DNA from: a virus | Strand: one strand, 5' to 3' | Virus record (IMG/VR): IMGVR_UViG_3300045996_002876 | Location: 42,315 to 106,314 of that record | Length of the DNA: 64,000 nt | Program-made: the position numbers and the translations under genes | Notes under the pieces: generated by a model | The model's database searches: none | Told to the model about the DNA's origin: nothing | What the model saw: the letters and a program-made list of their open reading frames with translations, nothing else | Shown: piece by piece, positions 1 through 64,000 of the stretch | Position numbering within the stretch: the first letter of the stretch is position 1 | How the letters are laid out: every line of letters starts with the position of its first letter

Positions 1-68
1 GCGTCGACGACCTCGGCAAACGTGATCTCCTCGGCCTGGTCGCCGGCCTCGATCAGGTACAGGTTCAT
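1..68 (-). CDS. Partial hypothetical protein, N-terminus only
   Basis: The first 22 codons of a minus-strand gene that leaves the window at position 1. It begins MNLYLIEAGDQAEEITF. The ATG overlaps the stop of the upstream gene as ATGA, and a GAGGA-type ribosome site lies within that gene's last codons. It is the most downstream visible member of the left operon. No function can be assigned from so short a piece. Confidence 0.7.
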   Translation of the reverse strand, partial: MNLYLIEAGDQAEEITFAEVVD

Positions 69-337
69 TCCTCGTCCCTCCTCAGGAGTTCCAGGGCCTC
101 GACGCCGGACTCGGGGAACCAGACCTTGCCGTCGAGGATCTCCCGCTCGGTGAGGTCCGGGTTGACCTCCCACTCTTCGTGGGGCCAGACCTTGACGTAC
201 CAGTCCGGCTCGGCGGGGGTCGGCCGGGCGACGGCCGCCACCACCCCGACCAGGCTGACGAACCGGCGGCCGGCCGGGCTCGAGGCGGTCCCGGTGATCC
301 GGACCTCGTCGTCCGGCCTGAGGTCGGCGAGTTTCAT
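65..337 (-). CDS. Hypothetical phage protein (90 aa)
   Basis: A 90-residue acidic protein with no family I recognise. The N-terminal half (KLADLRPDDEVRITG, then SLVGVV) reads like a short beta-barrel as in small phage proteins that open with an L-x-D-L-x-P-G-D pattern. Both ends overlap neighbours by ATGA, so translation is probably coupled along the operon. Confidence 0.75.
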   Translation of the reverse strand: MKLADLRPDDEVRITGTASSPAGRRFVSLVGVVAAVARPTPAEPDWYVKVWPHEEWEVNPDLTEREILDGKVWFPESGVEALELLRRDEE

Positions 338-711
338 TTCAACCCTCCGGCGTCCAGTATCGAGGCCAGGGCCGCTCGGCAGATAGCCTCCCCGGGGGTA
401 GTCCCATCAGCCCCGTCCCCTACGGTCGGGAAGGAGGGGTCCCCGGTCTTGGCCCAGAACTCGGCGGAGAACGCGAGCCCCGTCTTCCGGAGGTCCATGT
501 CGAACCCGAGTTCGAACATGCGTTCGGCCACATCCCACCAATTTTTGTGGAGCGGGTGGTCGTAATAAGGGACCGAGTAGTGCTTGGCTCGAAACTCCCC
601 GGTCGGCCACCAGTCGCCGTTATTAAATTCGCACGTGGCCCCCATGACGCCGCGGAAGACCGCGGCGTGCAGGTCCCGGCCGACCAGGCTAAAGATCTCG
701 TCCCGCGTCAT
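334..711 (-). CDS. Phage ABA-sandwich-like protein
   Basis: A 125-residue protein. The order of features (LVGRDLHAAVF, then YYDHPLHKNWWDVAERM, then a C-terminal GEAICRAALASIL) matches the general pattern of the phage ABA sandwich/DUF2591 group: short helices, a central 'Y-D...W-V-E-M' stretch and an 'ICRAAL' tail. Those proteins are common in phage accessory regions and have no known activity. The family call is by pattern only. Confidence 0.6.
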   Translation of the reverse strand: MTRDEIFSLVGRDLHAAVFRGVMGATCEFNNGDWWPTGEFRAKHYSVPYYDHPLHKNWWDVAERMFELGFDMDLRKTGLAFSAEFWAKTGDPSFPTVGDGADGTTPGEAICRAALASILDAGGLK

Positions 712-983
712 TCCACCCTCCCGTTGAGTTCCAGGGCCAGCCGAATATTCGTCTCGTCCACCTCCGCCTGGGTCGGCGGCGGGCCGTCGTCCGCGTGCCA
801 GCGGTACCCACAGCCCCGCCGGAGGGCGTCCTGGAAGGTCAGGAGGGCGTACTGGACGACCGCCCAGTGGCGGGCAGTGATCGGGCCGTGGGGCCCGGCC
901 CCGTCGTGGGGGACGCTTACGGCGTCCCCCACGGCGCGCAGGTAACCCGTCCGTGGCGTGGTCAAGGGCGGGCCCTCAGTCAC
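708..983 (-). CDS. Hypothetical phage protein (91 aa)
   Basis: Starts at a GTG that lies inside the end of the upstream gene (8-nt overlap) and ends in an ATGA overlap with the next. Contains a central ARHWAVVQYALLTFQDALRRG helix region, cut short here, and a C-terminal charged tail. Not recognised. Confidence 0.65.
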   Translation of the reverse strand: MTEGPPLTTPRTGYLRAVGDAVSVPHDGAGPHGPITARHWAVVQYALLTFQDALRRGCGYRWHADDGPPPTQAEVDETNIRLALELNGRVE

Positions 984-1287
984 AGTAGGGGGTGATGAAC
1001 ATGGCGTACTTGCCCTCCAGGCCGGGGACGGTGGCGAGCTCGTACCGGCCGTCGTAGTAGGCCTGCATGGCCTCGTACTTCCGGGCGGCCAGGGAGTCGT
1101 CGTCCGGGTCTCGCACGGCCTGGAAGTGCCCCCACTTCCCCTCCCGGTCGACGACCCGGACGAGCTCGACGTGGTAGGTGGCCCCGAACAGCTCGACCCG
1201 GCCGAGCCAGGTGTCCCCGGCGTCGTCGGTCGGGTGGAGGCCCTCGAGCATGAACCCGACGGCGAGCGGGGCGAGGGGGGTGGTCAC
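976..1287 (-). CDS. Hypothetical phage protein (103 aa)
   Basis: The start is taken at GTG 1287, which overlaps the upstream stop as GTGA; a longer open frame upstream is antisense-like arginine/proline repeat and is discarded. The product has a compact mixed composition (LFGATYHVELVRVVDREGKW, GRYELATVPGLEGKY). Not recognised. Confidence 0.65.
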   Translation of the reverse strand: MTTPLAPLAVGFMLEGLHPTDDAGDTWLGRVELFGATYHVELVRVVDREGKWGHFQAVRDPDDDSLAARKYEAMQAYYDGRYELATVPGLEGKYAMFITPYCD

Positions 1288-1565
1288 TTGCGTCTCCAGA
1301 ACACGTGCCCGACGAAACTCCCGCCGAGGAGCTGGTAGCTCCCCAGGTAGTCCCCCGGGTGGTCCTCGATCGGGTGGCCGGTCCCGTGCGTCCGGAGGAC
1401 CAGGGTGGCCTTCTGGCCGGCGGCCCAGTTCGACGTATCGACCCAGGCCCACAGGCACGGGGTGTCCCCCTGGGCCTGGACGCACAGGGGAATGGCCCCG
1501 TACGGGACGACGACCTCCTGGTAGTCCTCGACGGCCAGGGGGAACTTCCAGACGGCGGTGGTCAT
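1284..1565 (-). CDS. DUF7352-like phage protein
   Basis: 93 residues with the hallmarks of a small, widespread phage family: an opening 'WKFPL', a 'VPYGAIPLCVQAQG' strand, 'PCLWAWVD', then 'GTGHPIE', and a closing 'GGSFVGHVFW'. I recall this as DUF7352. Members are around 90 residues with no known biochemical role. The length and the order of motifs agree with the family, so the gene is probably intact. Confidence 0.7.
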   Translation of the reverse strand: MTTAVWKFPLAVEDYQEVVVPYGAIPLCVQAQGDTPCLWAWVDTSNWAAGQKATLVLRTHGTGHPIEDHPGDYLGSYQLLGGSFVGHVFWRRK

Positions 1566-1732
1566 TCACGATCTCCTTCATCCAGGCCCCACTCCCGGAT
1601 GACCCTCTCGGCATGCTTCTTCAAGTCCGGGGCTTCCCACCCGTCATTTACAAGGGCCGTCAAAACCAGGAGACAGTCCTTGGCTTCCCGCGTCGACATC
1701 GCCTCGATTCGGGCCGTCCAATCATTCTTCAT
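1562..1732 (-). CDS. Small hypothetical protein (56 aa)
   Basis: ATG 1732 overlaps the upstream stop (ATGA), which decides the start over a longer in-frame extension. The protein is a short helical peptide (MSTREAKDCLLVLTALVND, then DLKKHAERVIREWGL). Not recognised. Confidence 0.6.
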   Translation of the reverse strand: MKNDWTARIEAMSTREAKDCLLVLTALVNDGWEAPDLKKHAERVIREWGLDEGDRE

Positions 1733-1941
1733 GCCTCGCCCCTCCCCCGCTCGCGGGCCATCTCCCGCAGGGTCACCAGGGCGTGGGCGGCGTCGCAGTG
1801 GGCGTCCCAGTACCGGTGGTCCCGGATCGGGAGCTCGCCGGTGTCGGCGTCGGGGGCCTTGCACGGGGCGACGACGATCAGGTCGGCCGCCTCCCGGTTG
1901 ATCAGGTCGATGGCCTCGGTCAGCTTGTCAGCGAAGGTCAC
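1729..1941 (-). CDS. Hypothetical protein (70 aa)
   Basis: Mostly helical 70-residue protein (ADKLTEAIDLINREAADLI, DAAHALVTLREMARERG). ATGA overlap at its 3' end links it to the next gene. Not recognised. Confidence 0.6.
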   Translation of the reverse strand: MTFADKLTEAIDLINREAADLIVVAPCKAPDADTGELPIRDHRYWDAHCDAAHALVTLREMARERGRGEA

Positions 1942-2180
1942 GCCACGTCTCCTGTTTCCGGCGGCGGCGGATAGGCGATGTCCAGGGCGATCCGGAGCTC
2001 GGCCCCGGTGAGGACCACGACCCGCCCGTCCGCCAGTTTGAACTGGCCCCGCCGGTTCAGCTCGTCGTAGTACGAGAAGGCGTCCCCGTAGGTCCGGGCG
2101 GCCCAGTCGCTCATCCGTCCCCAGGAGCGGATCTTCATCCCGACCTCCCGGAGGACCTCGTTCTCTTCGTAGAAGGTCAT
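1938..2180 (-). CDS. Hypothetical protein (80 aa)
   Basis: ATG 2180 overlaps the stop of the preceding gene as ATGA. The sequence has a central WAARTYGDAFSYYDEL segment and a C-terminal strand pair (LADGRVVVLTGAELRIALDIA). Not recognised. Confidence 0.6.
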   Translation of the reverse strand: MTFYEENEVLREVGMKIRSWGRMSDWAARTYGDAFSYYDELNRRGQFKLADGRVVVLTGAELRIALDIAYPPPPETGDVA

Positions 2181-2398
2181 CCCCGCGCGTCCTCCAGGGC
2201 CCGCCGGAGCCCGTCGTTGGTCATGAGTTCGTCCACGCACTCGCCCAGCCGGTCCGGGCCGGCGTCGAACCGCTCCCGCCACTTGTCCAGCCGGCGGATC
2301 AGGCCGGCGTCGGCGTCCCGCGGGCTGACGGCCGTCCGGCGGGCGGCCGCCCAGTTGTGCAGGACCGTGCCCAGGTGGGCCAGCATGTCGGGGCTCAT
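2177..2398 (-). CDS. Hypothetical protein (73 aa)
   Basis: Start set at ATG 2398, overlapping the upstream stop. Helical throughout (LAHLGTVLHNWAAARR; IRRLDKWRERF). Not recognised. Confidence 0.6.
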   Translation of the reverse strand: MSPDMLAHLGTVLHNWAAARRTAVSPRDADAGLIRRLDKWRERFDAGPDRLGECVDELMTNDGLRRALEDARG

Positions 2399-2571
2399 TC
2401 GTCCTCCAGCTCGATGACCACCGGGCACCAGGCGTTCGGGTCCTCCAGGTACCCGGCGATCCGCTCGAGGGCCCGCCGGCGGATCAGGGCGTACCCGTCG
2501 ACCGAGTCCGGGTCGGTCCCGGCCGGGACGTCGACCTCGACCCCGGCGTCCAGGTAAACAACAGCTTTCAT
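2395..2571 (-). CDS. Small hypothetical protein (58 aa)
   Basis: A 58-residue protein with two beta strands (MKAVVYLDAGVEVDVPAG; CPVVIELEDE) around a helix containing ALIRRRALERIAGYLED. This ferredoxin-like beta-alpha-beta pattern is common in small phage proteins. ATG 2571 overlaps the upstream stop. Not assigned to a family. Confidence 0.6.
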   Translation of the reverse strand: MKAVVYLDAGVEVDVPAGTDPDSVDGYALIRRRALERIAGYLEDPNAWCPVVIELEDE

Positions 2572-2966
2572 CCGGCCTCCACCCAGGTGTGCCAGTCGGA
2601 AATCCGGACGAACGCCAGGGGGAGCTCCTTGGCCGGCGGGGTCGCGTCCGGGTCGATCACCCCGTACAGGCCGACCCCGAGGATCCAGTCGTCGGCCGCC
2701 GTCGAGCACCGGCCGGGCCGCTCGTCCTCGTCCCCGGTGTAGATCAGGACGGCCCGGGGGCCGCTCCCGTACTTCTCCCGGAGGCGGGCGAGGAAGCCCG
2801 GGTTGTCGTCCAACATCCGGGTGGCGACCTCGGACGGGAAAGCCCCGTCTTCGCCCTCCGCCTCAAGCCGGGCGGCCGACTCCCGGTACAGGGCGTCGGC
2901 GGCCGCCTGGTCGTCGTCCTCCAGGACCACCCCGAAGGCCACGTTCGCAAAGTAGTCGGTCGCCAT
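2568..2966 (-). CDS. Hypothetical phage protein, first gene of the left operon
   Basis: 132 residues, acidic, with a repeated EAEGEDGAFPSEV/ATRMLDDNPGFLARL helical region and a C-terminal LAFVRISDWHTWVEAG. It is the promoter-proximal gene of the operon running left out of the window, with a hairpin (2985-3018) and an operator-like repeat (3017-3033) just upstream. Not recognised. Confidence 0.65.
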   Translation of the reverse strand: MATDYFANVAFGVVLEDDDQAAADALYRESAARLEAEGEDGAFPSEVATRMLDDNPGFLARLREKYGSGPRAVLIYTGDEDERPGRCSTAADDWILGVGLYGVIDPDATPPAKELPLAFVRISDWHTWVEAG

Positions 2967-2984
2967 GCGGGACCCCCAACGGGC

Positions 2985-3018
2985 GAGAGCCAGGCCCGCC
3001 GACGCGGTCCTGGCTCTC
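2985..3018 (-). terminator. Hairpin in leader of the left operon
   Basis: A perfect 10-bp inverted repeat (GAGAGCCAGG and CCTGGCTCTC) with a 14-nt loop lies between YqaJ (stop at 3078) and the next minus-strand gene. There is no T-run after it. It could be a rho-independent-like stop for the YqaJ message or a leader structure of the following operon. Confidence 0.5.
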
Positions 3019-3033
3019 AGGAAAGATACTTGA
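3017..3033. promoter_or_regulatory. Operator-like TCAGG-N7-CTTGA repeat
   Basis: A 17-bp imperfect inverted repeat with an A/T-rich centre, one of a set of similar sites (4445, 10792, 14432, 45755, 59169) that elsewhere overlap promoter -35 elements. Here it precedes the left minus operon. No clear -10 can be picked out. Confidence 0.35.
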
Positions 3034-3077
3034 AAAATCTTAGACCGGCCAGGCGAAAACCCGGGCGGACACTTTGG

Positions 3078-3812
3078 TCAAATGTTCAGCGGCCGGTACT
3101 CGCCCGAAAGGATCCCGTCCCAGAATTCTTTCTCGGCCGCCCCCAGGGCGGCCACCAGGTCGGCCAGGGGGGCGTCGTACCCGAGGGTCGCGCCGACCGT
3201 GTCCGGGGTGACGTGGACGAGGGCCACCCGCTGGCCCGGCGGGAACTTGTCGTGGAAGGACTGGTACCAGCAGGAGGTGGCCCCGGTGACCAGGAACTGG
3301 TGGAGGAGCTGGGCCTTGTAGTTGGCCGGGACCCGGCCGTCCAGGGCGTCCCCGTGGGACTTCTGGTTGGGGGCCTTGATCTCCAGGAAGGCCCGCCGGC
3401 CGGCGTGCCACCCGTCCAGGGACACTTTCAGGTACTCCCGGCGGGCGTGGTGGCCGCACACCGGGGGCATGGCCACCCCGGTCAGGGCCTCGAACTCGGC
3501 CCGGGCCACCGGCTCGAGCTTCTTCCCGCGGTTCTTGGCCGAGTCGTTCTTCCCCTCCCGCTCGGCCATGGCCGCCCGGATGGCCTGGAACTGGGCCGAC
3601 GAGATGGGGGCCCGGTGCCCCCAGTACTCGACCAGCTTCTCCTGGAACAGCTGCTCCCGCGTCTTCCACGGGGACTCGCCCAGGAGGGCCGGGGCGTCGG
3701 ACGACCCGAGCCCGGTCTTCCGCCAGTCGAGCCAGGCGTCGGACGCCTGGTCGAGGTCGACGATCTGGAAGTGGTCGTGGCCGAAGGCGTCGGCCGGCGG
3801 GTGGTAGGCCAT
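3078..3812 (-). CDS. yqaJ: YqaJ-family viral recombinase (exonuclease)
   Basis: A 244-residue exonuclease of the YqaJ/lambda-exo group of the restriction-endonuclease-like fold. Such enzymes resect double-stranded ends 5' to 3' and hand ssDNA to an annealase. Visible motifs in order: RKTGLGSSDAPALLG, NRGKKLEPVA, KVSLDGW and LEIKAP (the D...ExK metal site), then YKAQLLHQFLVTG. Length is normal for the family. Its partner annealase is the RecT-like gene at 4790-5779, transcribed divergently. The stop codon is immediately followed by CCAAAGTG, a motif recurrent in this genome. Confidence 0.9.
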   Translation of the reverse strand: MAYHPPADAFGHDHFQIVDLDQASDAWLDWRKTGLGSSDAPALLGESPWKTREQLFQEKLVEYWGHRAPISSAQFQAIRAAMAEREGKNDSAKNRGKKLEPVARAEFEALTGVAMPPVCGHHARREYLKVSLDGWHAGRRAFLEIKAPNQKSHGDALDGRVPANYKAQLLHQFLVTGATSCWYQSFHDKFPPGQRVALVHVTPDTVGATLGYDAPLADLVAALGAAEKEFWDGILSGEYRPLNI

Positions 3813-3856
3813 GCGGGGCGGCGGGGGTTGGGGGCCCCGCCGCCCGGCGAGACGGG

Positions 3857-4309
3857 TCAGCGGGCGGGCGGGGCCTTGGGGGCCTTGGGGTCCTGGATCA
3901 TCTTGGCCATCTCGGCCTCTTGCGAGCGAGCGTTCTCAAGATGCTCCCTCAGATTCTTACCCAGGATGTCAACCACCACCCCGGCCGGCGAGTGGCCGGT
4001 CAGCTTGGACGCCTCGAACAGGGCGCTCCTCATCCACGGGGGGAGGGCCCCGACCTCGATGGCGTCGGCCCGCCCGGACGCCTCCTCGACGGCCAGGGCC
4101 GTCTCCAGGAGGCTCAGGACGGTCCGCGAGAAGGACCCCTTGGTCCGGTCCTTGACGGACAGGACCCGCCGGAGGAGGTCCTCGTGGCCGTCGAACATGA
4201 TCGACTTGGTGGTCTGGAGCCCGTCCTCGTCCGGGCCGTGCGGGCCGCCGGCCCGCGGGGGCGGGGGGCTCATCCGGGGGTGGGGCGACTTCTTTTCGGT
4301 CATGATCAT
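3857..4309 (-). CDS. Hypothetical protein upstream of YqaJ
   Basis: 150 residues with disordered, proline-rich ends (MSPPPPRAGGPHG; KAPKAPPAR) and a helical middle (GHEDLLRRVLSVKDRTKGSF, LPPWMRSALFEASKLTGHS, VVVDILGKNLREHLENA). Two ATG codons (4309 and 4303) are possible. It lies in the early recombination transcription unit with YqaJ, 44 bp away, behind a strong promoter at 4341-4370. The helical core could bind DNA or a partner, but no family is recognised. Confidence 0.65.
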   Translation of the reverse strand: MIMTEKKSPHPRMSPPPPRAGGPHGPDEDGLQTTKSIMFDGHEDLLRRVLSVKDRTKGSFSRTVLSLLETALAVEEASGRADAIEVGALPPWMRSALFEASKLTGHSPAGVVVDILGKNLREHLENARSQEAEMAKMIQDPKAPKAPPAR

Positions 4310-4340
4310 CGGGTCCCCGTCGGGTCAGGCGACGGCTCCA

Positions 4341-4370
4341 GTTATAGTCCGGGCGTGGACGACGTGTCCA
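4341..4370 (-). promoter_or_regulatory. Sigma70-like promoter for the YqaJ unit
   Basis: Reading the minus strand: TGGACA (4370-4365), 18-bp spacer, TATAAC (4346-4341). Each hexamer matches the sigma70 consensus at five of six positions. It lies 32 bp upstream of ATG 4309, in the divergent region between the two recombination units. Confidence 0.6.
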
Positions 4371-4414
4371 GGCAAATCCCGGGCCGCGGCCGGCCGAAAC
4401 GACCCTCGGGGCGG

Positions 4415-4430
4415 CAAAGTGTACACTTTG
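4415..4430. promoter_or_regulatory. 16-bp perfect palindrome, candidate operator
   Basis: CAAAGTGTACACTTTG is a perfect 16-bp palindrome between the two divergent promoters, 45 bp upstream of the minus -35 and 27 bp upstream of the plus -35. The half-site CAAAGTG recurs next to stop codons across the window. A dimeric regulator acting on both promoters is a reasonable inference. Confidence 0.5.
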
Positions 4431-4444
4431 GCATGTCTGGAATC

Positions 4445-4485
4445 TCAAGAATTATCCTTGACTCTCCAGAGCGGCCGCGTATCTT
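4445..4485 (+). promoter_or_regulatory. Promoter of the replication operon with overlapping operator
   Basis: TTGACT (4458-4463), 16-bp spacer, TATCTT (4480-4485). The inverted repeat TCAAG-N7-CTTGA (4445-4461) covers the first bases of the -35, so a bound repressor would block polymerase. The predicted start of transcription (about 4491-4493) coincides with the GTG of the first gene, implying a leaderless message. Confidence 0.55.
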
Positions 4486-4491
4486 ACCCGT

Positions 4492-4797
4492 GTGAGCTAC
4501 CTATCCCCCGGCGACCGGCCCCCTGGCGGGGGCCTGTGGCTCGCCGACGAGTTCCTCTGGGACTGCCTGCCGCGGCTGACCCCGCTGGCCGCCTACGTGT
4601 ACCTGGCCGTCGGCCGGCACGCCTCGAAGTACCAGTACCCGACCGTCCGGGAGCTGGCCGTCGAGACGCTCCGGAGCGAGGCCCTGGTCCGCCGGGCGGT
4701 CGACCAGCTGGCCGCCCAGGGCCTCCTGAATTCCTCGGACCTCGCGGTCATCCTCCGCCCGACCACCCCCGGTGAGACCCCCGATTCCCATGAGTGA
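4492..4797 (+). CDS. Winged-helix DNA-binding protein, first gene of replication operon
   Basis: 101 residues. The middle reads as a winged helix: LWLADEFLWDCLPRLTPLA, AYVYLAVGRHAS, PTVRELA, then VRRAVDQLAAQGLL, the usual helix-turn-helix plus wing seen in phage replication or regulatory proteins. GTG 4492 is the only sensible start and lies where transcription should begin, so no ribosome site precedes it. Its stop overlaps the RecT start by 8 nt. It could autoregulate the operators just upstream or help origin recognition; the sequence does not decide. Confidence 0.65.
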   Translation: MSYLSPGDRPPGGGLWLADEFLWDCLPRLTPLAAYVYLAVGRHASKYQYPTVRELAVETLRSEALVRRAVDQLAAQGLLNSSDLAVILRPTTPGETPDSHE

Positions 4798-5779
4798 GCA
4801 GTCCCCTTCCCAGTCCGCCCCGGGCGCCATTCAGAACCCGCCCGAAACTGTCCAGACCCCCGCCCCGCTGGCCGTCGCCGTCGCCGCCGCCCCGCCCCCG
4901 GTCGTCCTCCCGGACCGCCCGTTCAACGAGGCCACCGCCTCCCTGGTCGAGCTCAAGGAGGTGGCCCGGCTGATGGCCGCGTCCAGCCAGTTCAAGGACG
5001 TCCAGGCCAACAACCCGGCCACCGCCTTCGCCAAGATGATGGTCGGGCGGGACCTGGGGATCCCCATGACGCGGGCCCTGGTGGACGTCCTGATCATCCA
5101 GGGGAAGCCGACCCTGTCGGCCAACCTGATGGCCGCCATGATCAAGAAGTCCGGCCGGTACAAGTACAAGAAGCTGGCCCACACCGACCAGGAGTGCCGG
5201 ATCCAGGTCTGGGAGAAGGTGGACGGGGTGTGGGAAGACCTGGGGGTGTCCGAGTTCACCCTCAAGGACGCCGAGAAGGCCGGCCTGCTGAAGAACCCGA
5301 CCTGGAAGAACTTCCCGAAGAACATGCTGTTCAGCCGGGTGATCTCCAACATCGCCAAGCAGGAGTGCGGGGACGTGTTCCTGGGGAGCGTGTACACCCC
5401 GGACGAGCTCGACGCCTCGATCGAGGTGGACGAGGGCGGCGACCCGGTCCTGCCGAAGGCCCAGGTGACCCGCGTCCGGAACAACGCGGCCCAGGAGGCC
5501 CCCGCCTACGTCCCGGAGTGCCCATCCCCCAAGTTCACCACGCGGGAGAAGGACATGGAGGTCACGGACGCCGAGATCATCGAGGCCCCGGCCGGGGAGG
5601 AGACCGTCCACACGGTGGCCGCCGAGGTCGAGGCCCTGGCCGCCCAGACGGCCTGGGACCTCAAGGGGTTCCTCAAGCAGCACCGCCTGACCCGGCTGAC
5701 CAGCCTCGACCTGACCAGCCTGAAGAACACCCGGAACAACCTCCGCCAGCGGAAACTGGCCGGGGCCGCCGGGTCCTGA
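4790..5779 (+). CDS. recT: RecT-like single-strand annealing protein
   Basis: 329 residues from ATG 4790, inside the end of the preceding gene. The conserved RecT-type core is plain: ATAFAKMMVGRDLGIP, IIQGKPTLSANLMAAMIKKSG, the FTLKDAEKAGLL motif, NFPKNMLFSRVISN and SVYTPDEL. The first 45 residues are a proline/alanine-rich linker and the last 80 are poorly conserved. Family members anneal complementary ssDNA after resection by a partner exonuclease, here YqaJ on the other strand. CCAAAGTG directly follows the stop codon. Confidence 0.9.
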   Translation: MSEQSPSQSAPGAIQNPPETVQTPAPLAVAVAAAPPPVVLPDRPFNEATASLVELKEVARLMAASSQFKDVQANNPATAFAKMMVGRDLGIPMTRALVDVLIIQGKPTLSANLMAAMIKKSGRYKYKKLAHTDQECRIQVWEKVDGVWEDLGVSEFTLKDAEKAGLLKNPTWKNFPKNMLFSRVISNIAKQECGDVFLGSVYTPDELDASIEVDEGGDPVLPKAQVTRVRNNAAQEAPAYVPECPSPKFTTREKDMEVTDAEIIEAPAGEETVHTVAAEVEALAAQTAWDLKGFLKQHRLTRLTSLDLTSLKNTRNNLRQRKLAGAAGS

Positions 5780-5840
5780 CCAAAGTGTGACCCTTTTTTG
5801 TCGCCCCCTTACCATCGCCCCGACCGAGAGAGAAGCCTTC

Positions 5841-6374
5841 ATGTTCGAGCCTGTTGACCGCCAGCCCTACCGGGCCGAGATCACCGACCAGGGGACGACG
5901 GAGTCCAAGGACGGGACCCCGATCGTCAAGATCTACTGTCGGGTCCTGGGCAAGCCGGGGGCGAGTGACCCGGACGCCCTGGTCGACCCCCTCCCCCACG
6001 GCCAGCGGCCGGAGGTCGAGGTGGTGACCTTCCTGAACGAGAACGACGCCAACTGCGGGTTCCGGGTCCGGGACCTGGTCGAGAACCTGGGGTGGGACCC
6101 GGCGACCGGGCTGGAGGCCCTGGACCCGCGGACCGAGGGGTACCTGAACGTCGTCGGCCGGATGGTCACCATCGCCCCGGCCGTGAAGGGTGAGAAGACC
6201 TACTGGAACTTCTGCCGGACCGAGCGGAAGCTCAAGCGGTTCGTCGGGGACAAGCCGCTCGAGAACCTGAAGGCCAAGAAGGCCGGGATCCTCCAGCGGT
6301 ACCTGGACCTCCAGAAGAAGAAGGACGACGCCCCGGCGATGGCCGGGGCCGGCGAGTCGGCCATCCCCTTCTGA
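5841..6374 (+). CDS. ssDNA-binding-like protein with -IPF tail
   Basis: 177 residues from ATG 5841, preceded by a GAGAG ribosome site. A beta-rich N-terminal body (YRAEITDQGTTESKDG, PIVKIYCRVLG, EVEVVTFLNENDAN) is followed by a basic helix (KLKRFVGDKPLENLKAKKAG) and the C-terminus GESAIPF. Bacterial SSB proteins end in an acidic -DDIPF tail that recruits replication enzymes, and the position between RecT and primase fits. The fold itself is not clearly an OB fold by eye. A DUF669-type phage protein is an alternative. Confidence 0.55.
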   Translation: MFEPVDRQPYRAEITDQGTTESKDGTPIVKIYCRVLGKPGASDPDALVDPLPHGQRPEVEVVTFLNENDANCGFRVRDLVENLGWDPATGLEALDPRTEGYLNVVGRMVTIAPAVKGEKTYWNFCRTERKLKRFVGDKPLENLKAKKAGILQRYLDLQKKKDDAPAMAGAGESAIPF

Positions 6375-6401
6375 AAAACAGTTCGCCCATACCACTGAGT
6401 A

Positions 6402-6436
6402 GCCGACGGGGCGTGCCTCCAGCACGCCCCGTCGGC
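6402..6436 (+). terminator. Strong hairpin before the primase gene
   Basis: Perfect 14-bp stem (GCCGACGGGGCGTG / CACGCCCCGTCGGC) with a 7-nt loop between the ssDNA-binding-like gene and the primase. No T-run follows. It may reduce read-through or protect the upstream message. Confidence 0.5.
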
Positions 6437-6455
6437 TTCTCCGGAGCCTTTCGGC

Positions 6456-8948
6456 ATGAGTCACGAGGTCCCGGCCCACGTCGCCGGGCTGTTGGCGCGA
6501 CTGAGCAACGTCAGCGAGCAGGGGTCGGGGTGGGTGGCCCGGTGCCCGTGCCCGGGGCATTCGGGCGGGAACGGGGACCAGCACCCGTCCCTCCGGGTGG
6601 CCGTCGGGGAGACGGGCCGGGCCCTGGTCCGGTGTCGGACGGGGTGTGAGACCGACCAGGTCCTGGCCGCCGTCGGCCTGTCCTTCCAGGACCTCCTCCC
6701 GGCCGGGGGGGAGGCCGCCTACTTCCGGACCGCCCGCGAGGCCAAGGTCCTCCGCGAGGACGAGGCCGCGGCCCGCGACCGGGCCTACCGGGCCATCCTG
6801 GACCGCCTCGAGCTCGAGCCCGACCACCTGGCCCACCTGTTCGGGCGGGGCCTGGACACCCGCCAGGTCGAGGCCGCCGGGTACAAGTCGATCCGGGCCG
6901 GGACCTTCCTGGCCGCCTGCAAGGCCGTCAACCCGAGTTTCGACCCGGCCGCTTACGACGGCCCGGTCCCCGGCCTGCGGCTGGCCGGCAAGGACACCCT
7001 GTGGTCGGGGCTCCTGGTCCCGGTCCGGGACCCCCTGGGGCGGGTGGTGGCCCTCAAGGTCCGCCGGTTCGCCGGCGAGCCCCGGTACTGCTACGTGTCC
7101 GACCCGGAGGCCCCGAGCGGGGCCCCGTGCCACTGGCCCGAGGTCGGTCACCCGGACTGGCGGGAGAACACCGTCCGGGTGACCGAGGGGGAGCTCAAGG
7201 CCGACGTGGCCACCCTCAAGTCGGGGACGCTCACCCTGAGCGTCCCCGGCGTCGGGAACTGGAAGCCCCTGATCGACCAGGTCACCCGGCGGTTCCGGGA
7301 GGGCCTGTTCGAGCTCACCTTCGTCGTCGCCTACGACTGGTGGGACGTCCGCGAGAAGGAGGGCGTGCGGGCCCAGGCCAGGGCGTTGTTAAACGCCCTG
7401 GCCGGCCTGGGGGCCCAGGTGGCCCTCGAGTACTGGCACCACCGGGAGTACAAGGGCGTCGACGACCTCCTGGCCGCCGGGCACACCCCGGACCGGGTGG
7501 ACGGGCTGGAGAACTGCCTGGCCCTCCTGAACGCCCTGGACCCCAGGCCCCTGGGGGTGGCGTGCGTCAAGGTGGTCGAGGAGGACGACCTGCCCGACCC
7601 CGAGGACCCGTGCGAGTTCCCGGTCAACGTGTTCCCCCCGCGGGTCCGGGCCTTCGTGGAGAACGTCTCGGAGGCCACGGACGCCCCGGTGGACTTCCCG
7701 GGGTTGGCCACAATTGTTGTTGGGGCGACGGCCCTGGGGGCGGCCCGGCGGATTAACATCAAGCCGGGGTGGTACGAGAGCCCGATCTTTTATTCCGCCG
7801 TCATCGCCCCGCCGGGGGCCAGTAAGTCGCCGGCGATCAACCGCGTCCAGCGGCCGATGGTGGCCCGGCAGGCCGAGCTCCTGGCCCAGCACGACCAGGA
7901 GGTGGCGGCCTGGCGGGCGAACGACGGGGAGAAAAAGAAAACCCCGCGGCCCGTGGCCCGCGAACTGTTTACGTCCGACCCCACGGTCGCCGCCCTGACC
8001 GCCCTCCTGGCGGCCAACCCCAAGGGCGTCCTCCTCTCGATGGACGAGATCCTCGGGTGGGTCCGGAGCTTCAACCAGTTCAACCAGGGGGGCAACGACC
8101 AGCAGTTCTACCTGACCCTCTGGAACGGCCAGTCCCTGAAGGTCAACCGGAAGACCGGGGACAACCCGATCACGTTCGTCAAGTACCCGTACGCGTCGGT
8201 CCTCGGGGGCATCCAGCCCACCCGCCTGAACGAGCTCGCCGAGGGCGGGAGGAACGAGGACGGCTTCCTCAGCCGCTTCCTCCTGAGCTACCCGGAGGTC
8301 GGCCCCCTGGCCTACTGGGAGGAGTCCGACTTCGACGGCCACCAGGAGGAGGAGGTCCTGGCCTCCGGGTGGGCCCAGGTGTACGACCGGCTCGTCGGCG
8401 TGCCCCTGTCCGGGGGAAACCCGGGGGTCGTCTACCTGGCCCCGGAGACCAGGGCCCAGACGGTCCGGTGGTACAACGAGCGGATCGTCGACCGCATGCG
8501 GGACCCGGCGTTCCCGTCCTATCTGACCGGCTTCTTCCTCAAACTCCGCGCGTACTACTTCCGGTTCGCGCTCACCCTCGAGTACCTGTGGTGGGCCGAG
8601 CAGGGCCAGGGGGACCCGCCCATCACGGTCTCCCGGCGGAGCCTGACCCTGGCCGCCGCCCTGTGCGATTACTTCGTCTGCCACGCCTACCGGGTGGCCG
8701 GGTACTCGAACCCGTCCGAGGAGTTCGCCCAGGTCGAGGAGCTCGTGCGGTGGTGCTGGGGGGGTCGGAAGAATGGCCGCGTATCGGCCCGCGCCATCTG
8801 CACGTCAAATAACCCTCGCCTTCCGACCCGGATGACCGAGGCCCGGGAACTCATGATCATCGCCCAGCAGTACGGGAAGGGCACCCACCACAGTGAGTTG
8901 GACGGGACCAAGGACGTCTTCGTGGCCTCCAAGCCGGAGGGGAAATGA
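6456..8948 (+). CDS. Phage primase-helicase (zinc finger, Toprim-like, DUF3987)
   Basis: 830 residues. Residues 25-70 form a CHC2-like zinc site (CPCPGH at 30-35, then VRCRTGC). About residues 235-350 look Toprim-like (VTEGELKADVATL, VPGVGNWKPL, FVVAYDWWD), as in DUF3854-type primases. From about 390 the sequence is DUF3987-like: a degenerate P-loop (APPGASKSPA), an acidic motif (GVLLSMDEILGW), then LTLWNGQSLKVNRK and FLSRFLLSYP. Proteins of this layout prime and unwind phage DNA. The P-loop lacks a standard GKS/T (ASKS instead). It overlaps the next gene by ATGA. Confidence 0.85.
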   Translation: MSHEVPAHVAGLLARLSNVSEQGSGWVARCPCPGHSGGNGDQHPSLRVAVGETGRALVRCRTGCETDQVLAAVGLSFQDLLPAGGEAAYFRTAREAKVLREDEAAARDRAYRAILDRLELEPDHLAHLFGRGLDTRQVEAAGYKSIRAGTFLAACKAVNPSFDPAAYDGPVPGLRLAGKDTLWSGLLVPVRDPLGRVVALKVRRFAGEPRYCYVSDPEAPSGAPCHWPEVGHPDWRENTVRVTEGELKADVATLKSGTLTLSVPGVGNWKPLIDQVTRRFREGLFELTFVVAYDWWDVREKEGVRAQARALLNALAGLGAQVALEYWHHREYKGVDDLLAAGHTPDRVDGLENCLALLNALDPRPLGVACVKVVEEDDLPDPEDPCEFPVNVFPPRVRAFVENVSEATDAPVDFPGLATIVVGATALGAARRINIKPGWYESPIFYSAVIAPPGASKSPAINRVQRPMVARQAELLAQHDQEVAAWRANDGEKKKTPRPVARELFTSDPTVAALTALLAANPKGVLLSMDEILGWVRSFNQFNQGGNDQQFYLTLWNGQSLKVNRKTGDNPITFVKYPYASVLGGIQPTRLNELAEGGRNEDGFLSRFLLSYPEVGPLAYWEESDFDGHQEEEVLASGWAQVYDRLVGVPLSGGNPGVVYLAPETRAQTVRWYNERIVDRMRDPAFPSYLTGFFLKLRAYYFRFALTLEYLWWAEQGQGDPPITVSRRSLTLAAALCDYFVCHAYRVAGYSNPSEEFAQVEELVRWCWGGRKNGRVSARAICTSNNPRLPTRMTEARELMIIAQQYGKGTHHSELDGTKDVFVASKPEGK

Positions 8949-9271
8949 GAGCCCTGCCCCGGCTGGTGACCCGGCTGTGCATGATCCACGACGCCTGGGT
9001 GGTCGGGTCGGCCGCCCAGCCCGGGGCCGGCGAGGTCCGGGACTACGACGTCCTGGTCCCCTGGCCCCGGTGGAACGAGGCCGCCCTCCTGGTCCCCCGG
9101 GACGCCCGCCCGAACGCCTTCGGCGGGTGGAAGTGCAAGGACGTGGACGACACGCTGGGGCGGGTGTTCGAGGTCGACGTGTGGCCGGACGACCTCGGGC
9201 GGTTCATGACCTGCGCCCTGGCCGCCCACGCGTGGCACCCGCGGTCGGGTAGCCGGCTCGCGAAAGTGTAA
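8945..9271 (+). CDS. Minimal nucleotidyltransferase-fold protein
   Basis: 108 residues with a nucleotidyltransferase pattern: a hydrophobic strand, then VVGSAAQPGAGEVRDYDVLVP (GS...DxDVxV metal-binding motif, cut here) and a third acidic position in EVDVWPDDLGRF. The short length resembles minimal (antitoxin-like or phage) NTases. The substrate is unknown. It follows the primase directly, and its last codons read GCG AAA GTG TAA, a form of the recurrent AAAGTG motif. Confidence 0.55.
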   Translation: MRALPRLVTRLCMIHDAWVVGSAAQPGAGEVRDYDVLVPWPRWNEAALLVPRDARPNAFGGWKCKDVDDTLGRVFEVDVWPDDLGRFMTCALAAHAWHPRSGSRLAKV

Positions 9272-9274
9272 CAC

Positions 9275-9427
9275 GTGTTCCTGGACGACGAAGTTTGGCG
9301 GCTGTTCGCGTCCGACGCCGGGCCGGGGGTCCTCTGGTCGGCCGCCCCGGCCCTGCTCGTGTTCGTCGTCCCCGTCCTGGCCCTGCTGTGTGCGGTCGTC
9401 TGGGAGTGGCTTACCGGAGGCCCGTGA
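9275..9427 (+). CDS. Small single-pass membrane protein (50 aa)
   Basis: A 50-codon GTG-start ORF in the gap between two genes; its stop overlaps the next start as TGATG. The C-terminal two-thirds (ALLVFVVPVLALLCAVVWEW) is a clear transmembrane segment. Not recognised. Confidence 0.55.
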   Translation: MFLDDEVWRLFASDAGPGVLWSAAPALLVFVVPVLALLCAVVWEWLTGGP

Positions 9428-9630
9428 TGGACGAGGTCGACTACCCGTGGGACCGGCCGGAGGCCCTCCTGAAGCGCCTTCTCGGCCTACTGGACGCGTC
9501 CCGGACTGGGCGAGTCGGGTCCGAGGCGGGGCCGAACGGGGTCCACAAAGGCCTCCTCGAGTTGGAGCGGCGGGGACTGGTCCGGAGGGTCGGGAAGGGG
9601 AAGGGGGTTGTCTGGTGGGAAAAGGTCTGA
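9427..9630 (+). CDS. Small winged-helix-like protein (67 aa)
   Basis: 67 residues from ATG 9427. PEALLKRLLGLLDASRTG, then NGVHKGLLELERRGLVRRVG and GKGVVWWEKV give a helix-helix-wing layout typical of small phage DNA-binding proteins. The stop falls 16 nt inside the next gene. Confidence 0.5.
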   Translation: MDEVDYPWDRPEALLKRLLGLLDASRTGRVGSEAGPNGVHKGLLELERRGLVRRVGKGKGVVWWEKV

Positions 9631-10031
9631 GCCCGAGCCTGTTCTCGTTGGGGGAGGTCGCCCTGGCCTCGGGCGGGACGGCCGACTGGAAGATCGACTG
9701 TGACCACCTGACGGACGGGGACTGGGCCGCCCTGGCCCTCCTGGCGTCCCGGTGGGTCCCGCCGTTCTTTGAGGTCCACGGGGTCCCGCGGGGCGGCCTC
9801 CGGTTCGCCGAGGCCCTCCAGAAATACGTCACCCCGGGGGCGTACCGACGGCTGGTCGCCGAGGACGTGGTCACGACCGGGCGGTCGGCCCTGGAGTTCG
9901 CCAAGACCGTCTCCCCGCCCGAAGACCTTTGGCCGTTCGGGTACCGGACCGTCGGCGTGTGCGTGTTCGCCCGCGGGGCGTGCCCCGACTGGATCCGCCC
10001 CCTGTTCCGCTTCGAAGGAGGGCGCCCGTGA
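9615..10031 (+). CDS. Orotate phosphoribosyltransferase-like protein
   Basis: 138 residues from GTG 9615. The PRPP-binding signature LVAEDVVTTGRSA (strand, two acidic residues, T-T-G-x-S) is complete and is preceded by HGVPRGGLRFAEAL, the substrate-side motif of orotate phosphoribosyltransferases. The start FSLGEVALASGGTADWKID also fits that family (SG....Y.ID). It is shorter than cellular PyrE. Phages use such enzymes in nucleotide salvage or for unusual bases; the specificity cannot be read here. Confidence 0.7.
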   Translation: MGKGLSPSLFSLGEVALASGGTADWKIDCDHLTDGDWAALALLASRWVPPFFEVHGVPRGGLRFAEALQKYVTPGAYRRLVAEDVVTTGRSALEFAKTVSPPEDLWPFGYRTVGVCVFARGACPDWIRPLFRFEGGRP

Positions 10032-10213
10032 AAGTACCCCCGGATGTGAAGGAGGCCGCCGCGAAGGTCCTGGCCGCCCGGGACACGGACGACGACCTCC
10101 GGGCCCTGGGCGGGCCGCTCTTGTGGAGCACGGCGGAGGCGTTTTACGCCCTGCTCGACGCGGGGGAGGTCCTGGCGACCTGGGTCAAGGCCCGAGCGGA
10201 GGCAGACGCGTGA
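10028..10213 (+). CDS. Small hypothetical protein (61 aa)
   Basis: 61 residues, helical (VKEAAAKVLAARDTDDDLRAL, AFYALLDAGEVLATWVKARA), GTGA overlaps at both ends. Not recognised. Confidence 0.6.
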   Translation: MKVPPDVKEAAAKVLAARDTDDDLRALGGPLLWSTAEAFYALLDAGEVLATWVKARAEADA

Positions 10214-10788
10214 CTTGTATCGTCGGGTTCGTGGAGCCGTCCGGCCGGGTGGTGGTCGGCGGGGACTCGGCCGGGGTGGCCGGCCTGGACATCCGGGTCC
10301 GGGCGGACGAGAAGGTGTTCCGCCGGGGCCCGTTCCTCCTGGGGTTCACCACCTCCTTCCGGATGGGCCAGCTCCTCCGGTACTCCCTCCAGGTCCCGGA
10401 CCAGGGGGAGGAGTCCGACTACGAGTACCTGGTCACCCGGTTCGTGGACGCCGTCCGGAAGTGCCTGAAGGACGGCGGGTACGCCACCAAGACCAGCGAC
10501 CAGGAGGCCGGCGGGACGTTCCTGCTCGGGTACCGGGGGCGGCTGTACACGGTCGATTCGGACTACCAGGTGGCCGCCCACCACGACCCGTACACGGCCG
10601 TCGGGTGTGGGGCCGACTTCGCCCTCGGGGCCCTGGCCGTCCTCCGGCCGAAGAAAGAGTTCGCCACGGACCTCGGCCCCGTCTTCGACATCCCCGGGGA
10701 GGTCCCGGTCAAAAAGGCCCTGGAGGTGGCCGAGAAGTTCTCGGCCGGCGTCCGGGGGCCCTTCACGATCCTCGCGATGAACTCTTGA
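10210..10788 (+). CDS. Proteasome/HslV-type Ntn hydrolase
   Basis: 192 residues from GTG 10210. Removing the initiator Met would expose Thr2 (TCIVGFVEPSG), and the following pattern VVVGGDSAGVAG, ADEKVFRRG, LLGFTTSFRMGQLLRY is that of proteasome beta-subunit-like N-terminal threonine hydrolases. Such enzymes cleave peptides as self-compartmentalised oligomers. No partner ATPase is visible in the window. It is the last gene before the polymerase promoter. The target could be a phage or host protein; that is not determinable here. Confidence 0.7.
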   Translation: MTCIVGFVEPSGRVVVGGDSAGVAGLDIRVRADEKVFRRGPFLLGFTTSFRMGQLLRYSLQVPDQGEESDYEYLVTRFVDAVRKCLKDGGYATKTSDQEAGGTFLLGYRGRLYTVDSDYQVAAHHDPYTAVGCGADFALGALAVLRPKKEFATDLGPVFDIPGEVPVKKALEVAEKFSAGVRGPFTILAMNS

Positions 10789-10813
10789 CTATCAAGAAAA
10801 ATCCTGAACAATA
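10785..10813 (+). promoter_or_regulatory. Promoter and operator of the DNA polymerase gene
   Basis: TTGACT (10785-10790), 17-bp spacer, ACAATA (10808-10813; weak -10). The spacer is filled by a TCAAG-N7-CTGAA repeat (10792-10808), and TCTTGA-CTA-TCAAGA (10783-10797) is also symmetrical. The predicted start of transcription falls on ATG 10820, so the polymerase message would be leaderless. Confidence 0.45.
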
Positions 10814-10819
10814 GGCGTC

Positions 10820-13144
10820 ATGCCCCTCGCTGCCCCCCAGGCCCCCACGATCGGCTACGAGCTCGGGTACACGGGCGAGCCCTTCCACGGGACGCACGAA
10901 AACCCCCTGGCGTTCGACACGGAAACCGACCTCCACGGGAAGTTCCACCCCGGCGAGGTCAACAACCTGGCCCTCGTCCAGGCCTCGGACGGGGAGCGGA
11001 CGGCCCTGGTCCACCCGAAGGACCTGGCCCGGTTCCTGGCCGCCCACCGGGACGTCCCGTTCGTCGGCCACAACATCGCCTTCGACTACTGGGTGGTGGA
11101 CAAGGCCCTGGCCGGCGACGAGCCGGCCCGGGCCGCCTGGCGGGACAAGGCCCGGGCCGGGCTCCTGCACGACACCATGCTCCTGGACGCCCTGGTCCGG
11201 CTGGCCGAGGGGAAGGGGGAGACGGGGGACGAGAAGGAGAAGCTCCCGATGAGGAACCTGGGGGAGGTGGCCCGGGACTACGGGGGCGTGCGGGTCTCGA
11301 AGGAGGACCCGTACCGCATGAAGTACTCGGAGATCATTGGGAAGCGGTTCTCCGAGGTGACGGACAAGGGGTTTTGGGAGTACGCGGCCCGCGACGCCTA
11401 CGCCACCGCCCGGGCCTGGCCGCCCCTGTACCGGAAGGCCCTGGGGATCGCCCGCCGGTACGCGGCCGGGGGCGGCGGGGGCGGCGGGGACGGCGGGGCC
11501 CGGCTCCGACGGTGGCTGGCGTACGGGGTCCTGACCGAGCGGGTCCAGGTCCAGGGGGCCATCGCCCTGGACGCCATCGGCCGGGCCGGCATGCCCTTCT
11601 GCCCGGACGCCGTGGCCGCCGACGCGGCCCGGTGGCGGCCGGTCGTGGCCGAGTGCGTGGCGGCCATCGACAAGCTCCGCCCGGCCCACTTCAAGCGGAA
11701 GGGCAAGGGGTTCGAGCTGGCCGACAAGAGCGGGTGCCCGAAGACCAACCAGCACGACCTGGTGGACGCCCTGGCCGAGGCCGGGGACAAGGTCAAGGCC
11801 CACCTGCCCGACTTCACCGCCCCCCAGTCGACCGGGAAGAAGGCCCGCGAGACCGGGGACGCGATCAGCCGGTCGACCGAGGACTGGGTCCCGTACGCCC
11901 CGTACGACCCGTTCCTGGGGCTCTGGGTCCGGCTGGCCGACGCGACCAAGCGGCTGGCCTTCTACGCCGCCTTCCGCCCGCCCGTGCGGGACCTGTTCTC
12001 GGCCCTCGAGCCGGCCGCCGCCCCGCGGGTCCGGAGCCGGTACAACCCGCTCATGCGGACCGGCCGGATCTCGGCCCAGGACCCGAACGTCACCCAGTTC
12101 CCCCGCGACCCGGGCTTCCGGGGGGTGTTCGCGGCCCCCCCGGGCCGGAAGCTGATCACCGCCGACTACGCCTTCGTCGAGCTCCGGACCCTGGCCGCCA
12201 CCTGCTTCGAGCGGTTCGGGTACTCGGTCCTGGCCGACGTCATCAAGGCCGGGGTCGACCCGCACGCGTACACGGCGGCCATGGTCAACGGGATGAAGCT
12301 GGACGAGTTCCTGGCCCTCAAGAAGACCGATCCGGCCAAGTTCAAGTCCTTCCGGCAGTCTTCAAAAGCCCTGAACTTCGGCATCCCCGGCGGCCTGGGG
12401 GCCTTCCGCCTGGTCGAGTACGCGGCCGCCAACTACGGGGTGACCTTCACCCTGGCCGAGGCCGAGGCCTTCCGCCAGAAGCTGGTGACCGAGGTGTACC
12501 CCGAGCTCAACCCGACGGACGGGTACCTGGCCGACGACACGTACGGGGCGATCGCGGTCAACGCCGGGCTGTCCCGCGGGGAGGTCCTGGCCGCCCTCCC
12601 GGGGGACGCCCGGATGAGGGAGTGGCTCGGCCGGGTCCTCTTCCGGGTGGCCGCCGGGGCCACGACCAAGGCCGACGGGACGGACTACAACCCGCGGTTC
12701 TTCAGCGACTGTTGGGACTTCCTCAAGTCGGTCGGCCGGCGGGCCCCCAAGGGCGGGCCCCTGTCCGAGGCGACCCGCGAGCGGCTCCTGGCCGGCAAGG
12801 GGGACATGCCGACGGCCCGCGAGCTGACCAGCCTGTTCGCCGTCACCCTGACCGGCCGGGTCCGGTCGCGGGTCCGGTACACGGCCAGCAAGAACACCTG
12901 CTTCCAGGGGCTGGCCGCCGACGGGATCAAGCTGGCCGCCTTCCGGCTGGTCCTCGAGGGGTACAAAGTGTGCGGCCTGATCCACGACGAGCTGGTCGTG
13001 GAGGTCGAGGACCGGGGGGAGGCGGCGAACGAGGCCGCCTCGGCCCACGTCCAGGCCGTGATGAACACAAGTATGGAAGAGGTCCTCGGCGGGGCCGTGC
13101 CCAGCGGGACCGAGGCCCACGTGGGGGACGCATGGGAAAAGTAG
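10820..13144 (+). CDS. polA: Phage family A DNA polymerase with 3'-5' exonuclease
   Basis: 774 residues. The proofreading exonuclease occupies about the first 210 (Exo I FDTETD near residue 30, Exo II VGHNIAFDYW, Exo III YAARDAYATA). A variable glycine-rich stretch follows. The polymerase motifs are all present: A (ITADYAFVELRTLA), B (RQSSKALNFGIPGG) and C (LIHDELVVEV). No 5' nuclease domain is seen, as usual in phage enzymes. It would be the main replicative polymerase. It overlaps the methylase gene by 13 nt. Confidence 0.93.
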   Translation: MPLAAPQAPTIGYELGYTGEPFHGTHENPLAFDTETDLHGKFHPGEVNNLALVQASDGERTALVHPKDLARFLAAHRDVPFVGHNIAFDYWVVDKALAGDEPARAAWRDKARAGLLHDTMLLDALVRLAEGKGETGDEKEKLPMRNLGEVARDYGGVRVSKEDPYRMKYSEIIGKRFSEVTDKGFWEYAARDAYATARAWPPLYRKALGIARRYAAGGGGGGGDGGARLRRWLAYGVLTERVQVQGAIALDAIGRAGMPFCPDAVAADAARWRPVVAECVAAIDKLRPAHFKRKGKGFELADKSGCPKTNQHDLVDALAEAGDKVKAHLPDFTAPQSTGKKARETGDAISRSTEDWVPYAPYDPFLGLWVRLADATKRLAFYAAFRPPVRDLFSALEPAAAPRVRSRYNPLMRTGRISAQDPNVTQFPRDPGFRGVFAAPPGRKLITADYAFVELRTLAATCFERFGYSVLADVIKAGVDPHAYTAAMVNGMKLDEFLALKKTDPAKFKSFRQSSKALNFGIPGGLGAFRLVEYAAANYGVTFTLAEAEAFRQKLVTEVYPELNPTDGYLADDTYGAIAVNAGLSRGEVLAALPGDARMREWLGRVLFRVAAGATTKADGTDYNPRFFSDCWDFLKSVGRRAPKGGPLSEATRERLLAGKGDMPTARELTSLFAVTLTGRVRSRVRYTASKNTCFQGLAADGIKLAAFRLVLEGYKVCGLIHDELVVEVEDRGEAANEAASAHVQAVMNTSMEEVLGGAVPSGTEAHVGDAWEK

Positions 13145-13995
13145 CCGTTTCGACGCCGCTCAAGACGCACGGGGGGAAGGCGTACCTGGCCCCCCGGATC
13201 GTGGCCCTGTTCCCCCCGCGGGACTCCTACCTGCACTACGTGGAGCCCTACGCCGGCGGGCTGTCCGTCCTCCTGGCCAACGACCCGGAGGGGAAGTCGG
13301 AGGTGGTCAACGACCTGGACGGGGAGTTGACCAACTTCTGGACCGTCCTGGCCGACCCGGACCTGTTCGCCGACTTCCGTCGGAGGGTTGAGTCCCGCCC
13401 GTTCAGCGAACCCTTATGGCGGGAAGTGTCGGCCCACCGGGACCAGTACGGCCCGTTCGCCGGTCGCCCGGCGTGCGGTGTGGACACCCGCGTGATGGAC
13501 GCGTGTGGGTTCTTCACCCTCTGTCGCCAGTCCCTGGCCGGCCGGAAGGACGCCTTCGCCCCCCTGTCCCGGACCCGCGTCCGCCGGGGGATGAACGAGC
13601 AGGCGTCGGCCTGGCTGTCGGCCGTCGAGGGCCTGCCGGCCGTCCACGCCCGGCTCAAGCGGGTGGTCGTCCTGAACCGCCCGGCCCTGGACGTGATCCG
13701 CCAGCAGGACGGGCCCCGGACCCTCTTTTACCTGGACCCCCCGTACGCCCACGACACCCGGAAGACGACCGGCGAGTACGGGGCGTACGAGATGTCGCTC
13801 GAGGACCACGCCGAACTCCTCCAGGAGCTCGGCATACTCGAGGGCAGGTTCGTCCTGTCCGGGTACCGGAACGACATGTACGACCGGACGGCCGAGGTCA
13901 ACGGGTGGCGGCGGGCGGATTTCGAGATCAGCAATCACGCCGCCGGCGGCAAGGACAAGCGGAGGATGACCGAAAGTGTCTGGCTCAACTTCTAA
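13132..13995 (+). CDS. dam: D12-class (Dam-like) DNA adenine methyltransferase
   Basis: 287 residues. KTHGGKAYLAPRIV and YVEPYAGGLSVLL form the S-adenosylmethionine site (motif I, F/YxGxG type), VNDLDGELTNFW follows, and FYLDPPYA is the catalytic DPPY motif. All expected D12-class elements are present at normal length. It transfers a methyl group to N6 of adenine; the target site cannot be read. Phage copies often protect DNA from host restriction or regulate replication. Confidence 0.9.
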   Translation: MGKVAVSTPLKTHGGKAYLAPRIVALFPPRDSYLHYVEPYAGGLSVLLANDPEGKSEVVNDLDGELTNFWTVLADPDLFADFRRRVESRPFSEPLWREVSAHRDQYGPFAGRPACGVDTRVMDACGFFTLCRQSLAGRKDAFAPLSRTRVRRGMNEQASAWLSAVEGLPAVHARLKRVVVLNRPALDVIRQQDGPRTLFYLDPPYAHDTRKTTGEYGAYEMSLEDHAELLQELGILEGRFVLSGYRNDMYDRTAEVNGWRRADFEISNHAAGGKDKRRMTESVWLNF

Positions 13996-14428
13996 GACCT
14001 GCTCCCGGTGCTCCCGCCGCCGGGCGGCCGGGCACTTCTCCCGCAAGGCGGCCGCCCCGGACGGCCTCCAGGGGCACTGCAAGGACTGCGCCCGCGAGTA
14101 CGGGACCCGGTGGGCCCGCGAGACCCGCCGGCTGAACGGGGCCGAGACCCTGGCCGAGCGGGACGCCCGCCGGCGGCGGGACGCGGCGGCCACCCAGGCG
14201 GCCGTCCTGGCCGCCGTCCGGGCCGTCTGGGCCCGGACCGGCCGCCCCCCGGTCCTGGCCGAGGTGGCCCGCGGGGCCGGGTTCGAGCACGTCAGCTCGG
14301 TCCAGCCCTACCTGGCCCGGCTGGAGGCCCTGGGCGAGATCGAGCGGGACGCCCCCGGCGGGCACCTGCGGACGATCTGGCCGGCCGGCGCGCGGGCCCG
14401 GATCCGGGCCCTCCTGGGCGATTCTTGA
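13976..14428 (+). CDS. Zinc-ribbon plus winged-helix protein (endonuclease VII-like zinc site)
   Basis: 150 residues starting at a GTG 20 nt inside the methylase gene. Residues 8-42 hold a CSRCSRR...FSRKAAAPDGLQGHCKDC zinc site (given in part) like that at the N-terminus of recombination endonuclease VII-type proteins. The C-terminal half (VLAAVRAVWARTGRPPVLAEVA, LARLEALGEIERD) is a LexA-like winged helix. No complete nuclease core is evident, so a DNA-binding regulator is as likely as an enzyme. Confidence 0.55.
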   Translation: MSGSTSKTCSRCSRRRAAGHFSRKAAAPDGLQGHCKDCAREYGTRWARETRRLNGAETLAERDARRRRDAAATQAAVLAAVRAVWARTGRPPVLAEVARGAGFEHVSSVQPYLARLEALGEIERDAPGGHLRTIWPAGARARIRALLGDS

Positions 14429-14431
14429 GAC

Positions 14432-14473
14432 TCAAGATTTTTTCTTGACATTCCACAACCTGCCTCCTACAGT
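14432..14473 (+). promoter_or_regulatory. Promoter and operator upstream of the homing endonuclease
   Basis: TTGACA (14445-14450), 17-bp spacer, TACAGT (14468-14473) make the best sigma70-like promoter on the plus strand. TCAAG-N7-CTTGA (14432-14448) overlaps the -35, and TCTTGA-GAC-TCAAGA (14423-14437) is symmetrical beside it. A TAGGAGG ribosome site follows, 8 nt before GTG 14495. Confidence 0.6.
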
Positions 14474-14494
14474 GGGTGGTAGGAGGCCTGCCCA

Positions 14495-15004
14495 GTGTCT
14501 TACGGCCCGGACCCGTTCCAAGAGACGATTCGTTACTTCGACGCCCCGACCGCCTACTGGGCAGGGCTTTTCGACGGCGAGGGATCGGTTGGAATCAACA
14601 GGAAGGCCATAAGAGGCAAGCAGAAGCGGTTCAGCTATCAGTGCGAAGCCAAGCTGACGATGTGCGACGAGGATATTGTTTACGCATTCAGCGCGGCCTT
14701 CGACGGCACGTTCGGGGTCCGGTACCCGAAAAAGGCCAATGTCTCCGTCGCCTATACGAGCGGGCTGGGAGGGAGGAAGTGCCTGGCCTTCCTCACCAAG
14801 ATCCTCCCTCACGCGAGGGTGAAGAAGAAGGAGATCGAGGTCGCTATTGAGTACCTGCACTGGCAGAAAGCCCTCACCGGGTTCGACCAGAAAACCACCT
14901 ACCGGTACACGGAGGAAGATAAGAGGTACCAGGCTCTGATGAGACGCCTCTTGCACGACCTCAAGCCTGGTTTCTCGGCGACAAAAGTCCCGTTCAAAGA
15001 CTGA
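14495..15004 (+). CDS. LAGLIDADG-type homing endonuclease
   Basis: 169 residues. The first catalytic motif reads YWAGLFDGEGSVGI, a LAGLIDADG variant, near residue 20. Only one is clear, so it probably works as a dimer. The gene looks less G+C-rich than its neighbours, has AGA/ATA/TTT codons they avoid, and fits between two gene units without damaging them, which marks it as a recent insertion. GTG 14495 has a strong AGGAGG site. Confidence 0.75.
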   Translation: MSYGPDPFQETIRYFDAPTAYWAGLFDGEGSVGINRKAIRGKQKRFSYQCEAKLTMCDEDIVYAFSAAFDGTFGVRYPKKANVSVAYTSGLGGRKCLAFLTKILPHARVKKKEIEVAIEYLHWQKALTGFDQKTTYRYTEEDKRYQALMRRLLHDLKPGFSATKVPFKD

Positions 15005-15034
15005 CCCCTGTTCGTACCGGACCCGGAGCCCCAC

Positions 15035-15415
15035 GTGGCCAGCCCCACCCTTACCGACTTGCCTGTGCCCGCGCCGGGCCCCGGGTCCCCGGTCGTCCCC
15101 GGCGTCGGCCGGGACGCCCCGACCGTCACCAACGAGAACGGGGCCCGCCAGTCCCAAACGCTCTACCGGATGGATTTGATGCCCCCGCGGGCCACCCTGG
15201 CCGTGGCCGGGGTGCTGGCCGAGGGGGCCCCGAAGTACGGCGAGTGGAACTGGCTGGGCATCCCGACGGCCGACCACCTGAACCACGCCCTGGTCCACGT
15301 CTACGCCCACCTGGCCGGGGACGCCCAGGACGACCACCTGGGGCACGCCGCCTGCCGTCTCCTTATGGCCCTGGAGATCGCCCTCCGGGGCGGGCCGACG
15401 AAGGGGGCCGCGTGA
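15035..15415 (+). CDS. MazZ-like dATP/dGTP diphosphohydrolase N-terminal domain protein (DUF5664)
   Basis: 126 residues. After a proline-rich 35-residue lead, the core LMPPRATLAVAGVLAEGAPKYG, NWLGIP, ADHLNHALVHVYAHL and HLGHAACRLLMALEIALR is the DUF5664 pattern (cut here into pieces). As I recall, that domain forms the N-terminal part of MazZ, a (d)NTP pyrophosphohydrolase used by phages with 2-aminoadenine DNA. It also occurs in phages without that system. It sits two genes before the HD nucleotide hydrolase. Confidence 0.7.
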   Translation: MASPTLTDLPVPAPGPGSPVVPGVGRDAPTVTNENGARQSQTLYRMDLMPPRATLAVAGVLAEGAPKYGEWNWLGIPTADHLNHALVHVYAHLAGDAQDDHLGHAACRLLMALEIALRGGPTKGAA

Positions 15416-15654
15416 GGCCGCCCCTGACCCCCCGCCAGCGGGACATCTACGACGCCATGCTGGAGTGCCTGGTCGAGAACCAGTGCCTGCCCACCTACCG
15501 CGAGCTGGGGGTCCGGTTCGGGATCAAGAGCCCGAACGGGGTGGCCTGCCACCTGAAGGCCCTGGCCGCCAAGGGGTACGTCGCCCCGGCGATGGGCAAG
15601 AACCGGGCGTACCGGCTCCTGGGGGTCCGCCTCCGGGCCGAGGTGGTCGAATGA
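15412..15654 (+). CDS. LexA-type winged-helix protein (80 aa)
   Basis: 80 residues from GTG 15412. PLTPRQRDIYDAM, LPTYRELGVRFGIKSPNGV and LKALAAKGYV match the DNA-binding domain of LexA closely. There is no autoprotease domain, so it is a LexA DNA-binding module alone. It may regulate phage or SOS operators. It overlaps the HD hydrolase start by ATGA. Confidence 0.7.
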   Translation: MRPPLTPRQRDIYDAMLECLVENQCLPTYRELGVRFGIKSPNGVACHLKALAAKGYVAPAMGKNRAYRLLGVRLRAEVVE

Positions 15655-16469
15655 GGACCATCCTCACCCGGACCGGCCGCCTCGTCTGCCCCCTGGCGCT
15701 CAAAGAGGACGATGTGGACGTCCTGGACGTGGCCTGGGCGTTGGCGGGCGAGGGAAGATTTTCCAACCACACGTGTGCGACGTTTAGCGTCGGTCAGCAC
15801 TCCGTCCAGATGGCCCGCTGGGCCCTCCGCCTGGGGTACGGCGAGACGGTGGCCTACCAGTGCCTCCTGCACGACGCCCCGGAGGCCTACCTGGGGGACA
15901 TCGCCACCCCGGTCAAGGAACTCTTCCCGGCGTACCGGGAGGCCGAGGAGGCCGCCTGGCGGACGATCGCCCGCGCCCTCCACTGCCCGCCCGCCCTGGA
16001 CCACCGCGTCAAGGAGCTCGACCGCCGGGCCCTGCGGACGGAGCTCCGGGACCTCATGCCCGACTACGCGTCGGACGACCCCCAGCACGCCCGCGACGCC
16101 GCGACCCGGCCGTTCCCCGAGCGGCTCCACCCGTGGCCGCGGGACCAGGCCTTCTTCTGGTTCCTGGCGGCGTACGCCGAGCTGGCCCCGGCCGGGGCCC
16201 CCGGCGTCGACTGGGCCCGGTTCAACGCCATCCGCTCCCGCTCCGACAAGCCCAGCTTTCGCCCCGCCCGTTACCCCAAGGACCCCGTGACCCCCGTGAC
16301 CCCCGTGACCCCCGTGACCCCCGTGATGACCTCGACCCCGTTCACCCACACGCTCTCGTACGTGACCAAGACCGGCAAGACCATGTCCCGCCGGTTCCGC
16401 GACCTGGCCCTGACGGCCGGCGGCACGGCCGGGCGGATCACCCCCCTCCGGACCCCGGTCTCGAAGTAA
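15651..16469 (+). CDS. HD-domain nucleotide phosphohydrolase (DatZ/YfbR-like)
   Basis: 272 residues. The HD metal site is complete: RFSNHTCATFSVGQHSV, then QCLLHDAPEAYLGDIATPVK and a later VKELDRRALRTEL. These are the marks of the YfbR/DatZ-like group that hydrolyses deoxynucleotides. The next 80 residues vary, and the last 50 follow a (VTP)n repeat and look like a separate basic tail (TMSRRFRDLALTAGG). In phages with modified adenine, a DatZ enzyme removes dATP; whether this one does is unknown. Confidence 0.75.
   Translation: MRTILTRTGRLVCPLALKEDDVDVLDVAWALAGEGRFSNHTCATFSVGQHSVQMARWALRLGYGETVAYQCLLHDAPEAYLGDIATPVKELFPAYREAEEAAWRTIARALHCPPALDHRVKELDRRALRTELRDLMPDYASDDPQHARDAATRPFPERLHPWPRDQAFFWFLAAYAELAPAGAPGVDWARFNAIRSRSDKPSFRPARYPKDPVTPVTPVTPVTPVMTSTPFTHTLSYVTKTGKTMSRRFRDLALTAGGTAGRITPLRTPVSK
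16287..16322 (+). repeat. Tandem 9-bp repeat inside the HD hydrolase gene
   Basis: Four exact copies of GTGACCCCC, encoding Val-Thr-Pro repeats, join the HD enzyme to its C-terminal tail. Slippage here would keep the frame. It may mark a fusion point between two former genes. Confidence 0.8.
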
Positions 16470-16477
16470 CCCCGGTA

Positions 16478-16510
16478 CCGCCCGGCTTCGCTGGAGGCGA
16501 AGCCGGGCGG
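16478..16510 (+). terminator. Intergenic hairpin after the HD hydrolase
   Basis: A perfect 14-bp stem (CCGCCCGGCTTCGC / GCGAAGCCGGGCGG) with a 5-nt loop, 9 nt after the HD gene stop. No T-run follows. Confidence 0.55.
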
Positions 16511-16524
16511 GCGGAGACCCGCAG

Positions 16525-16818
16525 ATGGCCCTCGGCGACTCCCTCCTGACCGGCGACGGGGACCCCGTGGCCCAGCGGCGGTTCAAGCAGGTGGCGATCG
16601 ACCCGGCCCTCCTGCTGACCCTCCTGGCCGGGGCCGGGGAGTACACCCTGACCGGGATCCCGGCCGACGCCCGGGTCCACCGGGCCGCATACGACCTCGA
16701 CCGGGACTGGTTCCGGATGACCCTGGTCTCGGCCGAGTTCCCGATCCTGTACGAAGGGGAGGAGATCCCGCCCTTGGCCCTCGGCGTCCGCCGGCTCGAA
16801 CCCGACCACGTGGTCTGA
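16525..16818 (+). CDS. Hypothetical protein (97 aa)
   Basis: 97 residues with alternating strands (RFKQVAIDPALLLTLLAGAG, DWFRMTLVSAEFPILYEGEEIPPL, cut here). The stop overlaps the next ATG by one base. First gene after the 16478 hairpin. Not recognised. Confidence 0.6.
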   Translation: MALGDSLLTGDGDPVAQRRFKQVAIDPALLLTLLAGAGEYTLTGIPADARVHRAAYDLDRDWFRMTLVSAEFPILYEGEEIPPLALGVRRLEPDHVV

Positions 16819-17381
16819 TGGTGTACCCATCCTTCACGACGACCGGGCCGGCGAAGATCTGGCTCCCCGGGTTCGACGACCTGGCCGGCAAGTGGGAGCT
16901 GACCTTTCGACAGGACCCGGTGGACTGGACGACCCGACCCGCGGGGAACAAGGCCCCCCGGTCGTACCAGTGGATCGAGGCCGAGTTCCGGATTCACCCC
17001 GGTGAGATCCGGTGGGACGACCGGCGGAGACGGTGGGTGGACGTCCGGAAGGGCGTCGGCCAGACCCGCCGGCTCCTGGATTTCGTCCGGGGGGACCGGG
17101 TCCGGACGGTGCCCTTCGTCCCCGTCCCGGGCGGGTGGGTGTGGTACGTCCCGGGCCGCCCGACCGTCCTCCGGCGGACGCTCGAGCTAGCCGGCACGGC
17201 CATAGACATGAGCTGGCGGTCGGCCGGCGAGTGGGCGGTCGTCCCGTGCGGCGGGTGGCGGCTGGCGGACAACCCGTTCGACCGCCAGGTCCTGGCCTGC
17301 ATGCTGGACGACGCCCTGGACCGGGGGGCCGACGAGAGTCCTTACCGGAAGGCCCTGGAACTCCTGGAGAAGTGGCCGTGA
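16818..17381 (+). CDS. Hypothetical protein (187 aa)
   Basis: 187 residues with many aromatic and basic residues, a strand-rich body (FRIHPGEIRWDDRRRRWVDV, TVPFVPVPGGWVWYVPG) and a C-terminal helix (ALDRGADESPYRKALELLEKW). Not recognised. GTGA overlap with the next gene. Confidence 0.6.
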   Translation: MVYPSFTTTGPAKIWLPGFDDLAGKWELTFRQDPVDWTTRPAGNKAPRSYQWIEAEFRIHPGEIRWDDRRRRWVDVRKGVGQTRRLLDFVRGDRVRTVPFVPVPGGWVWYVPGRPTVLRRTLELAGTAIDMSWRSAGEWAVVPCGGWRLADNPFDRQVLACMLDDALDRGADESPYRKALELLEKWP

Positions 17382-17602
17382 CCTACGCCTCGGACGAGTA
17401 CTGGCCGACCCCCATCCGCCTCCCGGAGCCCGACCCCCGCACACCCGTGGTCGTCTCCCTCGACCTGGACCTCACAAGGTCGGAGTACGGGCACGTGTAC
17501 GACGACCTGGTCCGCCTCCACGCCGTCCCCAACCTGGACCCGCACACCCGGGCCCTCCTGTTCGTCCTGAGCGGGAAGTTCCTCCAGAGGTCCCGCCGAT
17601 GA
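17378..17602 (+). CDS. Hypothetical protein (74 aa)
   Basis: 74 residues from GTG 17378 with a proline-rich beginning and VVVSLDLDLTRSEYGHVYDD, then ALLFVLSGKFLQRS. Overlaps both neighbours by 4 nt. Not recognised. Confidence 0.55.
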   Translation: MTYASDEYWPTPIRLPEPDPRTPVVVSLDLDLTRSEYGHVYDDLVRLHAVPNLDPHTRALLFVLSGKFLQRSRR

Positions 17603-18162
17603 CCCCGGCCCTCCTCTGCGGCCTCGTCCTGGCCCTCCGGGGCGACCTGGCCCACGACCGGTACCCGGTCCGGGCGGCCGCCCAGGCCCGGGTCGAGCGG
17701 CTCCCCGCGGGGGCCACCCCGGCCGTCCGCCGGCTGGCCGCCGACCCGGACCCGCAGGTGGCCGACTGGGCCGGCCGCGAGCTGGCCCGGCGGGCGGCGG
17801 CCGCGACCCTGGCCCGGGCCGAGGCCCTGATGGCCGAGCTGGACCCGGCGAGGTGGGACAAGGTGGAGGCCGAGGGGGCCTTCCTGGAGGCCCTGGTCCG
17901 CCGCCTGTACGCCGACCCGCCGATGGCCCTCCAGTGGGCCGCCCTGGCGTACTACCGGGAGGAGTCCCTGGACGACTGGGGCCGCGACGAGTTCCTCCGG
18001 GTGTTCGCCGGGCGGGCCCCCGGGGACCCGCCGGCGGACCCCTACTGGGCGTCCCCGGCCTTCGGGTACTGGGCCCTGCACGACGCCTGGGCGGCCCGGG
18101 CCAAGGCCGCCGGGAAGACGACGTCCGCCCCCGCCCCCCGCGACACCACGGGACACGAATGA
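17599..18162 (+). CDS. HEAT-repeat-like hypothetical protein (187 aa)
   Basis: 187 residues. The first half (VRAAAQARVERLPAGATPAV, LAADPDPQVADWAGRELARR) is like HEAT/armadillo helical repeats, used for protein-protein contacts. The second half is helical and aromatic. It lies directly before PhoH with an ATGA overlap, so it may act with it. Confidence 0.5.
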   Translation: MTPALLCGLVLALRGDLAHDRYPVRAAAQARVERLPAGATPAVRRLAADPDPQVADWAGRELARRAAAATLARAEALMAELDPARWDKVEAEGAFLEALVRRLYADPPMALQWAALAYYREESLDDWGRDEFLRVFAGRAPGDPPADPYWASPAFGYWALHDAWAARAKAAGKTTSAPAPRDTTGHE

Positions 18163-18890
18163 CCCGCCCCAAGAAGGACCGCCAGGACCGGAAGGCCGTG
18201 GGCAAGGACGCCCGCCTCGAGAAGGCGAGGGGCCGGCTCAAGGCCCTCAAGAAGCCCCATTGGGAACCGACGGACTGGCAGAGGGAGGCCCAGGCGGCCT
18301 TCCGCCAGTGCGACGTACTTGTGCTGGCCGGCTTTCCCGGAACGGCCAAGACGGCTTGTGCCGTCTGGCTGGCCGTCGAGGAGTTCCTGGCCGGCCGGTC
18401 GCGGAAGCTGTACCTGCTCCGCCCGAACGTCGAGGCCGGGCCGTCCATGGGCCACCTGCCCGGGGACGTCCTCCAGAAGCTCGACCCCTACCTCCGCCCG
18501 GTCTTCGAGTTCCTGTCGGCCCTCGGCCTGTCCGGCCACCAGATGATCAAGGACCGGACCCTGGAGGTGGTGGCCGTCCAGCACGCCAAGGGGCGGACCT
18601 TCCACGGCGGGACGATCCTCCTGGACGAGGCCCAGGACTGTCGGGAGAGCCAGCTGAGGCTGGTGTTCTCCCGGATGGGGGCCAACGCGAAGCTGATCGT
18701 GACCGGGGACCCGAACCAGGCGGACATCCCGGACGACCCGAACCCCTTCCGGGTGTTCGTGGCCAAGGCGGCGATGGCCGCCGGGGACCCGGCCGAGACC
18801 GGGTTCAAGCTGTTCCGCCTGGGGGAGGCCGACGTCCTCCGCCACGAGATGGTCCCGAAGCTCCTGAAAATGTGCGGGGTCCCCAAGTGA
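18159..18890 (+). CDS. phoH: PhoH-like ATPase
   Basis: 243 residues. The superfamily 1 core of PhoH is complete: Walker A GFPGTAKT near residue 60, RPNVEAGPSMGHLPGD, Walker B TILLDEAQDC, and sensor VTGDPNQADIPDD. A basic N-terminus of 40 residues precedes it. PhoH proteins are ATPases linked to RNA handling and phosphate stress in hosts and are common in phages; the exact role there is unsettled. Confidence 0.88.
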   Translation: MTRPKKDRQDRKAVGKDARLEKARGRLKALKKPHWEPTDWQREAQAAFRQCDVLVLAGFPGTAKTACAVWLAVEEFLAGRSRKLYLLRPNVEAGPSMGHLPGDVLQKLDPYLRPVFEFLSALGLSGHQMIKDRTLEVVAVQHAKGRTFHGGTILLDEAQDCRESQLRLVFSRMGANAKLIVTGDPNQADIPDDPNPFRVFVAKAAMAAGDPAETGFKLFRLGEADVLRHEMVPKLLKMCGVPK

Positions 18891-19111
18891 GCGACAAGAA
18901 GCGGATCGAACTCCGGGCCGTCGTCGACCTGACCGACGACGAGATCCGGGCCCTGGCCGACGACTTCAACGGCCGGGCCCCGTCCTGCGTCCGGGGGGAC
19001 GTGTACACGGCCCTCCGGGAGGAGTTCGGGAACCAGCTCCGCCGGATCGCCCTGGGCAAGACCCTGCTCCAGGCCGAGGCCCGGGTCCTGTGCGTGGGGG
19101 GCCCGGCGTGA
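18887..19111 (+). CDS. Hypothetical protein (74 aa)
   Basis: 74 residues from GTG 18887: LRAVVDLTDDEIRALADDF, RGDVYTALREEFGNQLRRIA. Helical. Not recognised. Confidence 0.6.
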   Translation: MSDKKRIELRAVVDLTDDEIRALADDFNGRAPSCVRGDVYTALREEFGNQLRRIALGKTLLQAEARVLCVGGPA

Positions 19112-19344
19112 GCGCCCTCCCGACCGCCCTCCCGGCCGAGCCGCGGGCCCTCCGGGTCACCCTGGACCTCCGGGCCGACCGCCTGGACTGCCTCGCCGCC
19201 GACCTCCGCAAGGCGGCCGCCCACAAAGCCACGGCCTACGAGGCGGCGGCCGTCCTGAACTTCCTGGCCGCCCAGATCGAGTGGGCCCTGGTCGGCGGTT
19301 CCCAGTTCGACACCCCGGCCCCGACCTGGAGGGGCGACGTATGA
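19108..19344 (+). CDS. Hypothetical protein (78 aa)
   Basis: 78 residues from GTG 19108; a strand then helices (LRVTLDLRADRLDCLAADLR, AAAVLNFLAAQIEWALVGG). ATGA overlap with dUTPase. Not recognised. Confidence 0.55.
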   Translation: MSALPTALPAEPRALRVTLDLRADRLDCLAADLRKAAAHKATAYEAAAVLNFLAAQIEWALVGGSQFDTPAPTWRGDV

Positions 19345-19760
19345 CCCTCCCGGTGAAGCTCCTGGACCCGGACGCCTTCCTGCCGACGCGGGCCCACCCC
19401 GAGGACGCCGGCCTCGACCTGTACGCCCGGGCCCCGTTCACGGTCGGCCGGGGCAAGCAGGTCCGGGTCGGGCTGGGGATCGCGGTGGGCATCCCGCCCG
19501 GCCGGGTCGGGCTGATCCGGGACCGGTCCGGCCTGGCCGCCCGCGGCCTGCACGTCCTGGGCGGGGTGGTCGACGCGGGGTACGCCGGGGAGGTGGCCGT
19601 GGTCATCAAGAACCTGTCCCCGGCCGACCACGCGTTCGAGCGGCGGGACCGGGTGGCCCAGCTCCTGGTCGTCCCGGTCGACCTCCCGGAGCCGGTCCCG
19701 GTGGACGAGCTCCCCCTCTCGGCCCGTGGGGACGGCGGCTGGGGGAGTACCGGGGTATGA
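19341..19760 (+). CDS. dut: dUTP diphosphatase
   Basis: 139 residues, the normal size for a trimeric dUTPase. All five motifs are present in order: AGLDLYA (1), RSGLAARG (2), GVVDAGYAGEV with the catalytic Asp and uracil-stacking Tyr (3), DRVAQLLV (4) and ARGDGGWGSTG (5, the C-terminal arm that closes the site). It hydrolyses dUTP to dUMP, keeping uracil out of DNA and supplying thymidylate synthesis. Confidence 0.95.
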   Translation: MTLPVKLLDPDAFLPTRAHPEDAGLDLYARAPFTVGRGKQVRVGLGIAVGIPPGRVGLIRDRSGLAARGLHVLGGVVDAGYAGEVAVVIKNLSPADHAFERRDRVAQLLVVPVDLPEPVPVDELPLSARGDGGWGSTGV

Positions 19761-19984
19761 GCACGAACGACTTCTGCCCGACCTGCTCGGGCCCCTACGT
19801 GGTCCGGTGTAGGTGTCCCCGCGGGGACATGCGGTGTGCCGCCGGCCACGAGTGGCACACCTGCCCCCTGTGCAAGCGGGCGACCCCCGGCGAGTCCGAT
19901 CACGCGTTCGACCTCCGGGCCGCGTACTGCCCCCAGTGTGCGGCCGGGGCGGACGTGGACGCCTTCGGCGGGAGCGACCTGTGA
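19757..19984 (+). CDS. Multi-zinc-ribbon small protein (75 aa)
   Basis: 75 residues with about ten cysteines and several histidines in CPTC, CRCPRGDMRC, GHEWHTCPLC and CPQC groups, enough for two or three zinc sites. Probably binds nucleic acid or protein; no enzyme motif. Confidence 0.6.
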   Translation: MSTNDFCPTCSGPYVVRCRCPRGDMRCAAGHEWHTCPLCKRATPGESDHAFDLRAAYCPQCAAGADVDAFGGSDL

Positions 19985-20718
19985 GTTACGCCCCTCTCGT
20001 TTTTCAGGAGCCGCCCAAGCCGGAACGTGTCGAGTGGGCACCTTGGGCGATCGACCCCGTCGAGTCTTTTGTTCGGTACGGAACTCGGGTGGATGAGTGC
20101 AAGCCGACATCGCACAAACGCGTAAGCGTGGTGTGCTCCGCCTGCGGAACACGAGACGTTCGAGGGTTCTTGGATGCTCACAGAAAGCACAGGTGTAACG
20201 AACAACGCCCCGGGAAGAAGTGGTGTCCGGGCTGTCGCCAATGGCTACCCGATTGGTTCTACAGCCTGAACAAGAACAGCAAGGACGGGCTGTACTCAGT
20301 CTGTAAGGGGTGTAACGGGAATCGAGAGTGCGCCTGGAACAAAGAGCGACGAAGGAGGGCCAGGCTCCGGTCCGACCTCCCGTACTACTTCCGTAGAAGT
20401 CTCAGGAGTTACAAGGGGCGGGCCTCGAAGAAGGGCATCCCGTTTAACCTCGTCGCCGACGATCTGTTGGCCGTTTACGAGAAACAAAAGGGTCTGTGTT
20501 TCTACACCGGAGTCCCGATGAAGTTCCATTCCGGGGCCCTGAAGGCCGACAGCCTGTCCCTGGACCGGGTAGAGCCGCCCCTCGGGTACGTTTCGTCGAA
20601 TGTAGTCATGTGTCTCCTCGGGGTCAATTCGTTTAAGCGGGACCTCCCTCTGGCTGACTTCAGGGCTCTGGTACGGACTTCCCTGGAGGGACTTCACCGC
20701 TTTGCGGAGCAAGAGTGA
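19981..20718 (+). CDS. HNH/endonuclease VII-like homing endonuclease
   Basis: 245 residues from GTG 19981. It has CSACGTRD, then CPGCRQWLPDWFYSLNKN and CKGC zinc sites like endonuclease VII-family proteins, a basic linker, then GLCFYTGVPM...SLDRVEP...NVVMCL, an HNH-like catalytic core in which the usual histidines are partly replaced. It looks less G+C-rich than its neighbours, with codons such as AAA, TTT and AGA, and fits exactly between genes joined by overlaps. This indicates a mobile gene. Confidence 0.7.
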   Translation: MSYAPLVFQEPPKPERVEWAPWAIDPVESFVRYGTRVDECKPTSHKRVSVVCSACGTRDVRGFLDAHRKHRCNEQRPGKKWCPGCRQWLPDWFYSLNKNSKDGLYSVCKGCNGNRECAWNKERRRRARLRSDLPYYFRRSLRSYKGRASKKGIPFNLVADDLLAVYEKQKGLCFYTGVPMKFHSGALKADSLSLDRVEPPLGYVSSNVVMCLLGVNSFKRDLPLADFRALVRTSLEGLHRFAEQE

Positions 20719-21227
20719 GCTACCACCGCTTCATAGGGGCGGACCCGGGGAAGAAGGGCGGGCTGTCCGTCCTGAACGCCGGCGGGACGCTCCTGGCGTC
20801 CCGCCCCATGCCCCTGGACGCCGACGAGAACGTGGATTCGGACGCCGTCTGGGTCTGGGCGTCCGAGTGGACCGACGGGGGAGAGCTCTCGACCTTCCTG
20901 ACGGTCGAAAAAACCTGGGCCCGGCCGGGTCAGGGCGTCGTCAGCATGCACACGTTCGGCCTCCAGGCCGGGTACCTGACCGCGGCCCTCGAGGTGTCCC
21001 TCCACCGGAAGGCCCACCTGGTGGCCCCACTGACCTGGATGAGGAGCCTGATGGGCAACGTCGGGGCCGAGGATTCCAAGTCCCTGGCCCGCGAGTTCGC
21101 CCAAAAGACCTGGCCCGCCCACTCCTTCCTGGCCACGAAGCGGTCCCGCAAGCCCCACGAGGGGATGGTCGACGCGGCCCTCATCGCCCTGTACGGGCTC
21201 CGGAACCACCAGGCCCTGGAGAGCTGA
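20715..21227 (+). CDS. RuvC-like Holliday junction resolvase
   Basis: 170 residues from GTG 20715. An RNase H-fold nuclease of the RuvC group: first acidic site in FIGADPGKKGGLSVL (Asp10), second in TVEKTWARPGQG (Glu near 68), and the last pair in PHEGMVDAALIALYG near the C-terminus. These residues hold two Mg ions. The enzyme would resolve branched DNA before packaging, and it lies next to the terminase genes. Confidence 0.8.
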   Translation: MSYHRFIGADPGKKGGLSVLNAGGTLLASRPMPLDADENVDSDAVWVWASEWTDGGELSTFLTVEKTWARPGQGVVSMHTFGLQAGYLTAALEVSLHRKAHLVAPLTWMRSLMGNVGAEDSKSLAREFAQKTWPAHSFLATKRSRKPHEGMVDAALIALYGLRNHQALES

Positions 21228-21231
21228 CCCC

Positions 21232-21954
21232 GTGAGCTACGACCCGCCCGAGAGTGACCCGCCCGCCCCGTCGCCGTCTCAGGACGGCGACGGGGCCCCG
21301 GCCCCCGAGCGGCCCGCGTACGGGGACGAGCGGGACGCCCTGCCCGAGACGGCCGTGTTCCACATGGGCCCCGGCCAGGGCCTTCAAGAAGTTTCCTTGA
21401 CGTCCAAGACGGTCGAGGAGAAGAAGGGGACGGCCTCCAAGACTCACAAGCTCCGCCTGTTCTACCAGGAGCGGGCCGCCGAGATCCTCCAGAAGCGGCT
21501 CGACGGGTGGACGATCCGCCAGCTGGCCGCCCACTTCGAGGTCACCCAGGGGACCATCCACAAGGTCCTGACCAAGGAGTACGGGCGGCTCGAGCGGAAC
21601 ACCCGCGAGACGATGGACCATCTCAAGATGATCCACCGGGAGCGGCTCGAGTTCATGTACAAGGCCCTGGTCCCCCTGATCGCCAAGGGGAACCCGCGGT
21701 CGATCGACATGGCCTGCAAGATCCTCGAGCGGCAGAGCAAGCTGGAGGGGCTGGACGCCCCCGAGAAGAAGCAGGTGGACATCACCGTCGAGTACTCGGA
21801 CGCCGAGCTCGTCCAGCAGGCCGAGCGGCTCGGCCTGGCCGTCCCCGAGGTCCTCCGGGCCCTGGCCCAGGACGGGGACGTGGTGGACGGCGAGATCGTC
21901 CCCCCGGAGGCCCTCCGGGACCGCCCGGCCCAAGCCCCCGAGGCCCCCGAATGA
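21232..21954 (+). CDS. terS: Putative terminase small subunit (HTH protein)
   Basis: 240 residues. After a disordered 60-residue lead, a helix-turn-helix (WTIRQLAAHFEVTQGTIHKV) is followed by a long helical region (HLKMIHRERLEFMYKALVPL, DMACKILERQSKLEG). This is the usual small terminase layout: DNA-recognition domain plus oligomerising helices. It precedes TerL by several small genes, which is common. A regulator is the alternative. An operator-like repeat (21384-21400) lies inside its N-terminal coding sequence. Confidence 0.6.
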   Translation: MSYDPPESDPPAPSPSQDGDGAPAPERPAYGDERDALPETAVFHMGPGQGLQEVSLTSKTVEEKKGTASKTHKLRLFYQERAAEILQKRLDGWTIRQLAAHFEVTQGTIHKVLTKEYGRLERNTRETMDHLKMIHRERLEFMYKALVPLIAKGNPRSIDMACKILERQSKLEGLDAPEKKQVDITVEYSDAELVQQAERLGLAVPEVLRALAQDGDVVDGEIVPPEALRDRPAQAPEAPE

Positions 21955-22157
21955 ACATCCGGATAACCCTGCCCGACGACGACCGGTTCCTGGACGAGGT
22001 CACGGCCTCCCTCATGGCGTTCGCGGACCGGGGGCCCGCCGCGGACCCGGCCGGCCAGGCCCCGACCGCCCTCGGGCGGTGTGTGGCCCGGGACCTGGCC
22101 CTCGTCATCCGGCAGAAGCGGAAGGCCCGTGCCCCGGCCGCGGGCTCCGGCGAATGA
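21951..22157 (+). CDS. Hypothetical protein (68 aa)
   Basis: 68 residues, ATGA overlap at both ends. RITLPDDDRFLDEVTASLM, then CVARDLALVIRQKRKA. Not recognised. Confidence 0.55.
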   Translation: MNIRITLPDDDRFLDEVTASLMAFADRGPAADPAGQAPTALGRCVARDLALVIRQKRKARAPAAGSGE

Positions 22158-22597
22158 CCGAACGCCCCAGGCCCCCGAAGCCCCGGGCCCGGAAGGGCAA
22201 GCGGAGTCGGGCCCAACAGCGGGACAAGTTCCGGACCCTCGACGGCGGCCAGGGGGACCTGCTCGAGGACGACCTGGTCGTCCTCGACTGGGTCAGCCGG
22301 CACGTCGGGTCGATGGGCTACCCGCCCTCGGTCCGCGAGGTCCAGGCCACGTTCGGGTACGCCAGCACGAAGGCCGCGTACGACGTCCTCCACCGGCTGG
22401 AGGCGTTCGGCTTCCTGGACGTAGACCCCGGGGTGACCCGCGGGATCCGGCTGTCGAACCTGCCCGACGCCCAGGACCAGGGGGCGGCCAGGCTCCGGCT
22501 GTGGCTGGCCGAGGCCGCCGCCCTCCTGAACAAGTACGCGGCCGACGAGCCGGACGCCGAGGCCTGGCTCCGCAAGGCCCAGGCCGCCACCTTCTGA
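22154..22597 (+). CDS. LexA-like winged-helix protein (147 aa)
   Basis: 147 residues. A basic N-terminus precedes VVLDWVSRHVGSMGYPPSVR, EVQATFGYASTKAAYDVL and LEAFGFLDVDPG, a LexA-type winged helix. A helical C-terminus has no protease motifs. It is a second LexA-DNA-binding-domain-only protein in this operon (compare 15412-15654). Confidence 0.6.
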   Translation: MTERPRPPKPRARKGKRSRAQQRDKFRTLDGGQGDLLEDDLVVLDWVSRHVGSMGYPPSVREVQATFGYASTKAAYDVLHRLEAFGFLDVDPGVTRGIRLSNLPDAQDQGAARLRLWLAEAAALLNKYAADEPDAEAWLRKAQAATF

Positions 22598-22611
22598 CCG
22601 AAAGGGTTTTT

Positions 22612-22980
22612 GTGGTCGAATTGAGTGCGCTCGGAATCGTCGTCGGGGGAGGGGTCCTCCTGGGCTACCTGGTCGTGTCCTGGCTCGACTGGGCGGACTG
22701 TGCCCGCGACAGGGACCTGTACCTGGCGGAACACCGCAAGGCCGACCAGGAGGTCCGGGACCTCCGGGCCGCGAAGAAGGCCCTCGAGAAGAAACTGGAA
22801 CACGTTCAGGAAATCAACGAACTCGGGCGGGACATCGAGGCGGAGCTCCAGAAGGCCCTGCAGGAGGCCGAGGCCAAGGCCGACCTCCACCGGGGCCAGG
22901 CCCGCCAGAACTCGGACTCCTGGATGGCGGCCGTCGCCCGCCTGGCCCGGATCCAGAAGATCGCCGGGGAGGAAGCGTAA
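22612..22980 (+). CDS. Membrane-anchored coiled-coil protein (122 aa)
   Basis: 122 residues from GTG 22612. An N-terminal transmembrane helix (LGIVVGGGVLLGYLVVSW) is followed by about 80 residues of charged coiled coil (RDLRAAKKALEKKLEHVQEI). The arrangement resembles spanin or holin-adjacent proteins, but no lysis partner is seen, so no role is claimed. Shares one base with the next start. Confidence 0.55.
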   Translation: MVELSALGIVVGGGVLLGYLVVSWLDWADCARDRDLYLAEHRKADQEVRDLRAAKKALEKKLEHVQEINELGRDIEAELQKALQEAEAKADLHRGQARQNSDSWMAAVARLARIQKIAGEEA

Positions 22981-23258
22981 TGTGCGTCGTCTCGATGGTG
23001 GCCGACCACTACTGGGACAAGTGGAAGCACCTCCAGCCCCAGGAGGCGTCCCCCACAGTCGTCCCGGTCCCGTGGCCGGCCCCCGTCCCGAACCCGCCGG
23101 CCATCTCCCCGGAGGAGGTCGAGGAGTTCCGCAAGCTCCTCGAGCGGGCCCGCGAATACGACCGGAAGAACTCCGAGCCGGACTGCGAGACCGCCGAGAA
23201 GAAGGCCCGGATCAAGAAGCTCGCCGACGACCTCGGCGTCCCGATCGACTTCCTGTGA
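22980..23258 (+). CDS. Conserved phage protein (MCVVSM family)
   Basis: 92 residues. The opening CVVSMVADHYWDKW, a proline-rich linker, and the closing EEFRKLLERAREYDRKN...PDCETAEKKA...ADDLGV match a widespread phage protein of unknown function. The length agrees with the family. Confidence 0.65.
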   Translation: MCVVSMVADHYWDKWKHLQPQEASPTVVPVPWPAPVPNPPAISPEEVEEFRKLLERAREYDRKNSEPDCETAEKKARIKKLADDLGVPIDFL

Positions 23259-23263
23259 GCCCC

Positions 23264-23701
23264 ATGAAGAACCTGCTCCCCGGCGTGCTCCTGCTGGCCG
23301 CCTTCTCCGCCGCTCAGGCGGCGGAGAAGGCCCCGCCCCCCGCCCTCCTGACCGGCCGCCCGACGGCCCTGGCCTCGACCGACGCCCAGGGGAACACCCG
23401 CGTCCGGGGCGAGACCTTCCGCCTCCTCGTCCCCCAGAAGGACGGGACCCCGAGGACCGTCCCCCTGGACCTCCAGGAGAACCCCGAGCTCGGCCTGATG
23501 CTCCTCCGCCTGGGCCACCGGGAGATCACCCTGGAGGGCACCCTGGTCACCAAGGCCTGGCCCCTGGTCTGGCCGGTCCCCTGGGGCGGCGGGCTCAAGG
23601 CGGTCATCCCGACCGACGGCGTCGAGGTCCTCCGGGTGAGCGAGGTCCGGGTGAACTTCGACAAGGCCCCGGTCGTGAAGCCCGCCCCCGAGGACGACTG
23701 A
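23264..23701 (+). CDS. Predicted secreted protein (145 aa)
   Basis: 145 residues with a textbook signal peptide (MKNLLPGVLLLAAFSAAQAA, cleavage after AQA) and a mature beta-rich domain (GETFRLLVPQKDG, ITLEGTLVTKAWPLVW, VEVLRVSEVRVNFD). It would be exported to the periplasm. Acquisition from a host gene is possible. No family recognised. Confidence 0.6.
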   Translation: MKNLLPGVLLLAAFSAAQAAEKAPPPALLTGRPTALASTDAQGNTRVRGETFRLLVPQKDGTPRTVPLDLQENPELGLMLLRLGHREITLEGTLVTKAWPLVWPVPWGGGLKAVIPTDGVEVLRVSEVRVNFDKAPVVKPAPEDD

Positions 23702-23702
23702 G

Positions 23703-23972
23703 ATGACCCTCCGCGGACAAGAGCTCGAAGAGGCGATCCACCTGGCGGACCACCTCCGCGAGGCCCACAACGGGATCGGCGGCGTGTACCTGTACCTCGG
23801 GCACGACGGGGACAACTCCTGTCGGCTCAAGGACGGGGACGCCGACGAGGTCGGGTACGGGTGTTCGGGGCGGGGCCTGAAGGAGGCCGTCCTCCGGGCC
23901 CGGGCCGATTGGGAAGCCCGGTCCGCCGACGGCCGGGACCCCCGCACGCCCCTCCCGGCGGGCGACCGATGA
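23703..23972 (+). CDS. Hypothetical protein (89 aa)
   Basis: 89 residues: LEEAIHLADHLREAHNG, VYLYLGHDGDN, then a helical tail. Not recognised. ATGA overlap with the next gene. Confidence 0.55.
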   Translation: MTLRGQELEEAIHLADHLREAHNGIGGVYLYLGHDGDNSCRLKDGDADEVGYGCSGRGLKEAVLRARADWEARSADGRDPRTPLPAGDR

Positions 23973-24064
23973 CCTATGACGACTTCCTCTTAACTGCCGC
24001 CCTGGCCCTGGTCGTCGCCCTGTTCGGGGCCGCCTGGGCGAGCGGCTTCTCGGACCGCCCATGA
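23969..24064 (+). CDS. Very small membrane peptide (31 aa)
   Basis: A 31-residue ORF that is almost entirely a transmembrane helix (FLLTAALALVVALFGAAWA). Overlaps both neighbours by 4 nt, the pattern of all genes here, which supports it being translated. Confidence 0.5.
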   Translation: MTYDDFLLTAALALVVALFGAAWASGFSDRP

Positions 24065-25614
24065 CCTACGACCCGACGTACCTGGCCCGCCAGGAGGCCG
24101 CCCGCCAGCTCCAGGAGCGGGTGGCCCTCCAGTACCGGCTGGCCGAGCGGATCAGCTCGGCCTCGTACATCGAGTACCTCAAGCACGTGGTCATCGACTC
24201 GGCCCCGGAGCCCCGGAAGTTCGTCGAGAAGGCGGAGGACTGGCAGTGGGACCAGGCCTACACGGTGGCCGGGCCCCTGGAGGTGGTGTGCGGGGTCAAG
24301 AAGAAGTACGACGGCCCGCGGATGCTCTGGCGGACCCTCCCCCGGGGCCACGACAAGACGTCGTCCACCGGCCGGGCCCTGAACTGGTGCCTGGCCTTCA
24401 CCAAGCGGTACTTCTCGGCCGTGGTGGCGGCCGCCGACCGCGAGCAGGCCGGGTACCTGACCGAGTTCATGCGGCAGGAGGCCGACCTCAACCCCTGGTT
24501 CAAGAACCGCCTCCAGTTCAAGACCAACACCGTCGTCGGGTACAACGGGGCGAACCTCAAGGTCCTGGCGGCCGACGCGTTCGGGACGTTCGGGCAGAAG
24601 CCGGACATCACCATCTGCGACGAGCTGAGCCACTGGCAGAGTGAGGGCCTGTGGGAGGCCCTGTACACCGGCCTGGGGAAGCGGGCCGGGCGGGGGGTCC
24701 TGCTCATCCTGTCGAACGCCGGGGTGATCGGGTCGTGGCAGTGGAAGGTCCGGGAGGAGGCCCGGCGGAGCTACGAGATGTTCCGGCGGACCGGGCGGCC
24801 GGGCCTCTGGCACTTCTTCGAGGCCCCCGGCCCGATGGCCTCGTGGATGAAGGGGACGGAGCTGTTCCGGGAGCAGGAGCGGACCCTCCCCCCGAACGTG
24901 TTCAAGCGGCTGTTCTTGAATAAGTGGCTCGACCCGGCCGACGACTGCGGGTTCGTCACCCGCGGGGAGGCCCAGGCCTGCGCCGACAAGGGCCGGGAGC
25001 TGGGCCTGGCCATGCGGGACAAGGGGGAACCGGACGTCGAGTACGTGGCCTCCATCGACTACGGGCCCAAGAAGGACCGGACGGTCTGCACGGTCGGCCA
25101 CCGGGAGGGGGAGACCCTGCCGATCGACCGGATGGAGGTCTGGCAGGGCAAGGACTTCCCGGACGGCCGCGTGCCGGTGGCGAAGGTCGAGGAGTGGATC
25201 GAGACCACGGCCAAGAACTTCCCTAAGGTCACCTTCCTGTGCGACCCCTACCAGCTCGAGGGGACCATCCAGCGGTACTCGTCCGTCTACCCGATGGAGC
25301 GGTTCGAGCCCCGCGGCGGCAAGGCCAACTACGAAATGGCCCAGATCCTCCGCCTCCTCCTGTGCGAGCGGCGGATCTTCTGGTACCCGGGGTGTGGGTC
25401 GGTCCTGGTCAAGCACCCCGGGGGGGCCTTGCAGGAGCACACCCTGGTGGACGAGCTGGCCGAGCTGATCACCAAGCAGATGAGTTACGGGTACCGCCTG
25501 GACCACATGAGCAACAAGCACGACGACCGCGCGGTCGGGATTGGCATGCTGGCCTGGCGCCTGATCGGGTCGGAACGCCGCCGCCAGTTCCGCTTCTCGG
25601 AGCACTACCTGTGA
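24061..25614 (+). CDS. terL: Terminase large subunit
   Basis: 517 residues. The ATPase half has RTLPRGHDKTSSTG (an unusual Walker A, GHDKTS), VVAAADREQAGYL and Walker B ITICDELSHW with the catalytic Glu. The nuclease half has ASIDYGPKKD, FLCDPYQLEG and SNKHDDRAVGIG, the three acidic clusters of the RNase H-fold nuclease. It pumps DNA into the procapsid and cuts it. Portal and capsid genes do not follow, which is unusual. Confidence 0.88.
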   Translation: MTYDPTYLARQEAARQLQERVALQYRLAERISSASYIEYLKHVVIDSAPEPRKFVEKAEDWQWDQAYTVAGPLEVVCGVKKKYDGPRMLWRTLPRGHDKTSSTGRALNWCLAFTKRYFSAVVAAADREQAGYLTEFMRQEADLNPWFKNRLQFKTNTVVGYNGANLKVLAADAFGTFGQKPDITICDELSHWQSEGLWEALYTGLGKRAGRGVLLILSNAGVIGSWQWKVREEARRSYEMFRRTGRPGLWHFFEAPGPMASWMKGTELFREQERTLPPNVFKRLFLNKWLDPADDCGFVTRGEAQACADKGRELGLAMRDKGEPDVEYVASIDYGPKKDRTVCTVGHREGETLPIDRMEVWQGKDFPDGRVPVAKVEEWIETTAKNFPKVTFLCDPYQLEGTIQRYSSVYPMERFEPRGGKANYEMAQILRLLLCERRIFWYPGCGSVLVKHPGGALQEHTLVDELAELITKQMSYGYRLDHMSNKHDDRAVGIGMLAWRLIGSERRRQFRFSEHYL

Positions 25615-25961
25615 CCCCCCGCCCCGAGCCCCGCATGGACGGCAAGTCCCTCGCCCGCGCCCGCCGCCAGTGCCTCCTCGCCCTCCGCCGGGCCGACCGG
25701 GCCGGGGTCGAGGGGCTGACCCTGACCGACCTGTTCGGGTACCTGTCCACCCGGAAGGCCTTCCGGGACTTCCGGGCCTGGTCCTTCCGCGAGATCCTCG
25801 GCGTCCTCCGGGACAGCCGGGCCCCGGGCCCGGACCTGGCCGAGGACGTGATCGGGGCCCTCGAGTGGCTGGCCTCGGACGGCCTCTTGGTCATCGGGGA
25901 GGGGGACGGGGAGACGGTCCTGTTGTTAACCGAGCGGGGCCGCGACCCCGGGGAGAAGTGA
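25611..25961 (+). CDS. Hypothetical helical protein (116 aa)
   Basis: 116 residues from GTG 25611; ARARRQCLLALRRADRAGV, then LTDLFGYLSTRKAFRDF and ALEWLASDGLLVIGEGDGE, a winged-helix-like ending. A regulator is possible. Confidence 0.55.
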   Translation: MTPRPEPRMDGKSLARARRQCLLALRRADRAGVEGLTLTDLFGYLSTRKAFRDFRAWSFREILGVLRDSRAPGPDLAEDVIGALEWLASDGLLVIGEGDGETVLLLTERGRDPGEK

Positions 25962-26146
25962 TGGCCCACCCCGGCTACGCGTGCAAGGCCTGTGCGAAGA
26001 CGTACCACTGGTGCTGCTCGTGCGGGGACCCGACGGCCGACCCGGACTTCCACGCCCTGGCCGCCGGGTACTGCTCTCCCGCCTGCCTGGAGGCCGGCGG
26101 GGGCCCGCCGTTCGTGCCGGAGTCCGCCGACGAGGAGGGGACATGA
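25961..26146 (+). CDS. Small zinc-binding protein (61 aa)
   Basis: 61 residues with CKAC, CCSCG and YCSPAC clusters, sufficient for one or two zinc ions. ATGA overlap with the next gene. Not recognised. Confidence 0.6.
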   Translation: MAHPGYACKACAKTYHWCCSCGDPTADPDFHALAAGYCSPACLEAGGGPPFVPESADEEGT

Positions 26147-26358
26147 CCACCTACCGCGACACCCCCGTCTGCCCGACGTGCGGGCGGGTGGCCGACGAGG
26201 ACTGGGACGTCCACATCGACATGGACTACTACTGGCGGGGCTGGTCGACCGGGGACACGGCCTTCGTCCTGTGCCGGGGGTGCGACACCGGGTACGAGGT
26301 GGAGTGCCTGGCGGTCCCGACCTTCCGGAGCTACCCGATTCCCGAAAGGGGGAAGTGA
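26143..26358 (+). CDS. Small zinc-binding protein (71 aa)
   Basis: 71 residues with CPTCG and LCRGCD pairs around an acidic/aromatic stretch (DWDVHIDMDYYWRGW). A single zinc ribbon. Not recognised. Confidence 0.6.
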   Translation: MTTYRDTPVCPTCGRVADEDWDVHIDMDYYWRGWSTGDTAFVLCRGCDTGYEVECLAVPTFRSYPIPERGK

Positions 26359-26359
26359 C

Positions 26360-26767
26360 ATGAGCGTGCTACTTGGGTCGGCTCACTGGGACTGGACCAA
26401 GCGGCCGACCGGGGTGTGGGACCGCCGGGCCCCGGGCCTGGCCCACCCGCGGGCCGTCTTCCCGCCGGTCCAGTGCATGGTGGTCAACGCCGTCGGCGGG
26501 CGGGTCGAGGACGTGGTGGCCGTCGACTTCGACGCCGACCGGGTGTGCGTCCTGTCCCACCGGTACGAGGACGGGAAGAAGGTGTTCACCTGCGACCCGG
26601 TCACCCGCCGGCCGGTCGAGGAGTGGGTCCACGTCCCGGGGGTGACCGTCCGCCCCCTCCCGGCCGAGCTCCTGCTCGAGCAGGAGCGGAAGGCCCTGGC
26701 CAGGAAGGGGTACAAGCGGGAGGCCGACGGGACGATCTCGACCGGGCACCCGACGGCCGACGCCTAG
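26360..26767 (+). CDS. Hypothetical protein, last gene of the rightward operon
   Basis: 135 residues, beta-rich N-terminal part (CMVVNAVGGRVEDVVAVDF, CVLSHRYEDGKKVFTCD) and a helical basic end. The next feature is the operon terminator. Not recognised. Confidence 0.6.
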   Translation: MSVLLGSAHWDWTKRPTGVWDRRAPGLAHPRAVFPPVQCMVVNAVGGRVEDVVAVDFDADRVCVLSHRYEDGKKVFTCDPVTRRPVEEWVHVPGVTVRPLPAELLLEQERKALARKGYKREADGTISTGHPTADA

Positions 26768-26794
26768 GGACCGGACACCCGACCGCCGAAAAAC

Positions 26795-26832
26795 AAAAAG
26801 ACGGCGAGCCTTGAGGGCTCGCCGTCTTTTTT
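26795..26832. terminator. Bidirectional rho-independent terminator
   Basis: AAAAAGACGGCGAGCC, a TTGAG loop, then GGCTCGCCGTC followed by a T-run. With A-run on the left and T-run on the right, it ends both the rightward operon (stop 26767) and the leftward accessory arm (last stop 26881). The rest of 26768-26880 holds no gene. Confidence 0.9.
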
Positions 26833-26880
26833 ATTGGGAAGGCCGGTCCGGCCGTCATCCAGAAGGGGCGAACGGAAAGG

Positions 26881-27072
26881 TCACGAGGCCACCTCGATCT
26901 CGTCCTCGAAGTACCAGGCCACCTTCGTCGGGGCCGGGCGGAAGGCCGGCCCGTTCCCGAACCACACCATGTACGGGGGCTGGAGCCAGTCGAACTCGGC
27001 CCGCCCCTTGACGACCCCGACCGCCCCGGTCTGTTTGTCCCGGACCCGGTCGTTGAGATTGAACGCGAACAC
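26881..27072 (-). CDS. Small beta-barrel-like protein (63 aa)
   Basis: 63 residues from GTG 27072. FNLNDRVRDKQTGAVGVVKG resembles the opening of KOW/SH3-like domains; WLQPPYMVWFGNG and VAWYFEDEIEVAS complete a small barrel. The distal gene of the minus arm, next to the terminator. Confidence 0.55.
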   Translation of the reverse strand: MFAFNLNDRVRDKQTGAVGVVKGRAEFDWLQPPYMVWFGNGPAFRPAPTKVAWYFEDEIEVAS

Positions 27073-27153
27073 GGTCAGTTCCTGTCGGGGGTCTCGATCT
27101 ACTCCGGATTCCCGGCCCGCCCCGGCGAGCCAGGCCGGTCAAACTTACGCACG

Positions 27154-27348
27154 TCAGGTCCCCGCGGGGTAGTACTGGTCGGCCCGGATCGGGACGACCC
27201 GGACGTTCGACGGGCTGGACTCACAGTGCCAGTCCTTCCGGGCCCGCTCGGCCACCTGCTCGGCGATCGGCCGGGTGGTGCAGACGGCCAGGACCGCGTC
27301 GTCCGGTAAAGAGGCCCCCCGGACCAGGTACAAGTGCTCCGTATCCAT
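27154..27348 (-). CDS. Hypothetical protein (64 aa)
   Basis: ATG 27348 overlaps the upstream TAA by one base. EHLYLVRGASLPDDAVLAVC, then AEQVAERARKDW and NVRVVPIRADQYYP suggest a ferredoxin-like fold. Not recognised. Confidence 0.6.
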   Translation of the reverse strand: MDTEHLYLVRGASLPDDAVLAVCTTRPIAEQVAERARKDWHCESSPSNVRVVPIRADQYYPAGT

Positions 27349-27569
27349 TATCCCCTCGCCTCCACTTCCACCGGGCTCCCGGCGGCCCACACCTCGGTCC
27401 TGGCCTCGCGGACGGTGAACGTCCGGTCGCCCACGGTCACCTCCCGCTCGGCCATGTTCCGGACGGACACTCCGGCCGCCCCCAGGTTCCGGACCACCTT
27501 GTACCGGCGGCCGGCGTACCAGAAGCCCCGGCCCTTCGGGAGGTCGCCGAGGCGGACGGTCTTCCTCAT
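27348..27569 (-). CDS. Small phage beta protein (VRLGDLP family)
   Basis: 73 residues: VRLGDLPKGRGFWYAGRRYK then strands ending TEVWAAGSPVEVEA. The V-x-L-x-D-L-P-x-G-x-x-F-x-x-x-G-x-x-Y opening is shared with the proteins at 37661, 38467 and 43602. These are common phage beta-barrel-like proteins with no known role. Confidence 0.6.
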   Translation of the reverse strand: MRKTVRLGDLPKGRGFWYAGRRYKVVRNLGAAGVSVRNMAEREVTVGDRTFTVREARTEVWAAGSPVEVEARG

Positions 27570-27727
27570 GCGACTTCAACCAGGCCGGCGCCGTCGATCT
27601 CGTCCAGGAGTTCGTCATTCTCCTCCCCGGGCTCGTCGTGGTCCAAGATCGAACAGTCGGCCGGGACCGAACAGAAGACGGCGGTCACACACCCGCCCTC
27701 GCAGACCACGATGATTCGCGGCTTCAC
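27566..27727 (-). CDS. Small acidic protein (53 aa)
   Basis: GTG 27727 to TGA 27566, with GTGA/ATGA-type overlaps at both ends. It reads VKPRIIVVCEGGCVTAVFCS, then CSILDHDEPGEENDELL. The 'IVV-EGG-V-AV...D-D' opening is common in small planctomycete and phage proteins of unknown function. Confidence 0.6.
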   Translation of the reverse strand: MKPRIIVVCEGGCVTAVFCSVPADCSILDHDEPGEENDELLDEIDGAGLVEVA

Positions 27728-27975
27728 GGGCCCCTCCTCCCGGCCTTCCGTCGCCGCCGGGCGATGGCCCGGACGGCCCCCAGGAGGGTCCGGAAGTACA
27801 GCCCGCGGGAGTCCGTGAGGGTCATCCCGCCGGGGCTGACCGGGATGTACGGGTAGGCGAACCCCTTCCAGTATCGGACCCGCCAGCCCGACGCGGGGTG
27901 GTGGTAGGTGATCCGGCCGTCGGGGTCCGGCCCGGCCTCCACCCAGCCGGCCGGAAGTCTGGTTTTGGCTCTCAT
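27724..27975 (-). CDS. Hypothetical protein (83 aa)
   Basis: 83 residues from ATG 27975: LPAGWVEAGPDPDGRITYHH, WRVRYWKGFAYPYI, then GLYFRTLLGAVRAIARRRRK. The strand-rich first half and basic tail suggest nucleic acid contact. Not recognised. Confidence 0.6.
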   Translation of the reverse strand: MRAKTRLPAGWVEAGPDPDGRITYHHPASGWRVRYWKGFAYPYIPVSPGGMTLTDSRGLYFRTLLGAVRAIARRRRKAGRRGP

Positions 27976-28172
27976 GTCACCTCCGCCGGGGTCACTTTGG
28001 CCAGGGCTTGCTCCAGCCGCCACACGGCGACCCGTTCGAGCAGGTCTTCGGGCTTACTCCTGACCGGCCAGGTGAACCCGCACGGGCACTCCCCGGTCCC
28101 GGCGTACCGGCCGGCCTCGTCCGGGGCCCAGACGGTGGTGGCCGGGGCCTCGCAGGCGGGACAGGCGGTCAC
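27972..28172 (-). CDS. Zinc-ribbon protein (66 aa)
   Basis: 66 residues from GTG 28172: CPACEAP...CPCGFTWPVRSK forms one zinc ribbon, followed by a helix (LLERVAVWRLEQALAKV). Not further assigned. Confidence 0.6.
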   Translation of the reverse strand: MTACPACEAPATTVWAPDEAGRYAGTGECPCGFTWPVRSKPEDLLERVAVWRLEQALAKVTPAEVT

Positions 28173-28459
28173 GCGGACCTCCAGGGGGCGTCCCCAAGAA
28201 AGTCCGTTACCAGGGCCTCCAGCCGGCCCAGGCGGCGGGCGCAGGTGGTCAGGTTCAACCAGACGACTTCGCGGACCGGGGGCGAGGCCCCGTCGCAGAC
28301 CACCTGGCTGAAGGCGTAATTCGCGTCCACGAACCGGTAGGTCGCGTCCATGACCTCCCGGAGGAGGCCGCGGGCGTACTCCAGCTTACACTCGGGACAC
28401 AGGTCCTTGACCTGCCGGTGGACGCAGTCCCCGGAGTGTCTCTCGCCGCCGGCGCTCAT
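28169..28459 (-). CDS. Hypothetical protein (96 aa)
   Basis: 96 residues from ATG 28459; CVHRQVKDLCPEC at the N-terminus could bind one zinc, then helices (GLLREVMDATYRFVDANYAF, LTTCARRLGRLEALVTDFL). GTGA overlap downstream. Confidence 0.6.
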   Translation of the reverse strand: MSAGGERHSGDCVHRQVKDLCPECKLEYARGLLREVMDATYRFVDANYAFSQVVCDGASPPVREVVWLNLTTCARRLGRLEALVTDFLGDAPWRSA

Positions 28460-28695
28460 GGGGTCTCCCTGGTTATCCGGACCCGGAACACGACGGTCAC
28501 CTCGACCTCCCGGTCGACCCACCCGATGTCGTCGTACCGGGGCGCCCGCGGGGGCAGGAGGGACAAGCCGTCGTACCGGGTCTCCCGGTACAGGAACGGG
28601 TCCCGGTCGGTCACGTTCCACCGCTCGAGGGCCTCGCGGACGGCCTGGGCCTCGGGGACGGGCTCGGGCCGGGGCGGCGGGGGCAAGGGGGGCAT
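28456..28695 (-). CDS. Hypothetical protein (79 aa)
   Basis: 79 residues. Proline-rich start, a helix (AQAVREALERWNVTDRD), and a C-terminal strand pair (WVDREVEVTVVFRVRITRE). ATG 28695 overlaps the upstream stop as TGATG. Confidence 0.55.
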   Translation of the reverse strand: MPPLPPPPRPEPVPEAQAVREALERWNVTDRDPFLYRETRYDGLSLLPPRAPRYDDIGWVDREVEVTVVFRVRITRETP

Positions 28696-28904
28696 CAGGA
28701 GCCCTCCCGCGGGCGGATCTTCGGGGAAAAGACCACGTCGGCCTGGCACACGGGACAGGGCGCGTGCCCGAACGCCAGGTGGTCCCGCGGGTCGTGCTCG
28801 ACCCGGAGCTCGGCCCGGGTCGCTTCCAGCTCGGACTTACAGGAGTGACAGTCGCCCAACCAGCGGGCGTCGGCCGGGGGCGTACCCCGCTTGAGGATCT
28901 TCAA
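28695..28904 (-). CDS. Zinc-ribbon protein (69 aa)
   Basis: 69 residues from TTG 28904, which overlaps the upstream stop as TTGA; no ATG or GTG is available. Two cysteine pairs (CHSC and CPVC) 32 residues apart flank an ELEATRAEL helix. Similar two-pair proteins are common in phages. Confidence 0.6.
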   Translation of the reverse strand: MKILKRGTPPADARWLGDCHSCKSELEATRAELRVEHDPRDHLAFGHAPCPVCQADVVFSPKIRPREGS

Positions 28905-29158
28905 CTCTCGTCCTCCCGGATGGCCTGGTCGGCGGCCCGGTGGACGTCCCGGGCCAGGAGGTCGACCCCGGCCGTCGGGGCGGCCATCCGGCGGACCCGA
29001 CACAGGGCGTCAAAAAGGGCCTCGGCCCGCTCCCGCTCGACGGCCAGCTCCCGCTCCAGCCACCCGTCCCGGGGGACGACCGGCGGGGGGCCGTCGGGGG
29101 GCCGGGGGGCCTCCGCGACCCCGCGGGCGGCCAGTTCGAACCCGCTGTCTCCGGTCAT
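28901..29158 (-). CDS. Hypothetical helical protein (85 aa)
   Basis: 85 residues with an AGGAGG ribosome site upstream. WLERELAVERERAEALFDAL and VHRAADQAIRE are helical. Not recognised. Confidence 0.6.
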   Translation of the reverse strand: MTGDSGFELAARGVAEAPRPPDGPPPVVPRDGWLERELAVERERAEALFDALCRVRRMAAPTAGVDLLARDVHRAADQAIREDES

Positions 29159-29179
29159 GCCTTCCTCCTCGGTGGGCGG

Positions 29180-29380
29180 TCAGTCACCGGGGCGGGTCTT
29201 CCCGCCCCTCAGTAGTAGGAGCCGCAGGACGGCCCGCCGGGGGTACCGGCGGCCGCCGTCCAGGACCAGGGTCCCGTTGGGCGTCCGGGTGACGAACCGG
29301 CCGTCGGCCGACGACCCGTCCCGGAACACGACCCGGACCATTTTCCCGGGGTAGGTGGCGGTGTGCTTACCCATCACCAT
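29180..29380 (-). CDS. Hypothetical protein (66 aa)
   Basis: 66 residues from ATG 29380; ATG 29374 gives 64 residues and cannot be excluded. YPGKMVRVVFRDGSSADGRF, then LVLDGGRRYPRRAVL look like a small beta barrel (Sm/SH3-like). It overlaps the end of the upstream gene by 14 nt or less. Confidence 0.5.
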   Translation of the reverse strand: MVMGKHTATYPGKMVRVVFRDGSSADGRFVTRTPNGTLVLDGGRRYPRRAVLRLLLLRGGKTRPGD

Positions 29381-29747
29381 CACCGGGCGGCCCGCCGGGG
29401 CCCCAATCGTACTCGCCGGTCCGGTCGGCCTCCCGCTCGAACCGGTCCTGCTCGTCCTGGTGGCGGTTGCACAGGGGCTCCTCCCGCCCCCGGTGGTCGA
29501 AGGTGGCCAGGCTGTCACACCGGGCGCACAGGCCGGCGGCCGACCGGGCCCGGATATACTCGGGGCCGTGGAGGGCCTCCCAGACGGCCGGCCCGAGGCC
29601 GGCCAGGGCCTTCCGGTACAGGAGCCCGACCTCGTTGGCCAGGATTACGTCCGGGGCGTTGAGCCGGAGGAGACGGGCCAGCCGGTCAACAGAGGCCAGG
29701 AGGCGGGCCCGGAGCTCGGGGGTCAGAGTCGGTTTGAACTCACTCAT
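29367..29747 (-). CDS. Hypothetical protein with C-terminal zinc finger (126 aa)
   Basis: 126 residues. Helical N-terminal half (LRARLLASVDRLARLLRL, ILANEVGLLYRKAL), then CARCDSLATFDHRGREEPLC and NRHQ, a CxxC...CxxxH-type zinc site (cut here). Not assigned. Confidence 0.6.
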   Translation of the reverse strand: MSEFKPTLTPELRARLLASVDRLARLLRLNAPDVILANEVGLLYRKALAGLGPAVWEALHGPEYIRARSAAGLCARCDSLATFDHRGREEPLCNRHQDEQDRFEREADRTGEYDWGPGGPPGDGDG

Positions 29748-29749
29748 GC

Positions 29750-30025
29750 TCAGTCCCACCCGTATTTGTCGGACACCAGGCTCATGATCTCGTCCAGGGT
29801 CCGGGCCCCGAGGACCTCCCACGGGGCCCCGTACGTCCACACCTCGCACAGGAACACGTCGGTCAGGGGGTCGTGCCAGACGGACCCGCAGAAGTCCCAC
29901 CCGCTGTACTGGCCGAACCCGTCCGGGTTGGCCCGGAGGAGGGCCTCGGCCCCGTCCTCGACCCGGTGGTCGAAGTTCGACATGACCTCGCCCAGGCGGC
30001 GGGGCGGGCGGATGGAGCTACTCAT
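29750..30025 (-). CDS. Hypothetical protein (91 aa)
   Basis: 91 residues; SNFDHRVEDGAEALLRANP, SGWDFCGSVWHDPLTDVF, then ARTLDEIMSLVSDKYG. It starts 8 nt inside the previous gene. Not recognised. Confidence 0.6.
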   Translation of the reverse strand: MSSSIRPPRRLGEVMSNFDHRVEDGAEALLRANPDGFGQYSGWDFCGSVWHDPLTDVFLCEVWTYGAPWEVLGARTLDEIMSLVSDKYGWD

Positions 30026-30275
30026 CGTCCTCGCCCGCCGGCAGGGCCTCCGCCTCGAACCCCCCGCGGTCGTGGACGGCGAGCTGGTTGTTGTCCTTCC
30101 AGAAGATCAGGTACCCGACTTCGGAGTCCGGGTCCCCGTCCTCTACCGCCGTCTCGTCCAGGACGTCCCGGGCCGTGTACTCGTGCCCGTTCCCGTCCAT
30201 GCCCAGCCAGTGGACCTTTCGCGAGGGCCAGTGGACGATCACGGCCCCGTACGCCATCTCGGAGTCGGGGAGCAT
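30018..30275 (-). CDS. Hypothetical protein (85 aa)
   Basis: 85 residues: MAYGAVIVHWPSRKVHWLGM, then EVGYLIFWKDNNQLAVHDRG. Alternating strands and turns. The start overlaps the upstream TAA by one base. Not recognised. Confidence 0.6.
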   Translation of the reverse strand: MLPDSEMAYGAVIVHWPSRKVHWLGMDGNGHEYTARDVLDETAVEDGDPDSEVGYLIFWKDNNQLAVHDRGGFEAEALPAGEDDE

Positions 30276-30544
30276 TATTCGTCCTCCGCGAACGGGAGTT
30301 CGCCGGCTTCCAGGGCGACCTTCAGGACCCGAAGGATGTAGGCCTCCTCCCCCTCGCCCTCGAGCAGAGGGAAGGTCTTCCAGGCCTCCAGGTCCCGGAC
30401 GTCGAACGTGCTCGCCCGCTCGGTCACGTCGGTCGTGAACGAGTACCGGAGGGGGCGGGAGTACAGGTCGTCCTTGTACGCCCGGTACACGGACACCCCG
30501 TTGGCCCGCAGGACCTCGTCCGGCTCGACCCAGTCCATCGGCAT
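30275..30544 (-). CDS. Hypothetical protein (89 aa)
   Basis: 89 residues; SVYRAYKDDLYSRPLRYSF, FDVRDLEAWKTFPLLEG and AYILRVLKVALEAGEL. Mixed alpha/beta, acidic. Not recognised. Confidence 0.6.
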   Translation of the reverse strand: MPMDWVEPDEVLRANGVSVYRAYKDDLYSRPLRYSFTTDVTERASTFDVRDLEAWKTFPLLEGEGEEAYILRVLKVALEAGELPFAEDE

Positions 30545-30547
30545 GGC

Positions 30548-30919
30548 TCAGTACTCCGAGGGCAGGAGGATCAAGGGTACCGTGGTGTCCAGGTACAAGG
30601 TAATCTCGGAGAGCGGGAAATCCGTGAATTCCAGCTCCTTCCGCCAGTACACCGGCCCGGCCGTGTCGTGGACGCACTCCAGGACGGCGGTCCTGTCGGG
30701 GTTGACCCGGAGTTTCCAGAAGACCATGGGGTCTCTCCGGATCTCCGGCGTCTCCACCCAGGCCCCCCATATTTCGCCGAGGAGCCAGTGACAACCGGCC
30801 TCCCGCATTAAAAACCGGAAGCCTTCCGTGTACGTCAGATCCCGGAACAGGGGGTCCCGGTACGTCTGGTCCCCGCCGGTGAACTGGCGGAGCCCGGCCT
30901 CGAGGTCGGCGGCGGTCAC
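30548..30919 (-). CDS. DUF6876-like phage protein
   Basis: 123 residues from GTG 30919 (GTGA overlap). ADLEAGLRQFTGGDQTYRDP, LTYTEGFRFLMREAGCHWLL, VFWKLRV, then LEFTDFPLSEITLYLD and the closing LILLPSEY follow the DUF6876 pattern from end to end. The family is frequent on plasmids and phages and has no known activity. The ending 'LLPSEY' is diagnostic. Confidence 0.75.
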   Translation of the reverse strand: MTAADLEAGLRQFTGGDQTYRDPLFRDLTYTEGFRFLMREAGCHWLLGEIWGAWVETPEIRRDPMVFWKLRVNPDRTAVLECVHDTAGPVYWRKELEFTDFPLSEITLYLDTTVPLILLPSEY

Positions 30920-31107
30920 TTCACACACTCCTTGAGCCGGGCCCTATGTTCGGCCCACCAGAAAACCCAGACGACCCCCAGGGCGACCGGCCAGGCCAGG
31001 GCGTACCCGGCGTACCCGAGGAGGGCCCGCTTCGGCCGGCGGGGGTCCAGGAACGTCCCCAGGGCGAACAGGTAGACGGCCAGGGCGACGAGCAGGTAGT
31101 GGGTCAC
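30916..31107 (-). CDS. Two-helix membrane protein (63 aa)
   Basis: 63 residues from GTG 31107 with two transmembrane helices (YLLVALAVYLFALGTFL; GYALAWPVALGVVWVFWW) joined by a short basic loop. Positive charges lie between and after the helices. A holin is possible by topology only; no lysis gene is nearby. Confidence 0.55.
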   Translation of the reverse strand: MTHYLLVALAVYLFALGTFLDPRRPKRALLGYAGYALAWPVALGVVWVFWWAEHRARLKECVK

Positions 31108-31562
31108 GGGCCGTCGTCCTCCCCGCCGGACTCGGAATCGTCCAGGAACGGGTACTTGCCGGCGTCGAAGGCCCCGACGAAGGACGACACCGCCTCGGGG
31201 GCCGGGATGCTCACGGTCTGGCTATCGCTTCCCTGCTCGAAGAACTCGACGGCCACCTCCCCGCCGGTCACCGAGGACTCGACCCAGTCGGAAAACGAGT
31301 ACCCGCCCTCGGGGTCGAACTTCCGGGTCAGCCAGTGGGCGACCGGGCAGTGGTGGCAGTCCTCGGGGTACCCGGACACGCCGGCTGCCCGGAGGGTGCC
31401 CGCGATCTTGTCCGGCGTGTCCCCCAGCTCGGCCAGGGCCGCCTCCAGGTCTTGTACGGTGATCTTCACGGTCTCTCCTTGGTCCTTCAGGAGCCCGCGG
31501 GCCTTCTCCGCCACGCCGGCGGTCGGGTTCCTGGGGGCGGCCTTCTTCTTGGGGGCGGTCAT
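31104..31562 (-). CDS. Hypothetical protein (152 aa)
   Basis: 152 residues. A lysine/alanine N-terminus, a helical segment (VQDLEAALAELGDTPDKIAG), then ...CHHCPVAHWLTRKF and a beta-rich acidic end. The central 'L-AAGVSG-C-CP-A-WL' pattern occurs in phage proteins of unknown role that carry a CP-A-YL motif. Confidence 0.6.
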   Translation of the reverse strand: MTAPKKKAAPRNPTAGVAEKARGLLKDQGETVKITVQDLEAALAELGDTPDKIAGTLRAAGVSGYPEDCHHCPVAHWLTRKFDPEGGYSFSDWVESSVTGGEVAVEFFEQGSDSQTVSIPAPEAVSSFVGAFDAGKYPFLDDSESGGEDDGP

Positions 31563-31660
31563 CGGTCCTCCAGGCGCCAGATGGACCACACGATCAGCAG
31601 GGTGAGGGCCGTCCGGGGGTCCAGGGCCCAGACGGCCGGGAGCATGACTTTGAGGTCCAC
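31559..31660 (-). CDS. Very small membrane-like peptide (33 aa)
   Basis: GTG 31660 directly follows the upstream TAG; TGA overlaps the next ATG. LPAVWALDPRTALTLLIVWS is a probable membrane helix. Position without gaps supports it. Confidence 0.45.
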   Translation of the reverse strand: MDLKVMLPAVWALDPRTALTLLIVWSIWRLEDR

Positions 31661-32110
31661 CTAGGACGTCAGCCTTTCGCACTTCGGGCACACGAAGATC
31701 CGGCCCCCGGCCACGTGGTCGGCCGGCTTGAAGGCCTGGGCCCCGTCGTCCTCCTCGACCAGGATCCGCTCCTTGGCCGGCCCGTCGAACACGCACTGTT
31801 CGTCGTTCCAGAAGAACGCGAAGTCGCAGTGTTCGCAAACCCGGTAATACGTGTCCGGCGAGATCACCCCGTCAGCTATACCGTCCGCGTCCACCGGGAT
31901 CATGTCCGGCCGCTGGCACTTCGGGCACTTGCGAAACACCCGCGGGCCGTCGGTGTGGGAGACCTCGCACTCGGCCTCGTCGATGAACAGGTGGCAGTGG
32001 GGGCACCCGACGAACATCCCCCGGGAGACCGCCTTGACCAGCTCGTCGCAGGTGACCAGCCGGATCGACCAGAGGGGGAACCGGTCGAGGTCTCGGGTGT
32101 ATTTCGGCAC
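31661..32110 (-). CDS. Multi-zinc-ribbon protein (149 aa)
   Basis: 149 residues with four CxxC pairs (CPHC, CPKC, CEHC, CPKC), plus acidic linkers, giving two rubredoxin-like zinc sites. The first 30 residues (LWSIRLVTCDELVKAVSRG) are alpha/beta. Probably binds nucleic acids or polymerase; not assigned. Confidence 0.6.
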   Translation of the reverse strand: MPKYTRDLDRFPLWSIRLVTCDELVKAVSRGMFVGCPHCHLFIDEAECEVSHTDGPRVFRKCPKCQRPDMIPVDADGIADGVISPDTYYRVCEHCDFAFFWNDEQCVFDGPAKERILVEEDDGAQAFKPADHVAGGRIFVCPKCERLTS

Positions 32111-32128
32111 TTTCAGGAACCTCCGGAC

Positions 32129-32160
32129 GCCCGGCGGGCGACGTTAGTCGCCCGCCGGGC
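32129..32160 (-). terminator. Intergenic hairpin
   Basis: Perfect 14-bp stem (GCCCGGCGGGCGAC / GTCGCCCGCCGGGC) with loop GTTA, directly after the gene ending at 32169 on the minus strand. No T-run. Confidence 0.55.
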
Positions 32161-32168
32161 GGGGCTGG

Positions 32169-32768
32169 TTAGCAGGCGATCTGGGTGGCGGCCTCGGCCT
32201 TCTCCCGGAAGGCCGCCCGGGCCTCCTCGACCCCGGCGGCCACCGGCCCGCGGGCGTCCCCGAGGAGGTCGGCCAGGTCCCCGGCCCGCGCCCGGAGGGC
32301 GGTCAGCTTGGCCCCCATGGCCTTCAGGGTCCGGCTGTCCGTGTCCGGGCTGTACCCGGCGATCGTCCGGGCGTACTCGTCGGTCTGCCGGGCCAGCCCG
32401 TCGCGGACGGCGTCGCGGGCGATCTTCCGCCCGGCCGGGGTGTCCGGGACCGGGCTGTGGGACACGTCCCCGCCGGCCGCCAGGAGGGCCTTGCCGAAGG
32501 CCACGAACGCGTCCAGGCGGGCGGCCGGGACGAAGTGGACGCCGCTCCGGGGGCGGACCTGGAACGGGCTCATTGTGTCGAGGGCGACCTTCTGGAACAG
32601 GGCGGCCACGTCGGCCGCGGCGTAGGCGGGCTTGTCGGCCAGGTACCCGCCCAGGCCGTGGGCCTCGAGGGCGGCGGCCAGGTCGGCCGGGGCCAGGTCG
32701 GCCTCCGGGGTGGCCCACCACACCAGCTCGCCGAGGGGCTTCGGGGTCTCTTTCGTCGTCGGGGTCAA
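32169..32768 (-). CDS. DUF6744-like phage protein (199 aa)
   Basis: 199 residues. The start is TTG 32768, placed 6 nt after GGAG; no ATG fits. GELVWWATPEADLAPADLAA, HGLGGYLADKPAYAAADVAA, VRPRSGVHFVPAARLDAFV and a helical C-terminus resemble DUF6744 proteins of actinophages and other phages. The role is unknown. The resemblance is recalled, not tested. Confidence 0.55.
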   Translation of the reverse strand: MTPTTKETPKPLGELVWWATPEADLAPADLAAALEAHGLGGYLADKPAYAAADVAALFQKVALDTMSPFQVRPRSGVHFVPAARLDAFVAFGKALLAAGGDVSHSPVPDTPAGRKIARDAVRDGLARQTDEYARTIAGYSPDTDSRTLKAMGAKLTALRARAGDLADLLGDARGPVAAGVEEARAAFREKAEAATQIAC

Positions 32769-32818
32769 GTCGGTCTCCGTAAGGAACAAGGGGTGTCTAC
32801 CGGCCGCCCACACGGGGC

Positions 32819-33280
32819 TCACTTTGCCTGGTCCGCCTCCGGGTCGTCGTACACGGCCCAGGCGGGCAGGGCGTCGCCGGGGGCCGGGGTTTCCGGGGAC
32901 GAGAAGTCCATCCGCTCGACCCGGTCGGCGATTTCGGGGAAGGTCAGCCGGTAAGTGTCGTTCAGGATGATGAGCCGGTTCCCGATACGGAAGGCCTCGT
33001 CCGCGGCCAGGCCGAGGAGGGCCTGGAGGACTTCGATCGGGACCGCGGACCCGTAGTAAACGTGCGCGGCCGGACTGACGGCCGGGGCGTAAACCCGACA
33101 GGTCGTGTCGCCCGGCTCGGGGGCGACGGCCCACACGGGGTCGAACAGGGCGCAGGCCACGCCCAGACAGCAGTAGGCGGGGCCGGTCGGGAGGTCCTTC
33201 CGGAGGGACCTCGTGGTCTGGCGGTGGTCGCCGGACCGGAGGGCGGCGACCCAGTCCTGTTTGGTTGGCGTCCGGGTCAT
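32819..33280 (-). CDS. Conserved phage protein (YCCLGVxC family, 153 aa)
   Basis: 153 residues. WVAALRSGDHRQTTRSLRKD, AYCCLGVACALF, VLQALLGLAADEA, RLIILNDTYRLTFPEIADRV are the conserved blocks of a very common phage/plasmid protein family in the order expected. The double cysteine is invariant there. No activity is known. The stop lies in AAG TGA of a CAAAGTGA spacer motif. Confidence 0.7.
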   Translation of the reverse strand: MTRTPTKQDWVAALRSGDHRQTTRSLRKDLPTGPAYCCLGVACALFDPVWAVAPEPGDTTCRVYAPAVSPAAHVYYGSAVPIEVLQALLGLAADEAFRIGNRLIILNDTYRLTFPEIADRVERMDFSSPETPAPGDALPAWAVYDDPEADQAK

Positions 33281-33537
33281 CGGGCCTCCTGGGGTACGGC
33301 CTGGACGAACAGCCGGCCCTGCCGCATGTACACCCGGAGGCCCCCGCGGGACCGGCACAGCCGGTTCAGGGTGGCGTACAGGTGGGTCGGCTTGGTCCCG
33401 CGGGGGACCGGGACCTCGACGTACCCGCCGGTGGCCCCGCGGGCCCGGTCCAGGTAGGGGTCGTATTTGGACGTCGCGGCCGGCCGGCCCAGGCGGCCGG
33501 CGGGCGGGAGTTCGGTCAGGACGGGGATGGCGGTCAA
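33277..33537 (-). CDS. Hypothetical protein (86 aa)
   Basis: 86 residues from TTG 33537, 7 nt after GGAGACC, the same leader form as at 32768. LPPAGRLGRPAATSKYDPYL, EVPVPRGTKPTHLYATLNRL, then GGLRVYMRQGRLFVQ, a small alpha/beta domain. The longer in-frame start further upstream lacks a ribosome site. Confidence 0.55.
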   Translation of the reverse strand: MTAIPVLTELPPAGRLGRPAATSKYDPYLDRARGATGGYVEVPVPRGTKPTHLYATLNRLCRSRGGLRVYMRQGRLFVQAVPQEAR

Positions 33538-33600
33538 CGGGGTCTCCGGGTAAGGATTCGGGACCGGCGGGGCCAAAAGGCCCCGCCGGGCGGCCGGGGG

Positions 33601-35196
33601 TTAGTCGGCGATCTCGAGGCCGGCGGCGGCCATCACGGTCCGGGCCGCCCGGCCGGGGGAGCCGGCCCGCAGGTCGGTCAGTTCCGTCAGGGCCTCGGCC
33701 TCGTCCTGGGTGGCGTTGTTCCAGAAGGAGATCATGACCTCCTGGGGGTCGGTCTGGAGGGGGGCCCCGTCGGCCTCCGGGTCCCACAGGACCCGGTGGT
33801 CGTCGACGTCCACCCACAGGACCGGGTTGAGGCTGGCGTCCACGTACCCGGAGTCGGCCAGCGGGTGGTACGGGCTCCGGGCGTCCAGGTGGGCCAGGAG
33901 CAGGTCCTCGGCCATCCGCCGGTCGGCGGCCGCCCCGCCGGCGTCCGGAGGGGTCTCGGCCGGGTCCGGATCGACCGGGAAGTCGACCTCCCCGTCCAGC
34001 CCGACCCCCCGCTGAAAGGCCTCGACGGCCTCGTCCAGGGACCGGGGCTCGGCCGGAACGAACCCGGTCAGCCGGGGTGGCGTCGGCCGGTCGTCCGCCA
34101 GCACCTCGGCCAGGGGCCGGCCGGACAGCTCGGCCCGGACGGCCTCCGGGATGGCCCGGGTGGTCACGTCGTGCAGGCTGACCGCCGGGCTCGTCCCGGC
34201 CGGGGCGTCCGGGAGGGCCTTGAAGGTGGTGACCGACGACCCGGACCGGTAGGTCGTTCGGGTGACCTCCCGCCGCCCGCCGGCGGTGACCTCCGTCCAG
34301 GTGACCGAACTCAGGACGTCCGCCGGGCCCCCCTTGGCTTTCCGGTCCGCGTCGCCGGCGTCCGCCGGGGCGGTCGGAGGGGCGGGGCTTTTGAGGGCGG
34401 CCGGGACCGGGGTGTCGAAGTCCCCCTCGTACAGGGCGTGGTTGGTCCCGGCGTAGGCCCCGGCGTAGGCCCCGGCGTACCCGCCCTGCCAGGTCTTGCG
34501 GCTGGCGTACGTCCCGACGTCGAGCCGGCCGTACGCCCGGCACTTGTCCCAGGCCCCGTCGGTCACGTCGTACACGACCCGGCCGTCCAGGGGCTGGTGG
34601 AACCCGGGGGTCCACAGGCCGGCCGCCTCGACGGCCTCCTGGAGGTGGTCCTTCTTCGAGGACCAGGCCACCCCCATCCGGGTGCCCTTGTCGCGGAAGT
34701 CCATTCCGGCCAGGTCGCCCCCGTTGAAGAAGCAGACCCGCCACCGGCGGTCGCGGGAGTCGAACCACTCGATCGCCCCGTACGCCTCGACGTCGTCCAG
34801 GGACCGGCCCTCGGCCAGGTGGGCGAAGATGTGGGTCGAGTCGACGGCGAACGCCCGGTCGTACTTCCGGTTGAGCTCGGCGTGGTTGGCCACACACCCG
34901 TTGTGGGCCCCGACCACCGGGCCGACGACGAACGGGTGGGCGTTCTCCTTGGACTGCTCCCCGGTCGACGGGTACCGGGTGTGCAGGAACCCGCGGGGCT
35001 GGAGGGCCCAGTTGGTCCCGTACTGGGCCAGGAAGAGGGCCATGGTCTCGGCCCCCTTGCGGACCTTCTTGCCGTCGAACACCCCGTACCCCTTGCCCCC
35101 GCGGGCGTCGTTGTAGACCCCGAGGCCGAGGGCCAGGGCCCGCCGGGCCACCCGGCTCGGGGGGTTGCGCCACGCCCAACCTGCTATTCCGCACAC
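33601..35196 (-). CDS. Class II glutamine amidotransferase-domain protein (531 aa)
   Basis: GTG 35196 gives MCGIAG, so removal of Met exposes catalytic Cys2 of an Ntn-type glutaminase. Further motifs: FLHTRYPSTGE (70-80), AHPF (86-89), VGAHNGCVANH with oxyanion Asn99 (95-105), FAVDSTH (116-122) and FFNGGDLAG. The enzyme would release ammonia from glutamine. Residues about 290-531 are not recognised; three GAYA units (about 250-260) join the parts. The next gene upstream is an inserted HNH endonuclease, then an amidoligase, a plausible ammonia user. An asparagine-synthetase or glucosamine-type synthase domain is not visible. Confidence 0.8.
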   Translation of the reverse strand: MCGIAGWAWRNPPSRVARRALALGLGVYNDARGGKGYGVFDGKKVRKGAETMALFLAQYGTNWALQPRGFLHTRYPSTGEQSKENAHPFVVGPVVGAHNGCVANHAELNRKYDRAFAVDSTHIFAHLAEGRSLDDVEAYGAIEWFDSRDRRWRVCFFNGGDLAGMDFRDKGTRMGVAWSSKKDHLQEAVEAAGLWTPGFHQPLDGRVVYDVTDGAWDKCRAYGRLDVGTYASRKTWQGGYAGAYAGAYAGTNHALYEGDFDTPVPAALKSPAPPTAPADAGDADRKAKGGPADVLSSVTWTEVTAGGRREVTRTTYRSGSSVTTFKALPDAPAGTSPAVSLHDVTTRAIPEAVRAELSGRPLAEVLADDRPTPPRLTGFVPAEPRSLDEAVEAFQRGVGLDGEVDFPVDPDPAETPPDAGGAAADRRMAEDLLLAHLDARSPYHPLADSGYVDASLNPVLWVDVDDHRVLWDPEADGAPLQTDPQEVMISFWNNATQDEAEALTELTDLRAGSPGRAARTVMAAAGLEIAD

Positions 35197-35201
35197 GAGT
35201 A

Positions 35202-35699
35202 TTAGACCTTTCTGCCCTTGCGGGGCTTAACAGGTTTGGTGAGGACTTCGATTCCGGTAAGTCCTCGAATAATCCGATTTCTCAAGGTCGACGCCTTCTT
35301 GACCAAACAGCGGGGGTCTTTCAGCCAACCTTCGACGGACTTCGTCTCCCCGAAAGCCGTCACCGTCCACTTCCGGAAGACGTCTTGGGCCCTGCTCGAG
35401 TTGGCCGACATGGTTCGCCAGTGGCAGTTTTCGGGGCAATAGTCCCTGTCCGATCGCTCACGGTCTATGGTGAGCCCCTCGTGGTACCCGGAGGATTCGG
35501 CCCACTCTCGGAATTCGACGAAGGCCCTCCAGGCGTCACACACTTTCACGCCCTTGGCACCGTACCAACGATAAGCCTTACAACTTTCGTGGTGACACCT
35601 CTTGATCATCGCGTGCCAGACCCAGTACAGCTTGGTCGCGGACCCGCCGTGGGCGCCGGGGCGACTAAACCCTTTCCGGTCTTTTGGGATCCCGCTCAC
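35202..35699 (-). CDS. HNH-type homing endonuclease
   Basis: 165 residues from GTG 35699. LYWVWHAMIKRCHHESCKAY, WYGAKGVKVCDAWRAFVEF, GLTIDRERSDRDYCPENCHW and RTMSANSSRAQD are the blocks of the phage HNH family that usually carries an AP2-like end. It looks less G+C-rich than the two genes it separates (glutaminase and amidoligase) and sits between their stop and start without damaging either. A mobile insertion into that pair is the simplest reading. Confidence 0.8.
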   Translation of the reverse strand: MSGIPKDRKGFSRPGAHGGSATKLYWVWHAMIKRCHHESCKAYRWYGAKGVKVCDAWRAFVEFREWAESSGYHEGLTIDRERSDRDYCPENCHWRTMSANSSRAQDVFRKWTVTAFGETKSVEGWLKDPRCLVKKASTLRNRIIRGLTGIEVLTKPVKPRKGRKV

Positions 35700-35701
35700 C
35701 T

Positions 35702-37588
35702 CTAAAATTCCTCGTACGGCGGGGCCTCGTGCCCGGCGAACTTCGCCTTCCGCTCCTCGAGCCAGGCCCGGACGTCGTCCGACGGGGCGACGGCCAGGAG
35801 GGCCTGCCAGGGGTCGCGGGGGAGGCCGTTGATCCGGTCCGTCGGCCAGGCGGTGGCCACGTGCAGGAGGTTGTCCCACAGGAGGGCCCAGGGGACGATC
35901 TTCTGCGGGTCGGTCGTCCCGGCCGCCAGCCGGCACTCGACCGTCCCCCGCCGCTTGCCCACCAGGGTCCGGTCCCGGCCCCGGCGGTCGAGGGTGTCCT
36001 TCGGGGTGTAGAAGTGGGCGTGCAGGTTGAGGGCGTAGTACCGGGCGGTGGCGTAGTGGTCGCGGGCCTGCTCCAGGTAGGCGGCCCCGGTCCGCCGCGG
36101 GCAGGGCTCGGTCGCCAGCAGGTTCCCGTCGGCGTCGAACCGGTCGATGACCCGGTTCAGGCTCGTACTCCCGAGCCCGCCGTAGACGGCCAGCCGGGCC
36201 AGGTGGCGGGTCCGGGCCTTCTGCCGGCCCCGGACGGCCTTCTCCGGGCACCCCCAGTACACGTACTTGTCCGGCTTCACGAGGTAGGCCCGGACGGCGG
36301 CCAGGAGCTTCTGCCCGCACTTCTCGCAGAAGTTCTTGCCGTCCCGGGTGTACGCGGAGTTCCGCCGCCGGCTGTCCGGGACGGCCAGGAACAGCCCGTC
36401 CTCGACGCGGGCGTACACCTCGACCAGGCGGAGGATCTGGGCCGAGCTCAGGTCCCGGCTGTCGGCGTGGACGTGCAGGCCGCACCGGGCGTTCACCCAG
36501 GCCCCGGCCGCCCGCAGGCTCCGGCACACGTCCTCCACCTGGTCGATAAACGGCTTGCCCCGGGCCGGGGACAGGTTGATCTCGAACCCGGAGGGCGGGA
36601 GGCTCCCGTCGTACACGACCGAGGCGTTCCAGCGGGCGCAGGCGTCGGCCACCCGGTGGGCCCGGCGGGCGTCCTTGAGCCCCCCGACCTCGAGCTCGAC
36701 CGACAGGTACCGGCGGGGGCCGCCGCCGGCCAGGGCCCGGCGGTGGGCGGCCCGGAGGGCGGCCAGGGGGGCCTCCTCGCGGGCCAGGGCCTCGGCGTAA
36801 GCCCACCGGTCGACCGGGTCGGCCCGTCGCTGTTCCCGGCGGAACTTCTCGGCCCGCTGTTCGACGGCGGCCGGGTCGGGCGGGTAGAAGGTCAGGGGCC
36901 GGCGGATCCAGTCGGGGCGGGTCGAGGCGTACGCCCGGCGGTCCTCCCGGTGGGCCTCGGCGGCGTGGGTGTCGTGGTCCTGGCCCGGGCGGAAGACGTT
37001 GGCCTCCGGGGGCGGGAGGGCGGCCGGGTCGAGGGGGGCGCAGGTACAGGCCGGGAGCCGGCACTCCGGGCAGCACCGGCAGGTCGTCCGCTGGCACCGG
37101 GGGCAGCAGTCGCAGGCCGCCGGGTACCGGGACGCGTGCCCGCAGACCCGGCAGGCGAGGTACCCGTCGGCCCGCCGCCGGTACCGGGCCGCGTCGAACG
37201 AGCCCGGCGGGTTGATGGCGGCGGCCGGGTCGTGGGCCGGGGCCGGGCGGCAGGCCGGGCAGGCCCCGCCCGCCAGGGGCTCGTCACACCCGGGGCACCG
37301 GGGGCAGTCGCAGTCCTCCGGGGTGTTCGCGCAGGTGTCACACGCCGGGGCGGACTCTTCGTCCTCGTCCGGGTCGTCTTCGTCGCCCTCCCACGCGTCG
37401 TCGGCGTAGAGGTCGTCCTCGTCGTCGACCGGGGCGGCGGGCGTCTCCGGGATCGGCATGGGGGACTCCGGGGGTTGGGGGAGGATGAAAAACCGGGGGT
37501 CGACCGGGATCGCCAGGTCCGCGAACTCGACCTCCCACGGGCCGCTCGTCGTTGTAACCGCGGTCCAGGCGTTCGGCGTATCGGGCAC
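35702..37588 (-). CDS. Amidoligase (glutamine synthetase-fold COOH-NH2 ligase) with zinc ribbons
   Basis: 628 residues. An acidic linker (55-80) leads to two cysteine-rich regions (CDTC...CPGC...CPAC at 83-113; CRVCGH...CCPRC...CCPEC...CTC at 146-183). From 283 the Amidoligase_2 pattern begins: RYLSVELEVGG, PSGFEINLSPA, ARCGLHVHAD (357-366), then GTVECRLAAGTTDPQKIVPW near 570. Acidic and His residues in these blocks bind ATP-Mg in related ligases. It would join a carboxylate to an amine; the substrate is unknown. It pairs with the glutaminase at 33601. Confidence 0.75.
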   Translation of the reverse strand: MPDTPNAWTAVTTTSGPWEVEFADLAIPVDPRFFILPQPPESPMPIPETPAAPVDDEDDLYADDAWEGDEDDPDEDEESAPACDTCANTPEDCDCPRCPGCDEPLAGGACPACRPAPAHDPAAAINPPGSFDAARYRRRADGYLACRVCGHASRYPAACDCCPRCQRTTCRCCPECRLPACTCAPLDPAALPPPEANVFRPGQDHDTHAAEAHREDRRAYASTRPDWIRRPLTFYPPDPAAVEQRAEKFRREQRRADPVDRWAYAEALAREEAPLAALRAAHRRALAGGGPRRYLSVELEVGGLKDARRAHRVADACARWNASVVYDGSLPPSGFEINLSPARGKPFIDQVEDVCRSLRAAGAWVNARCGLHVHADSRDLSSAQILRLVEVYARVEDGLFLAVPDSRRRNSAYTRDGKNFCEKCGQKLLAAVRAYLVKPDKYVYWGCPEKAVRGRQKARTRHLARLAVYGGLGSTSLNRVIDRFDADGNLLATEPCPRRTGAAYLEQARDHYATARYYALNLHAHFYTPKDTLDRRGRDRTLVGKRRGTVECRLAAGTTDPQKIVPWALLWDNLLHVATAWPTDRINGLPRDPWQALLAVAPSDDVRAWLEERKAKFAGHEAPPYEEF

Positions 37589-37610
37589 GGCGGGCCTCCG
37601 GTGGGGGACA

Positions 37611-37642
37611 AACCCGGCGGCGGCACAAGCCGCCGCCGGGTT
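37611..37642 (-). terminator. Intergenic hairpin upstream of the amidoligase gene
   Basis: Perfect 14-bp stem (AACCCGGCGGCGGC / GCCGCCGCCGGGTT) with loop ACAA, between the gene at 37661 and the amidoligase start at 37588. Confidence 0.55.
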
Positions 37643-37660
37643 ACGGACACTCGGGGTTCG

Positions 37661-37924
37661 TCAGCTGACCCGCACGTGGGCCGCCGGGTGGTAGGTCACC
37701 GTCTGGTGCTTGAGGGCGGCCACCGCCCCGTCGGCCAGGCGGACGCCGCGGCACGGCTTCTTCAGGGTCACCCCGTAGTCGTCGCCGGTCTTGCGGCCGA
37801 CCAGGCTGGCCCGGACGTACAGCTCGCCGTTGAACTCGAACGCCCCGCCGACGGGGACGTCCTTGGCCTTCATGGCCGTCGGCTGGGCGGGGGCGGCCAC
37901 CGGGGCCGGGGTCACGGTCTTCAT
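37661..37924 (-). CDS. Small phage beta protein (DVPVGGAFEFNG family)
   Basis: 87 residues. After a 20-residue alanine/proline lead: KAKDVPVGGAFEFNGELYVR, then GYGV-like strands and TVTYHPAAHVRVS. It shares the D-V-P-x-G-x-x-F-x-x-x-G-x-x-Y opening with the proteins at 27348, 38467 and 43602. No known role. Confidence 0.6.
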   Translation of the reverse strand: MKTVTPAPVAAPAQPTAMKAKDVPVGGAFEFNGELYVRASLVGRKTGDDYGVTLKKPCRGVRLADGAVAALKHQTVTYHPAAHVRVS

Positions 37925-37997
37925 TCACAGGTCCTTTCGAAAGGGGTCAACAACGCACGCGTGTGGGCGGGACACCCGCCCGTGCTTCACTTTGGTC

Positions 37998-38237
37998 TCA
38001 GGGGGCCGGGCAGGCCCCGGTCAGGACGGGGTTCACGACCCGGCGGCCGGTGTTGGCCCGGTCCAGGGAGTCGGGGCTGAAGTCCGTCAGGTCGACGACG
38101 GGAACGCCGCTCGCCTGCGTCCCCCAGTGTCGGGTCAGGACGAGGTACAGGCGGGTGTCCAGGTCACGGCGGAAGACGTCCCCGGGTTTCAGATCCCCGG
38201 CCCGGACCGCGAGTTCGAGGGAGATCTCGACCTTCAC
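37998..38237 (-). CDS. Small phage beta protein (79 aa)
   Basis: 79 residues: AVRAGDLKPGDVFRRDLDTR, LYLVLTRHWG, VPVVDLTDFSP, then RRVVNPVLTG. The L-K-P-G-D-V-F opening and the final strand relate it to the next two genes. A CCAAAGTG motif follows its stop. Confidence 0.6.
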   Translation of the reverse strand: MKVEISLELAVRAGDLKPGDVFRRDLDTRLYLVLTRHWGTQASGVPVVDLTDFSPDSLDRANTGRRVVNPVLTGACPAP

Positions 38238-38467
38238 GGGAGCTCCCCGGTCAGGGTCGGGTTCTGGACCTTAACGACCGGCGTGTCGGAGTTCAGCCGG
38301 GCGGGTTTTTTGGCCGTCAGGTCGAACACCCGCTGGTGGTCGTCGGCCTCGGGGTACGAGAACACCAGGTAGTAGGTGTCGGAAGGCTCGTGGTACACCA
38401 CGTTCCCCTGGGCCATGGTCCGGAGGCGGTGGCGGCGGTCCTTGCCGTGGCGGATGTCAAGTCTCAT
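38234..38467 (-). CDS. Small phage beta protein (77 aa)
   Basis: 77 residues from ATG 38467. MAQGNVVYHEPSDTYYLVFS, FDLTAKKPARLNSDTPVVKV and QNPTLTGELP. Its C-terminus (V-x-NP-x-LTG) matches that of the gene at 37998, so the two are probably paralogues. Confidence 0.6.
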   Translation of the reverse strand: MRLDIRHGKDRRHRLRTMAQGNVVYHEPSDTYYLVFSYPEADDHQRVFDLTAKKPARLNSDTPVVKVQNPTLTGELP

Positions 38468-38730
38468 CACTGGCCCTCGGGGCAGAGGCGGGCGGCGACG
38501 ACGGTGACCATCTCGTCCGCCGCGATGAGCTGGACGATGTCCGCGGCCACGTTCAGGACGGCTCGCGTGCGGCGGCCGCGGGAGTACTCGCTCAAGAGGA
38601 TCTCGACGGCGGCGCACCACCGGGGGACGTAAAACACTTCCCGGTTCTTGGCCACACAGAACCCGCCGTCCGGGACGTCGCCGAGGCGGACCTGCGGGGG
38701 CGTGGCCAGGAGCTTGGGGTCGACCTTCAT
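38467..38730 (-). CDS. Small phage beta protein (VRLGDVP family, 87 aa)
   Basis: 87 residues: QVRLGDVPDGGFCVAKNREV, FYVPRWCAAVEILLSEY, then DEMVTVVAARLCPEG. Same opening pattern as 27348 and 37661. Confidence 0.6.
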   Translation of the reverse strand: MKVDPKLLATPPQVRLGDVPDGGFCVAKNREVFYVPRWCAAVEILLSEYSRGRRTRAVLNVAADIVQLIAADEMVTVVAARLCPEGQ

Positions 38731-39068
38731 CACCAGCCCTCCGCGTCGTACAGGTTTGCGATACAGGAAACGTGCTTGCACTTTCGCCCCTGCCCGTGCT
38801 CGAAGGCCGGGCACGAGCAGGCCCATTTTCCGGCCCAGTCCCGCTCGACCCGGTAGGCCCGGCGGTCCATGCCGTCGGACCAGGCCAGGAGGATTCCCGC
38901 GTCGGTCAGGGCCGCCCGGTACCGCCGGGACAGGCCGGCGGCCGTCCCGATCACCACCTCGCCGGGCTCGGCCTCGGAGGGCCGCCGGGCCCAGTGCCAG
39001 GCCGCCCCCTTAGGTTCTACCGCGGGGTTCTTGACAGTCAAGGATTTAGTCTGAGTTTTTCTGAACAT
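38730..39068 (-). CDS. SWIM-type zinc finger protein (112 aa)
   Basis: 112 residues. The C-terminal YRVERDWAGKWACSCPAFEH, GQGRKCKHVSCI region is a SWIM zinc finger (CxC...CxH), a nucleic-acid or protein contact module. The N-terminal 60 residues carry a short basic lead and a beta hairpin (GEVVIGTAAGLSRRYRAAL). A promoter-like TTGACT/TAGAAC pair falls inside the first codons. Confidence 0.65.
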   Translation of the reverse strand: MFRKTQTKSLTVKNPAVEPKGAAWHWARRPSEAEPGEVVIGTAAGLSRRYRAALTDAGILLAWSDGMDRRAYRVERDWAGKWACSCPAFEHGQGRKCKHVSCIANLYDAEGW

Positions 39069-39117
39069 ACCAGGCACCTCCCGCCCCGACCGGCCACTTT
39101 GCCCCGTGGGTAAACGG

Positions 39118-39150
39118 CGACGCCGGGCGTGTGAGGCACGCCCGGCGTCG
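39118..39150 (-). terminator. Intergenic hairpin
   Basis: Perfect 14-bp stem (CGACGCCGGGCGTG / CACGCCCGGCGTCG), loop TGAGG, 25 nt past the stop of the gene at 39175. Confidence 0.55.
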
Positions 39151-39174
39151 GGGGAGGGTCGGGTTGAGGGGAGG

Positions 39175-39642
39175 TCAGTCGTGACAGTACTCGGACACCT
39201 CGACGGCCCCGGGGCGGATCGTGACCTCGACGTGGTTCCCGAACATGCCCCGGTAGTCCTCGTCACCCAGAGAGTCGAGGAGGGCCTGGATCGGCAGGCA
39301 GGCCTGGGCCCGGGGGTCCTTGTCCCGCTTCTCGACGTACGGCCCGTAGGTCGAGGTCAGGAAGTTCCCCTCGAACGCGGCCTCCTCGTCGTCCGGCTCC
39401 TCGGGCGACGCCCGGTCCGAGAACAGGTACTCGGCGTCGTCGTGATTGGATCTGAAAATACACTCGTCGCCGTCATTGAAGTACGGCGTGTACATCGTGA
39501 AACGCACGCCGGTCAATCCGGGGACGGTCGCCATCTTCTCCTGGATGGCCTTCACGAACGGCTCCTTCAGGCCGTCCTTGAGTTCGTCGATCTTCTTCCG
39601 CATGGCGACGATGTCGGCCAGGCGGGCTTCCAGCTCACTCAT
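39175..39642 (-). CDS. Hypothetical protein (155 aa)
   Basis: 155 residues: helical start (LEARLADIVAMRKKIDELKD), TGVRFTMYTPYFNDGDECIF, acidic middle, ending NHVEVTIRPGAVEVSEYCHD. The 'T-Y-T-P-Y-FNDGD' block occurs in phage proteins of unknown function. It lies in the unit with the next two genes. Confidence 0.6.
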   Translation of the reverse strand: MSELEARLADIVAMRKKIDELKDGLKEPFVKAIQEKMATVPGLTGVRFTMYTPYFNDGDECIFRSNHDDAEYLFSDRASPEEPDDEEAAFEGNFLTSTYGPYVEKRDKDPRAQACLPIQALLDSLGDEDYRGMFGNHVEVTIRPGAVEVSEYCHD

Positions 39643-39877
39643 GGACTTCGATCTCCTTGAGCTCGAACCCGACTTCGTACGGGCCGTCGTAGCTCTCGAT
39701 GGGGTAGCGGTTCTTGGGGTCGGCTTGCTCGGCCCGGAAGGTCGCGTTGAGGCGGTCGAGTTCGGCTTCGGCCCGGCCGCGGTCGGCGAACCCGGTGGTC
39801 GGGGCGTCGTAGTTCTCGGCGCTGTAGCACTGGTCGTTGTACTCGTAGGCGATCGGAACGATGACGTAGGCCTTCAC
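39635..39877 (-). CDS. Hypothetical protein (80 aa)
   Basis: 80 residues from GTG 39877 with a strong AGGAGG site. KAYVIVPIAYEYNDQCYSAE, then AEAELDRLNATFR and a closing EVGFELKEIEVHE. Alpha/beta, acidic. Not recognised. Confidence 0.6.
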   Translation of the reverse strand: MKAYVIVPIAYEYNDQCYSAENYDAPTTGFADRGRAEAELDRLNATFRAEQADPKNRYPIESYDGPYEVGFELKEIEVHE

Positions 39878-40704
39878 GCAGAACCTCCTTGGCCGAAGTT
39901 GTTGGTCGCCGCCACGGCCCTCTCGTACTTCCGGGGAAGGTAGACAGTGGCCCGGCGGTAGAGTTCGGTTATTACGGATCGGGCGAATTTGTCCGAGGTG
40001 CCGAACTGGAAGATCGAGTAGTGCGGCCGAATCCTCGAGCGACACCCCGTGAGTCGGACGCAGTATTCGCGGAAGGCATCTACGATCGGAAGGCTTCCGA
40101 CCAGGCCGACCTTGTACTGGCGCCGGCCGTCGTGGACCCCGAGAGAGATGTATCCGTCACCGTCTACCAGCCCCCGAAAGTAGTCTTTGCGGAGGTAGTC
40201 CGGTATCGTCCCCTTCTGAGGGGGCGATAGGGTCAGTGACTTCCTGGGGGTGACGCCCAGTGAGATCAGGCGTTCGACCATGTGTGGACTGCTGAAGGCC
40301 ACCTGGTACGCCTGTTTGGCGTTGGCGTACCCCCTGCCGAGCTTGACTTTTGTGATGGTGTTCTTACACCCCAGGTGGGACCGAAAGACACTCAGGTGGT
40401 CTAAGTCCCGCTCGGACAACGACAGGCTTACGGTGTTCTTGGTTCTCCATTTGTCGGTGTTCCTGTACACGCACCCGTCCGCCGTTAGGAAGCCCAGCCA
40501 GTAGGCCTTCTCCGGGGCGTCGATCGCGTCGAAGTAGGTGTGGTGGCACGAGCCGACTTCTCGTGGGCGGCACGTTCCGAGAACGGTCCGGACGGCGTGG
40601 TAGGCCGTGGCAAGAGAGCATCCGAACTTGGCGACCAAATCGTTCAGGGAGGCTCCCCCGGAATACTCAGCGGCCAGAGCCTCGTAGTCGTACTTCTTCG
40701 CCAG
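39874..40704 (-). CDS. LAGLIDADG homing endonuclease (276 aa)
   Basis: 276 residues if translation starts at CTG 40704, 6 nt after AAGGA; no ATG, GTG or TTG lies between there and the upstream stop. DYEALAAEYSGGASLNDLVA is a helix-turn-helix. Two LAGLIDADG motifs follow: YWLGFLTADGCVY and YFRGLVDGDGYISL. So it is a monomeric double-motif enzyme. It looks less G+C-rich than its neighbours, a sign of insertion. Confidence 0.8.
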   Translation of the reverse strand: MAKKYDYEALAAEYSGGASLNDLVAKFGCSLATAYHAVRTVLGTCRPREVGSCHHTYFDAIDAPEKAYWLGFLTADGCVYRNTDKWRTKNTVSLSLSERDLDHLSVFRSHLGCKNTITKVKLGRGYANAKQAYQVAFSSPHMVERLISLGVTPRKSLTLSPPQKGTIPDYLRKDYFRGLVDGDGYISLGVHDGRRQYKVGLVGSLPIVDAFREYCVRLTGCRSRIRPHYSIFQFGTSDKFARSVITELYRRATVYLPRKYERAVAATNNFGQGGSA

Positions 40705-40705
40705 G

Positions 40706-41206
40706 TTAGTCCTTATCTGTCGTCTTGGTGGCGGTCGTCTTTTTGGTGGCCGCGATCCGGCTGAAGGACGGTGGGTGCCCGAGGCCCGCCATCCAATTCT
40801 TGAACTCCATGTCCTGGAGGAAATCCTGGGCCGTCGGGATGTACCCACGGAGGTCTTCCTTGATATGCTGCTCGCCTACCTCGCGGGTGGAGACGGCCTT
40901 TATGTACCCCTGGCGGACCAGTTCCCGCTGTTCGATTTCGATCTGGATCTTCAGGTTCCGGACCTTCGCCAGGTGGAGTTCCAGGATGGCCCGGTGGTCC
41001 GGCTTGGCGGGGATCAGGACCTCGTGCCCGAGGGCCCGCTCCAGGACGGTCGAGAGGAACCAGGACTGGTGGGTGAGGGCCCGGTGCCTGTTGTCGGGGA
41101 GCGACCCCTTGCTCGAGTCGAGAAAGTCGTGTACCGGAAGGTACGCGGAGGGTTCGCCCCCGAACTTCCGGGCGGACGACTCGGCGTGGATAATTGGCTT
41201 GGCCAT
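40706..41206 (-). CDS. DUF6915-like phage protein (166 aa)
   Basis: 166 residues from ATG 41206. HAESSARKFGGEPSAYLPVH, DFLDSSKGSLPDNRHRALTH, VLERALGHEV, then REVGEQHIKEDLRGYIPTAQ are the family blocks. The basic end (KKTTATKTTDKD) is variable. Function unknown; members are common in phages and plasmids. A longer upstream frame is noise. Confidence 0.7.
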   Translation of the reverse strand: MAKPIIHAESSARKFGGEPSAYLPVHDFLDSSKGSLPDNRHRALTHQSWFLSTVLERALGHEVLIPAKPDHRAILELHLAKVRNLKIQIEIEQRELVRQGYIKAVSTREVGEQHIKEDLRGYIPTAQDFLQDMEFKNWMAGLGHPPSFSRIAATKKTTATKTTDKD

Positions 41207-41466
41207 CAGTCGATCTCCAGGACGACGGGGCCGTGGACGTGGGCGGAGCACAGGACTTTGAACCGGGGGTCGCCCTCGACCTTCTCGGCGATGAAGTCGT
41301 CCAGACCCAGGTCGTCCTCGGGCTCCCGTTCGTCGTTCCACTCGCGGGCCATCTCCTCCAGGGCGTCCAGGTCCGTCTCGTCCTTGACGCCGACGATCCA
41401 GGGGGTGTAGGTGGGGTCCCCGTAGGAGGGGACGACGGCGGCGAACCGCCAGCTCTCGACGTTCAT
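41206..41466 (-). CDS. Hypothetical protein (86 aa)
   Basis: 86 residues: WRFAAVVPSYGDPTYTPWIV, LDALEEMAREWNDE, FKVLCSAHVHGPVVLEID. Start overlaps the upstream gene by 4 nt. Not recognised. Confidence 0.6.
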   Translation of the reverse strand: MNVESWRFAAVVPSYGDPTYTPWIVGVKDETDLDALEEMAREWNDEREPEDDLGLDDFIAEKVEGDPRFKVLCSAHVHGPVVLEID

Positions 41467-41708
41467 TCGGTCTCCTCCGGGTCGTACTCGGGCGGGGATC
41501 CGGCGGCCCGCCACCAGTCGGCGGGGTCGTCCCCAGGCCTCGGGGCGGGCTCGGCGTCGGCCCCGAACCAGTCGGCCGGCGGGCCGGGCGGGGCCTCGAG
41601 GGGGCGGGCGTCGGAGAGCCCGCGGGCGTACCCGGAGGCCCGGCCGGCCAGCCAGCCGAGGCCGGCGAACAGGGCGGCGACGGCCACGAGGCCGATGGCG
41701 ATGGGCAC
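41463..41708 (-). CDS. Membrane-anchored small protein (81 aa)
   Basis: 81 residues from GTG 41708, with AAGGAG 8 nt upstream that also includes the previous stop. IAIGLVAVAALFAGLGWLAG is a transmembrane helix, followed by an acidic proline-rich tail. Confidence 0.6.
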   Translation of the reverse strand: MPIAIGLVAVAALFAGLGWLAGRASGYARGLSDARPLEAPPGPPADWFGADAEPAPRPGDDPADWWRAAGSPPEYDPEETE

Positions 41709-41718
41709 GGCGGGCTCC

Positions 41719-42045
41719 TTACAGGAGGGCTTCTTCAATCTCGGACCGGAACGGGACCCCGGGTTCGTCGGCGGCCTCGAAGACGGCCGCCCGGACGAGT
41801 TCGAGCAGGCCGAGGGCGTCGGCCATTCCCTTCCCCTCCCAGTTCCTGAACCGCCGGCCCGTCCGGTCCTCGACCAGCACGCACAGCGGGCAGGCCGGGT
41901 AGTCGTCGGCGTCCAGCCGGCTCTTGTGCCGGATCCGCCCGGACGGGATGTAGACCTCGGCCTCGCCGAAGGGGGTGTCCATGTCGGCCACGCCGAACTG
42001 GCCCTTGTACGGCCGCAGGGCGGCCAGGACGTCGTCGAAGGTCAT
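41719..42045 (-). CDS. Hypothetical protein (108 aa)
   Basis: 108 residues: FDDVLAALRPYKGQFGVADM, GEAEVYIPSGRIRHKSRLD, then CPLCVLVEDRTGRRFRNWEG and a C-terminal helix. Not recognised. Confidence 0.6.
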   Translation of the reverse strand: MTFDDVLAALRPYKGQFGVADMDTPFGEAEVYIPSGRIRHKSRLDADDYPACPLCVLVEDRTGRRFRNWEGKGMADALGLLELVRAAVFEAADEPGVPFRSEIEEALL

Positions 42046-42052
42046 GGGTCCC

Positions 42053-42259
42053 TCAGTCCAGGGTTTCGATGGTGATCCGGACCTTGCGGCCGGCGAAGTC
42101 GGTCAGGGCGTTGGCCCGCGGGCGGGGCAGGCACTCGATCACCTCTTCGCCGTCGACCGCCAGCCCGTACCGGGTGTCCCCGTCCATGCCGGCGTCGACG
42201 TACCAGTGGGTTTCCAGACGGCCCTCGTAGACGACCCGGACTTCTTTCTTCACGCTCAC
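42053..42259 (-). CDS. Hypothetical beta-rich protein (68 aa)
   Basis: 68 residues from GTG 42259: KKEVRVVYEGRLETHWYVDA, YGLAVDGEEVIECLPRP, GRKVRITIETLD. Looks like a small beta barrel. Not recognised. Confidence 0.6.
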   Translation of the reverse strand: MSVKKEVRVVYEGRLETHWYVDAGMDGDTRYGLAVDGEEVIECLPRPRANALTDFAGRKVRITIETLD

Positions 42260-42723
42260 GAGAACACCTCCGGGAGCTCCTGCCCCGCCCCGGCCGTGTA
42301 CGGCACGGCCGGGGCGGCCTCGAGGGCCCGCCGCCGATCGAGCTCCAGACCCAGCTCGAACCCGAGCTCCCGGAGGACCTCGTTCCGCGGGGCGTCGTCA
42401 AACCAGTTCAGGAGCCACCGGCAGGCGGCCGCCTCCCCCAGGGCCTGGTCGGCGTCGAAGCAGGCCCGGGCGAAGAACTCCTCGACATCGCCCACGGTCT
42501 CACACGCCGGGTCGGTGCCCCCCTTCCAGCCGCACCACCCGATCAGGCAGGCGGCCTCGCACGGCCAGTCCTGCACGCCCATGAGCGGGGGCGGGGTGGT
42601 CGTGCTCCCCTGGGTGAGGCGGGGGTCGTCGCGCTCGACGGCCCCCCGGAGGGCCTCCAGTCCCGCCGTCGGGAGGTGGGGGAAGAAGCCTTCGCGCAGG
42701 ACGACCCGCCAGGATTCTGCCAT
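42256..42723 (-). CDS. Hypothetical protein (155 aa)
   Basis: 155 residues: helical, with CEAACLIGWCGWKGGTDPAC in the middle (four cysteines) and FFARACFDADQALGEAAACR. The pattern EACLIGWC...D...A.E.A.FF recalls phage proteins of unknown role. Possible zinc site. Confidence 0.55.
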   Translation of the reverse strand: MAESWRVVLREGFFPHLPTAGLEALRGAVERDDPRLTQGSTTTPPPLMGVQDWPCEAACLIGWCGWKGGTDPACETVGDVEEFFARACFDADQALGEAAACRWLLNWFDDAPRNEVLRELGFELGLELDRRRALEAAPAVPYTAGAGQELPEVFS

Positions 42724-42766
42724 CGTCGGTCTCCGGTTGGGGGCGGGCCGGCCGGGCCCACTTTGG

Positions 42767-43267
42767 TCAGACGGCCACGCCCCGGGCGGCCAGTCGGGCC
42801 AGGCCGACGGCCAGGTACTCCTGGCACAGCCGGACGGACCGGAACCCGATCCAGCTCGGGTTCTTGTGGGTGACCACCTCGGCCGTGTGCAGGAAGGGGT
42901 CCCAGGAGTCCCCGGCCGGGGCCGGGAGGGCGGCCGCGACGGCCTCGAACAGGGGGTCCGGGAGGTCCTGCGACCGGCCCAGGGGATCGTACCCCCGGCC
43001 CATCAGGTAGGCCGGGAACTGGCCGTCCCGGAGGTGGGCCGCGTTGTCCAGGTGGGGGCACTTGCCCCGGTCGGCCAGCCACCGGAGGGCGGCGGCGTAC
43101 TCGGGGTCGCCCTCGAGATCGACCCAGTCGGCGTAGACCCGCCGGGCGTCCTGGTCGGGCGGGACCCGGCGGAGGGCCGTTTCGTGCAGGCGACTCCGGT
43201 AGGCCCGGCGGCGGAACAGTTCGGCCGGGAGGACGACCCCTTCGGGCGGGAGCGGGGGCGGGGGCAT
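42767..43267 (-). CDS. TIGR02996-like protein (166 aa)
   Basis: 166 residues. The stretch ARRVYADWVDLEGDPEYAAA resembles the core of the TIGR02996 repeat-companion motif (RLVYADWLEE-GDP) seen in Gemmata-like planctomycetes, but lacks its acidic lead. The remainder is helical (LFEAVAAALPAP; VRLCQEYLAVGLARLAARG). CCAAAGTG immediately follows the stop. Confidence 0.5.
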   Translation of the reverse strand: MPPPPLPPEGVVLPAELFRRRAYRSRLHETALRRVPPDQDARRVYADWVDLEGDPEYAAALRWLADRGKCPHLDNAAHLRDGQFPAYLMGRGYDPLGRSQDLPDPLFEAVAAALPAPAGDSWDPFLHTAEVVTHKNPSWIGFRSVRLCQEYLAVGLARLAARGVAV

Positions 43268-43279
43268 GTCAGTCTCCGG

Positions 43280-43480
43280 TCAGGCGGTTTGGGGCACGCA
43301 CGGGGCCGGATTCGCGAGTTCCAGGACCTTCGCGCGCAGGGCGTGGTTGTCCCGCACGACCTGGTTCTTGGCCTCGACCAGGGCGTTCAGGCGGGCCAGG
43401 ACCTCGGCACACTGGGCCGGGGTCAGGGTCAGGGGGAGGCCCCAGGCGGCGTGGGCTTCCAGGGCCTGGAGGGGGGTCAC
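43280..43480 (-). CDS. Hypothetical helical protein (66 aa)
   Basis: 66 residues from GTG 43480: ECAAEV-type helix (LTPAQCAEVLARLNALVEAK, NQVVRDNHALRAKVLEL), probably a coiled coil. Not recognised. Confidence 0.55.
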   Translation of the reverse strand: MTPLQALEAHAAWGLPLTLTPAQCAEVLARLNALVEAKNQVVRDNHALRAKVLELANPAPCVPQTA

Positions 43481-43605
43481 GACGGGTCCTCGTCGGGGTC
43501 GGCCCGGAACGGGTTCTCGGCGGCCGGGGTGACGAGCCAGCCGGCCACCGCCAGGGCGAGGACGACCGGGGCCAGGAGGACGGCGAGCAGGCGGGCCGGG
43601 GTCAC
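43477..43605 (-). CDS. Small membrane protein (42 aa)
   Basis: 42 residues from GTG 43605, linked by GTGA overlaps to genes on both sides. RLLAVLLAPVVLALAVAGWL is a transmembrane helix. Confidence 0.5.
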   Translation of the reverse strand: MTPARLLAVLLAPVVLALAVAGWLVTPAAENPFRADPDEDPS

Positions 43606-43856
43606 GGGGCCTCCTTGGCTGGGGCGTAGGAGACGGTCACGTCGACGGGAATGACGGGGTAGTCGGTCCGGAACTGGATCGTTTTTCGGGCGTTGTGGTG
43701 GAAGGCCAGAAAAGAAAACGCGGTCCGGTCGGTCGACTCCGTTACGACGCGGGTGTACACGTCGAGCCCGTAGCGGAAGCTGCTCCCCTCGGGGACCTCC
43801 CTCGCCAGGATGGGGCTCTGGGCCTCGTTCTCCACGATGTTGTACCGGGTCTTCAC
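43602..43856 (-). CDS. Small phage beta protein (REVPEGSSF family, 84 aa)
   Basis: 84 residues from GTG 43856 behind a CCAGGAGG site. LAREVPEGSSFRYGLDVYTR, FLAFHHNARKTIQF, then YPVIPVDVTVSYAPA. Same R-x-V-P-x-G-x-x-F opening as the 27348/37661/38467 group. Confidence 0.6.
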   Translation of the reverse strand: MKTRYNIVENEAQSPILAREVPEGSSFRYGLDVYTRVVTESTDRTAFSFLAFHHNARKTIQFRTDYPVIPVDVTVSYAPAKEAP

Positions 43857-43881
43857 GGGGCCCTCCTGGGGCGACTGGGGT

Positions 43882-43977
43882 TTAGGAGCCGGTCCGTTCG
43901 CGGGTGTACTCGGCCCGCGTGCGGGCGGGGTCGGTGGCCGACCCCGCCCGGTATTTTTGTTTGGCACTTCGTCTCAT
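43882..43977 (-). CDS. Very small basic peptide (31 aa), tentative
   Basis: ATG 43977 with GGAG upstream, 31 codons ending in TAA 43882, very basic (MRRSAKQKYRAGSATDPART...). The coding sequence contains a 12-bp inverted repeat (GGGCGGGGTCGG / CCGACCCCGCCC) which read rightward resembles a terminator, so this may be a structured spacer instead of a gene. Confidence 0.3.
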   Translation of the reverse strand: MRRSAKQKYRAGSATDPARTRAEYTRERTGS

Positions 43978-43989
43978 GAATATCTCCGG

Positions 43990-44181
43990 TCAGGGGTACG
44001 CGGGCACGGTTTCGACCCGGGCGGCCAGGGCCCGGGCGACCGGGTCCAGGGTGTGCTCGACGGCGGCGGCCAGGGCGTCGTACTCGTCGGCCCCTTCGAG
44101 CTCGTCGAGGGCCAGTTCCAGGGTTTGCAGGGCGGCCTCCAGCAGGCGGGCGGCGCGGGCGTAGTTCCTCTCGTCGGGCAT
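43990..44181 (-). CDS. Hypothetical helical protein (63 aa)
   Basis: 63 residues, two helices (YARAARLLEAALQTLELALD; ALAAAVEHTLDPVARALAA). Not recognised. Confidence 0.55.
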   Translation of the reverse strand: MPDERNYARAARLLEAALQTLELALDELEGADEYDALAAAVEHTLDPVARALAARVETVPAYP

Positions 44182-44182
44182 G

Positions 44183-44665
44183 TCAGCCGCCCACCCACAC
44201 GTACCCCTGTTCGGGGAGGTCGCCCGTCCGCTCCTCGGGCTTGATGTCGGCCGCCCGGATTACCAGGACGTCAGGTTGATTCAGGTACTGGTCGAGGGTG
44301 TGGTAGCCCTTCGAGGCGAGGATTGGGGTATCGACCTCGTACCCGGGAGGCGGGGCCTCCCCGTCTTCGAGGTACAGCTTCCTCCGGATGGTCGGGTCGT
44401 CGTTGGCGAACAGCCCGCTCGACCGGCGGGGCGTTTTCAGGTTCCGACACCCGCGGTGGAACCCGGTCAGTTGGGCCAGGTCGTCGTGGGACGAGACCGA
44501 GTAGTCCGCCCCACAGCACGTGCAAGACACCCGGTCGGGGCTGTGGCCGAAGCGGTTGTAAAAGATCAACCGGGCCTCCGCCTCGGGGGCCTCGATGTAG
44601 CAGTGGGTGAAGTTTTCCTTCCGCCCGCCGCCTGAATTCATGTCCCAGAAGTGGGTCCATGTCAT
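44183..44665 (-). CDS. Conserved phage protein (MTWTHFWDM family, 160 aa)
   Basis: 160 residues. MTWTHFWDMNSGGGRKENFT, CYIEAPEAEARLIFYNRFGH, CTCCGADYSVS, then LNQPDVLVIRAADIKPEERT and EQGYVWVGG form a highly conserved phage protein found in many unrelated phages. CTCCG suggests a metal site. No activity has been shown to my knowledge. Confidence 0.75.
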   Translation of the reverse strand: MTWTHFWDMNSGGGRKENFTHCYIEAPEAEARLIFYNRFGHSPDRVSCTCCGADYSVSSHDDLAQLTGFHRGCRNLKTPRRSSGLFANDDPTIRRKLYLEDGEAPPPGYEVDTPILASKGYHTLDQYLNQPDVLVIRAADIKPEERTGDLPEQGYVWVGG

Positions 44666-44746
44666 TTCTGAAGTCTCCGGGCCGGGCGGGTAAATTCCCA
44701 CCGGGTGATTTTGGGCTCGCCACCGACACGCGTCACTTTGTCCGGC

Positions 44747-45220
44747 TCACCACAGGTCCTCGGCCCCGGCGGGCAGGCGGTAGGCGAACCGGATCCCGTC
44801 CTCGTCTTCAAAGTGGCCGGGCAGGAGGCGGGTGGCCACGAAGTCCTGGGCCCGCAGGAACAGCTGGGCGTCCAGGCTCGTCTCCGGGACGGTCAGCCCC
44901 AGGCGGGTCCGGCGGTGGCCGGCCAGCTTGCCCTTGAGCTTGTCGAGGAGCTGGGTCCCGACCCCCTGCCGCCGGCGGTCCGGGCGGACGGCCAGGGTGA
45001 GGACCTCGAGCTTCGTCTTGTGGGGCGAGTAGACCACGTGGCCGACCAGGTCGTCCCCGGCCTCGGCCACCATCCCGATCGTGTTCCGCTCCCGGAGGGC
45101 GTCCAGGAAGTTGTTCTCGGTCCACCGGTCCGGGGCGGTGTCGGCGATCGGGAGGACGAACGGCATGTCCCTTCTAATCATCCAACGGATGTGCGTACGA
45201 AGGTGGGGTTTGGTCAGCAT
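44747..45220 (-). CDS. GNAT-family acetyltransferase (157 aa)
   Basis: 157 residues. IRRDMPFVLPIADTAPDRW, GHVVYSPHKTKLEVLTLAVRP and the acetyl-CoA motif RRRQGVGTQLLDKLKGKL (Q/RxxGxG) are clear; LGLTVPETSLDAQLFLRAQDF is the last motif. RimI-like. It transfers an acyl group to an amine; the target could be a protein or antibiotic and cannot be read. Confidence 0.8.
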   Translation of the reverse strand: MLTKPHLRTHIRWMIRRDMPFVLPIADTAPDRWTENNFLDALRERNTIGMVAEAGDDLVGHVVYSPHKTKLEVLTLAVRPDRRRQGVGTQLLDKLKGKLAGHRRTRLGLTVPETSLDAQLFLRAQDFVATRLLPGHFEDEDGIRFAYRLPAGAEDLW

Positions 45221-45366
45221 GTCACCCTCGTGGGTTGGGTCCGGAGGCGGATGTAGTCCCGGACGATCTGCATGAGGGCCCAGTCGTCCCCGCTGAAGGG
45301 GTCGCCCTCCTTCAGGAGCCGGGCCTCGAGGTCCCGGGCGGAAGTCAGGAGTTCGTCGTCGGTCAC
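45214..45366 (-). CDS. Small hypothetical protein (50 aa)
   Basis: 50 residues from GTG 45366 (GTGA overlap): DDELLTSARDLEARLLKEGD, then DDWALMQIVRDYIRLRTQP. Helical. Not recognised. Confidence 0.55.
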   Translation of the reverse strand: MTDDELLTSARDLEARLLKEGDPFSGDDWALMQIVRDYIRLRTQPTRVTC

Positions 45367-45689
45367 GTCTTGGCCCTCCGGTACCCGACCCGTACGGCCA
45401 CCTCGCCGGGGGCGGTGTCCTCGAACAGCAGGGGCAGGGCCCCCAGGTTGGCCCGGACGACCGGGACGCCCTGGGCGTCCCGCGACCGCCGGCCGTAGGC
45501 GATCCCGACTTCTTTTCCGGTCTTCAGGCACTTGACCAGGACGTCGTGGGTCTGGAGGTCGACCACGTCCTCGGCCCAGCGGCACCACAGGAGGTCCGAC
45601 CGGCTCCGGAGGACCAGGAGGGCGGCCCCGTACGGGCCGACGGCCTCCCCGCGGGCGGTCACCGCCAGCCGGGCGATGGTCTGCCCCAC
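45363..45689 (-). CDS. Hypothetical protein (about 108 aa), start uncertain
   Basis: The frame opens at TTG 45758, but that codon lies in a probable promoter -35, so GTG 45689 is preferred: VGQTIARLAVTARGEAV, LLWCRWAEDVVDLQTH, VLVKCLKTGKEVGIAYG, RDAQGVPVVRANLG. 'F-VGQ-I-RL-V' followed by 'KCLKTG' resembles the beta domain that precedes AP2/HNH phage endonucleases, but no catalytic part remains. It may be a remnant. Confidence 0.45.
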   Translation of the reverse strand: MGQTIARLAVTARGEAVGPYGAALLVLRSRSDLLWCRWAEDVVDLQTHDVLVKCLKTGKEVGIAYGRRSRDAQGVPVVRANLGALPLLFEDTAPGEVAVRVGYRRAKT

Positions 45690-45701
45690 AAAAAAAGGGG
45701 G

Positions 45702-45725
45702 CCGTCGGGCCGTACGGCCCGACGG
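45702..45725 (-). terminator. 24-bp palindrome followed by T-run
   Basis: CCGTCGGGCCGT / ACGGCCCGACGG is a perfect palindrome; on the minus strand it is followed by CCCC and seven T (45696-45690). It would end transcription of the OB-fold gene at 45777. Because a promoter lies just upstream (45730-45758), it could also act as an attenuator or operator. Confidence 0.6.
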
Positions 45726-45729
45726 GTTC

Positions 45730-45772
45730 AGGTTACTGGGCACGCTCTTGGGAGTCAAGGAAAAGTTCTTGA
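45730..45772 (-). promoter_or_regulatory. Promoter with overlapping operator
   Basis: Minus strand: TTGACT (45758-45753), 17-bp spacer, TAACCT (45735-45730; weak). TCAAG-N8-CTTGA (45755-45772) overlaps the -35, as at 4445, 14432 and 59169. It would serve the gene starting at 45689. Confidence 0.45.
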
Positions 45773-45776
45773 CTTC

Positions 45777-46334
45777 TCAGGACCCCTTCTTCTCGACCTT
45801 CGAGGCGTCCAGCTTGAGGTCGGCCGCGCGGGTGACCTTGATCTGGGGCTTCTCGTTGTACGTCTGGTACTCGCCCCGGACGGACACGGTCTGCCCCTTG
45901 AGGGCCCGGAAGTTGACGGCGGCCAGCTCGGGGGCGGCCTTCAGGTCGATGAAGGCGGACATGGTCGCCTGCTTGTGGTCGGCGTGGTTGTTCAGGACGA
46001 CGAACCCGTCCCGCTTGAGGAACGACCCGACGACCATCTCGACCTCCTTGACCTCGCCGGTCGACCGGGTCTTGGACGGGGCGGCGGCCGGCAGGCCGGC
46101 CTCGGCCACCGGGACGAGCTTGTCCGAGGACGGGTACAGGCCGTACCCGGCGGCCAGGACGGCGGCGACGGCCGCCCCGACGGCCCACGGGTGCTTCTTC
46201 ACGATCGGCCGGGCCCGGTCCATCCCGGCCCGGAACGTGTTCTTCACCTGCTCCATCCGCCGGGCCACCTGGGCCGGGGCCTGGATGTCGCCGTTCGGGG
46301 TCACGTCGATCTGGCTGTTGACGCGGTCGCTCAT
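45777..46334 (-). CDS. Membrane-anchored OB-fold protein (185 aa)
   Basis: 185 residues. Cytoplasmic basic segment, transmembrane helix (WAVGAAVAAVLAAGYGLYP) near residues 50-68, an alanine/proline linker, then a C-terminal OB-like domain: FVVLNNHADHKQATMSAFI, NFRALKGQTVSVRGEYQTYN, KPQIKVTRAADLKL. That ending (KGQ-V-V-G...Y...PQI) is the nucleic-acid-binding-like OB pattern of bacterial secreted proteins. Substrate unknown. Confidence 0.6.
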   Translation of the reverse strand: MSDRVNSQIDVTPNGDIQAPAQVARRMEQVKNTFRAGMDRARPIVKKHPWAVGAAVAAVLAAGYGLYPSSDKLVPVAEAGLPAAAPSKTRSTGEVKEVEMVVGSFLKRDGFVVLNNHADHKQATMSAFIDLKAAPELAAVNFRALKGQTVSVRGEYQTYNEKPQIKVTRAADLKLDASKVEKKGS

Positions 46335-46368
46335 GGGAGCCTCTGAGAGTGGGGTGTGGGGTGCTTGC

Positions 46369-46402
46369 GGGGGAGGGAAGGACGTACGTCCTTCCCTCCC
46401 CC
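46369..46402 (-). repeat. 34-bp perfect palindrome
   Basis: Two 17-nt arms, GGGGGAGGGAAGGACGT and its exact complement, with no loop, in the leader of the OB-fold gene 35 bp upstream of its ATG. It could be a terminator hairpin for the preceding gene or a protein-binding site. Confidence 0.8.
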
Positions 46403-46465
46403 TGTCTGTGCATGCCGGCCGGGTCCACTTTGAACCCGACTTACGCTACTATCTTCAAGCAAGGA

Positions 46466-47038
46466 TCAGAAGGGAATCTCGTCTCCCTGGCTCTCCGCCC
46501 CGGCCGGTTCCTCCGTCGGGGCCTGGGCGGTCCCGCGGGGCCCGGCCGGGCGGCCCTCGCCGGGGGCCAGCTTGGGGGTGAACACCTTGCGGCCCTGCCA
46601 GTGCGGCCCCTTCGGGCCGGGGTTCCGGATCGGCCAGAGCTGGAACAGCTCGCCCCCGTCCCGCTCGGTGGCCGGGAAGAGGGTGGTGTTCAGGTACTCG
46701 GTCCCGTCGTCGGCCGTGTTCAGCCAGAAGCTGTTCCAGTAGATCTCGGGGCCGAACTCCTTCTTCTGCCGCTGCTCCTCGGTCACCTGCTGGCTGAGCT
46801 TGGAGTAGAACTGGGGGGCTTTCGGGTTGGCCTCCCGGCCGGGCTCGGGCTTGCTCGGGAAGATGGCCAGCCGGGCCCGGCCGTAGGCCCCGGTGATGAT
46901 GACGATCCCGGCGGCCGTCGGGGTGTCCCAGAAGACGCCGCACGGGTACGACGGGAGGGTCGGGCGGTCGGCGTCGGCCGGCCGGGGGGCGGCCCCGGCG
47001 GCCTGGGGGTTGCGCATGCGCTCGAGCAGGGTGGACAT
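46466..47038 (-). CDS. Putative ssDNA-binding protein with SSB-type tail (190 aa)
   Basis: 190 residues from ATG 47038. A beta-rich core (AAGIVIITGAYGRARLAIFP, IYWNSFWLNTADDGTEYLNT, LFQLWPIRNPG) is followed by a disordered, proline/glutamate-rich tail ending SQGDEIPF. Bacterial and phage SSB proteins end with exactly this kind of acidic -DxIPF tip. The core is not a typical SSB by eye, so a replication-linked OB protein is the safest description. Confidence 0.55.
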   Translation of the reverse strand: MSTLLERMRNPQAAGAAPRPADADRPTLPSYPCGVFWDTPTAAGIVIITGAYGRARLAIFPSKPEPGREANPKAPQFYSKLSQQVTEEQRQKKEFGPEIYWNSFWLNTADDGTEYLNTTLFPATERDGGELFQLWPIRNPGPKGPHWQGRKVFTPKLAPGEGRPAGPRGTAQAPTEEPAGAESQGDEIPF

Positions 47039-47136
47039 GGTCTCTCCGGTGTGGGGGAGGGTGGAAACGGGTACGGGCGGCCGGCCCCCGAGGGTTGGGG
47101 ATTCCGGACCGCCCGCGTGGTTCACCGACGGGGGAC

Positions 47137-49731
47137 TTACTTTTGCCCGGCCGGTACCCCGTACAGGGCCGTGCGGCGGAGGCGGCGGTAGTGACTGTAC
47201 CGGACCCGCCCGGCGGCCCGGAAGCGGGTCACGTCCCCCGGCCGCTCGCGGCGGGCCAGGATCCGGCGGGCCTTGGCGGCCGTCCGCGGGTTGGCGGACT
47301 GGGCCAGGACGTACAGGCGGGTGAGGGCCAGGGGGCGGGCGATCGGCTCCTTGGCCGGCGGGGCCTCGGTGGTCCGGACGACCTGGGCCGGGCGGGCGAT
47401 GCCCGTGGCCCGTTCGACGCACTTCCGGGCCAGGTCCAGGTAGGCGTCCCGGCGGTCCGGGCGGGCCTTGGCCAGGTCGGTGTACTTCTTCCACAGGAGG
47501 CGGTACGACTCGAGGATTCGGGCGTCCAGCGGGTCGCGGGCGACGACCTTCCTCGGCGGCGGCGGGGCGACCGGGCCGGCCATGGACGCGAGGTCGACGG
47601 GGGCGGGTCCCCCCTTCGTGCCGCGGACCGCGTCGTGGACGGTGGCGTGGGCCGCCCGTATCTCGGCCGTGAAGTCGGCGACCACGTCGTCGGGCAGGCC
47701 GGCCTCCCGGACCCGGCGGTCCAGGGTGTCCAGGTGGGCGGCGATCCGGGCCTCGGCCTCGGCCTCCGGGGAGGCGAACGCCTCGGGGGCGAACCGGTGG
47801 TCGGCCGCGTACGCCCCGGCGGAGCCGAACAGGGCCTCGGGGGCGAAGGCCAGCTTCTCCCACCGCTCCTCGGCCAGGAGCTGGCGGACGGTCTGGAGCT
47901 CGGCCCAGCACCGTTTCCAGGTGCCCCAGGCGGTCGCCGGGCAGTCGAGCGGCTTGGGCCGCAGGTGGACGGCCTTCCCGCCCTCCCCCTTGAACGACCG
48001 GGGCGGGACGTAGGCCCCGTTCTTCCGGTCGAACCAGAGGAACTTGGCCAGGGCCCGCTCGGGCAGGGGCACGTCGGCCGGCACGGCCATGAGTTTCCGG
48101 CGGGCCGAGCGGCTCGGGAGGGAGTCGGGCCGGCTGGTCTTGTTGACGAACAGGCTCCGCTCGGATCCGTCCGGGAGGGTCCAGGTTAGCCACTGGCCCC
48201 CGCGGGCGTACACCCAGAGTTTCCGTTCGTCCCGCGACATGCCCTCGGACCGGCCGGGGACCACGGCCTTCTTGTCGCCGTCCCAGTGGCGGTTCCACTG
48301 CGACAGCGGGCAGAAGTCCTCGGCGACGGTCCACGGACGGAGGGGTTTCGGGACGAACGTGTCGTCCTTGAGCTCGACCAGCTCGGCCTCGTCGAACGCC
48401 AGGACCCCCCGCTCGTCGGCGACCCGGTAGCACCCGGCCGGCTGGTCGGCCACGTCGTGCGCGACCCCGTGGGCCTCGAGCTGGGCGACGATCGCGGGCA
48501 GGTGGTCGGCGGTCGGGTGGAAGTCCCACTCCTCGTAGCTGGCCAGGCCCTCGGGGACGGGGAGGTAGGCGGTGACCGGGTTGGGGTCGGCCGCCCCCTT
48601 GCGGCGGGGCTCGCCGGCCCGCCGGCGGAGGTCCCCCCGGCCGCTCACCTGCCCGCACGTGACGAACGGGCTCGGGTCGTCGTCCACCCGCGGGGCCGTC
48701 TTGCGGCGGAGGAGGGTCGACCCCTCGTGGTACTTGCGGAGCTTGACCTTCCGGCCGTCCGGGGTCTCGTGGTCGAACGTCCGCCCCTGGTCCCGCAGGT
48801 TGGCCATGGCCGGGTCGTCGACCGAGCCCATGAAGGTGGCGTCCCAGAGGACCTCGTCGGCCTTCTCCAGGGGGACCTGGCGGCGGGGGCCCTTGGGGTT
48901 CTTCTTGACCCAGGCCGGGTGGTCGGGCCGCTCGAACGGCTCGTGGGCGGACAGCTCGCCCTGGGTCCGGACGTCCTGGGCCTCGGCCCATCGGTCGAGT
49001 TGGGCCCGCAGGCCGGCCCCGCCGCCGTACCGGTGGCGGAGGTACGTGCGGAGGTTCTCGAGCAGGTTCCACCCGTTCTCGGTCGTCCGCCCGTCGACGG
49101 CGAAGTGGTTCCCGCGGTCGAGGAGTAGGGCGTACTCGGCCAGGAGGGAGTCGAGGCCGGCGGCCGACAGGTCGGCGAAGGCGTACCCGGCCCGCCAGTT
49201 GGTCCGGCGGGGGAGGCGGTCGACGATCCAGTCGGGGAACGACCAGCGGGCGCTGAACCGCCAGTTACACTTCGGGTTCCGGGTCGCCGTGAGCCAGGCC
49301 CCCAGGGCCCGGACGGCGGGCGGGACGGCCAGGGGGCTGGTGACGGCGTAGAAGGTGTCGGGGAGGGCGGCCCCGGGGCGGACGAGGACGGCCTTCAGGG
49401 GGATGACGTCGGGCTCGGCCTGGGCGAACAGGAGGTCCTCCCAGCGGTCCGGGGACGGGGTTTTGACCACGTCGAGGAGGGTGGTCGTCCGGCCGGACTT
49501 CCGGGGGCTGGTGTCGAGCCACTTGAGGAGGTCGAGGTCGGGGGTGTCGGACCCCCAGGTCAGGAGGCGGACCTTGTTCTTGGTGAACGTCTTGTCGACC
49601 TCGAACGGGTCGCCGGCGACGAAGGCCCTGGGGCCGGCGTGGACGCGGGTGTCCGGGCGGGCCCCGACGGCGGCCTCCCGGTAGTCGGGGGTGAAGGTGA
49701 ACTCCCCGTGGGTGACGGCGTGCGTGCTCAT
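47137..49731 (-). CDS. Large protein of unknown function (864 aa)
   Basis: The longest gene in the window. No known domain is recognised. Notable stretches: VDKTFTKNKVRLLTWGSDTP, RKSGRTTTLLDVVKTPSPDR, WSFPDWIVDRLPRRTNWRAG, LRTYLRHRYGGGAGLRAQLD, a basic C-terminus (RYSHYRRLRRTAL). No signal peptide, membrane helix, Walker or nuclease motif. Flanking spacers each carry the AAAGTAA element, so it is probably its own transcription unit. A virion-internal or host-interaction protein is possible; nothing in the sequence decides. Confidence 0.7.
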   Translation of the reverse strand: MSTHAVTHGEFTFTPDYREAAVGARPDTRVHAGPRAFVAGDPFEVDKTFTKNKVRLLTWGSDTPDLDLLKWLDTSPRKSGRTTTLLDVVKTPSPDRWEDLLFAQAEPDVIPLKAVLVRPGAALPDTFYAVTSPLAVPPAVRALGAWLTATRNPKCNWRFSARWSFPDWIVDRLPRRTNWRAGYAFADLSAAGLDSLLAEYALLLDRGNHFAVDGRTTENGWNLLENLRTYLRHRYGGGAGLRAQLDRWAEAQDVRTQGELSAHEPFERPDHPAWVKKNPKGPRRQVPLEKADEVLWDATFMGSVDDPAMANLRDQGRTFDHETPDGRKVKLRKYHEGSTLLRRKTAPRVDDDPSPFVTCGQVSGRGDLRRRAGEPRRKGAADPNPVTAYLPVPEGLASYEEWDFHPTADHLPAIVAQLEAHGVAHDVADQPAGCYRVADERGVLAFDEAELVELKDDTFVPKPLRPWTVAEDFCPLSQWNRHWDGDKKAVVPGRSEGMSRDERKLWVYARGGQWLTWTLPDGSERSLFVNKTSRPDSLPSRSARRKLMAVPADVPLPERALAKFLWFDRKNGAYVPPRSFKGEGGKAVHLRPKPLDCPATAWGTWKRCWAELQTVRQLLAEERWEKLAFAPEALFGSAGAYAADHRFAPEAFASPEAEAEARIAAHLDTLDRRVREAGLPDDVVADFTAEIRAAHATVHDAVRGTKGGPAPVDLASMAGPVAPPPPRKVVARDPLDARILESYRLLWKKYTDLAKARPDRRDAYLDLARKCVERATGIARPAQVVRTTEAPPAKEPIARPLALTRLYVLAQSANPRTAAKARRILARRERPGDVTRFRAAGRVRYSHYRRLRRTALYGVPAGQK

Positions 49732-49792
49732 GCGACTCTCCGTGTGGTGTGTGAGGGGGCGAGTTTGGGCGGTTACTTTTGACCCGCCCCGG

Positions 49793-50287
49793 TCAGCGGG
49801 CGAGCATGTCCAGGAGGGCCTTGGGGACGAACCGGGTGGGTAGGGGGACGCTTCGGGCCTTCGGCTTGCGGGTGCCCCCGGTTCGGGACATGGTGTGGAA
49901 ACGGTTCTTCATCCCGTACTTTCGGAGGGTGTACGTGCCCGGCGGGAGGTTCCACTGGCCGGTGGTGTCGAAGATCGGAATGGCCTTGGCTAGGGCCGCC
50001 GGGGTTCGGAACCGGATGACTTCGGTCTTGGTCACCACCTTCGAGATCTGCGGGCCGATGAATACCCCCTGGAGGAAGTCGCCGAAGGTGTCCTGGAGGG
50101 CTCGTGCGACGACACACTTACACGGGTCCCCGGGCTCGGCCTCGCGGGCGTGTTTCTCCTTGATGGCGAAGGTGATCGGCTTGGTGGCGTCCTTGAGGGG
50201 GAGCTCTCGCCAGTCGACCCCGTTCTCGTGGGCGACGGCCTCGGATTTCGTTCGGGGGGCGGCGGGTTTGCGGGCGGCGGCGGCCAT
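49793..50287 (-). CDS. Hypothetical protein (164 aa)
   Basis: 164 residues. WRELPLKDATKPITFAIKEK, CKCVVARALQDTFGDFL, VTKTEVIRFRTPAALAKAIP, IFDTTGQWNLPPGTYTLRKY, basic tail. The 'CVVARAL...V...V-RF-TP-A...FD-TG-W-LP-G-Y-L' order recurs in actinophage and planctomycete phage proteins with no known function. Confidence 0.6.
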   Translation of the reverse strand: MAAAARKPAAPRTKSEAVAHENGVDWRELPLKDATKPITFAIKEKHAREAEPGDPCKCVVARALQDTFGDFLQGVFIGPQISKVVTKTEVIRFRTPAALAKAIPIFDTTGQWNLPPGTYTLRKYGMKNRFHTMSRTGGTRKPKARSVPLPTRFVPKALLDMLAR

Positions 50288-50335
50288 GGGAGACTCCTGG
50301 GGTTGGGTGTGTGGTCCGGGTCACCTGGGGGCGGG

Positions 50336-50542
50336 TTACTTTTCCGGTTCCGCCTCCAGGGGGTACAGGTCCGACAGGCGGACGGGCGACTCGTACCCGG
50401 GCATGCCGGGGCGGTTCGGGTAGTCGGGCTCGGCCGGGGCGGCCTTCGGGGGGCCGAGGCCGGACCCGGCGGCCAGGACGGCGAACAGGACCATGACGAG
50501 GCACAGGAGGGCGGCCAGGTCGGTGAACCGGCGGTCGGTCAT
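50336..50542 (-). CDS. Small membrane protein (68 aa)
   Basis: 68 residues: LAALLCLVMVLFAVLAAGSG is a transmembrane helix, then an outer proline-rich tail. It is flanked by a 50568-50602 hairpin and an AAAAGTAACC element. Confidence 0.6.
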   Translation of the reverse strand: MTDRRFTDLAALLCLVMVLFAVLAAGSGLGPPKAAPAEPDYPNRPGMPGYESPVRLSDLYPLEAEPEK

Positions 50543-50567
50543 GACATCCTCCGGGGGCTGAAGTGAC

Positions 50568-50602
50568 GAAGGCCTGGGTCGCCTAATGCGACCCAGGCCT
50601 TC
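50568..50602 (-). terminator. Intergenic hairpin
   Basis: Perfect 15-bp stem (GAAGGCCTGGGTCGC / GCGACCCAGGCCTTC), 5-nt loop, between the genes at 50630 and 50542. Confidence 0.6.
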
Positions 50603-50629
50603 GGCTGGGGGTTTCCGGGGTTCGTTCGG

Positions 50630-50947
50630 TCAGCCGTTGTAGGTCCCGGTCCGGATGTATTCGCCGGGGGTGGCGTGGGCGGGGACGAGCTCGTACACGT
50701 CCGGGGCGTCGCCGTGGAGGTCGAGGACGTTGGCGACCCGCTGGAGGAAGTCGCAGAGCTTCCGGGTGTCCCAGGGCCGGAGTTTGAACCGGACGAGGGA
50801 CGGGGTCTCTTTCGAGATCGTTGTCTCCGTGAGGGCGTGCTCCTTGCACATTTCGAGGAACTCGGCCTTGGCGGCGTCGAGGTCCTTGCCGAATCGGCCG
50901 ACCTCGACACGGGCCTGGCCGATCGCGTACAGGGATGTGAACGTCAT
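50630..50947 (-). CDS. Hypothetical protein (105 aa)
   Basis: 105 residues: FGKDLDAAKAEFLEMCKEHA, SLVRFKLRPWDTRKLCDFLQ, DVYELVPAHATPGEYIRTGT. Alpha/beta. ATGA overlap with the next gene. Not recognised. Confidence 0.6.
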   Translation of the reverse strand: MTFTSLYAIGQARVEVGRFGKDLDAAKAEFLEMCKEHALTETTISKETPSLVRFKLRPWDTRKLCDFLQRVANVLDLHGDAPDVYELVPAHATPGEYIRTGTYNG

Positions 50948-51180
50948 CGGGTCTTGTCTCCGGGGTACAGGTGGGTCCCGGTCGAGTCGGTGTCGACCAG
51001 GCCCCGCCGCTGGAGGCGGTGGAGGGTGTCGGCCAGTCGGGCCCAGCGGCGGACGTTGAACTCGGTGTACAGGGTCCGGACGGGGAGCTGTCGCTTCTCG
51101 CGGACGAAGGCCAGGACGCGGGCGGCGGTCGGGGCGGCCCGGCTGGGGCGGGCGGCCGGGGCGGGGAGGGTCAGGTTCAT
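50944..51180 (-). CDS. Winged-helix protein (78 aa)
   Basis: 78 residues from ATG 51180: TAARVLAFVREKRQLPVRTL, YTEFNVRRWARLADTLHRLQ, RRGLVDTDSTGTHLYPG. A complete small winged helix with basic recognition helix. Could regulate the accessory arm. Confidence 0.6.
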   Translation of the reverse strand: MNLTLPAPAARPSRAAPTAARVLAFVREKRQLPVRTLYTEFNVRRWARLADTLHRLQRRGLVDTDSTGTHLYPGDKTR

Positions 51181-51224
51181 GGGAGGCTTCCGTGGGGTTC
51201 CCTTGGGGTCCACCTCCCCGGTGG

Positions 51225-51452
51225 TCACTTTGGCCCCGGCTTCCACCGGTCGTGGAGAACCAGGACCTCCCAGAAGCCCAGCTTGACCCACAGGCGGTAC
51301 CAGCGGACGTCGGTCTTGGTCACCGTCCCCGAGTTGTCGCGGAGGGCGGTCGCCGAGTCCCGGCAGGCCCCGACCCCGAACTCGATCCTGGGCATTTGCT
51401 CAGTCGTGTCCTCCCGGATCGGGAGGAGGCGGATTCGGGTCGAGCTGGCCAT
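51225..51452 (-). CDS. Hypothetical protein (75 aa)
   Basis: 75 residues, starting 52 nt inside the HNH gene in another frame. RIEFGVGACRDSATALRDNS, WYRLWVKLGFWEVLVLHD. Not recognised. Confidence 0.55.
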   Translation of the reverse strand: MASSTRIRLLPIREDTTEQMPRIEFGVGACRDSATALRDNSGTVTKTDVRWYRLWVKLGFWEVLVLHDRWKPGPK

Positions 51453-51975
51453 GGGGTGTCCCCTTTCGGAACCCGCGGGTGAGGCGGGAGATCGTGGGCT
51501 GGGTCGTGTTCCACTTGGCGGCCGCTTCCCGCTGGGTCATGCCTGACTCGAGGTCGGCCAGGATCTTCGGGATGTCGGCGTCCGGGATACGGGCCCTGGG
51601 ATGGCGTTCCCCGACGGCGGCGGTCCCGTGCCGGTCCTGGTCGGCCCGGTTCTCGGCCTTGGTCCCCCACCGGAGGTTGTCGGCCCGGTTGTTGGCCGGG
51701 TTCCCGTCCCCGTGCAGGACCTCGTACCCGGGGCCGGGCTTCGGGCCGTGGAAGGCGGTACAGACCAGGACGTGGGCCGCCTGGGTCCGGCCGTCGCAGG
51801 ACACCTGGAGGTAGCCCTCGCGGGTGACCTTGGTCTTGAGGGGCGTCCACCCCTCGTCGTCCGTCTCGTCGGTCGACAGGAAGCTGGTCCAGCACGTCCC
51901 GTCGAAGGCGAACCGGTACCCGGGCAGGTCGGGGATCTCGGCGAAGAAGCGGATGTCCGGGTCGACTATGAACAG
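51400..51975 (-). CDS. HNH endonuclease with C-terminal HTH (191 aa)
   Basis: The HNH block is RTQAAHVLVCTAFHGPKPGP, HGDGNPANNRADNLRWGTKA; then a helix-turn-helix, MTQREAAAKWNTTQPTISRL, like NUMOD modules. The first in-frame ATG (51804) cuts into the domain; the reading frame stays open and meaningful (IPDLPGYRFAFDGTCWTSFL) to CTG 51975, preceded by AAAGGGG. I take CTG as start. Its 3' end overlaps the next gene by 52 nt. Confidence 0.75.
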   Translation of the reverse strand: MFIVDPDIRFFAEIPDLPGYRFAFDGTCWTSFLSTDETDDEGWTPLKTKVTREGYLQVSCDGRTQAAHVLVCTAFHGPKPGPGYEVLHGDGNPANNRADNLRWGTKAENRADQDRHGTAAVGERHPRARIPDADIPKILADLESGMTQREAAAKWNTTQPTISRLTRGFRKGTPHGQLDPNPPPPDPGGHD

Positions 51976-52032
51976 GGGGCACCCCTTTCGGTGTCGGGCG
52001 TGGGCGTCAGGCGGTGGCGGCGGGCGACGGTA

Positions 52033-52389
52033 TCAGGCCAGCGGGTCGGGCCCCGTGTGCTCGGCCTTGGTCGGCTTGAGGTTCCACACTCTCGCCCAGA
52101 TCAGGGCCCGCTCGGCCCGCGGGAAGTCCTTTATCAGGCGGGACACGGCCATTCGTACGCCCACCTTTCGACGAAACTGGTCTCCGACGGCGCACGCCGC
52201 GTAGGCCCGGCCCACGAAGTCCCAGTCGGCGGGGCCGTGTTTGTGCAGGACGGCCGAGGTGGCGGCCTGTACTCTCCGGTCGTACATGACGGTCCGTCCG
52301 TCTTTCGTTTGGATGTTGCGTTTCGGCTCGTGCGGGTGGACGTGTTCGATCATGAGCCGGTACTTGCCGGACGGGAGGTCGAGGATCAT
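52033..52389 (-). CDS. Hypothetical protein (118 aa)
   Basis: 118 residues: LPSGKYRLMIEHVHPHEPKR, DGRTVMYDRRVQAATSAVLH, WDFVGRAYAACAVGDQFRRK. Alpha/beta with basic C-terminus. Not recognised. Confidence 0.6.
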   Translation of the reverse strand: MILDLPSGKYRLMIEHVHPHEPKRNIQTKDGRTVMYDRRVQAATSAVLHKHGPADWDFVGRAYAACAVGDQFRRKVGVRMAVSRLIKDFPRAERALIWARVWNLKPTKAEHTGPDPLA

Positions 52390-52586
52390 GGGAGCCCCCA
52401 GAGGTTTCGGTCGGGCGGATGAGTGTGGGCGTCGATCTCCCGTTGGGCAAGGCGGTGGTGGTCGTTCATGAGTTCCCGGAGGAGGTCGGCCCAGTGCTCC
52501 TCCTGCTCCCTCGACTCGCGGGCGGCGACGTACCCGGACGTCCGCCCGTACTCGAGCCAGGTCAGGAGGTCGTTGAGGTCACGCAT
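52386..52586 (-). CDS. Hypothetical helical protein (66 aa)
   Basis: 66 residues: LNDLLTWLEYGRTSGYVAAR, EEHWADLLRELMNDHHRLAQ. Acidic helix pair. ATGA overlap downstream. Confidence 0.55.
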   Translation of the reverse strand: MRDLNDLLTWLEYGRTSGYVAARESREQEEHWADLLRELMNDHHRLAQREIDAHTHPPDRNLWGLP

Positions 52587-52707
52587 GACGGTACCCCGCC
52601 AGGAGGCCGAGGGTCAGGAGGGCGAGGAGGGCCCGGAGGCGGGAGCGGTGGCGGGCCCGGGCGGCGGCCAGGCGTTCCTCCAGGTAGTAGTCGGGGAGCG
52701 TGTTCAC
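52579..52707 (-). CDS. Very small membrane protein (42 aa)
   Basis: 42 residues from GTG 52707: basic helix (EERLAAARARHRSRLRALL) running into a membrane segment (LLALLTLGLLAGY). GTGA overlap with the upstream gene and an 8-nt overlap downstream. Confidence 0.5.
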   Translation of the reverse strand: MNTLPDYYLEERLAAARARHRSRLRALLALLTLGLLAGYRHA

Positions 52708-53261
52708 GAGACGGCCTCCTCGAGGGCGAGACGGTGTTCGATCTTTTCCCGGTCCTCCGGGCGGAACAGGTTGAAGACGGGGATCCCCTCGTGGGCGGCG
52801 AGCTGGACGGCACAGGCGGTCCCGCCCTGGGGCTTCCCGTCCATCTCCGGGCACCAGCAGACGACGAACTTGGACGGCGGGTCGCCGGGCATGCCGAGGA
52901 CTTGGGCCACGTTCCGCCCCATGAGGGGGACGATGTTGGGGGCCTCGGTCTTGGGCCGGATCTTCAGGGCCACCAGGACCTTGTGGTTGGCCGCCCACCG
53001 GGCCCTGTCGCACACGTCCTCCCCGAGGACCGGCATGCCCGGGTCGTCCCCGTATTTGTCCTGGCCGAACCGGGGCCACGGGAGGTAGACCACGGCTTTC
53101 CGGTTGGCCCCGACCTCGAAGGCCCGGTCGGCCCCCTGGGCATGGCCCGAGCGGAGGGTCCACCCCTGGGCCCGGAGGTAGGCCGCGACCCGGGTCATGA
53201 GGGCCAGGACGTCCGGCGGGGTCTGACGACTCCCGATCCCCGCGTAAAACTTCTCACTCAT
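52704..53261 (-). CDS. SLOG/DprA-like Rossmann-fold nucleotide-binding protein (185 aa)
   Basis: 185 residues. YAGIGSRQTPPDVLALMTRV, AQGWTLRSGHAQGADRAFEV, the GxxxGADxxF phosphate-binding loop, then KFVVCWCPEMDGKPQGGTAC and LAAHEGIPVFNL. This is the YspA/DprA-related SLOG group frequent in phages. It probably binds a nucleotide or nucleotide-derived signal; the ligand and purpose are unknown. Confidence 0.75.
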   Translation of the reverse strand: MSEKFYAGIGSRQTPPDVLALMTRVAAYLRAQGWTLRSGHAQGADRAFEVGANRKAVVYLPWPRFGQDKYGDDPGMPVLGEDVCDRARWAANHKVLVALKIRPKTEAPNIVPLMGRNVAQVLGMPGDPPSKFVVCWCPEMDGKPQGGTACAVQLAAHEGIPVFNLFRPEDREKIEHRLALEEAVS

Positions 53262-53300
53262 GTCACGTACCCCCTTTCCTACGTACCGAGGGGTTACTTC

Positions 53301-53687
53301 TCAGCAGGAGCACCGGAAGTACTTGTTCACCACGTCCCGGAGCCTGACCCGCTTCCCGGTCGCCGTCTGCCAGTTCTCGAAGACGTCGGCCCGGAAGTGC
53401 TCGTCGTCCTCGAGGTCGTCCATCAGGGAGCTCGACCCGTGGCACAGGTTGTCTTCGACGATCAGCCGGACGGATTCCTTCCAGTCGGCCGCGTACAGGC
53501 CGTACTTCTCGTGGACGTTGACCCGGAGCCAGTCCTCGGCGTCCCGGACGGCTTTCGTCCACCGCCGGTGGTAGGCGGCCTCCTCGGGGCGGCCTTGCTC
53601 ATCCAGCCAGTCGGCGAACACCTTGTGCGGGGCCTCGTCGTCCGGGGCCGCGGCCAGGGCCGCGAGGAAGGCCTGTTCGTCGGTCAT
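53301..53687 (-). CDS. TIGR02996 repeat-companion domain protein (128 aa)
   Basis: 128 residues. The first 45 (EQAFLAALAAAPDDEAPHKV, FADWLDEQGRPEEAAYHR) are a textbook TIGR02996 domain, known from large Gemmata-like protein families. The C-terminal 80 residues (DLEDDEHFRADVFENWQTAT, ending YFRCSC) are related to the end of the neighbouring gene at 53689 (PSFFRCAC), so the two are paralogues. Confidence 0.8.
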   Translation of the reverse strand: MTDEQAFLAALAAAPDDEAPHKVFADWLDEQGRPEEAAYHRRWTKAVRDAEDWLRVNVHEKYGLYAADWKESVRLIVEDNLCHGSSSLMDDLEDDEHFRADVFENWQTATGKRVRLRDVVNKYFRCSC

Positions 53688-53688
53688 G

Positions 53689-54363
53689 TCAGCACGCGCA
53701 CCGGAAGAAGGATGGGCGGTGTTTGCGGTCGGGTTCGGTCCGGCGGTACGGGGCGGTCCAGTCCGCTCCGGGCCTTTCCCACCCCCGCGGGACGAGCCCG
53801 GTCACGACCTCGAAGTGGGCCCAGAATTCGGACGGGACGTCGTAGTCCCGGTCCCCCGTGTGAATGCTTTGTGTCCGCCCGTCCCCTTCACAGTGGGAGC
53901 GGGCGACGGCCATCAGGGTGGCGTAGTCGACCGACTCCCACGAGGGCCCGGACGCCCAGGAGTAGCTGTTGGCGAAGTCCTCGAGCCACTGTTTCGACTC
54001 CCGCCAGCGGCGGTATCGGTCGGCCTCGTCTTCCCGCCCGCGCTCGTCCAGCCAGTCGGCGAAGACGAGCCGGGGGGCGTCGTCCTCGGGGGCCTGCTGG
54101 ACGGCGAGGAGGAAGGCTTCTTCGTCGCTACTCATGGCCGGCGGCCTCCAGGTGGGCGTCGTCGATCCCGGGGAGGGCGAGCCCGAGGCGTCGGCCCGGT
54201 AGTTTTCGTCCGCCACGGGCGGCCAGGTGAGGCGGGTTCGGACGAGGGCCTCCTCCCCGGAGTCCCCGAGGTCGTGCAGGAGGTCGGCGTAGGCCCCCCA
54301 GGGGGCGTCGTCCTCCTTGCGGGCCAGGCAGGCGGCCAGGAGCATCGAGCGGGTGTCATTCAT
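53689..54363 (-). CDS. Double TIGR02996-domain protein (224 aa)
   Basis: 224 residues with two copies of the motif: a degenerate one at 8-45 (LLAACLARKEDDAPWGAYAD, LLHDLGDSGEEA) and a canonical one at about 79-120 (EEAFLLAVQQAPEDDAPRLV, FADWLDERGREDEADRYRR). The C-terminus FRCAC matches the adjacent paralogue (FRCSC). Probably duplicated in the phage after capture from the host. Confidence 0.75.
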   Translation of the reverse strand: MNDTRSMLLAACLARKEDDAPWGAYADLLHDLGDSGEEALVRTRLTWPPVADENYRADASGSPSPGSTTPTWRPPAMSSDEEAFLLAVQQAPEDDAPRLVFADWLDERGREDEADRYRRWRESKQWLEDFANSYSWASGPSWESVDYATLMAVARSHCEGDGRTQSIHTGDRDYDVPSEFWAHFEVVTGLVPRGWERPGADWTAPYRRTEPDRKHRPSFFRCAC

Positions 54364-54691
54364 GGCCGAGGTCCTGTCGGTTGGGGGCGGTCACCTGGAA
54401 GGCCGGGTGGGTGTACACGTGGCGGAGCGAGGTCACCGTGCCCGGCCGGAGGCAGGCGTAGAACTTCGCCCCCGGCGGGAGCGGGTCGGCCAGGAACGGG
54501 TCGACGAAGGCGTCGGCCGCCCGGCGGGAGCAGACGCCCACCTTGTAGGCGTCCCCGGCCCGCGGGCCCATGAGCCAGAGGGCGTCGCCGGGGTTGAGGG
54601 GGACCTCGGCGAACGCCGGAAAGACGGCGACGTGGATGGCGTCCCGGAAGGCCGGCCCGTCGATCGGCTTGCCCAGGAGGGGCGGTTCCAT
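54356..54691 (-). CDS. Hypothetical protein (111 aa)
   Basis: 111 residues: AFRDAIHVAVFPAFAEVPLN, GDALWLMGPRAGDAYKVGVC, PPGAKFYACLRPGTVTSLRH. Alpha/beta. An 8-nt overlap with the TIGR02996 gene suggests joint translation. Not recognised. Confidence 0.6.
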   Translation of the reverse strand: MEPPLLGKPIDGPAFRDAIHVAVFPAFAEVPLNPGDALWLMGPRAGDAYKVGVCSRRAADAFVDPFLADPLPPGAKFYACLRPGTVTSLRHVYTHPAFQVTAPNRQDLGHE

Positions 54692-54693
54692 GG

Positions 54694-54939
54694 TCAGACT
54701 CCCTGGGTTGGTGTGGGCGTCGTCGGCCAGCTTTCGTCCCACCACACGCGGGCGGTGGCGAACGCCTCCTCCCAGGTGGCCCCGGTCCCGCAGACCCACA
54801 GGCAGTCCCGGTGGAGGATCCCGACCTGGCAGTGGTACGAGCCGAGCGGGCTGTAGGTGTCGGAGTAGCCGGCCCGGTCGGCGTGCCCCTTCGGGCCCCC
54901 CCGCCTTTTGGCTTCGGCCACGGCTTCGTCCCGGGTCAC
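54694..54939 (-). CDS. Hypothetical protein (81 aa)
   Basis: 81 residues from GTG 54939: TRDEAVAEAKRRGGPKGHAD, YSPLGSYHCQVGILHRDCLW, ATWEEAFATARVWW. The 'A-ATWEEAF' end is like phage proteins of unknown role. The previous gene ends 2 nt before this start. Confidence 0.6.
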   Translation of the reverse strand: MTRDEAVAEAKRRGGPKGHADRAGYSDTYSPLGSYHCQVGILHRDCLWVCGTGATWEEAFATARVWWDESWPTTPTPTQGV

Positions 54940-54941
54940 GA

Positions 54942-55340
54942 TTACCCCCAGGTTTGTTGTTCGCGGGACTTTCGCTGGAGCCACTCGGCGGCGCGGGCGA
55001 CCACCCCCGTGTGGCACTCGGTCACCGTCCGGGCGTCGGCGGCGTCCAGGCACCAGCACCCCAGGACGGCGTCCTTCGGGACCGCCTTCAGGAACCCGAT
55101 CACGCCGCGGTCCCCCGCCTGGATCCGGCCGAAGAGCCACCGGCGGTAGCACTCGACCGACTCGCCCGCGCGGGCGACCCGGCCGTCGGCCGAGTAGTGG
55201 GTCGCCCCGCACGCCGGGCACGGCTTCCTGCGGGCCGAGCACGGGTTGGCCACCGGGGACGCCGGCCACCCGTCGTACGCCCGCCCACAGTAGAGCACGC
55301 CGGCGGGCTTTACGCCGCGGCGGAGTTTGATCACCTTCAT
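54942..55340 (-). CDS. DUF4326-like protein (132 aa)
   Basis: 132 residues: VLYCGRAYDGWPASPVANPC, CPACGATHYSADGRV, ESVECYRRWLFGRI, LGCWCLD...CHTGVVARAAEWL. The DUF4326 pattern (GR-x-x-G-S-NP ... YR-WL ... L-C-C ... CH-x-x-L) is clear, with an extra zinc ribbon inserted at 40-50. DUF4326 proteins are found in phages and plants; activity unknown. Confidence 0.7.
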   Translation of the reverse strand: MKVIKLRRGVKPAGVLYCGRAYDGWPASPVANPCSARRKPCPACGATHYSADGRVARAGESVECYRRWLFGRIQAGDRGVIGFLKAVPKDAVLGCWCLDAADARTVTECHTGVVARAAEWLQRKSREQQTWG

Positions 55341-55379
55341 TTCCCACCTCCTTTCGCCGACCGAGAGGTTACTTCCGGG

Positions 55380-55988
55380 CTACGCCCCGGCCGGGACGGG
55401 GGCGGGGAGGACGAGGGGCGTCGGCTTCTTCGGGGGCTTGACCAGGTCGCAGTCCCAGTGGTTCTCGAACCGGTCGGGGGCGTCCGGGACGAGCGGGTAC
55501 ACCAGGCTCCGCTTGACCAGGCCGACGGCCCAGAGCAGGTAGTGGTAGTCGATCCGGGCGTTGAACAGGCGGACCTCGACGCGGTTCTCGGCCACCTGGT
55601 GGACGGCCTCGCGGGAGTAGTTGGTCTCCCCCTTCTTCCAGGCGAAGCTCCGCCGCTGGGGCCAGACCCGGATCTTGGGCAGGCGGACCCGCAGGTACGG
55701 GGCGGCGTCGTCCGACACGTGGACGTGCAGGCCGCACTCCTTGTTCGTGTAGCACCCGGCGGCCGTCAGGACCTCGAGGACCGTGCGGGTCGTCCGCCAG
55801 TCCGGGTTGACCGGGCTGGTGACCTCGGCGTTGTCCCCGCCGAAGGTGTCGTCCCAGGTCAGGCCCCAGTACTCGCCGGGGTTCTTGTGGGTCAGGACGC
55901 ACGGGACCCCGGCGTTGGTCAGCGGGGTGACCAGGGCCTGGTACGGCACGCCGACGGTCTCGAGCTCGAACCCGAATTTCACGCTCAT
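55380..55988 (-). CDS. Second amidoligase (COOH-NH2 ligase fold, 202 aa)
   Basis: 202 residues: KFGFELETVGVPYQAL, EVTSPVNPDWRTTRTVLEVL, NKECGLHVHVSDDAAPYLRV and ENRVEVRLFNARIDYHYLLW. The E-x-E pair, CGLHVH and E-x-R-x-F are the Amidoligase_2 ATP-Mg and substrate motifs. It is a compact version of the enzyme at 35702, without zinc ribbons. A cyclotransferase-like gene follows two genes upstream (56278), which fits glutamyl-amide chemistry. Confidence 0.75.
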   Translation of the reverse strand: MSVKFGFELETVGVPYQALVTPLTNAGVPCVLTHKNPGEYWGLTWDDTFGGDNAEVTSPVNPDWRTTRTVLEVLTAAGCYTNKECGLHVHVSDDAAPYLRVRLPKIRVWPQRRSFAWKKGETNYSREAVHQVAENRVEVRLFNARIDYHYLLWAVGLVKRSLVYPLVPDAPDRFENHWDCDLVKPPKKPTPLVLPAPVPAGA

Positions 55989-56015
55989 GGCTCCCCTCCG
56001 GGGGTTCTGGAAAGT

Positions 56016-56032
56016 TCAGGACAGACTCTGGA
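56016..56032. promoter_or_regulatory. Operator-like repeat upstream of the second amidoligase
   Basis: TCAGG-N7-CTGGA (17 bp) within a larger symmetry GGACAG-N8-CTGTCC (56019-56038), 28 bp upstream of ATG 55988. It is a variant of the TCAAG-N7-CTTGA sites. Confidence 0.35.
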
Positions 56033-56085
56033 CTGTCCAGAATACTTTCCGGGGGCCGGCGGGGCAACCGGAATCCCCGGAAACA

Positions 56086-56116
56086 CCGAGAGCCGCCCTT
56101 GTGGGGCGGCTCTCGG
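56086..56116 (-). terminator. Intergenic hairpin
   Basis: Perfect 13-bp stem (CCGAGAGCCGCCC / GGGCGGCTCTCGG), 5-nt loop, after the gene ending at 56141. Confidence 0.6.
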
Positions 56117-56140
56117 TTCGGGCGAGGTCGGCGTGGATCG

Positions 56141-56293
56141 TCACCCAGGGTGGATGAAGAGGGCGTACAGTTCGGCGACCACGGCCCTTCGGCGGGCCTC
56201 CAGGCGGAACTCCTCGTCCAGGGACAGGGGGTGGGCGAGCATGAACTCCAGGGCGTCGAGCTCGTCTCGGATGTCGGTTATCGTGCGGGGCAT
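56141..56293 (-). CDS. Small helical protein (50 aa)
   Basis: 50 residues from ATG 56293, overlapping the cyclotransferase end by 16 nt: TDIRDELDALEFMLAHPLSL, DEEFRLEARRRAVVAELYAL. Two acidic-basic helices. Not recognised. Confidence 0.55.
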   Translation of the reverse strand: MPRTITDIRDELDALEFMLAHPLSLDEEFRLEARRRAVVAELYALFIHPG

Positions 56294-56649
56294 GGGGGCC
56301 TCCTCGGGGGGTGCCAGGTGTCGTGCGGGTAGGGGTCGCTGGCGGCGGCCAGGGTCGGGCCCATCAGGTAGGCCTGGGCGGTGCCCCCGTCGGCCAGGGG
56401 GACGGGGGTCCGGCGGTAGGTCCGGGGGTGGCCCTCGACGGCGTCCAGGCGGCGGAGGCAGGCGTCGTCGACGGCCCACACCTCGCCCTGGATTGACCGG
56501 CGGCCGGCGATCAGGCCTGGGATGGTCCGGAAGGACACGAGTTCGAACCCCGGGGCGGTCCGGGCCTCGCGGACGAAGGCCTGGCCCCACAGGAGGCCGT
56601 GGTTGGCGAACCCCCGCTTGAGGGAGCCGTAGACGAACAGGTGGGTCAC
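56278..56649 (-). CDS. Gamma-glutamylcyclotransferase/AIG2-like protein (123 aa)
   Basis: 123 residues from GTG 56649. The substrate loop HLFVYGSLKRGFANHG (YGSL), then IQGEVWAVDDACLRRLDAVE with the catalytic Glu in 'LDAVEG', and YRRTPVPLADGGTAQAYLM are the family blocks at full length. Such enzymes release 5-oxoproline from gamma-glutamyl amines. Located near the second amidoligase. Confidence 0.8.
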   Translation of the reverse strand: MTHLFVYGSLKRGFANHGLLWGQAFVREARTAPGFELVSFRTIPGLIAGRRSIQGEVWAVDDACLRRLDAVEGHPRTYRRTPVPLADGGTAQAYLMGPTLAAASDPYPHDTWHPPRRPPCPAR

Positions 56650-56662
56650 GGGGGCCTCGGGG

Positions 56663-56830
56663 TTAGTAGATCCCGTCCTCGACGTTCAGGCGGTCGACCA
56701 GGGCGTCCAGGCACTCGGGGTCGGCACAGATCGGGCGGCCCTCGAAGACCTGGGCGGACGGCTCCCCGCACACCTCGCACTCCGGCGGGTAGTAGTCCTC
56801 GGGCTCGTTGACGGCGATGTACAGGATCAT
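56663..56830 (-). CDS. Zinc-binding small protein (55 aa)
   Basis: ATG 56830 to TAA 56663: MILYIAVNEPEDYYPPECEV, CGEPSAQVFEGRPICADPEC and an acidic helix. CxxC plus C-x4-C forms one zinc site. A TACGAA inverted repeat lies 28 bp upstream. Confidence 0.55.
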   Translation of the reverse strand: MILYIAVNEPEDYYPPECEVCGEPSAQVFEGRPICADPECLDALVDRLNVEDGIY

Positions 56831-56857
56831 CGGGGCCTCCCGGGCTGTGTCGGCATA

Positions 56858-56875
56858 TACGAAATCGTTTTCGTA
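56858..56875. promoter_or_regulatory. TACGAAA-N4-TTTCGTA inverted repeat
   Basis: A perfect 7-4-7 inverted repeat 28 bp upstream of ATG 56830. A related site (57271-57288) precedes the next gene upstream, at 21 bp from its ATG. Likely a regulator-binding site for these two genes. Confidence 0.5.
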
Positions 56876-56911
56876 GGAGCAGGGGGCGGGCGGCGGCGTG
56901 GGGCCGCGGTA

Positions 56912-57250
56912 TCAGGCGGTGAAGTTCTCGAGCAGGTCGTAGATGGCCTTCCCGTAGGCGTATCCGGGTTCGCTCTCTCCGGCGTCGACCAGGCGGTCGG
57001 CGATCTTGTACAGGGCGAGGGTGAACGCCTGGATGTCCTTGAGGCCCGCGGCGATCGAGTCGATAGCGGCGTGAAAGTGCTCTATCGAGTGTTTGATGTA
57101 GACGTCCGTCTCGGACTGGTACTTGTCCTTCCGCTCCTCCTCGGACATCGGTATGGGCTCGGGGTACGAGTGGAGGCAGGACAGGCCGGAGACGATTTCG
57201 GAGATGGCCCCGTAGATCTTCTTCTCTCTGTGGCGGAAGGGCTCACTCAT
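56912..57250 (-). CDS. Hypothetical helical protein (112 aa)
   Basis: 112 residues: FRHREKKIYGAISEIVSGLS, VYIKHSIEHFHAAIDSIAAG, FTLALYKIADRLVD. All-helical, with fewer GC-rich codons than usual here. Not recognised. Confidence 0.6.
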   Translation of the reverse strand: MSEPFRHREKKIYGAISEIVSGLSCLHSYPEPIPMSEEERKDKYQSETDVYIKHSIEHFHAAIDSIAAGLKDIQAFTLALYKIADRLVDAGESEPGYAYGKAIYDLLENFTA

Positions 57251-57270
57251 GAGGTCCTCGGGTCGGTATC

Positions 57271-57288
57271 TACGAAAAGAAGTTCGTA
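57271..57288. promoter_or_regulatory. TACGAA-N6-TTCGTA inverted repeat
   Basis: A perfect 6-6-6 inverted repeat, 21 bp upstream of ATG 57250; partner of 56858-56875. Confidence 0.5.
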
Positions 57289-57299
57289 TAAGCAGGGTA

Positions 57300-57332
57300 G
57301 CCCCTGGCGTCGCTGTAGGCGACGCCAGGGGC
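57300..57332 (-). terminator. Intergenic hairpin
   Basis: Perfect 14-bp stem (GCCCCTGGCGTCGC / GCGACGCCAGGGGC), 5-nt loop, between the genes at 57349 and 57250. Confidence 0.6.
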
Positions 57333-57348
57333 GTCCCGGTGTCAGTCG

Positions 57349-57588
57349 TCAGTTACCCCGCATGCTCTCCCAGAAGATCGTCCGGAGGTCCTCGGCCCGG
57401 TGGAATCGGTCGTACAGCTTGTCCAGGGTTTGGGGGCTGACCTCGTACCGGATCGCCCACTCGCGGAGGTTCTTCAGGAGGCCGGCGTTGTTCTTGTCAA
57501 TTCGGGACCAGCAGGTCTCGGCGGTCAGGTCCTCGTACAGCCAGGATCTGAGCAGGCATGCCAGATCCGCGACGGCTTCCGGGTTCAT
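57349..57588 (-). CDS. Hypothetical helical protein (79 aa)
   Basis: 79 residues from ATG 57588, 6 nt after AGGGAG. MNPEAVADLACLLRSWLYED, NNAGLLKNLREWAIRYEVSP, DLRTIFWESMRGN. Not recognised. Longer frame upstream runs through a hairpin and is rejected. Confidence 0.6.
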   Translation of the reverse strand: MNPEAVADLACLLRSWLYEDLTAETCWSRIDKNNAGLLKNLREWAIRYEVSPQTLDKLYDRFHRAEDLRTIFWESMRGN

Positions 57589-57602
57589 CTGCTTCTCCCT
57601 GC

Positions 57603-57637
57603 CCCGCCTCCGGCGTTTGTAGAACGCCGGAGGCGGG
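57603..57637 (-). terminator. Intergenic hairpin
   Basis: Perfect 15-bp stem (CCCGCCTCCGGCGTT / AACGCCGGAGGCGGG), 5-nt loop, just before the gene starting at 57588. Confidence 0.6.
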
Positions 57638-57686
57638 TCCTGGTGGGTCCGGGCGAAAAGGTTATCCGGCGGTCCCGGCGGGGCGG

Positions 57687-57992
57687 TCACTTTACGGCGA
57701 AGATCCGGTGGACGGCGTCCTGGAGCCAGGTCAGGTCGGGGTTCCGTTCGATCAGGTAGTCGAGGAGCGGGGTCGGGTCGCGGAGGGCCCGGGCGGCCGC
57801 CCGGGCCTCCGGCGGGACCCGGAAGTACCGGTCTTCCAGGGGGACGTTGCGCTCCCAGGGGATCTGCCCGCTCACGTACACGAGGTTGGGGGCGTCGACC
57901 AGGCAGAGGCAGAGCAGTCCCCCCTGCGGTCCGTTGGCGGGGAAGTGGAACTCGAAGGCGTAGTCGAGCTCCGGTCCGATCGTGTAGGTCAC
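57687..57992 (-). CDS. Hypothetical protein, tandem paralogue 1 (101 aa)
   Basis: 101 residues. Beta-rich N-terminus (LDYAFEFHFPANGPQGGLLC) and a helical end LLDYLIERNPDLTWLQDAVH. The end matches the neighbouring protein at 58031 nearly residue for residue (LLDYLIERNPDLTWL against VLDYLLEANPDLAWL). Confidence 0.65.
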   Translation of the reverse strand: MTYTIGPELDYAFEFHFPANGPQGGLLCLCLVDAPNLVYVSGQIPWERNVPLEDRYFRVPPEARAAARALRDPTPLLDYLIERNPDLTWLQDAVHRIFAVK

Positions 57993-58017
57993 CCGCCCCT
58001 CCTCTCTGCTCGTCGGC

Positions 58018-58034
58018 GTAAGTGGTTACCTTAC
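58018..58034. promoter_or_regulatory. GTAAG-N7-CTTAC inverted repeat
   Basis: A 5-7-5 inverted repeat between the two paralogues, overlapping the stop of the upstream one and 26 bp before GTG/ATG 57992. It has the same geometry as the TCAAG-N7-CTTGA sites. Confidence 0.35.
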
Positions 58035-58384
58035 CGGGAGTTACTGAGGGCCTCTTGACTTTCCCCGACGGACTCCGTGGGAACGGGTTGGGAAAACACT
58101 CGTCTCACCGCCTCGTGGAGCCAGGCGAGGTCGGGGTTGGCCTCGAGGAGGTAGTCGAGGACCCCGTTGAGGGGGCAGTCCTTCTTTTCGAGGGCGGTCA
58201 GGAGCCAGTCGGGGGCGGGGAGCCATTCCCGCTGGTAGTAGCCGTTGATCTCCGTCGTGACGAAGGCGGTGTGCTTCGTCCGCTCGTTCCCGCCGAAGCC
58301 GCCGGTGACAGACAGGACGCAGTATGAGTCTTCGGGGCCGTCGTCGTACCAGTAGTGACTCGGCCCGGCCTGATGGTACCGCAT
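58031..58384 (-). CDS. Hypothetical protein, tandem paralogue 2 (117 aa)
   Basis: 117 residues from ATG 58384. SHYWYDDGPEDSYCVLSVTG and KHTAFVTTEINGYYQREWLP, then the shared helix VLDYLLEANPDLAWLHEAVR and a variable tail. Not recognised; clearly duplicated with the gene at 57687. Confidence 0.65.
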   Translation of the reverse strand: MRYHQAGPSHYWYDDGPEDSYCVLSVTGGFGGNERTKHTAFVTTEINGYYQREWLPAPDWLLTALEKKDCPLNGVLDYLLEANPDLAWLHEAVRRVFSQPVPTESVGESQEALSNSR

Positions 58385-58401
58385 GTCCCCTCCGTACGTG
58401 C

Positions 58402-58430
58402 CGCGGGCCGCTCTTGAGGAGCGGCCCGCG
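58402..58430 (-). terminator. Intergenic hairpin
   Basis: Perfect 12-bp stem (CGCGGGCCGCTC / GAGCGGCCCGCG), 5-nt loop, between the genes at 58461 and 58384. Confidence 0.6.
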
Positions 58431-58460
58431 TGGTGACTGGTGTGTGCCCGGCCGCCCGTG

Positions 58461-58661
58461 TCAGGACCAGGAGGACCCCTTCCGGTTCGGCATGTACCCG
58501 CCGACGTGGTCGCACAGGGCCCCACACCGGGGGCACTTGACCGACCCGGCCTTGAACATCTCGTGCCGCGGGGAGGCGAAGGTGTGCCCGCAGGTCAGGT
58601 CCCGACACTTCATCTTCGCCCCCTTGGAGGGCTTCTTGTTCGTCTGCTTTCGGCGCTTCAC
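58461..58661 (-). CDS. Zinc-ribbon protein (66 aa)
   Basis: 66 residues from GTG 58661. Basic start (KRRKQTNKKPSKGAKMK), then CRDLTCGHTFASPR and KCPRCGALCDHVGGYM, a zinc ribbon plus extra Cys/His. Likely nucleic-acid binding. Confidence 0.6.
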   Translation of the reverse strand: MKRRKQTNKKPSKGAKMKCRDLTCGHTFASPRHEMFKAGSVKCPRCGALCDHVGGYMPNRKGSSWS

Positions 58662-59110
58662 TCGTCGGACCTCCGGTGGCGGACCGTGTACATGAACTCG
58701 ACCTCCCCCACGGGGAACAGTTCCTTGGCGGCGTGCAGGGACAGCCCCTGGTCGAGCCGGCGGAAGAGGTCCTTCCTCTGCTCGGCCGTCAGCCGGCGTA
58801 GCCGCCGGCTGACGGCCCCGGTGGGGTCCAGGGCCACCAGGTTGTCGGGCCGGACGTTCTTCGGGTCCCCGTCGAGGAACCCGATCGTCTCGTCGTGCCC
58901 GAGGCCCCCGTGGAAGGTCCACCAGACGACCTCCTCGACCTTCACCCAGTACTGCTGGCCCCCTTGGGAGAGGCCGACCCGGCCACCGGGCCGCGTCTTG
59001 AGGACGCGGCCGGTGGCCCGGGAGGTGACGGTCCCGTCGGGGGAGCACCGGTAGTTTTCGAACCCGGGGACGAGCGGGGGCTTCGGGCCCCCCGGGGAGT
59101 CAGCAGTCAC
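58658..59110 (-). CDS. NUMOD4/HNH-like protein, probably inactive (150 aa)
   Basis: 150 residues from GTG 59110. VPGFENYRCSPDGTVTSRAT resembles a NUMOD4 lead, and VEEVVWWTFHGGLGHDETIG, FLDGDPKNVRPDNLVAL occupy the HNH position, but the first histidine is replaced and 'DGDPKN..DNL' alone is retained. The end (LTAEQRKDLFRRLDQGLSLH) is a helix-turn-helix. It looks like a decayed or repurposed homing endonuclease. A good promoter precedes it. Confidence 0.6.
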   Translation of the reverse strand: MTADSPGGPKPPLVPGFENYRCSPDGTVTSRATGRVLKTRPGGRVGLSQGGQQYWVKVEEVVWWTFHGGLGHDETIGFLDGDPKNVRPDNLVALDPTGAVSRRLRRLTAEQRKDLFRRLDQGLSLHAAKELFPVGEVEFMYTVRHRRSDE

Positions 59111-59143
59111 TACGTAAGTACCAGATTGTCAAGCGTACCAATA

Positions 59144-59185
59144 CTAATAGCACACGGACGGCCTCCTGTCAAGGGAAGTCCTGAA
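59144..59185 (-). promoter_or_regulatory. Sigma70-like promoter with overlapping operator
   Basis: Minus strand: TTGACA (59172-59167), 17-bp spacer, TATTAG (59149-59144), the strongest promoter of the accessory arm. TCAAG-N7-CTGAA (59169-59185, plus-strand reading) overlaps the -35. A/T-rich sequence surrounds it. It drives the gene at 58658. Confidence 0.65.
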
Positions 59186-59207
59186 CTTTTCCAGAACTTT
59201 CCTGAAC

Positions 59208-59417
59208 TCACGGTTGGGCGACCGTCGGATCGTCCCCGGGGTGGTCGAGGATCTGCTCGGCCAGGGCGAGCAGGCGGACGGCGGCCCGGCGGACGTCCTC
59301 GGGCTGGCAGAGGCCGGGGTCGGCCCGGCGGAGGCGGGCCTTGAGGAGGGTGGTCAGGGCGGTGGACACCCGCTGGGCCTCCCGGAGCAGGTCGTTGACG
59401 GGCGGGGTGGGGCCCAT
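59208..59417 (-). CDS. Hypothetical helical protein (69 aa)
   Basis: 69 residues: VNDLLREAQRVSTALTTLLK, DVRRAAVRLLALAEQILDHP. Not recognised. Confidence 0.55.
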   Translation of the reverse strand: MGPTPPVNDLLREAQRVSTALTTLLKARLRRADPGLCQPEDVRRAAVRLLALAEQILDHPGDDPTVAQP

Positions 59418-59459
59418 GCCCTCATCTCCTTCGTGCCGCGTGTATTAAAGACTCCCGAC

Positions 59460-59492
59460 GCCCCGCCCGACGCCCAAAGCGTCGGGCGGGGC
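59460..59492 (-). terminator. Intergenic hairpin
   Basis: Perfect 14-bp stem (GCCCCGCCCGACGC / GCGTCGGGCGGGGC), loop CCAAA, 12 nt past the gene ending at 59505. Confidence 0.6.
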
Positions 59493-59504
59493 CTGCGGGC
59501 CATT

Positions 59505-60281
59505 CTAGAAGGCGATCTCGGGCTTCCGCTCCTCGGCCTGCTGGACGACGGCGGCCAGGAGTTCGACCGGGACCGGCTGGGCCTCCCCGTCCTTGTGGAC
59601 CAGGCGGGGGATGAGGAGGCGGTCGCCGACCCGGACTTCGGGCGGCCTGACCACCTGGACCCCGGCGGCGGTCACCCGGTGGACCTCGCCGGCGGCGGCG
59701 AACTGCTTGGGGGCCACCCGCTCCTGGCCGTCGACCACGGCCTTGACCATGAACGTCCACCGGTGGTTGGTCTGGCGGAGGTCGCGGCGGCGGTTCTTCT
59801 CCAGGTCGACGTGGTCCAGGTACCCCTTGGCCGGGCTCTGGCGGTCGTGGGCGCACCGGAAGCACTTGCCCCCGTCGCGGCTGTACGGGACCTTGCCCGT
59901 CCCGTGGCACTTGTCGCACGGGATCTGGACGTCGGCCGGGAGGGCCGGGGCACCCCCCTGGGCTTCCTGGGGGGCGGGCGGCGGGTCGGACACCGCGGCG
60001 GTATCGGGGGCGGTCGGCTCGGGGGCCGGGGTCGGGTCGGCCAGGCGGTCGACCGCCGCGTTGATCGCGTCGTAGACCAGGGGGTCGTTCCGGAGGCGGT
60101 GCTCGAACTCCTCGTGGGCGAGCTCTTCCGCGGTCGGCTCGGGCGGGGCGTCCAGGAAGGCCTGGGCCTCCTCGGGGGACTCGAAGTCGGTGACGTGCTT
60201 GCCGCGGGCCTCGAGGGCCAGGGCGAGGACCTTGAGGTCGGCGCCCGAGAGCTTCTTGCGGCGGCGGGTGGCCGTGGCCAT
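59505..60281 (-). CDS. DnaJ-type zinc-site protein (258 aa)
   Basis: 258 residues. A basic start, a helical acidic region (SPEEAQAFLDAPPEPTAEEL), an alanine/proline linker, then IPCDKCHGTGKVPYSRDGGK with CFRC, one CxxCxGxG...CxxC repeat like those of DnaJ. A beta-rich C-terminus (VTAAGVQVVRPPEVRVGDRL) follows. No J domain. The zinc site may contact single-stranded nucleic acid or unfolded protein. Confidence 0.6.
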   Translation of the reverse strand: MATATRRRKKLSGADLKVLALALEARGKHVTDFESPEEAQAFLDAPPEPTAEELAHEEFEHRLRNDPLVYDAINAAVDRLADPTPAPEPTAPDTAAVSDPPPAPQEAQGGAPALPADVQIPCDKCHGTGKVPYSRDGGKCFRCAHDRQSPAKGYLDHVDLEKNRRRDLRQTNHRWTFMVKAVVDGQERVAPKQFAAAGEVHRVTAAGVQVVRPPEVRVGDRLLIPRLVHKDGEAQPVPVELLAAVVQQAEERKPEIAF

Positions 60282-60332
60282 GTCTTTCTCCTGTTCGTGT
60301 GAGGGGGCGAATGAGGGGCGGTTACTTTCGGG

Positions 60333-60584
60333 CTAGAAGGGGCACTTGTCGTCCACCGTCGCGGCGATCAGCTCGCGGGCGGCCGCGTCCAGCTGGTCGA
60401 GGGCCTGGCGGAACCGGACGACGGCCGAGTGCGGGTGGTCCAGGTCGCCCAGGACCAGCCGGGCGTAGTCGTCCCGCGTCCCGAACTGCTCCCGGAACTC
60501 GGCCAGGACCCACGGGCCCCGGATGGACACCACGTAGTTCGTGTTCGGGACGGCGATCCGGGTCTGGATGCTATCGGGGGACAT
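60333..60584 (-). CDS. Hypothetical protein with acidic -PF tail (83 aa)
   Basis: 83 residues: QTRIAVPNTNYVVSIRGPWV, SAVVRFRQALDQLDAAAREL, ending TVDDKCPF. The acidic -PF end resembles SSB-type tips (compare 5841 and 46466). Function unknown. Confidence 0.6.
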   Translation of the reverse strand: MSPDSIQTRIAVPNTNYVVSIRGPWVLAEFREQFGTRDDYARLVLGDLDHPHSAVVRFRQALDQLDAAARELIAATVDDKCPF

Positions 60585-60631
60585 TCTGGCTTCTCCTTGA
60601 ATCCTCAGAATCGTGATTAAACGCTCGCTGA

Positions 60632-60663
60632 GCCCCGATCGTCGCTTGGGCGACGATCGGGGC
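60632..60663 (-). terminator. Intergenic hairpin
   Basis: Perfect 14-bp stem (GCCCCGATCGTCGC / GCGACGATCGGGGC), loop TTGG, after the gene ending at 60687. Confidence 0.6.
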
Positions 60664-60686
60664 GGCTCCGGGGGCGATCGGGGGGC

Positions 60687-60872
60687 CTAGCGGCCCAGGG
60701 TGGCCTTCATGTGGCTGATGGCCCGCTTCTTTGCGAGCAGGGCCCGGACCTGGGCCTTGGTGGCCTGGGCGGTGAGCTTGTCGGCCTCGGACAGGCGGGG
60801 CTTGTCCTCGGCCCCGAGTAGACGCTCGAACTGGCGGCGGGCGGGGCTGGCGTAGGTGGCGACGCGGACCAT
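60687..60872 (-). CDS. Small basic protein (61 aa)
   Basis: 61 residues, basic and helical (SPARRQFERLLGAEDKPRLS, AQVRALLAKKRAISHMKATL). Preceded by AAGGAGACAG. Not recognised. Confidence 0.55.
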   Translation of the reverse strand: MVRVATYASPARRQFERLLGAEDKPRLSEADKLTAQATKAQVRALLAKKRAISHMKATLGR

Positions 60873-60915
60873 CTCTGTCTCCTTTGTGTGTGGCGAGGGG
60901 TCACCATCGGGGCGG

Positions 60916-61194
60916 TTACTCCGTCAGGCACCCGCGGGTGGCGTGGACGATGGCCCGGCGGGCGGCGGCCAGCAGGTGGGCCCCGAGGACGTAGTCCATC
61001 CCGGCCTCCCCGGCCCCGACGTCCCAGACCCCCACGTGGAAGAACTGGTCGGGGGAGATCCGCCCGAGGGTGTAGGCCAGGGCCTGGGCCTCGGTGACCT
61101 TCCGCCCGCGGACCTCGTTGGCCCGCGTCAACATCTCGGCCGACCAGACGGTCTCGTAGGCCCCGTTCACGGGGGCCTGGATGACGACTCTCAT
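60916..61194 (-). CDS. Hypothetical protein (92 aa)
   Basis: 92 residues: MRVVIQAPVNGAYETVWSAE, VTEAQALAYTLGRISPDQFF, YVLGAHLLAAARRAIVHATR. Alpha/beta. Not recognised. Confidence 0.6.
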   Translation of the reverse strand: MRVVIQAPVNGAYETVWSAEMLTRANEVRGRKVTEAQALAYTLGRISPDQFFHVGVWDVGAGEAGMDYVLGAHLLAAARRAIVHATRGCLTE

Positions 61195-61220
61195 TTCCGA
61201 ACTCCTTGGGGTTCCAGAAC

Positions 61221-61255
61221 CGCCGGGGGCACGTCCTACAGACGTGCCCCCGGCG
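61221..61255 (-). terminator. Intergenic hairpin
   Basis: Perfect 15-bp stem (CGCCGGGGGCACGTC / GACGTGCCCCCGGCG), 5-nt loop, upstream of the gene starting at 61194. Confidence 0.6.
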
Positions 61256-61334
61256 TCCGGGGGTGGCGTGCGGCGGCGGTATCAACGCGGGGCGGTAGCC
61301 CCTCCGGGGGGCGGCATGCCCCCGCGGCCTTCGG

Positions 61335-61433
61335 TCAGGACACCCCGGTCAGCTTCGACCAGGCCAGGTACAGGAGGCGGCCGCCCACCAGGGTGAGGAC
61401 GACGACGCCGAGGATCGCTTCGAGGACGGCCAT
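61335..61433 (-). CDS. Very small membrane protein (32 aa)
   Basis: 32 residues from ATG 61433, almost entirely a transmembrane helix (LEAILGVVVLTLVGGRLLYL). GGAG-type site upstream. A good size for a tiny phage membrane peptide. Confidence 0.5.
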   Translation of the reverse strand: MAVLEAILGVVVLTLVGGRLLYLAWSKLTGVS

Positions 61434-61528
61434 ACGGTAACTCCCACGGGGTTCGGTGTGTGTTCCGCGAGTCGTCCCGTGGGCGGTTACTTCCGGCCGG
61501 CCCCGCCGGGGGCGACGACCAAAAGAAA

Positions 61529-61558
61529 GAGGGCCGGGCCCACGTGGGCCCGGCCCTC
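61529..61558 (-). terminator. Palindromic terminator of the 61577 gene
   Basis: A 30-bp perfect palindrome (arms GAGGGCCGGGCCCAC and complement) followed on the minus strand by TTTCTTTT, 18 nt past the gene stop. The most convincing intrinsic terminator in the arm. Confidence 0.75.
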
Positions 61559-61576
61559 CGGGAGGCCGGCCGCCGG

Positions 61577-62647
61577 TCACCACGTCTCGCACAGGGCGAC
61601 GTCCCGCGTCGGGCGGCTCACCTTCACCAGGGTGGACTTCCGCCGGGCGTCGGCGTCCACCAGGTCGCAGAACCGCCCCAGGTCCAGCGGCGGCGGGACG
61701 TCCTCCCCCATCCGCTCGGCCGCGTCCAGGACGGCGTTCGCCATCTTCCGGACGTCCGCCATCAGCGAGCCGAGCCGGTCGTCCCGGACGCCCGCCGGGA
61801 CGTGGGCCATCACCCCCGCGACCGTCTCGTACACCCACGCCACCGGCCCCAGGTCGCTGTCGGCCGGCACGCACAGCTCGCCGTTCTCCACCACCCGCGT
61901 GTACAGCTCGCGGAGTTCGGACGCGGCCCACAGGACGGCGTCCCAGGCGTGCCGGTCCACGAACTCCAGCCCGGTGGCGGTGAACTCGGGGAGCCACCGG
62001 CCGGGCAGCTCCAGCCGCTTCTCCCCGTCCGCCGCGGCCACCACGATCATCGCCCCCTTCACGAACGTGCCCGCCTTGTGGGACTCGTAGGTGGCGTCCG
62101 TCCGCCGGGCCTTGATCCGCGCCAGGATCGCATGGCACTCGTGCCGGGCGGGCAACCAGTCCCGCCCCTCCGACCCCCACGCCCGGCCGGCCAGCCGCCC
62201 GTCGTCCGGCGTCTCGTCCAGGGACGGGATGAACCCGCTCTCGCGGGCCCCCTCGACGAACGCCCCGCCGGCCCCCACGTCCCCCTCCCGCTCGGCCGCG
62301 TTCGCCGCCAGCTGGGCCTCCCGCACGGCCCGCTCCCGCCGCCCCCAGTGGGCCGCCCCCGCCGGCGTCGACAGCCACCCCGCCACCGCCCGGCTGACCG
62401 GCCCGTCCCCGCCGGCCACGTACCCCAGGTACCCGGCGTCCACGTCCGCGAACCCCACCCCCGCGAGCCGCTCGGCCCAGCGGCCGTTCGGCCACTGGAA
62501 CAGCCTGCCCTCCCCCGCCCGCTCCCGCTCCCACGCCCCCGAGAGCTGGGCCAGGTAGTCCGCCGGCCCCGGCTCGAACGCGTCCGGGAACGTCCGGACC
62601 CACCCCTTCGGGAACGCCACCACCGCCGCCGTGTTCGCCGTACCCAT
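61577..62647 (-). CDS. Large hypothetical protein (356 aa)
   Basis: 356 residues. VVAFPKGWVRTFPDAFEPGP, RLFQWPNGRWAERLAGVGFA, a middle helical section, AMIVVAAADGEKRLELPGRW, LGPVAWVYETVAGVMAHVPA, ending VALCETW. No motif recognised. Typical for a free-standing unit in this arm, with its own terminator at 61529. Possibly the last phage gene before a structured intergenic region. Confidence 0.65.
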   Translation of the reverse strand: MGTANTAAVVAFPKGWVRTFPDAFEPGPADYLAQLSGAWERERAGEGRLFQWPNGRWAERLAGVGFADVDAGYLGYVAGGDGPVSRAVAGWLSTPAGAAHWGRRERAVREAQLAANAAEREGDVGAGGAFVEGARESGFIPSLDETPDDGRLAGRAWGSEGRDWLPARHECHAILARIKARRTDATYESHKAGTFVKGAMIVVAAADGEKRLELPGRWLPEFTATGLEFVDRHAWDAVLWAASELRELYTRVVENGELCVPADSDLGPVAWVYETVAGVMAHVPAGVRDDRLGSLMADVRKMANAVLDAAERMGEDVPPPLDLGRFCDLVDADARRKSTLVKVSRPTRDVALCETW

Positions 62648-62692
62648 GACTGTCTCCCTCTGGTGAAGCGGCTCCCCCCTCGGGAGCCGTAA

Positions 62693-62734
62693 CCCGCCGG
62701 CCGGGAGTCGAACCCGGCGAAGCCGTGCGGCGGG
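62693..62734 (-). other. tRNA-like minihelix (acceptor plus T arm)
   Basis: Minus-strand CCCGCCG (62734-62728) pairs fully with CGGCGGG (62699-62693); between them CCGGG-TTCGACT-CCCGG is an ideal T arm (5-bp stem, TTCGACT loop). Only ten bases replace the D and anticodon arms, so it is not a working tRNA. It may be a remnant of a tRNA 3' end at an attachment site. A GGCTCCC/GGGAGCC hairpin follows at 62669-62689. Confidence 0.5.
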
Positions 62735-62747
62735 TGGACGGCGGCCC

Positions 62748-63044
62748 CTACCGGGACCACGTCCAGACCGGCCCCCGCCGGTACCCCAGGTACCGGAGGA
62801 GAGACCGCATGTTCTCCCGCCCCCGCTCGCCGTACTCCCGCGGGTCTTCCCGGAAGAGCTCGGCGTCCAGTTGGAACTCGACCGTCGGCCAGAACCCGGC
62901 CGGCTCGGCGACGGTCAGCCCCTCCAGCCAGCAGAAGTCTTCCCCGTGGTCCCAGCCCGCGATCCGAATGACCACCTCCCCCTCGGAGAGCATCCACTCG
63001 AAGTCCGCGACGGCCTCCCGCGAAGAAACGCTCGTACCTGCCAT
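62748..63044 (-). CDS. Hypothetical protein (98 aa)
   Basis: 98 residues: EAVADFEWMLSEGEVVIRIA, GWDHGEDFCWLEGLTVAEPA, ENMRSLLRYLGYRRGPVWTW. Acidic with several tryptophans. Preceded by GGGAGA. Not recognised. It may belong to the host side if the tRNA-like element marks a boundary. Confidence 0.6.
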   Translation of the reverse strand: MAGTSVSSREAVADFEWMLSEGEVVIRIAGWDHGEDFCWLEGLTVAEPAGFWPTVEFQLDAELFREDPREYGERGRENMRSLLRYLGYRRGPVWTWSR

Positions 63045-63119
63045 GCCCAGTCTCCCTCGACCGGTGAGTTCGTACCCCGAACTCCCCCTCGGTCCCCCGG
63101 AGGGCCCGACTAGGCGGAA

Positions 63120-63146
63120 GGTTCCCGAGGCTCGGCGAGGGAAACC
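63120..63146. repeat. Loop-repeat copy 1
   Basis: Stem GGTTCCC / GGGAAACC around loop GAGGCTCGGCGA, the most divergent loop of the family. Confidence 0.65.
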
Positions 63147-63184
63147 CGCTCGCCGGCGTCAACCCCGGAGCGGAGCGGACCGGA

Positions 63185-63206
63185 GCCCGGAGGCTTTGCG
63201 GAGGGC
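63185..63206. repeat. Loop-repeat copy 2
   Basis: Short stem GCCC / GGGC around GGAGGCTTTGCGGA, a loop with one extra base at each end. Confidence 0.55.
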
Positions 63207-63349
63207 GAAGGGGAGCGCAGCGGAGCTCGCGAGGAGCGGAGTCGGATTCGTACGGGGAAGTGTCAACCCGGCGGGGCGGGCCAATAGAATCCGACGAGCA
63301 CCGCAGGGGTTGACGTAGTCGGTCATAATAACAGGACCGAGGAGGAGGA

Positions 63350-63421
63350 GGCCCCCAGCGAGGCCGATCCCCCGCCCGAGGCTTTGCGAGGGCGGCGGGG
63401 ACGGCCGAGCTCTGGGGGGCC
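63350..63421. repeat. Loop-repeat copy 3, nested
   Basis: Loop GAGGCTTTGCGA (63378-63389) inside CCGCCC/GGGCGG, then outer pairs GGCCG/CGGCC and GCCCCCAG/CTGGGGGGC. Confidence 0.65.
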
Positions 63422-63612
63422 GGGGGGAAACCCCCGGTTCGGCGCAGCCGAAGCCCGCGGCACACCTGGGGGTCGACCCCCCGGAGCGGAAGCCGCCCGA
63501 GCGTAAGCGAAGGGCGACGCGCTCGCGGAGGGGGGTCGCCGGAGAGCCGGGGCTAGCGGGAGCCGGCCCCCCTCTTCGGCCACGGGTATTGGCGGGCAGG
63601 AGGGCGGAGGGT

Positions 63613-63669
63613 TCCGGGGCAGTCGTGTAGGCTCCCGAGGCTCTGCGAGGGAGGCCCGACTGCCCCGGA
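63613..63669. repeat. Loop-repeat copy 4, nested
   Basis: Loop GAGGCTCTGCGA (63637-63648), inner stem GGCTCCC / GGGAGGCC, outer 13-bp stem TCCGGGGCAGTCG / CGACTGCCCCGGA. Confidence 0.75.
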
Positions 63670-63736
63670 GCCCGGAGCCCGGCCGCCAGGTCTTCGGCTC
63701 GGCTCGGGTCGTCGGTCACGGGCGGCCGGGGGCGGA

Positions 63737-63803
63737 GGGGTGGCCGGGCGGACTCGCAGGTTCCCGAGGCTTTGCGAGGGAAACCCGTCCGCCCGGCCAC
63801 CCC
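63737..63803. repeat. Loop-repeat copy 5, nested
   Basis: Loop GAGGCTTTGCGA (63766-63777), inner stem GGTTCCC / GGGAAACC, outer perfect 17-bp stem GGGGTGGCCGGGCGGAC / GTCCGCCCGGCCACCCC. Confidence 0.8.
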
Positions 63804-63861
63804 GGAGCCCGACCGCCTTCCCCTCTTGGCTCGGGGCTTCCCTCCGCGCCGCCACCAAAGA

Positions 63862-63913
63862 GACTCTGCCGGGGGCTGCCCGGAGTCGGCGGAGGGCAGC
63901 CCCCGGCAGAGTC
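63862..63913. repeat. 20-bp perfect hairpin with 12-nt loop
   Basis: A 20-bp perfect stem (63862-63881 with 63894-63913, beginning GACTCTGCCGGG) around a 12-nt loop GGAGTCGGCGGA. Same loop length as the repeat family but a different loop sequence. Confidence 0.8.
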
Positions 63914-63983
63914 AGGGGCCGGCGTCGGGGTGGGCCCGCCCCCGGCCGGGGGCGGAGGCGGGCGGAGGGGTGGGCGGGGCGCA

Positions 63984-64000
63984 CCCCCCCCCCCCCCCCC
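63984..64000. repeat. Run of C at the window end
   Basis: Seventeen consecutive C. It may be a true homopolymer continuing past the window or a contig-end artefact. Confidence 0.8.

Follow-up and report, generated by a model that had tools for sequence, protein, structure and literature searches.

A diverged phage amidoligase-glutaminase pair with an HNH endonuclease gene between its members

The amidoligase and glutaminase genes

The window analyzed here is a 64,000-nucleotide stretch of viral DNA (bases 42315-106314 of a 106-kb IMG/VR record; G+C content, 70.7%). Its minus strand carries, in this order, a predicted 628-aa Amidoligase_2 protein, that is, a GS-fold carboxylate-amine ligase (35702-37588), a free-standing HNH endonuclease gene of 165 aa (35202-35699), and a predicted 531-aa class II (Ntn) glutamine amidotransferase (33601-35196). 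The three genes share a GTG start and are tightly packed, with 2 nt between the ligase stop and the HNH start and 5 nt between the HNH stop and the glutaminase start, confirming the claim of an earlier note on this DNA that an HNH gene sits exactly between two genes of the same strand.

The assignment of the first gene to the amidoligases, proposed in the earlier note together with a profile search, held up in that search, in which the protein matched Pfam Amidoligase_2 (PF12224) at an E value of 1.1e-14 (55.3 bits against a curated cut-off of 22). It also matched PHROG 2443 (amidoligase enzyme; E=7e-18). The protein consists of a cysteine-rich N-terminus (residues ~78-182) and a GS-like domain (~290-620). 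We scored residue conservation in an alignment of 64 amidoligases that included the window protein. Little or no variation was seen at E298/E300, D327, S329, E336, G370-L-H372-V-H374, N521, E551, and R553, nor at C369, R407, R516, and Y517. The motif blocks ExE, DGS..E, GxHxH, and ExR are all kept, and the predicted active site appears intact, given that its motif residues are conserved across the 64 sequences. Structure prediction, which the earlier note had suggested for both proteins, gave a confident ligase core in AlphaFold (residues 290-410 and 550-620, with block pLDDT values mostly ~90-97) and low confidence for the cysteine-rich region. The best PDB neighbors of the model in Foldseek were gamma-glutamylmethylamide synthetase (GmaS), glutamine synthetase (GS), and YbdK, with match probabilities of 0.95-1.0, yet the E value for the entire 628-aa model was only 1e-3. 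By sequence, no solved structure matched the amidoligase profile. The ligase thus has a predicted glutamine-synthetase-like fold. Its N-terminal region contains 21 cysteines and 9 CxxC motifs, a feature that the earlier note had considered unusual. This view did not hold, since a relative from a Manatee Spring siphovirus and more than 10 IMG/VR loci carry 12-22 cysteines and 3-8 CxxC motifs before the ligase domain, and a cysteine-rich N-terminus thus recurs in other phages.

The glutaminase likewise proved to be what had been proposed. It matched Pfam GATase_6 (E=3.8e-6), PHROG 4736 (annotated L-glutamine-D-fructose-6-phosphate aminotransferase; E=2.4e-13), and, in a profile comparison, GlmS (2.9e-31). 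The catalytic Cys2 and the glutamine-binding motifs are present (H72-T-R74, N85-x-H87-P88, H98-N99-G100, and D119-S120). Most of the corresponding columns vary little or not at all in an alignment of 22 glutaminases, in which C2, G38, H72, R74, H87, P88, H98, N99, G100, and D119 are invariant. The glutaminase domain of GlmS was also matched by the predicted structure in Foldseek (E=2.3e-9), together with PurF and EgtC. These results indicate a predicted class II (Ntn) fold with apparently intact catalytic motifs. The catalytic domain spans residues 1 to ~210, and the AlphaFold pLDDT is ~90 over residues 1-190 and mostly below 50 beyond residue ~217. The C-terminus had been called unknown in the earlier note, and in this it remains unplaced: we considered homology of residues 207-531 to the LUZ24-type glutaminases, which do match the N-terminal domain, and rejected it on an hhalign probability of 0.2. 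The C-terminus thus appears to be without known relatives, but its 320 residues are mostly modeled at low confidence, save for a strand-rich stretch at ~290-330.

The intervening HNH gene and other homing endonucleases

The HNH protein matched PHROG 3377 (HNH endonuclease) at an E value of 1.1e-39 and has relatives in 836 phage records. Its third-position G+C content (GC3) is 0.73, compared to 0.97 for both neighboring genes; the 66 predicted genes that are 100 codons or longer average 0.945 (s.d. 0.043). Such a difference is what a recent insertion would predict. The profile match, the intergenic position, and the foreign composition all point to a free-standing HNH homing endonuclease. No HNH gene lies between the amidoligase and the glutaminase in most of the relatives examined, and single-protein searches of IMG/VR returned no close HNH-less allele of the window phage. 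The window holds at least four further homing-endonuclease-like genes, namely two LAGLIDADG and two HNH_3 genes (14495-15004 on the plus strand; 39874-40848, 51400-51804, and 58658-59110 on the minus strand), so that this genome is rich in such elements and an insertion between the pair is not special.

The description of the pair as split by a homing endonuclease was therefore correct, but the configuration is not new, having already been seen once, in Pseudomonas phage UFV-P2, where ORF23-25 are annotated as amidoligase, HNH, and glutaminase (PMC3890496). UFV-P2 and the window share the same three-gene order on one strand, with the HNH gene exactly in the gap. However, the UFV-P2 protein is of the HNH_3 type (PHROG 1872/59) and shows no BLASTP similarity to the window protein. 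We considered that both might derive from one inherited insertion and rejected this on the different PHROGs and the missing similarity; the two HNH insertions into the same amidoligase-glutaminase gap are independent. In coliphage Bas89, HNH genes lie directly after the glutaminase and within the other ligase.

Relation to a published phage cassette

The gene run found in LUZ24, tf, and UFV-P2 consists of a PF14395 ligase, an amidoligase, a glutaminase, a RimK-type ATP-grasp protein, and a gamma-glutamyl cyclotransferase. It has been published as a "peptidoglycan modification cassette," with members in RIO-1, PSA-HP1, LUZ24, PaP3, tf, phiEco32, 7-11, PA11, and CW02, and is hypothesized to counter superinfection through a changed cell surface (PMC5498523 and PMC11945000, where Iyer et al., 2009, and Hardies et al., 2013, are cited for the cassette). 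We found no report in the literature of an enzyme assay of any cassette member. The window likewise has Amidoligase_2 and glutaminase genes as neighbors in the same order, and its genome also contains a gamma-glutamyl cyclotransferase gene and one more gene for a GS-fold ligase. The window proteins, however, are only ~25-38% identical to known cassette members.

Neither the second Amidoligase_2 gene nor the cyclotransferase was mentioned in the earlier note. The ligase is a compact protein of 202 aa (55380-55988, minus strand) that matched PF12224 (E=7.8e-8; E=2.9e-9 in a profile search of its own genome) and keeps all four motif blocks (FELE, D..FGGDNAEV, GLHVH, and VEVR), in contrast to the PF14395 type found in the published cassette. 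The gamma-glutamyl cyclotransferase (GGACT/AIG2-like; GGCT) is a protein of 123 aa (56278-56649, minus strand) that matched PF06094 (E=5.2e-23) and PHROG 2520 (E=2e-14). Both genes lie on the same strand as the pair but, unlike in the published cassette, ~20 kb away, and given this distance they are tied to it by genome only. A RimK-type ATP-grasp protein was not detected: a PF08443 search of the 106-kb record, which may be a fragment, gave no match, while the control was positive in 13 of 14 genomes. The profile search of the record with PF14395 gave no match, and the control sequences likewise gave none. Most of the known cassette is thus present in this genome, without a detectable RimK-type ATP-grasp protein, and the cassette may be partial, given that no such protein was found and that the PF14395 search was empty without a positive control.

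The nearest annotated relative of both proteins comes from the Manatee Spring siphovirus (MW202637/MW202789), with 26% identity over residues 312-575 of the ligase and 38% over residues 1-144 of the glutaminase. It resembles the window in gene order and in the cysteine-rich N-terminus and differs from it in having no HNH gene, a single 43-aa ORF between the two genes, and a shorter glutaminase (352 aa). Single-protein searches of IMG/VR with the ligase, the glutaminase, the DNA polymerase, and the compact ligase returned no close relatives; the window phage is isolated within that collection. By these comparisons, the locus is a distant, strongly diverged, and apparently intact member of a known phage module rather than a new type of system. 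This version keeps a ligase, a glutaminase, and a cyclotransferase in one genome, and the ATP-grasp protein may have been lost or moved, which leaves a narrower chemistry to test.

The linkage between amidoligase and glutaminase that the earlier note had pointed to is borne out, as the two are neighbors in many phages, mostly without an HNH gene between them. In a survey of 80 IMG/VR loci, which were fetched with the amidoligase profile via one conserved motif and are not an unbiased sample, 34 of 92 amidoligase ORFs were followed on the same strand by a class II glutaminase whose start lay no more than a few hundred bases downstream, mostly at 0-80 nt. After clustering at 70% identity, the glutaminase was immediately downstream in 23 of 55 IMG/VR amidoligase clusters. 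Many of the surveyed amidoligases had no glutaminase within ~6 kb. Among isolated phages, the tf amidoligase retrieved 298 records, compared to 340 for the tf glutaminase, and the counts were nearly equal for most host genera (120 and 121 for Pseudomonas, 92 and 92 for Escherichia, 11 and 11 for Aeromonas, and 8 and 8 for Proteus). Some 300 sequenced isolates carry both genes, among them tf, phages of the common Pseudomonas aeruginosa LUZ24/PaP3 group, and the phiEco32-like coliphages. The two are direct neighbors in tf, LUZ24, Arthrobacter phage Ottawa, JB8, Bas89, and Aeromonas phage 4_4572, and in RIO-1 they share a block without being adjacent. The pair was also seen in bacterial genome loci. 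The pairing is real, conserved, and beyond chance.

We also observed a glutaminase between two Amidoligase_2 genes in eleven of the surveyed loci. The ligases there are ~600 aa and ~390 aa long, nearly all with a cysteine-rich N-terminus, and we found no description of such a two-ligase cassette around a glutaminase in the literature.

Proposed function, alternative explanations and host

Enzymes of the GS superfamily activate a carboxylate as an acyl phosphate and then form an amide. Class II glutaminases donate ammonia or, as in EgtC, hydrolyze gamma-glutamyl amides, and GGCT enzymes release 5-oxoproline from gamma-glutamyl amines. We consider it likely, if not firmly so, that the pair is the core of a phage peptidoglycan (peptide) modification cassette, with the HNH gene as a later selfish insertion. 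The analysis establishes what the proteins are, their catalytic residues and predicted folds, the conserved gene order, and the anatomy of the insertion, and from these we infer the activity, amine donor, substrate, and benefit of this cassette. The ligase, with ATP and Mg, would convert a carboxylate of a peptide or amino acid to an acyl phosphate, which an amine would attack, yielding an amide or an isopeptide bond. Ammonia could come from the glutaminase, as the earlier note proposed, or this enzyme may instead trim gamma-glutamyl groups; the cyclotransferase would remove gamma-glutamyl groups as 5-oxoproline. Early in infection, the cassette would probably act on peptides of the host cell wall or on soluble peptide precursors, and the benefit could be, for example, that superinfection is blocked. 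The HNH gene would have no part in this chemistry. We favor this reading because of the family and motif matches together with the predicted GS/YbdK and Ntn glutaminase folds, because a downstream glutaminase is conserved and the record counts per genus are nearly equal, and because GGCT and a second ligase share the genome, as in the published cassette. The HNH gene is read as a later insertion since its composition is distinct and the gap is HNH-free in most relatives examined.

For the role of the Ntn protein, we regard a different explanation as possible though doubtful. The protein could be an EgtC-like gamma-glutamyl amide hydrolase and no ammonia donor, in which case the ligase would take its amine from an amino acid rather than from ammonia, so that ligase, hydrolase, and cyclotransferase would together form a make-and-break cycle on gamma-glutamyl compounds, e.g., gamma-glutamyl or wall stem peptides. 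The EgtC structures among the Foldseek matches, a gamma-glutamyl enzyme (GGCT) encoded in the genome, and the absence of any ligase-glutaminase fusion among the 80 IMG/VR loci are all consistent with a hydrolase, and the RIO-1-like cassette paper groups the amidotransferase with degradation genes and names one ligase a gamma-glutamyl amidoligase (PMC5498523). However, the best sequence and structure matches of the protein are GlmS and PurF, which channel ammonia, and its tight, ordered pairing with the ligase is the pattern expected of an ammonia donor. The substrate could also differ from that of the preferred reading: the ligase may tag host or phage proteins rather than wall peptides, with a zinc-binding N-terminus recognizing a protein or a nucleic-acid-bound target in host takeover or counter-defense. 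The 9 CxxC motifs form a pattern common in modules that bind proteins or nucleic acids, and similar N-termini occur in several phage lineages, but the region is poorly modeled, direct evidence for a protein substrate is lacking, and no PADLOC defense model matched, so we think such tagging unlikely. A role as a defense system is likewise not supported by the PADLOC search.

It is improbable, in our view, that a phage of a Gemmata-like planctomycete carries a stripped-down cassette (two Amidoligase_2 proteins, a glutaminase, GGCT, and no ATP-grasp protein) with a zinc-binding ligase that acts on proteins or nucleic-acid-bound targets and not on wall peptides; if true, the cassette would be a general peptide-tagging toolkit and not a wall-modification system. 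Very improbable is a role for the pair as an auxiliary nitrogen-metabolism module that passes glutamine nitrogen to host amino-acid pools, a role suggested earlier for ZRK32, a phage of a planctomycete. ZRK32 encodes proteins closely related to the tf pair (46% and 51% identity), its authors report stimulated growth with nitrate or ammonium, and the window phage, too, probably infects a planctomycete. In the available part of the ZRK32 report, however, the claim is based on the growth effect of added phage, with no enzyme assay, and the ZRK32 proteins fall in the Pseudomonas LUZ24/tf group, outside the lineage of the window phage.

The inference of a planctomycete host comes from three window proteins that match TIGR02996 (rpt_mate_G_obs; 42767-43267, 53301-53687, and 53689-54363, all on the minus strand), of which two score above the curated cut-off, and from the high G+C content. 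The TIGR02996 domain is expanded in Gemmata-like planctomycetes, and its presence here suggests a Gemmata-like host, which would add a probable planctomycete phage to the known cassette carriers. A wall target for the preferred peptide-modification reading is less certain for this reason, since a planctomycete host has an atypical wall biology. Elsewhere on the minus strand, an 864-aa predicted protein (47137-49731) had no Pfam or PHROG match, and a gene at 52704-53261 encodes a predicted DprA-like DNA recombination mediator protein (PHROG 768; E=9.5e-48).

Follow-up and report, generated by a model that had tools for sequence, protein, structure and literature searches.

A reduced, rearranged amidoligase–cyclotransferase gene pair in a viral gene arm: a possible writer and eraser of gamma-glutamyl amides

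Introduction

The virus record considered here raises the question of what a compact amidoligase and a gamma-glutamyl cyclotransferase, encoded close together in a gene arm that also holds a second amidoligase and a glutamine amidotransferase, would accomplish. A sequence-only reading had proposed that all four enzymes make and remove glutamyl or related amides as one pathway. The window, by which we mean the whole 64,000-nucleotide stretch analysed, comprises bases 42315-106314 of a 106,314-base IMG/VR virus record.

The known five-gene phage cassette consists of a COOH-NH2 ligase, an amidoligase, a GATase, an ATP-grasp enzyme, and a cyclotransferase. According to the accessible portions of the reports, UFV-P2 and LUZ24-like phages list the first four of these together (PMC3890496); the PSA-HP1/RIO1-like cassette has two amidoligases, an ATP-grasp enzyme, a cyclotransferase, and a GATase, and was interpreted as a peptidoglycan change directed against superinfection (PMC5498523); and OM43 phages carry an amidoligase plus a GATase (PMC10580990). 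Those same partial sources describe an AIG2-like gene 97 followed by an amidoligase gene 98 in Arthrobacter cluster AL phages (PMC5513430), an amidoligase (Orf22), an AIG2/GGCT protein (Orf23), and then a terminase gene in Tn6164 (PMC3485107), and an amidoligase near a cyclotransferase in both C. clostridioforme (PMC11318856) and Terrisporobacter prophages (PMC11253131). A planctomycete phage, ZRK32, is likewise reported, in the part of the article available, with a GATase, an amidoligase, a glutathione synthase, and a cyclotransferase (PMC10945688); its record, OP650935.1 (L009), is nevertheless flagged UNVERIFIED_ORG and shows collinearity with Pseudomonas phage PaP4 (the primase being 66% and a 305-residue DNA-polymerase stretch 81% identical), which collinearity makes ZRK32 unusable as proof of a planctomycete-phage cassette. 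Throughout the literature searched, as far as the accessible texts extend, a single prediction underlies the role given to the phage amidoligase and cyclotransferase, and no direct biochemical test of it is described. The prediction of the phage amidoligase role is said to stem from Iyer et al. 2009.

The gene arm and its parts

From position 26881 of the window onward our own gene calls gave 82 genes, every one on the minus strand, and the search with PF12224 found exactly two amidoligase places in the whole record. The two ligases, the glutaminase, and the cyclotransferase that had been named in the arm are all real (Table 1), being distributed over two sites about 18 kb apart. At the first, the GATase_6 gene lies downstream of Am1, and the GTG start at 35196 is preferable to the one at 35151 because it yields M-C-G-I-A-G-W and exposes the catalytic Cys, so that the class-II nucleophile is present. 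At the second, 289 bp separate Am2 from the cyclotransferase, which gene is the second from Am2, as the sequence-only reading had stated, with a single ORF in between.

Table 1. Genes of the two sites, in coordinates of the window
Feature	Position	Strand	Evidence
Am2, compact Amidoligase_2, predicted glutamine-synthetase-like carboxylate-amine ligase, 202 aa	55380-55988	-	PF12224 7.8e-8
Predicted GGACT-type gamma-glutamyl cyclotransferase, 123 aa, Glu72	56278-56649	-	PF06094 5.2e-23
Small predicted ORF between cyclotransferase and Am2, 50 aa	56141-56293	-	codon-usage gene call only
Am1, 628-aa protein with Amidoligase_2 domain	35702-37588	-	PF12224 1.1e-14
Class-II glutamine amidotransferase (GATase_6), adjoining Am1	33601-35196	-	PF13522 3.7e-6, at cut-off; phrog_4736 2.4e-13

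Directly downstream of Am2, at 54942-55340, we observed a DUF4326-like protein (23.8 bits against a Pfam cut-off of 25; phrog_464 match). A DprA-like protein (phrog_768, 9.5e-48) is encoded at 52704-53261. Two proteins of the same neighborhood, at 53301-53687 and 53689-54363, carry TIGR02996 (rpt_mate_G_obs) domains, which were found in none of the 15 other records tested and in none of 14 control genomes. These domains point to a Gemmata-like host, and the virus's earlier description as a planctomycete phage gains indirect support from them. NCBIfam contains a model for neither Am2 nor the cyclotransferase; the PADLOC models matched none of the seven proteins tested, which therefore represent no known defence system; and when IMG/VR was scanned with the single sequences of Am2, Am1, TerL, and the cyclotransferase, no relatives came up.

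The cyclotransferase

The cyclotransferase matches PF06094 (GGACT) with 82.3 bits against a cut-off of 22.8, as well as the phrog_2520 profile "gamma-glutamyl cyclotransferase" (2e-14). Both the loop Y7-G-S-L10 and the glutamate E72 are present, the latter being invariant in 41/41 cyclotransferases of an alignment made from a hand-picked part of 72 ORFs plus three others. The best PDB sequence match is human GGACT (9.5e-9), on whose Glu82—the residue changed to Gln in the 3jud mutant—E72 aligns, so that the active-site glutamate expected of a GGCT-like protein is in place. The structural model (pLDDT 94.5) superposes on human GGACT (3jub) with a Z of 16.2 over 117 residues at 2.1 A and 34% identity, and on the GGACT complex with 5-oxoproline with a Z of 16.0; c4763, of the same fold, gives a slightly higher match (Z 17.6). 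Homology argues well for cyclotransferase chemistry, which this protein would very probably possess. Two types of the enzyme occur in the relatives considered below: type A, to which the window's enzyme belongs, has its nearest match in human GGACT, while type B, as found in locus L100, comes nearest to human GGCT (1.3e-6).

The compact amidoligase

Am2 scores 32.9 bits against PF12224 (cut-off 22), in a match that covers profile positions 3-120 of 245 only. All the motifs by which the protein had been recognized as a compact amidoligase were recovered, namely E8-x-E10, C85-G-L-H88-V-H90, and E138-V-R140-L-F142. In an alignment of 69 rows (Am2 plus 68 of 108 listed ORFs, near-copies and cassette types having been omitted), Am2 keeps 12/12 of the family-invariant columns, located at the sites E-x-E, D, E, CG-H-x-H, and E-x-R, yet its identity is only about 25%. 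The metal-site residues are thus all present, but a near-invariant Arg/Asn pair is not: within a motif R-Y-x(3)-N preceding the E-x-R—which motif we named from these alignments, there being no published definition—the R conserved in 67/69 rows is replaced by N123 and the N conserved in 68/69 rows by A128. The spacer from HxH to ExR, moreover, has 47 residues in Am2 and 71-138 in the other 68 rows (median 86 over all rows), Am2 being shortened by about 25-40 residues and much shorter than every relative aligned. Because the R and N of the near-invariant motif are missing, we file Am2 as a divergent homologue within the Amidoligase_2 family, a putative ligase.

The model of Am2 is confident at residues 1-90 and roughly 140-160, whereas residues 109-124 have a pLDDT <50 and are disordered. 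In the VIA comparison, glutamine synthetases (GS) and YbdK-type ligases occupy all of the first 35 rows, the best being a GS catalytic domain with a Z of 8.3 over 137 residues at 3.2 A; that Z is near the tool's stated noise level, but the top rows agree in family. Foldseek alone gave no PDB match at E<=1e-3. A glutamine-synthetase-like fold is accordingly a prediction from the model. In human GS the metals are held by E134, E136, and E338, with R340 also used; the start of the alignment (model residue 1 on chain residue 127) would presumably place E8 and E10 of Am2 on E134 and E136, and the lost Arg we assume, from what is known of GS, to be a likely phosphate-binding residue. With that R/N pair missing and residues 109-124 disordered, normal ATP binding may be lost. 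We consider the chances of Am2 being an active ligase to be evenly balanced.

If Am2 were no longer a ligase, it could be a GS-fold protein that has degenerated or taken on another task, as a hydrolase, a binder, or a regulator; the cyclotransferase would then act by itself as an auxiliary metabolic gene on cellular gamma-glutamyl compounds. The lost R/N pair, the shortened spacer, and the disordered middle of the model would all fit such a course of events, as would the appearance of Dop, a GS-fold hydrolase, among the fold matches; furthermore, 23 of the best 80 of 302 cyclotransferase-recruited viral loci have no other cassette family inside the stored flank. That all 12 invariant residues were retained at such low identity, that the pairing is conserved in the clade of Am2, and that its codon signature is strong nonetheless make this alternative unlikely: the GC3 of Am2 is 0.995 versus a gene median of 0.967, and in codon terms it is therefore not a decaying frame.

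Pairing in relatives

Since all 82 genes of the arm share one strand, the common strand of Am2 and the cyclotransferase carries no meaning, and under random placement among those genes a cyclotransferase would fall within two genes of an amidoligase with a probability of 9.6%. Adjacency in this genome is thus weak evidence by itself; the association is established by relatives. We took the best 80 of at least 178 viral loci recruited by the amidoligase and the best 80 of 302 recruited by the cyclotransferase, with one locus in both sets, and searched them with local HMMs; to these we added the best 80 of 386 bacterial-genome loci from a genome scan. A small protein of L004, at 17765-18055 (-), is GroES-like by eye.

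With one HMM, the amidoligase-recruited viral loci (best 80 of at least 178) contained a cyclotransferase in 34 instances, a GATase in 10, and neither in 36, and in 32/34 of those pairs the cyclotransferase lay downstream on the same strand at a median gap of 172 bp; with HMMs for the two types, a cyclotransferase was found in 45/80 of the same best-80 set (41 with type B alone, 1 with type A alone, and 3 with both). Conversely, 51 of the best 80 of 302 cyclotransferase-recruited loci had an amidoligase, 27 of the 80 having the amidoligase and cyclotransferase only and 18 all five cassette families. A control scan intended to supply random viral loci, for which we used a gene judged by eye to be dUTPase-like, found nothing; the viral co-occurrence is therefore set against how seldom the cyclotransferase pattern occurs (427 stretches in 2.9 million contigs) and against the gap sizes, instead of against a matched control set. 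Among the bacterial loci (best 80 of 386) the pairing was found in 71/80, the nearest cyclotransferase being always downstream and on the same strand; by type, 61 had B, 9 both, 9 none, and 1 a weak type A plus a GATase. The genomic association in relatives that the sequence-only reading had looked for is, in consequence, strong. A search of plasmids returned one distant cyclotransferase.

The order in the window, with the cyclotransferase before the amidoligase, is inverted with respect to most relatives; in the cyclotransferase-recruited set (best 80 of 302), however, 13/48 same-strand pairs are inverted too. The amidoligase-first order is therefore usual, though not universal, and does not define the mobile-element unit. 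Simple chance within a gene-dense phage arm would account for the neighborhood of Am2 and the cyclotransferase if weight were given to the random-placement probability of 0.096 and to the inverted order; but the near-universal pairing in the genome relatives just described, and the circumstance that the two genes, independently of each other, lead back to one group of paired loci (see below), render that explanation very improbable.

Within the bacterial loci (L179-L258; best 80 of 386), 34/80 had conjugative-element neighbors—DUF6103, TraG-type ATPase, or MobL relaxase clusters—while terminase or portal clusters accompanied 23, both contexts 0, and neither 23, the cluster families being assigned by Pfam on one representative each. 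A ParB_N/N6_N4 methylase cluster with a median position upstream was present in 25 of these best-80 loci, 23 of them phage-type. The amidoligase–cyclotransferase unit is, as these contexts show, a compact operon common to prophages and conjugative elements, and a role specific to virions is difficult to reconcile with its carriage by both alike.

Ancestry of Am2 and the two types of cyclotransferase

In the careful tree, built from 47 of 126 rows in a partly random choice, Am2 joins a clade of 11 rows from GC-rich virus contigs with a support of 100/99.6, which clade has an SH-aLRT of 91 in a larger quick tree. Because Am2 sits on a very long branch (3.37) and is unusual in composition, its exact place inside the clade is unsure. 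Each of the 11 records has one amidoligase gene, none gave a match to GATase_6, and 10/11 hold at least two PF06094 matches, one GGACT-like and one GGCT-like. In two of them (L103 9542-10363 and L118 9614-10399) there is a fused double cyclotransferase with a GGCT-like N-terminal and a GGACT-like C-terminal half, as checked against Pfam for L103; the accessible parts of the literature searched gave no description of such a double form. Nine bacterial loci (best 80 of 386) likewise have both types, among Myxococcales, Deltaproteobacteria, Kofleriaceae, a Rubrivivax MAG, and Myxococcus xanthus AM003. In the window's record, by contrast, type A is the only cyclotransferase present, no type B having been found either there or between Am2 and the type-A gene. 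In a tree of few columns, the five rows nearest to that type-A protein (L103, L100, L074, L034, and L142) are all loci of the Am2 clade. Am2, in that strongly supported clade and with a cyclotransferase 289 bp away, thus shares its ancestry with the paired loci, and the window's unit is a reduced one, with a single cyclotransferase, an inverted order, and a trimmed amidoligase.

Am1 and the GATase as a second module

Am1, on the other hand, groups in the careful tree with cassette rows and with a GATase-paired ligase from Manatee Spring at 96/87, among long branches. As this tree places the two amidoligases apart, their ancestries are separate and a recent duplication does not seem to be their origin; what had been described as a four-gene pathway is consequently better read as two modules. 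Of the earlier proposal, then, the making and removing of glutamyl or related amides stands as a fair account of the Am2–cyclotransferase pair, whereas the unity of the four enzymes does not, given those separate ancestries and the lack of a GATase_6 match in the 11 nearest records.

As another possibility, Am1, the GATase, Am2, and the cyclotransferase might be the scattered remnant of a five-gene cassette that remodels peptidoglycan stem peptides and thereby blocks superinfection. The same families are contiguous, as one cassette, in the Pseudomonas phages Bjorn and PaP4 and in others, including the 18 five-family loci counted above among the best 80 of 302; Am1 falls on the cassette/GATase side of the tree; and the superinfection reading is put forward in the accessible portions of published papers (PMC5498523, PMC10580990, PMC11253131). 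The genes of the window are, however, split between two sites 18 kb apart, and Am2 groups with GATase-less loci instead of with cassettes. Neither a COOH-NH2 ligase nor an ATP-grasp enzyme, moreover, was found in the 106-kb record, which may be incomplete, although the same local HMMs detected them in 20/80 and 25/80 other loci of a best-80 set. We judge a cassette remnant to be decidedly unlikely.

Discussion

The reading that we prefer, and to which we assign about the same chance of being right as of being wrong, is that the pair constitutes a reduced, rearranged writer and eraser of gamma-glutamyl amides derived from the mobile-element amidoligase–cyclotransferase unit, with Am1 and the GATase as a second module. 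By the chemistry of the GS superfamily, Am2 would activate a carboxylate at the expense of ATP and couple it to an amine, that carboxylate being most likely the gamma-carboxyl of glutamate or of a glutamyl residue; the cyclotransferase would cut the gamma-glutamyl–amine bond, cyclizing the glutamyl moiety to 5-oxoproline and freeing the amine. If these reactions take place and both enzymes act on the same bond, as we infer, the two would be the writer and the eraser, or editor, of gamma-glutamyl amides, while the Am1–GATase pair would form plain amides from glutamine-derived ammonia. Against the writer–eraser reading stand the loss of R and N, the long branch, the inverted order, the missing type B, and the chance of adjacency of about 0.1. 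We also considered a modification of nucleotides, or one of the 7-deazaguanine (Gat-QueC) kind, but provisionally set it aside.

The target would probably be something that phages and conjugative elements both need changed, for example the recipient cell envelope. More tentatively, and with a likelihood well short of even, the unit may represent an operon for reversible gamma-glutamylation that is widespread among mobile elements, composed of a GS-fold amidoligase and a GGCT-like and/or GGACT-like cyclotransferase, sometimes fused, that acts on envelope entry or on a shared defence; since phages and conjugative elements carry it alike, its target would be something that both must overcome in the recipient cell. 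The window would then contain this operon in its minimal form, in which the ligase is trimmed and the only eraser is the amine-type one.

What is new here is the clade-level resolution of a set, amidoligase plus cyclotransferase, that was itself already published: two ligase lineages usually named together are now separated, one tied to the GATase and the other to the cyclotransferase. The occurrence in conjugative elements argues against a virion-specific role, and the two-gene form offers a clonable and assayable closed writer–eraser system with the release of 5-oxoproline as a simple readout.

Comparison with known systems

At the level of the single proteins, the window's cyclotransferase has in common with human GGACT (3jub/3juc), its best PDB sequence match, both the fold and the catalytic Glu; the two are 34% identical. 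The predicted core of Am2 aligns to the GS catalytic domain within the glutamine synthetase/YbdK/Dop fold, from which enzymes Am2 differs in being a single domain of 202 aa and in having the near-invariant amidoligase R/N pair replaced. In butirosin biosynthesis, a ligase attaches a gamma-glutamyl group that BtrG, a cyclotransferase of the PF06094 type, later takes off again; that ligase is an ATP-grasp enzyme, and no drug pathway is seen at the window's locus.

At the level of gene sets, the LUZ24-like/RIO1-like cassette (UFV-P2, PaP4, Bjorn, PSA-HP1) resembles the window in combining an Amidoligase_2, a class-II GATase, and a cyclotransferase next to replication genes, but is contiguous and includes the COOH-NH2 ligase and the ATP-grasp enzyme, neither of which was found in the window, where the genes occupy two sites. 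Closer to the pair are Arthrobacter cluster AL, C. difficile Tn6164, C. clostridioforme, and the Terrisporobacter prophages, whose accessible descriptions give the two-family unit and do not report the rest of the cassette, and in cluster AL, according to the available text, gene 97 is the cyclotransferase and gene 98 the amidoligase, the same order as in the window. Am2 is far shorter than its aligned relatives, the proteins of cluster AL, Tn6164, and the prophages being known by description. The pair is, then, ordinary in kind and unusual in form: a divergent member of a published gene set of phages and mobile elements.
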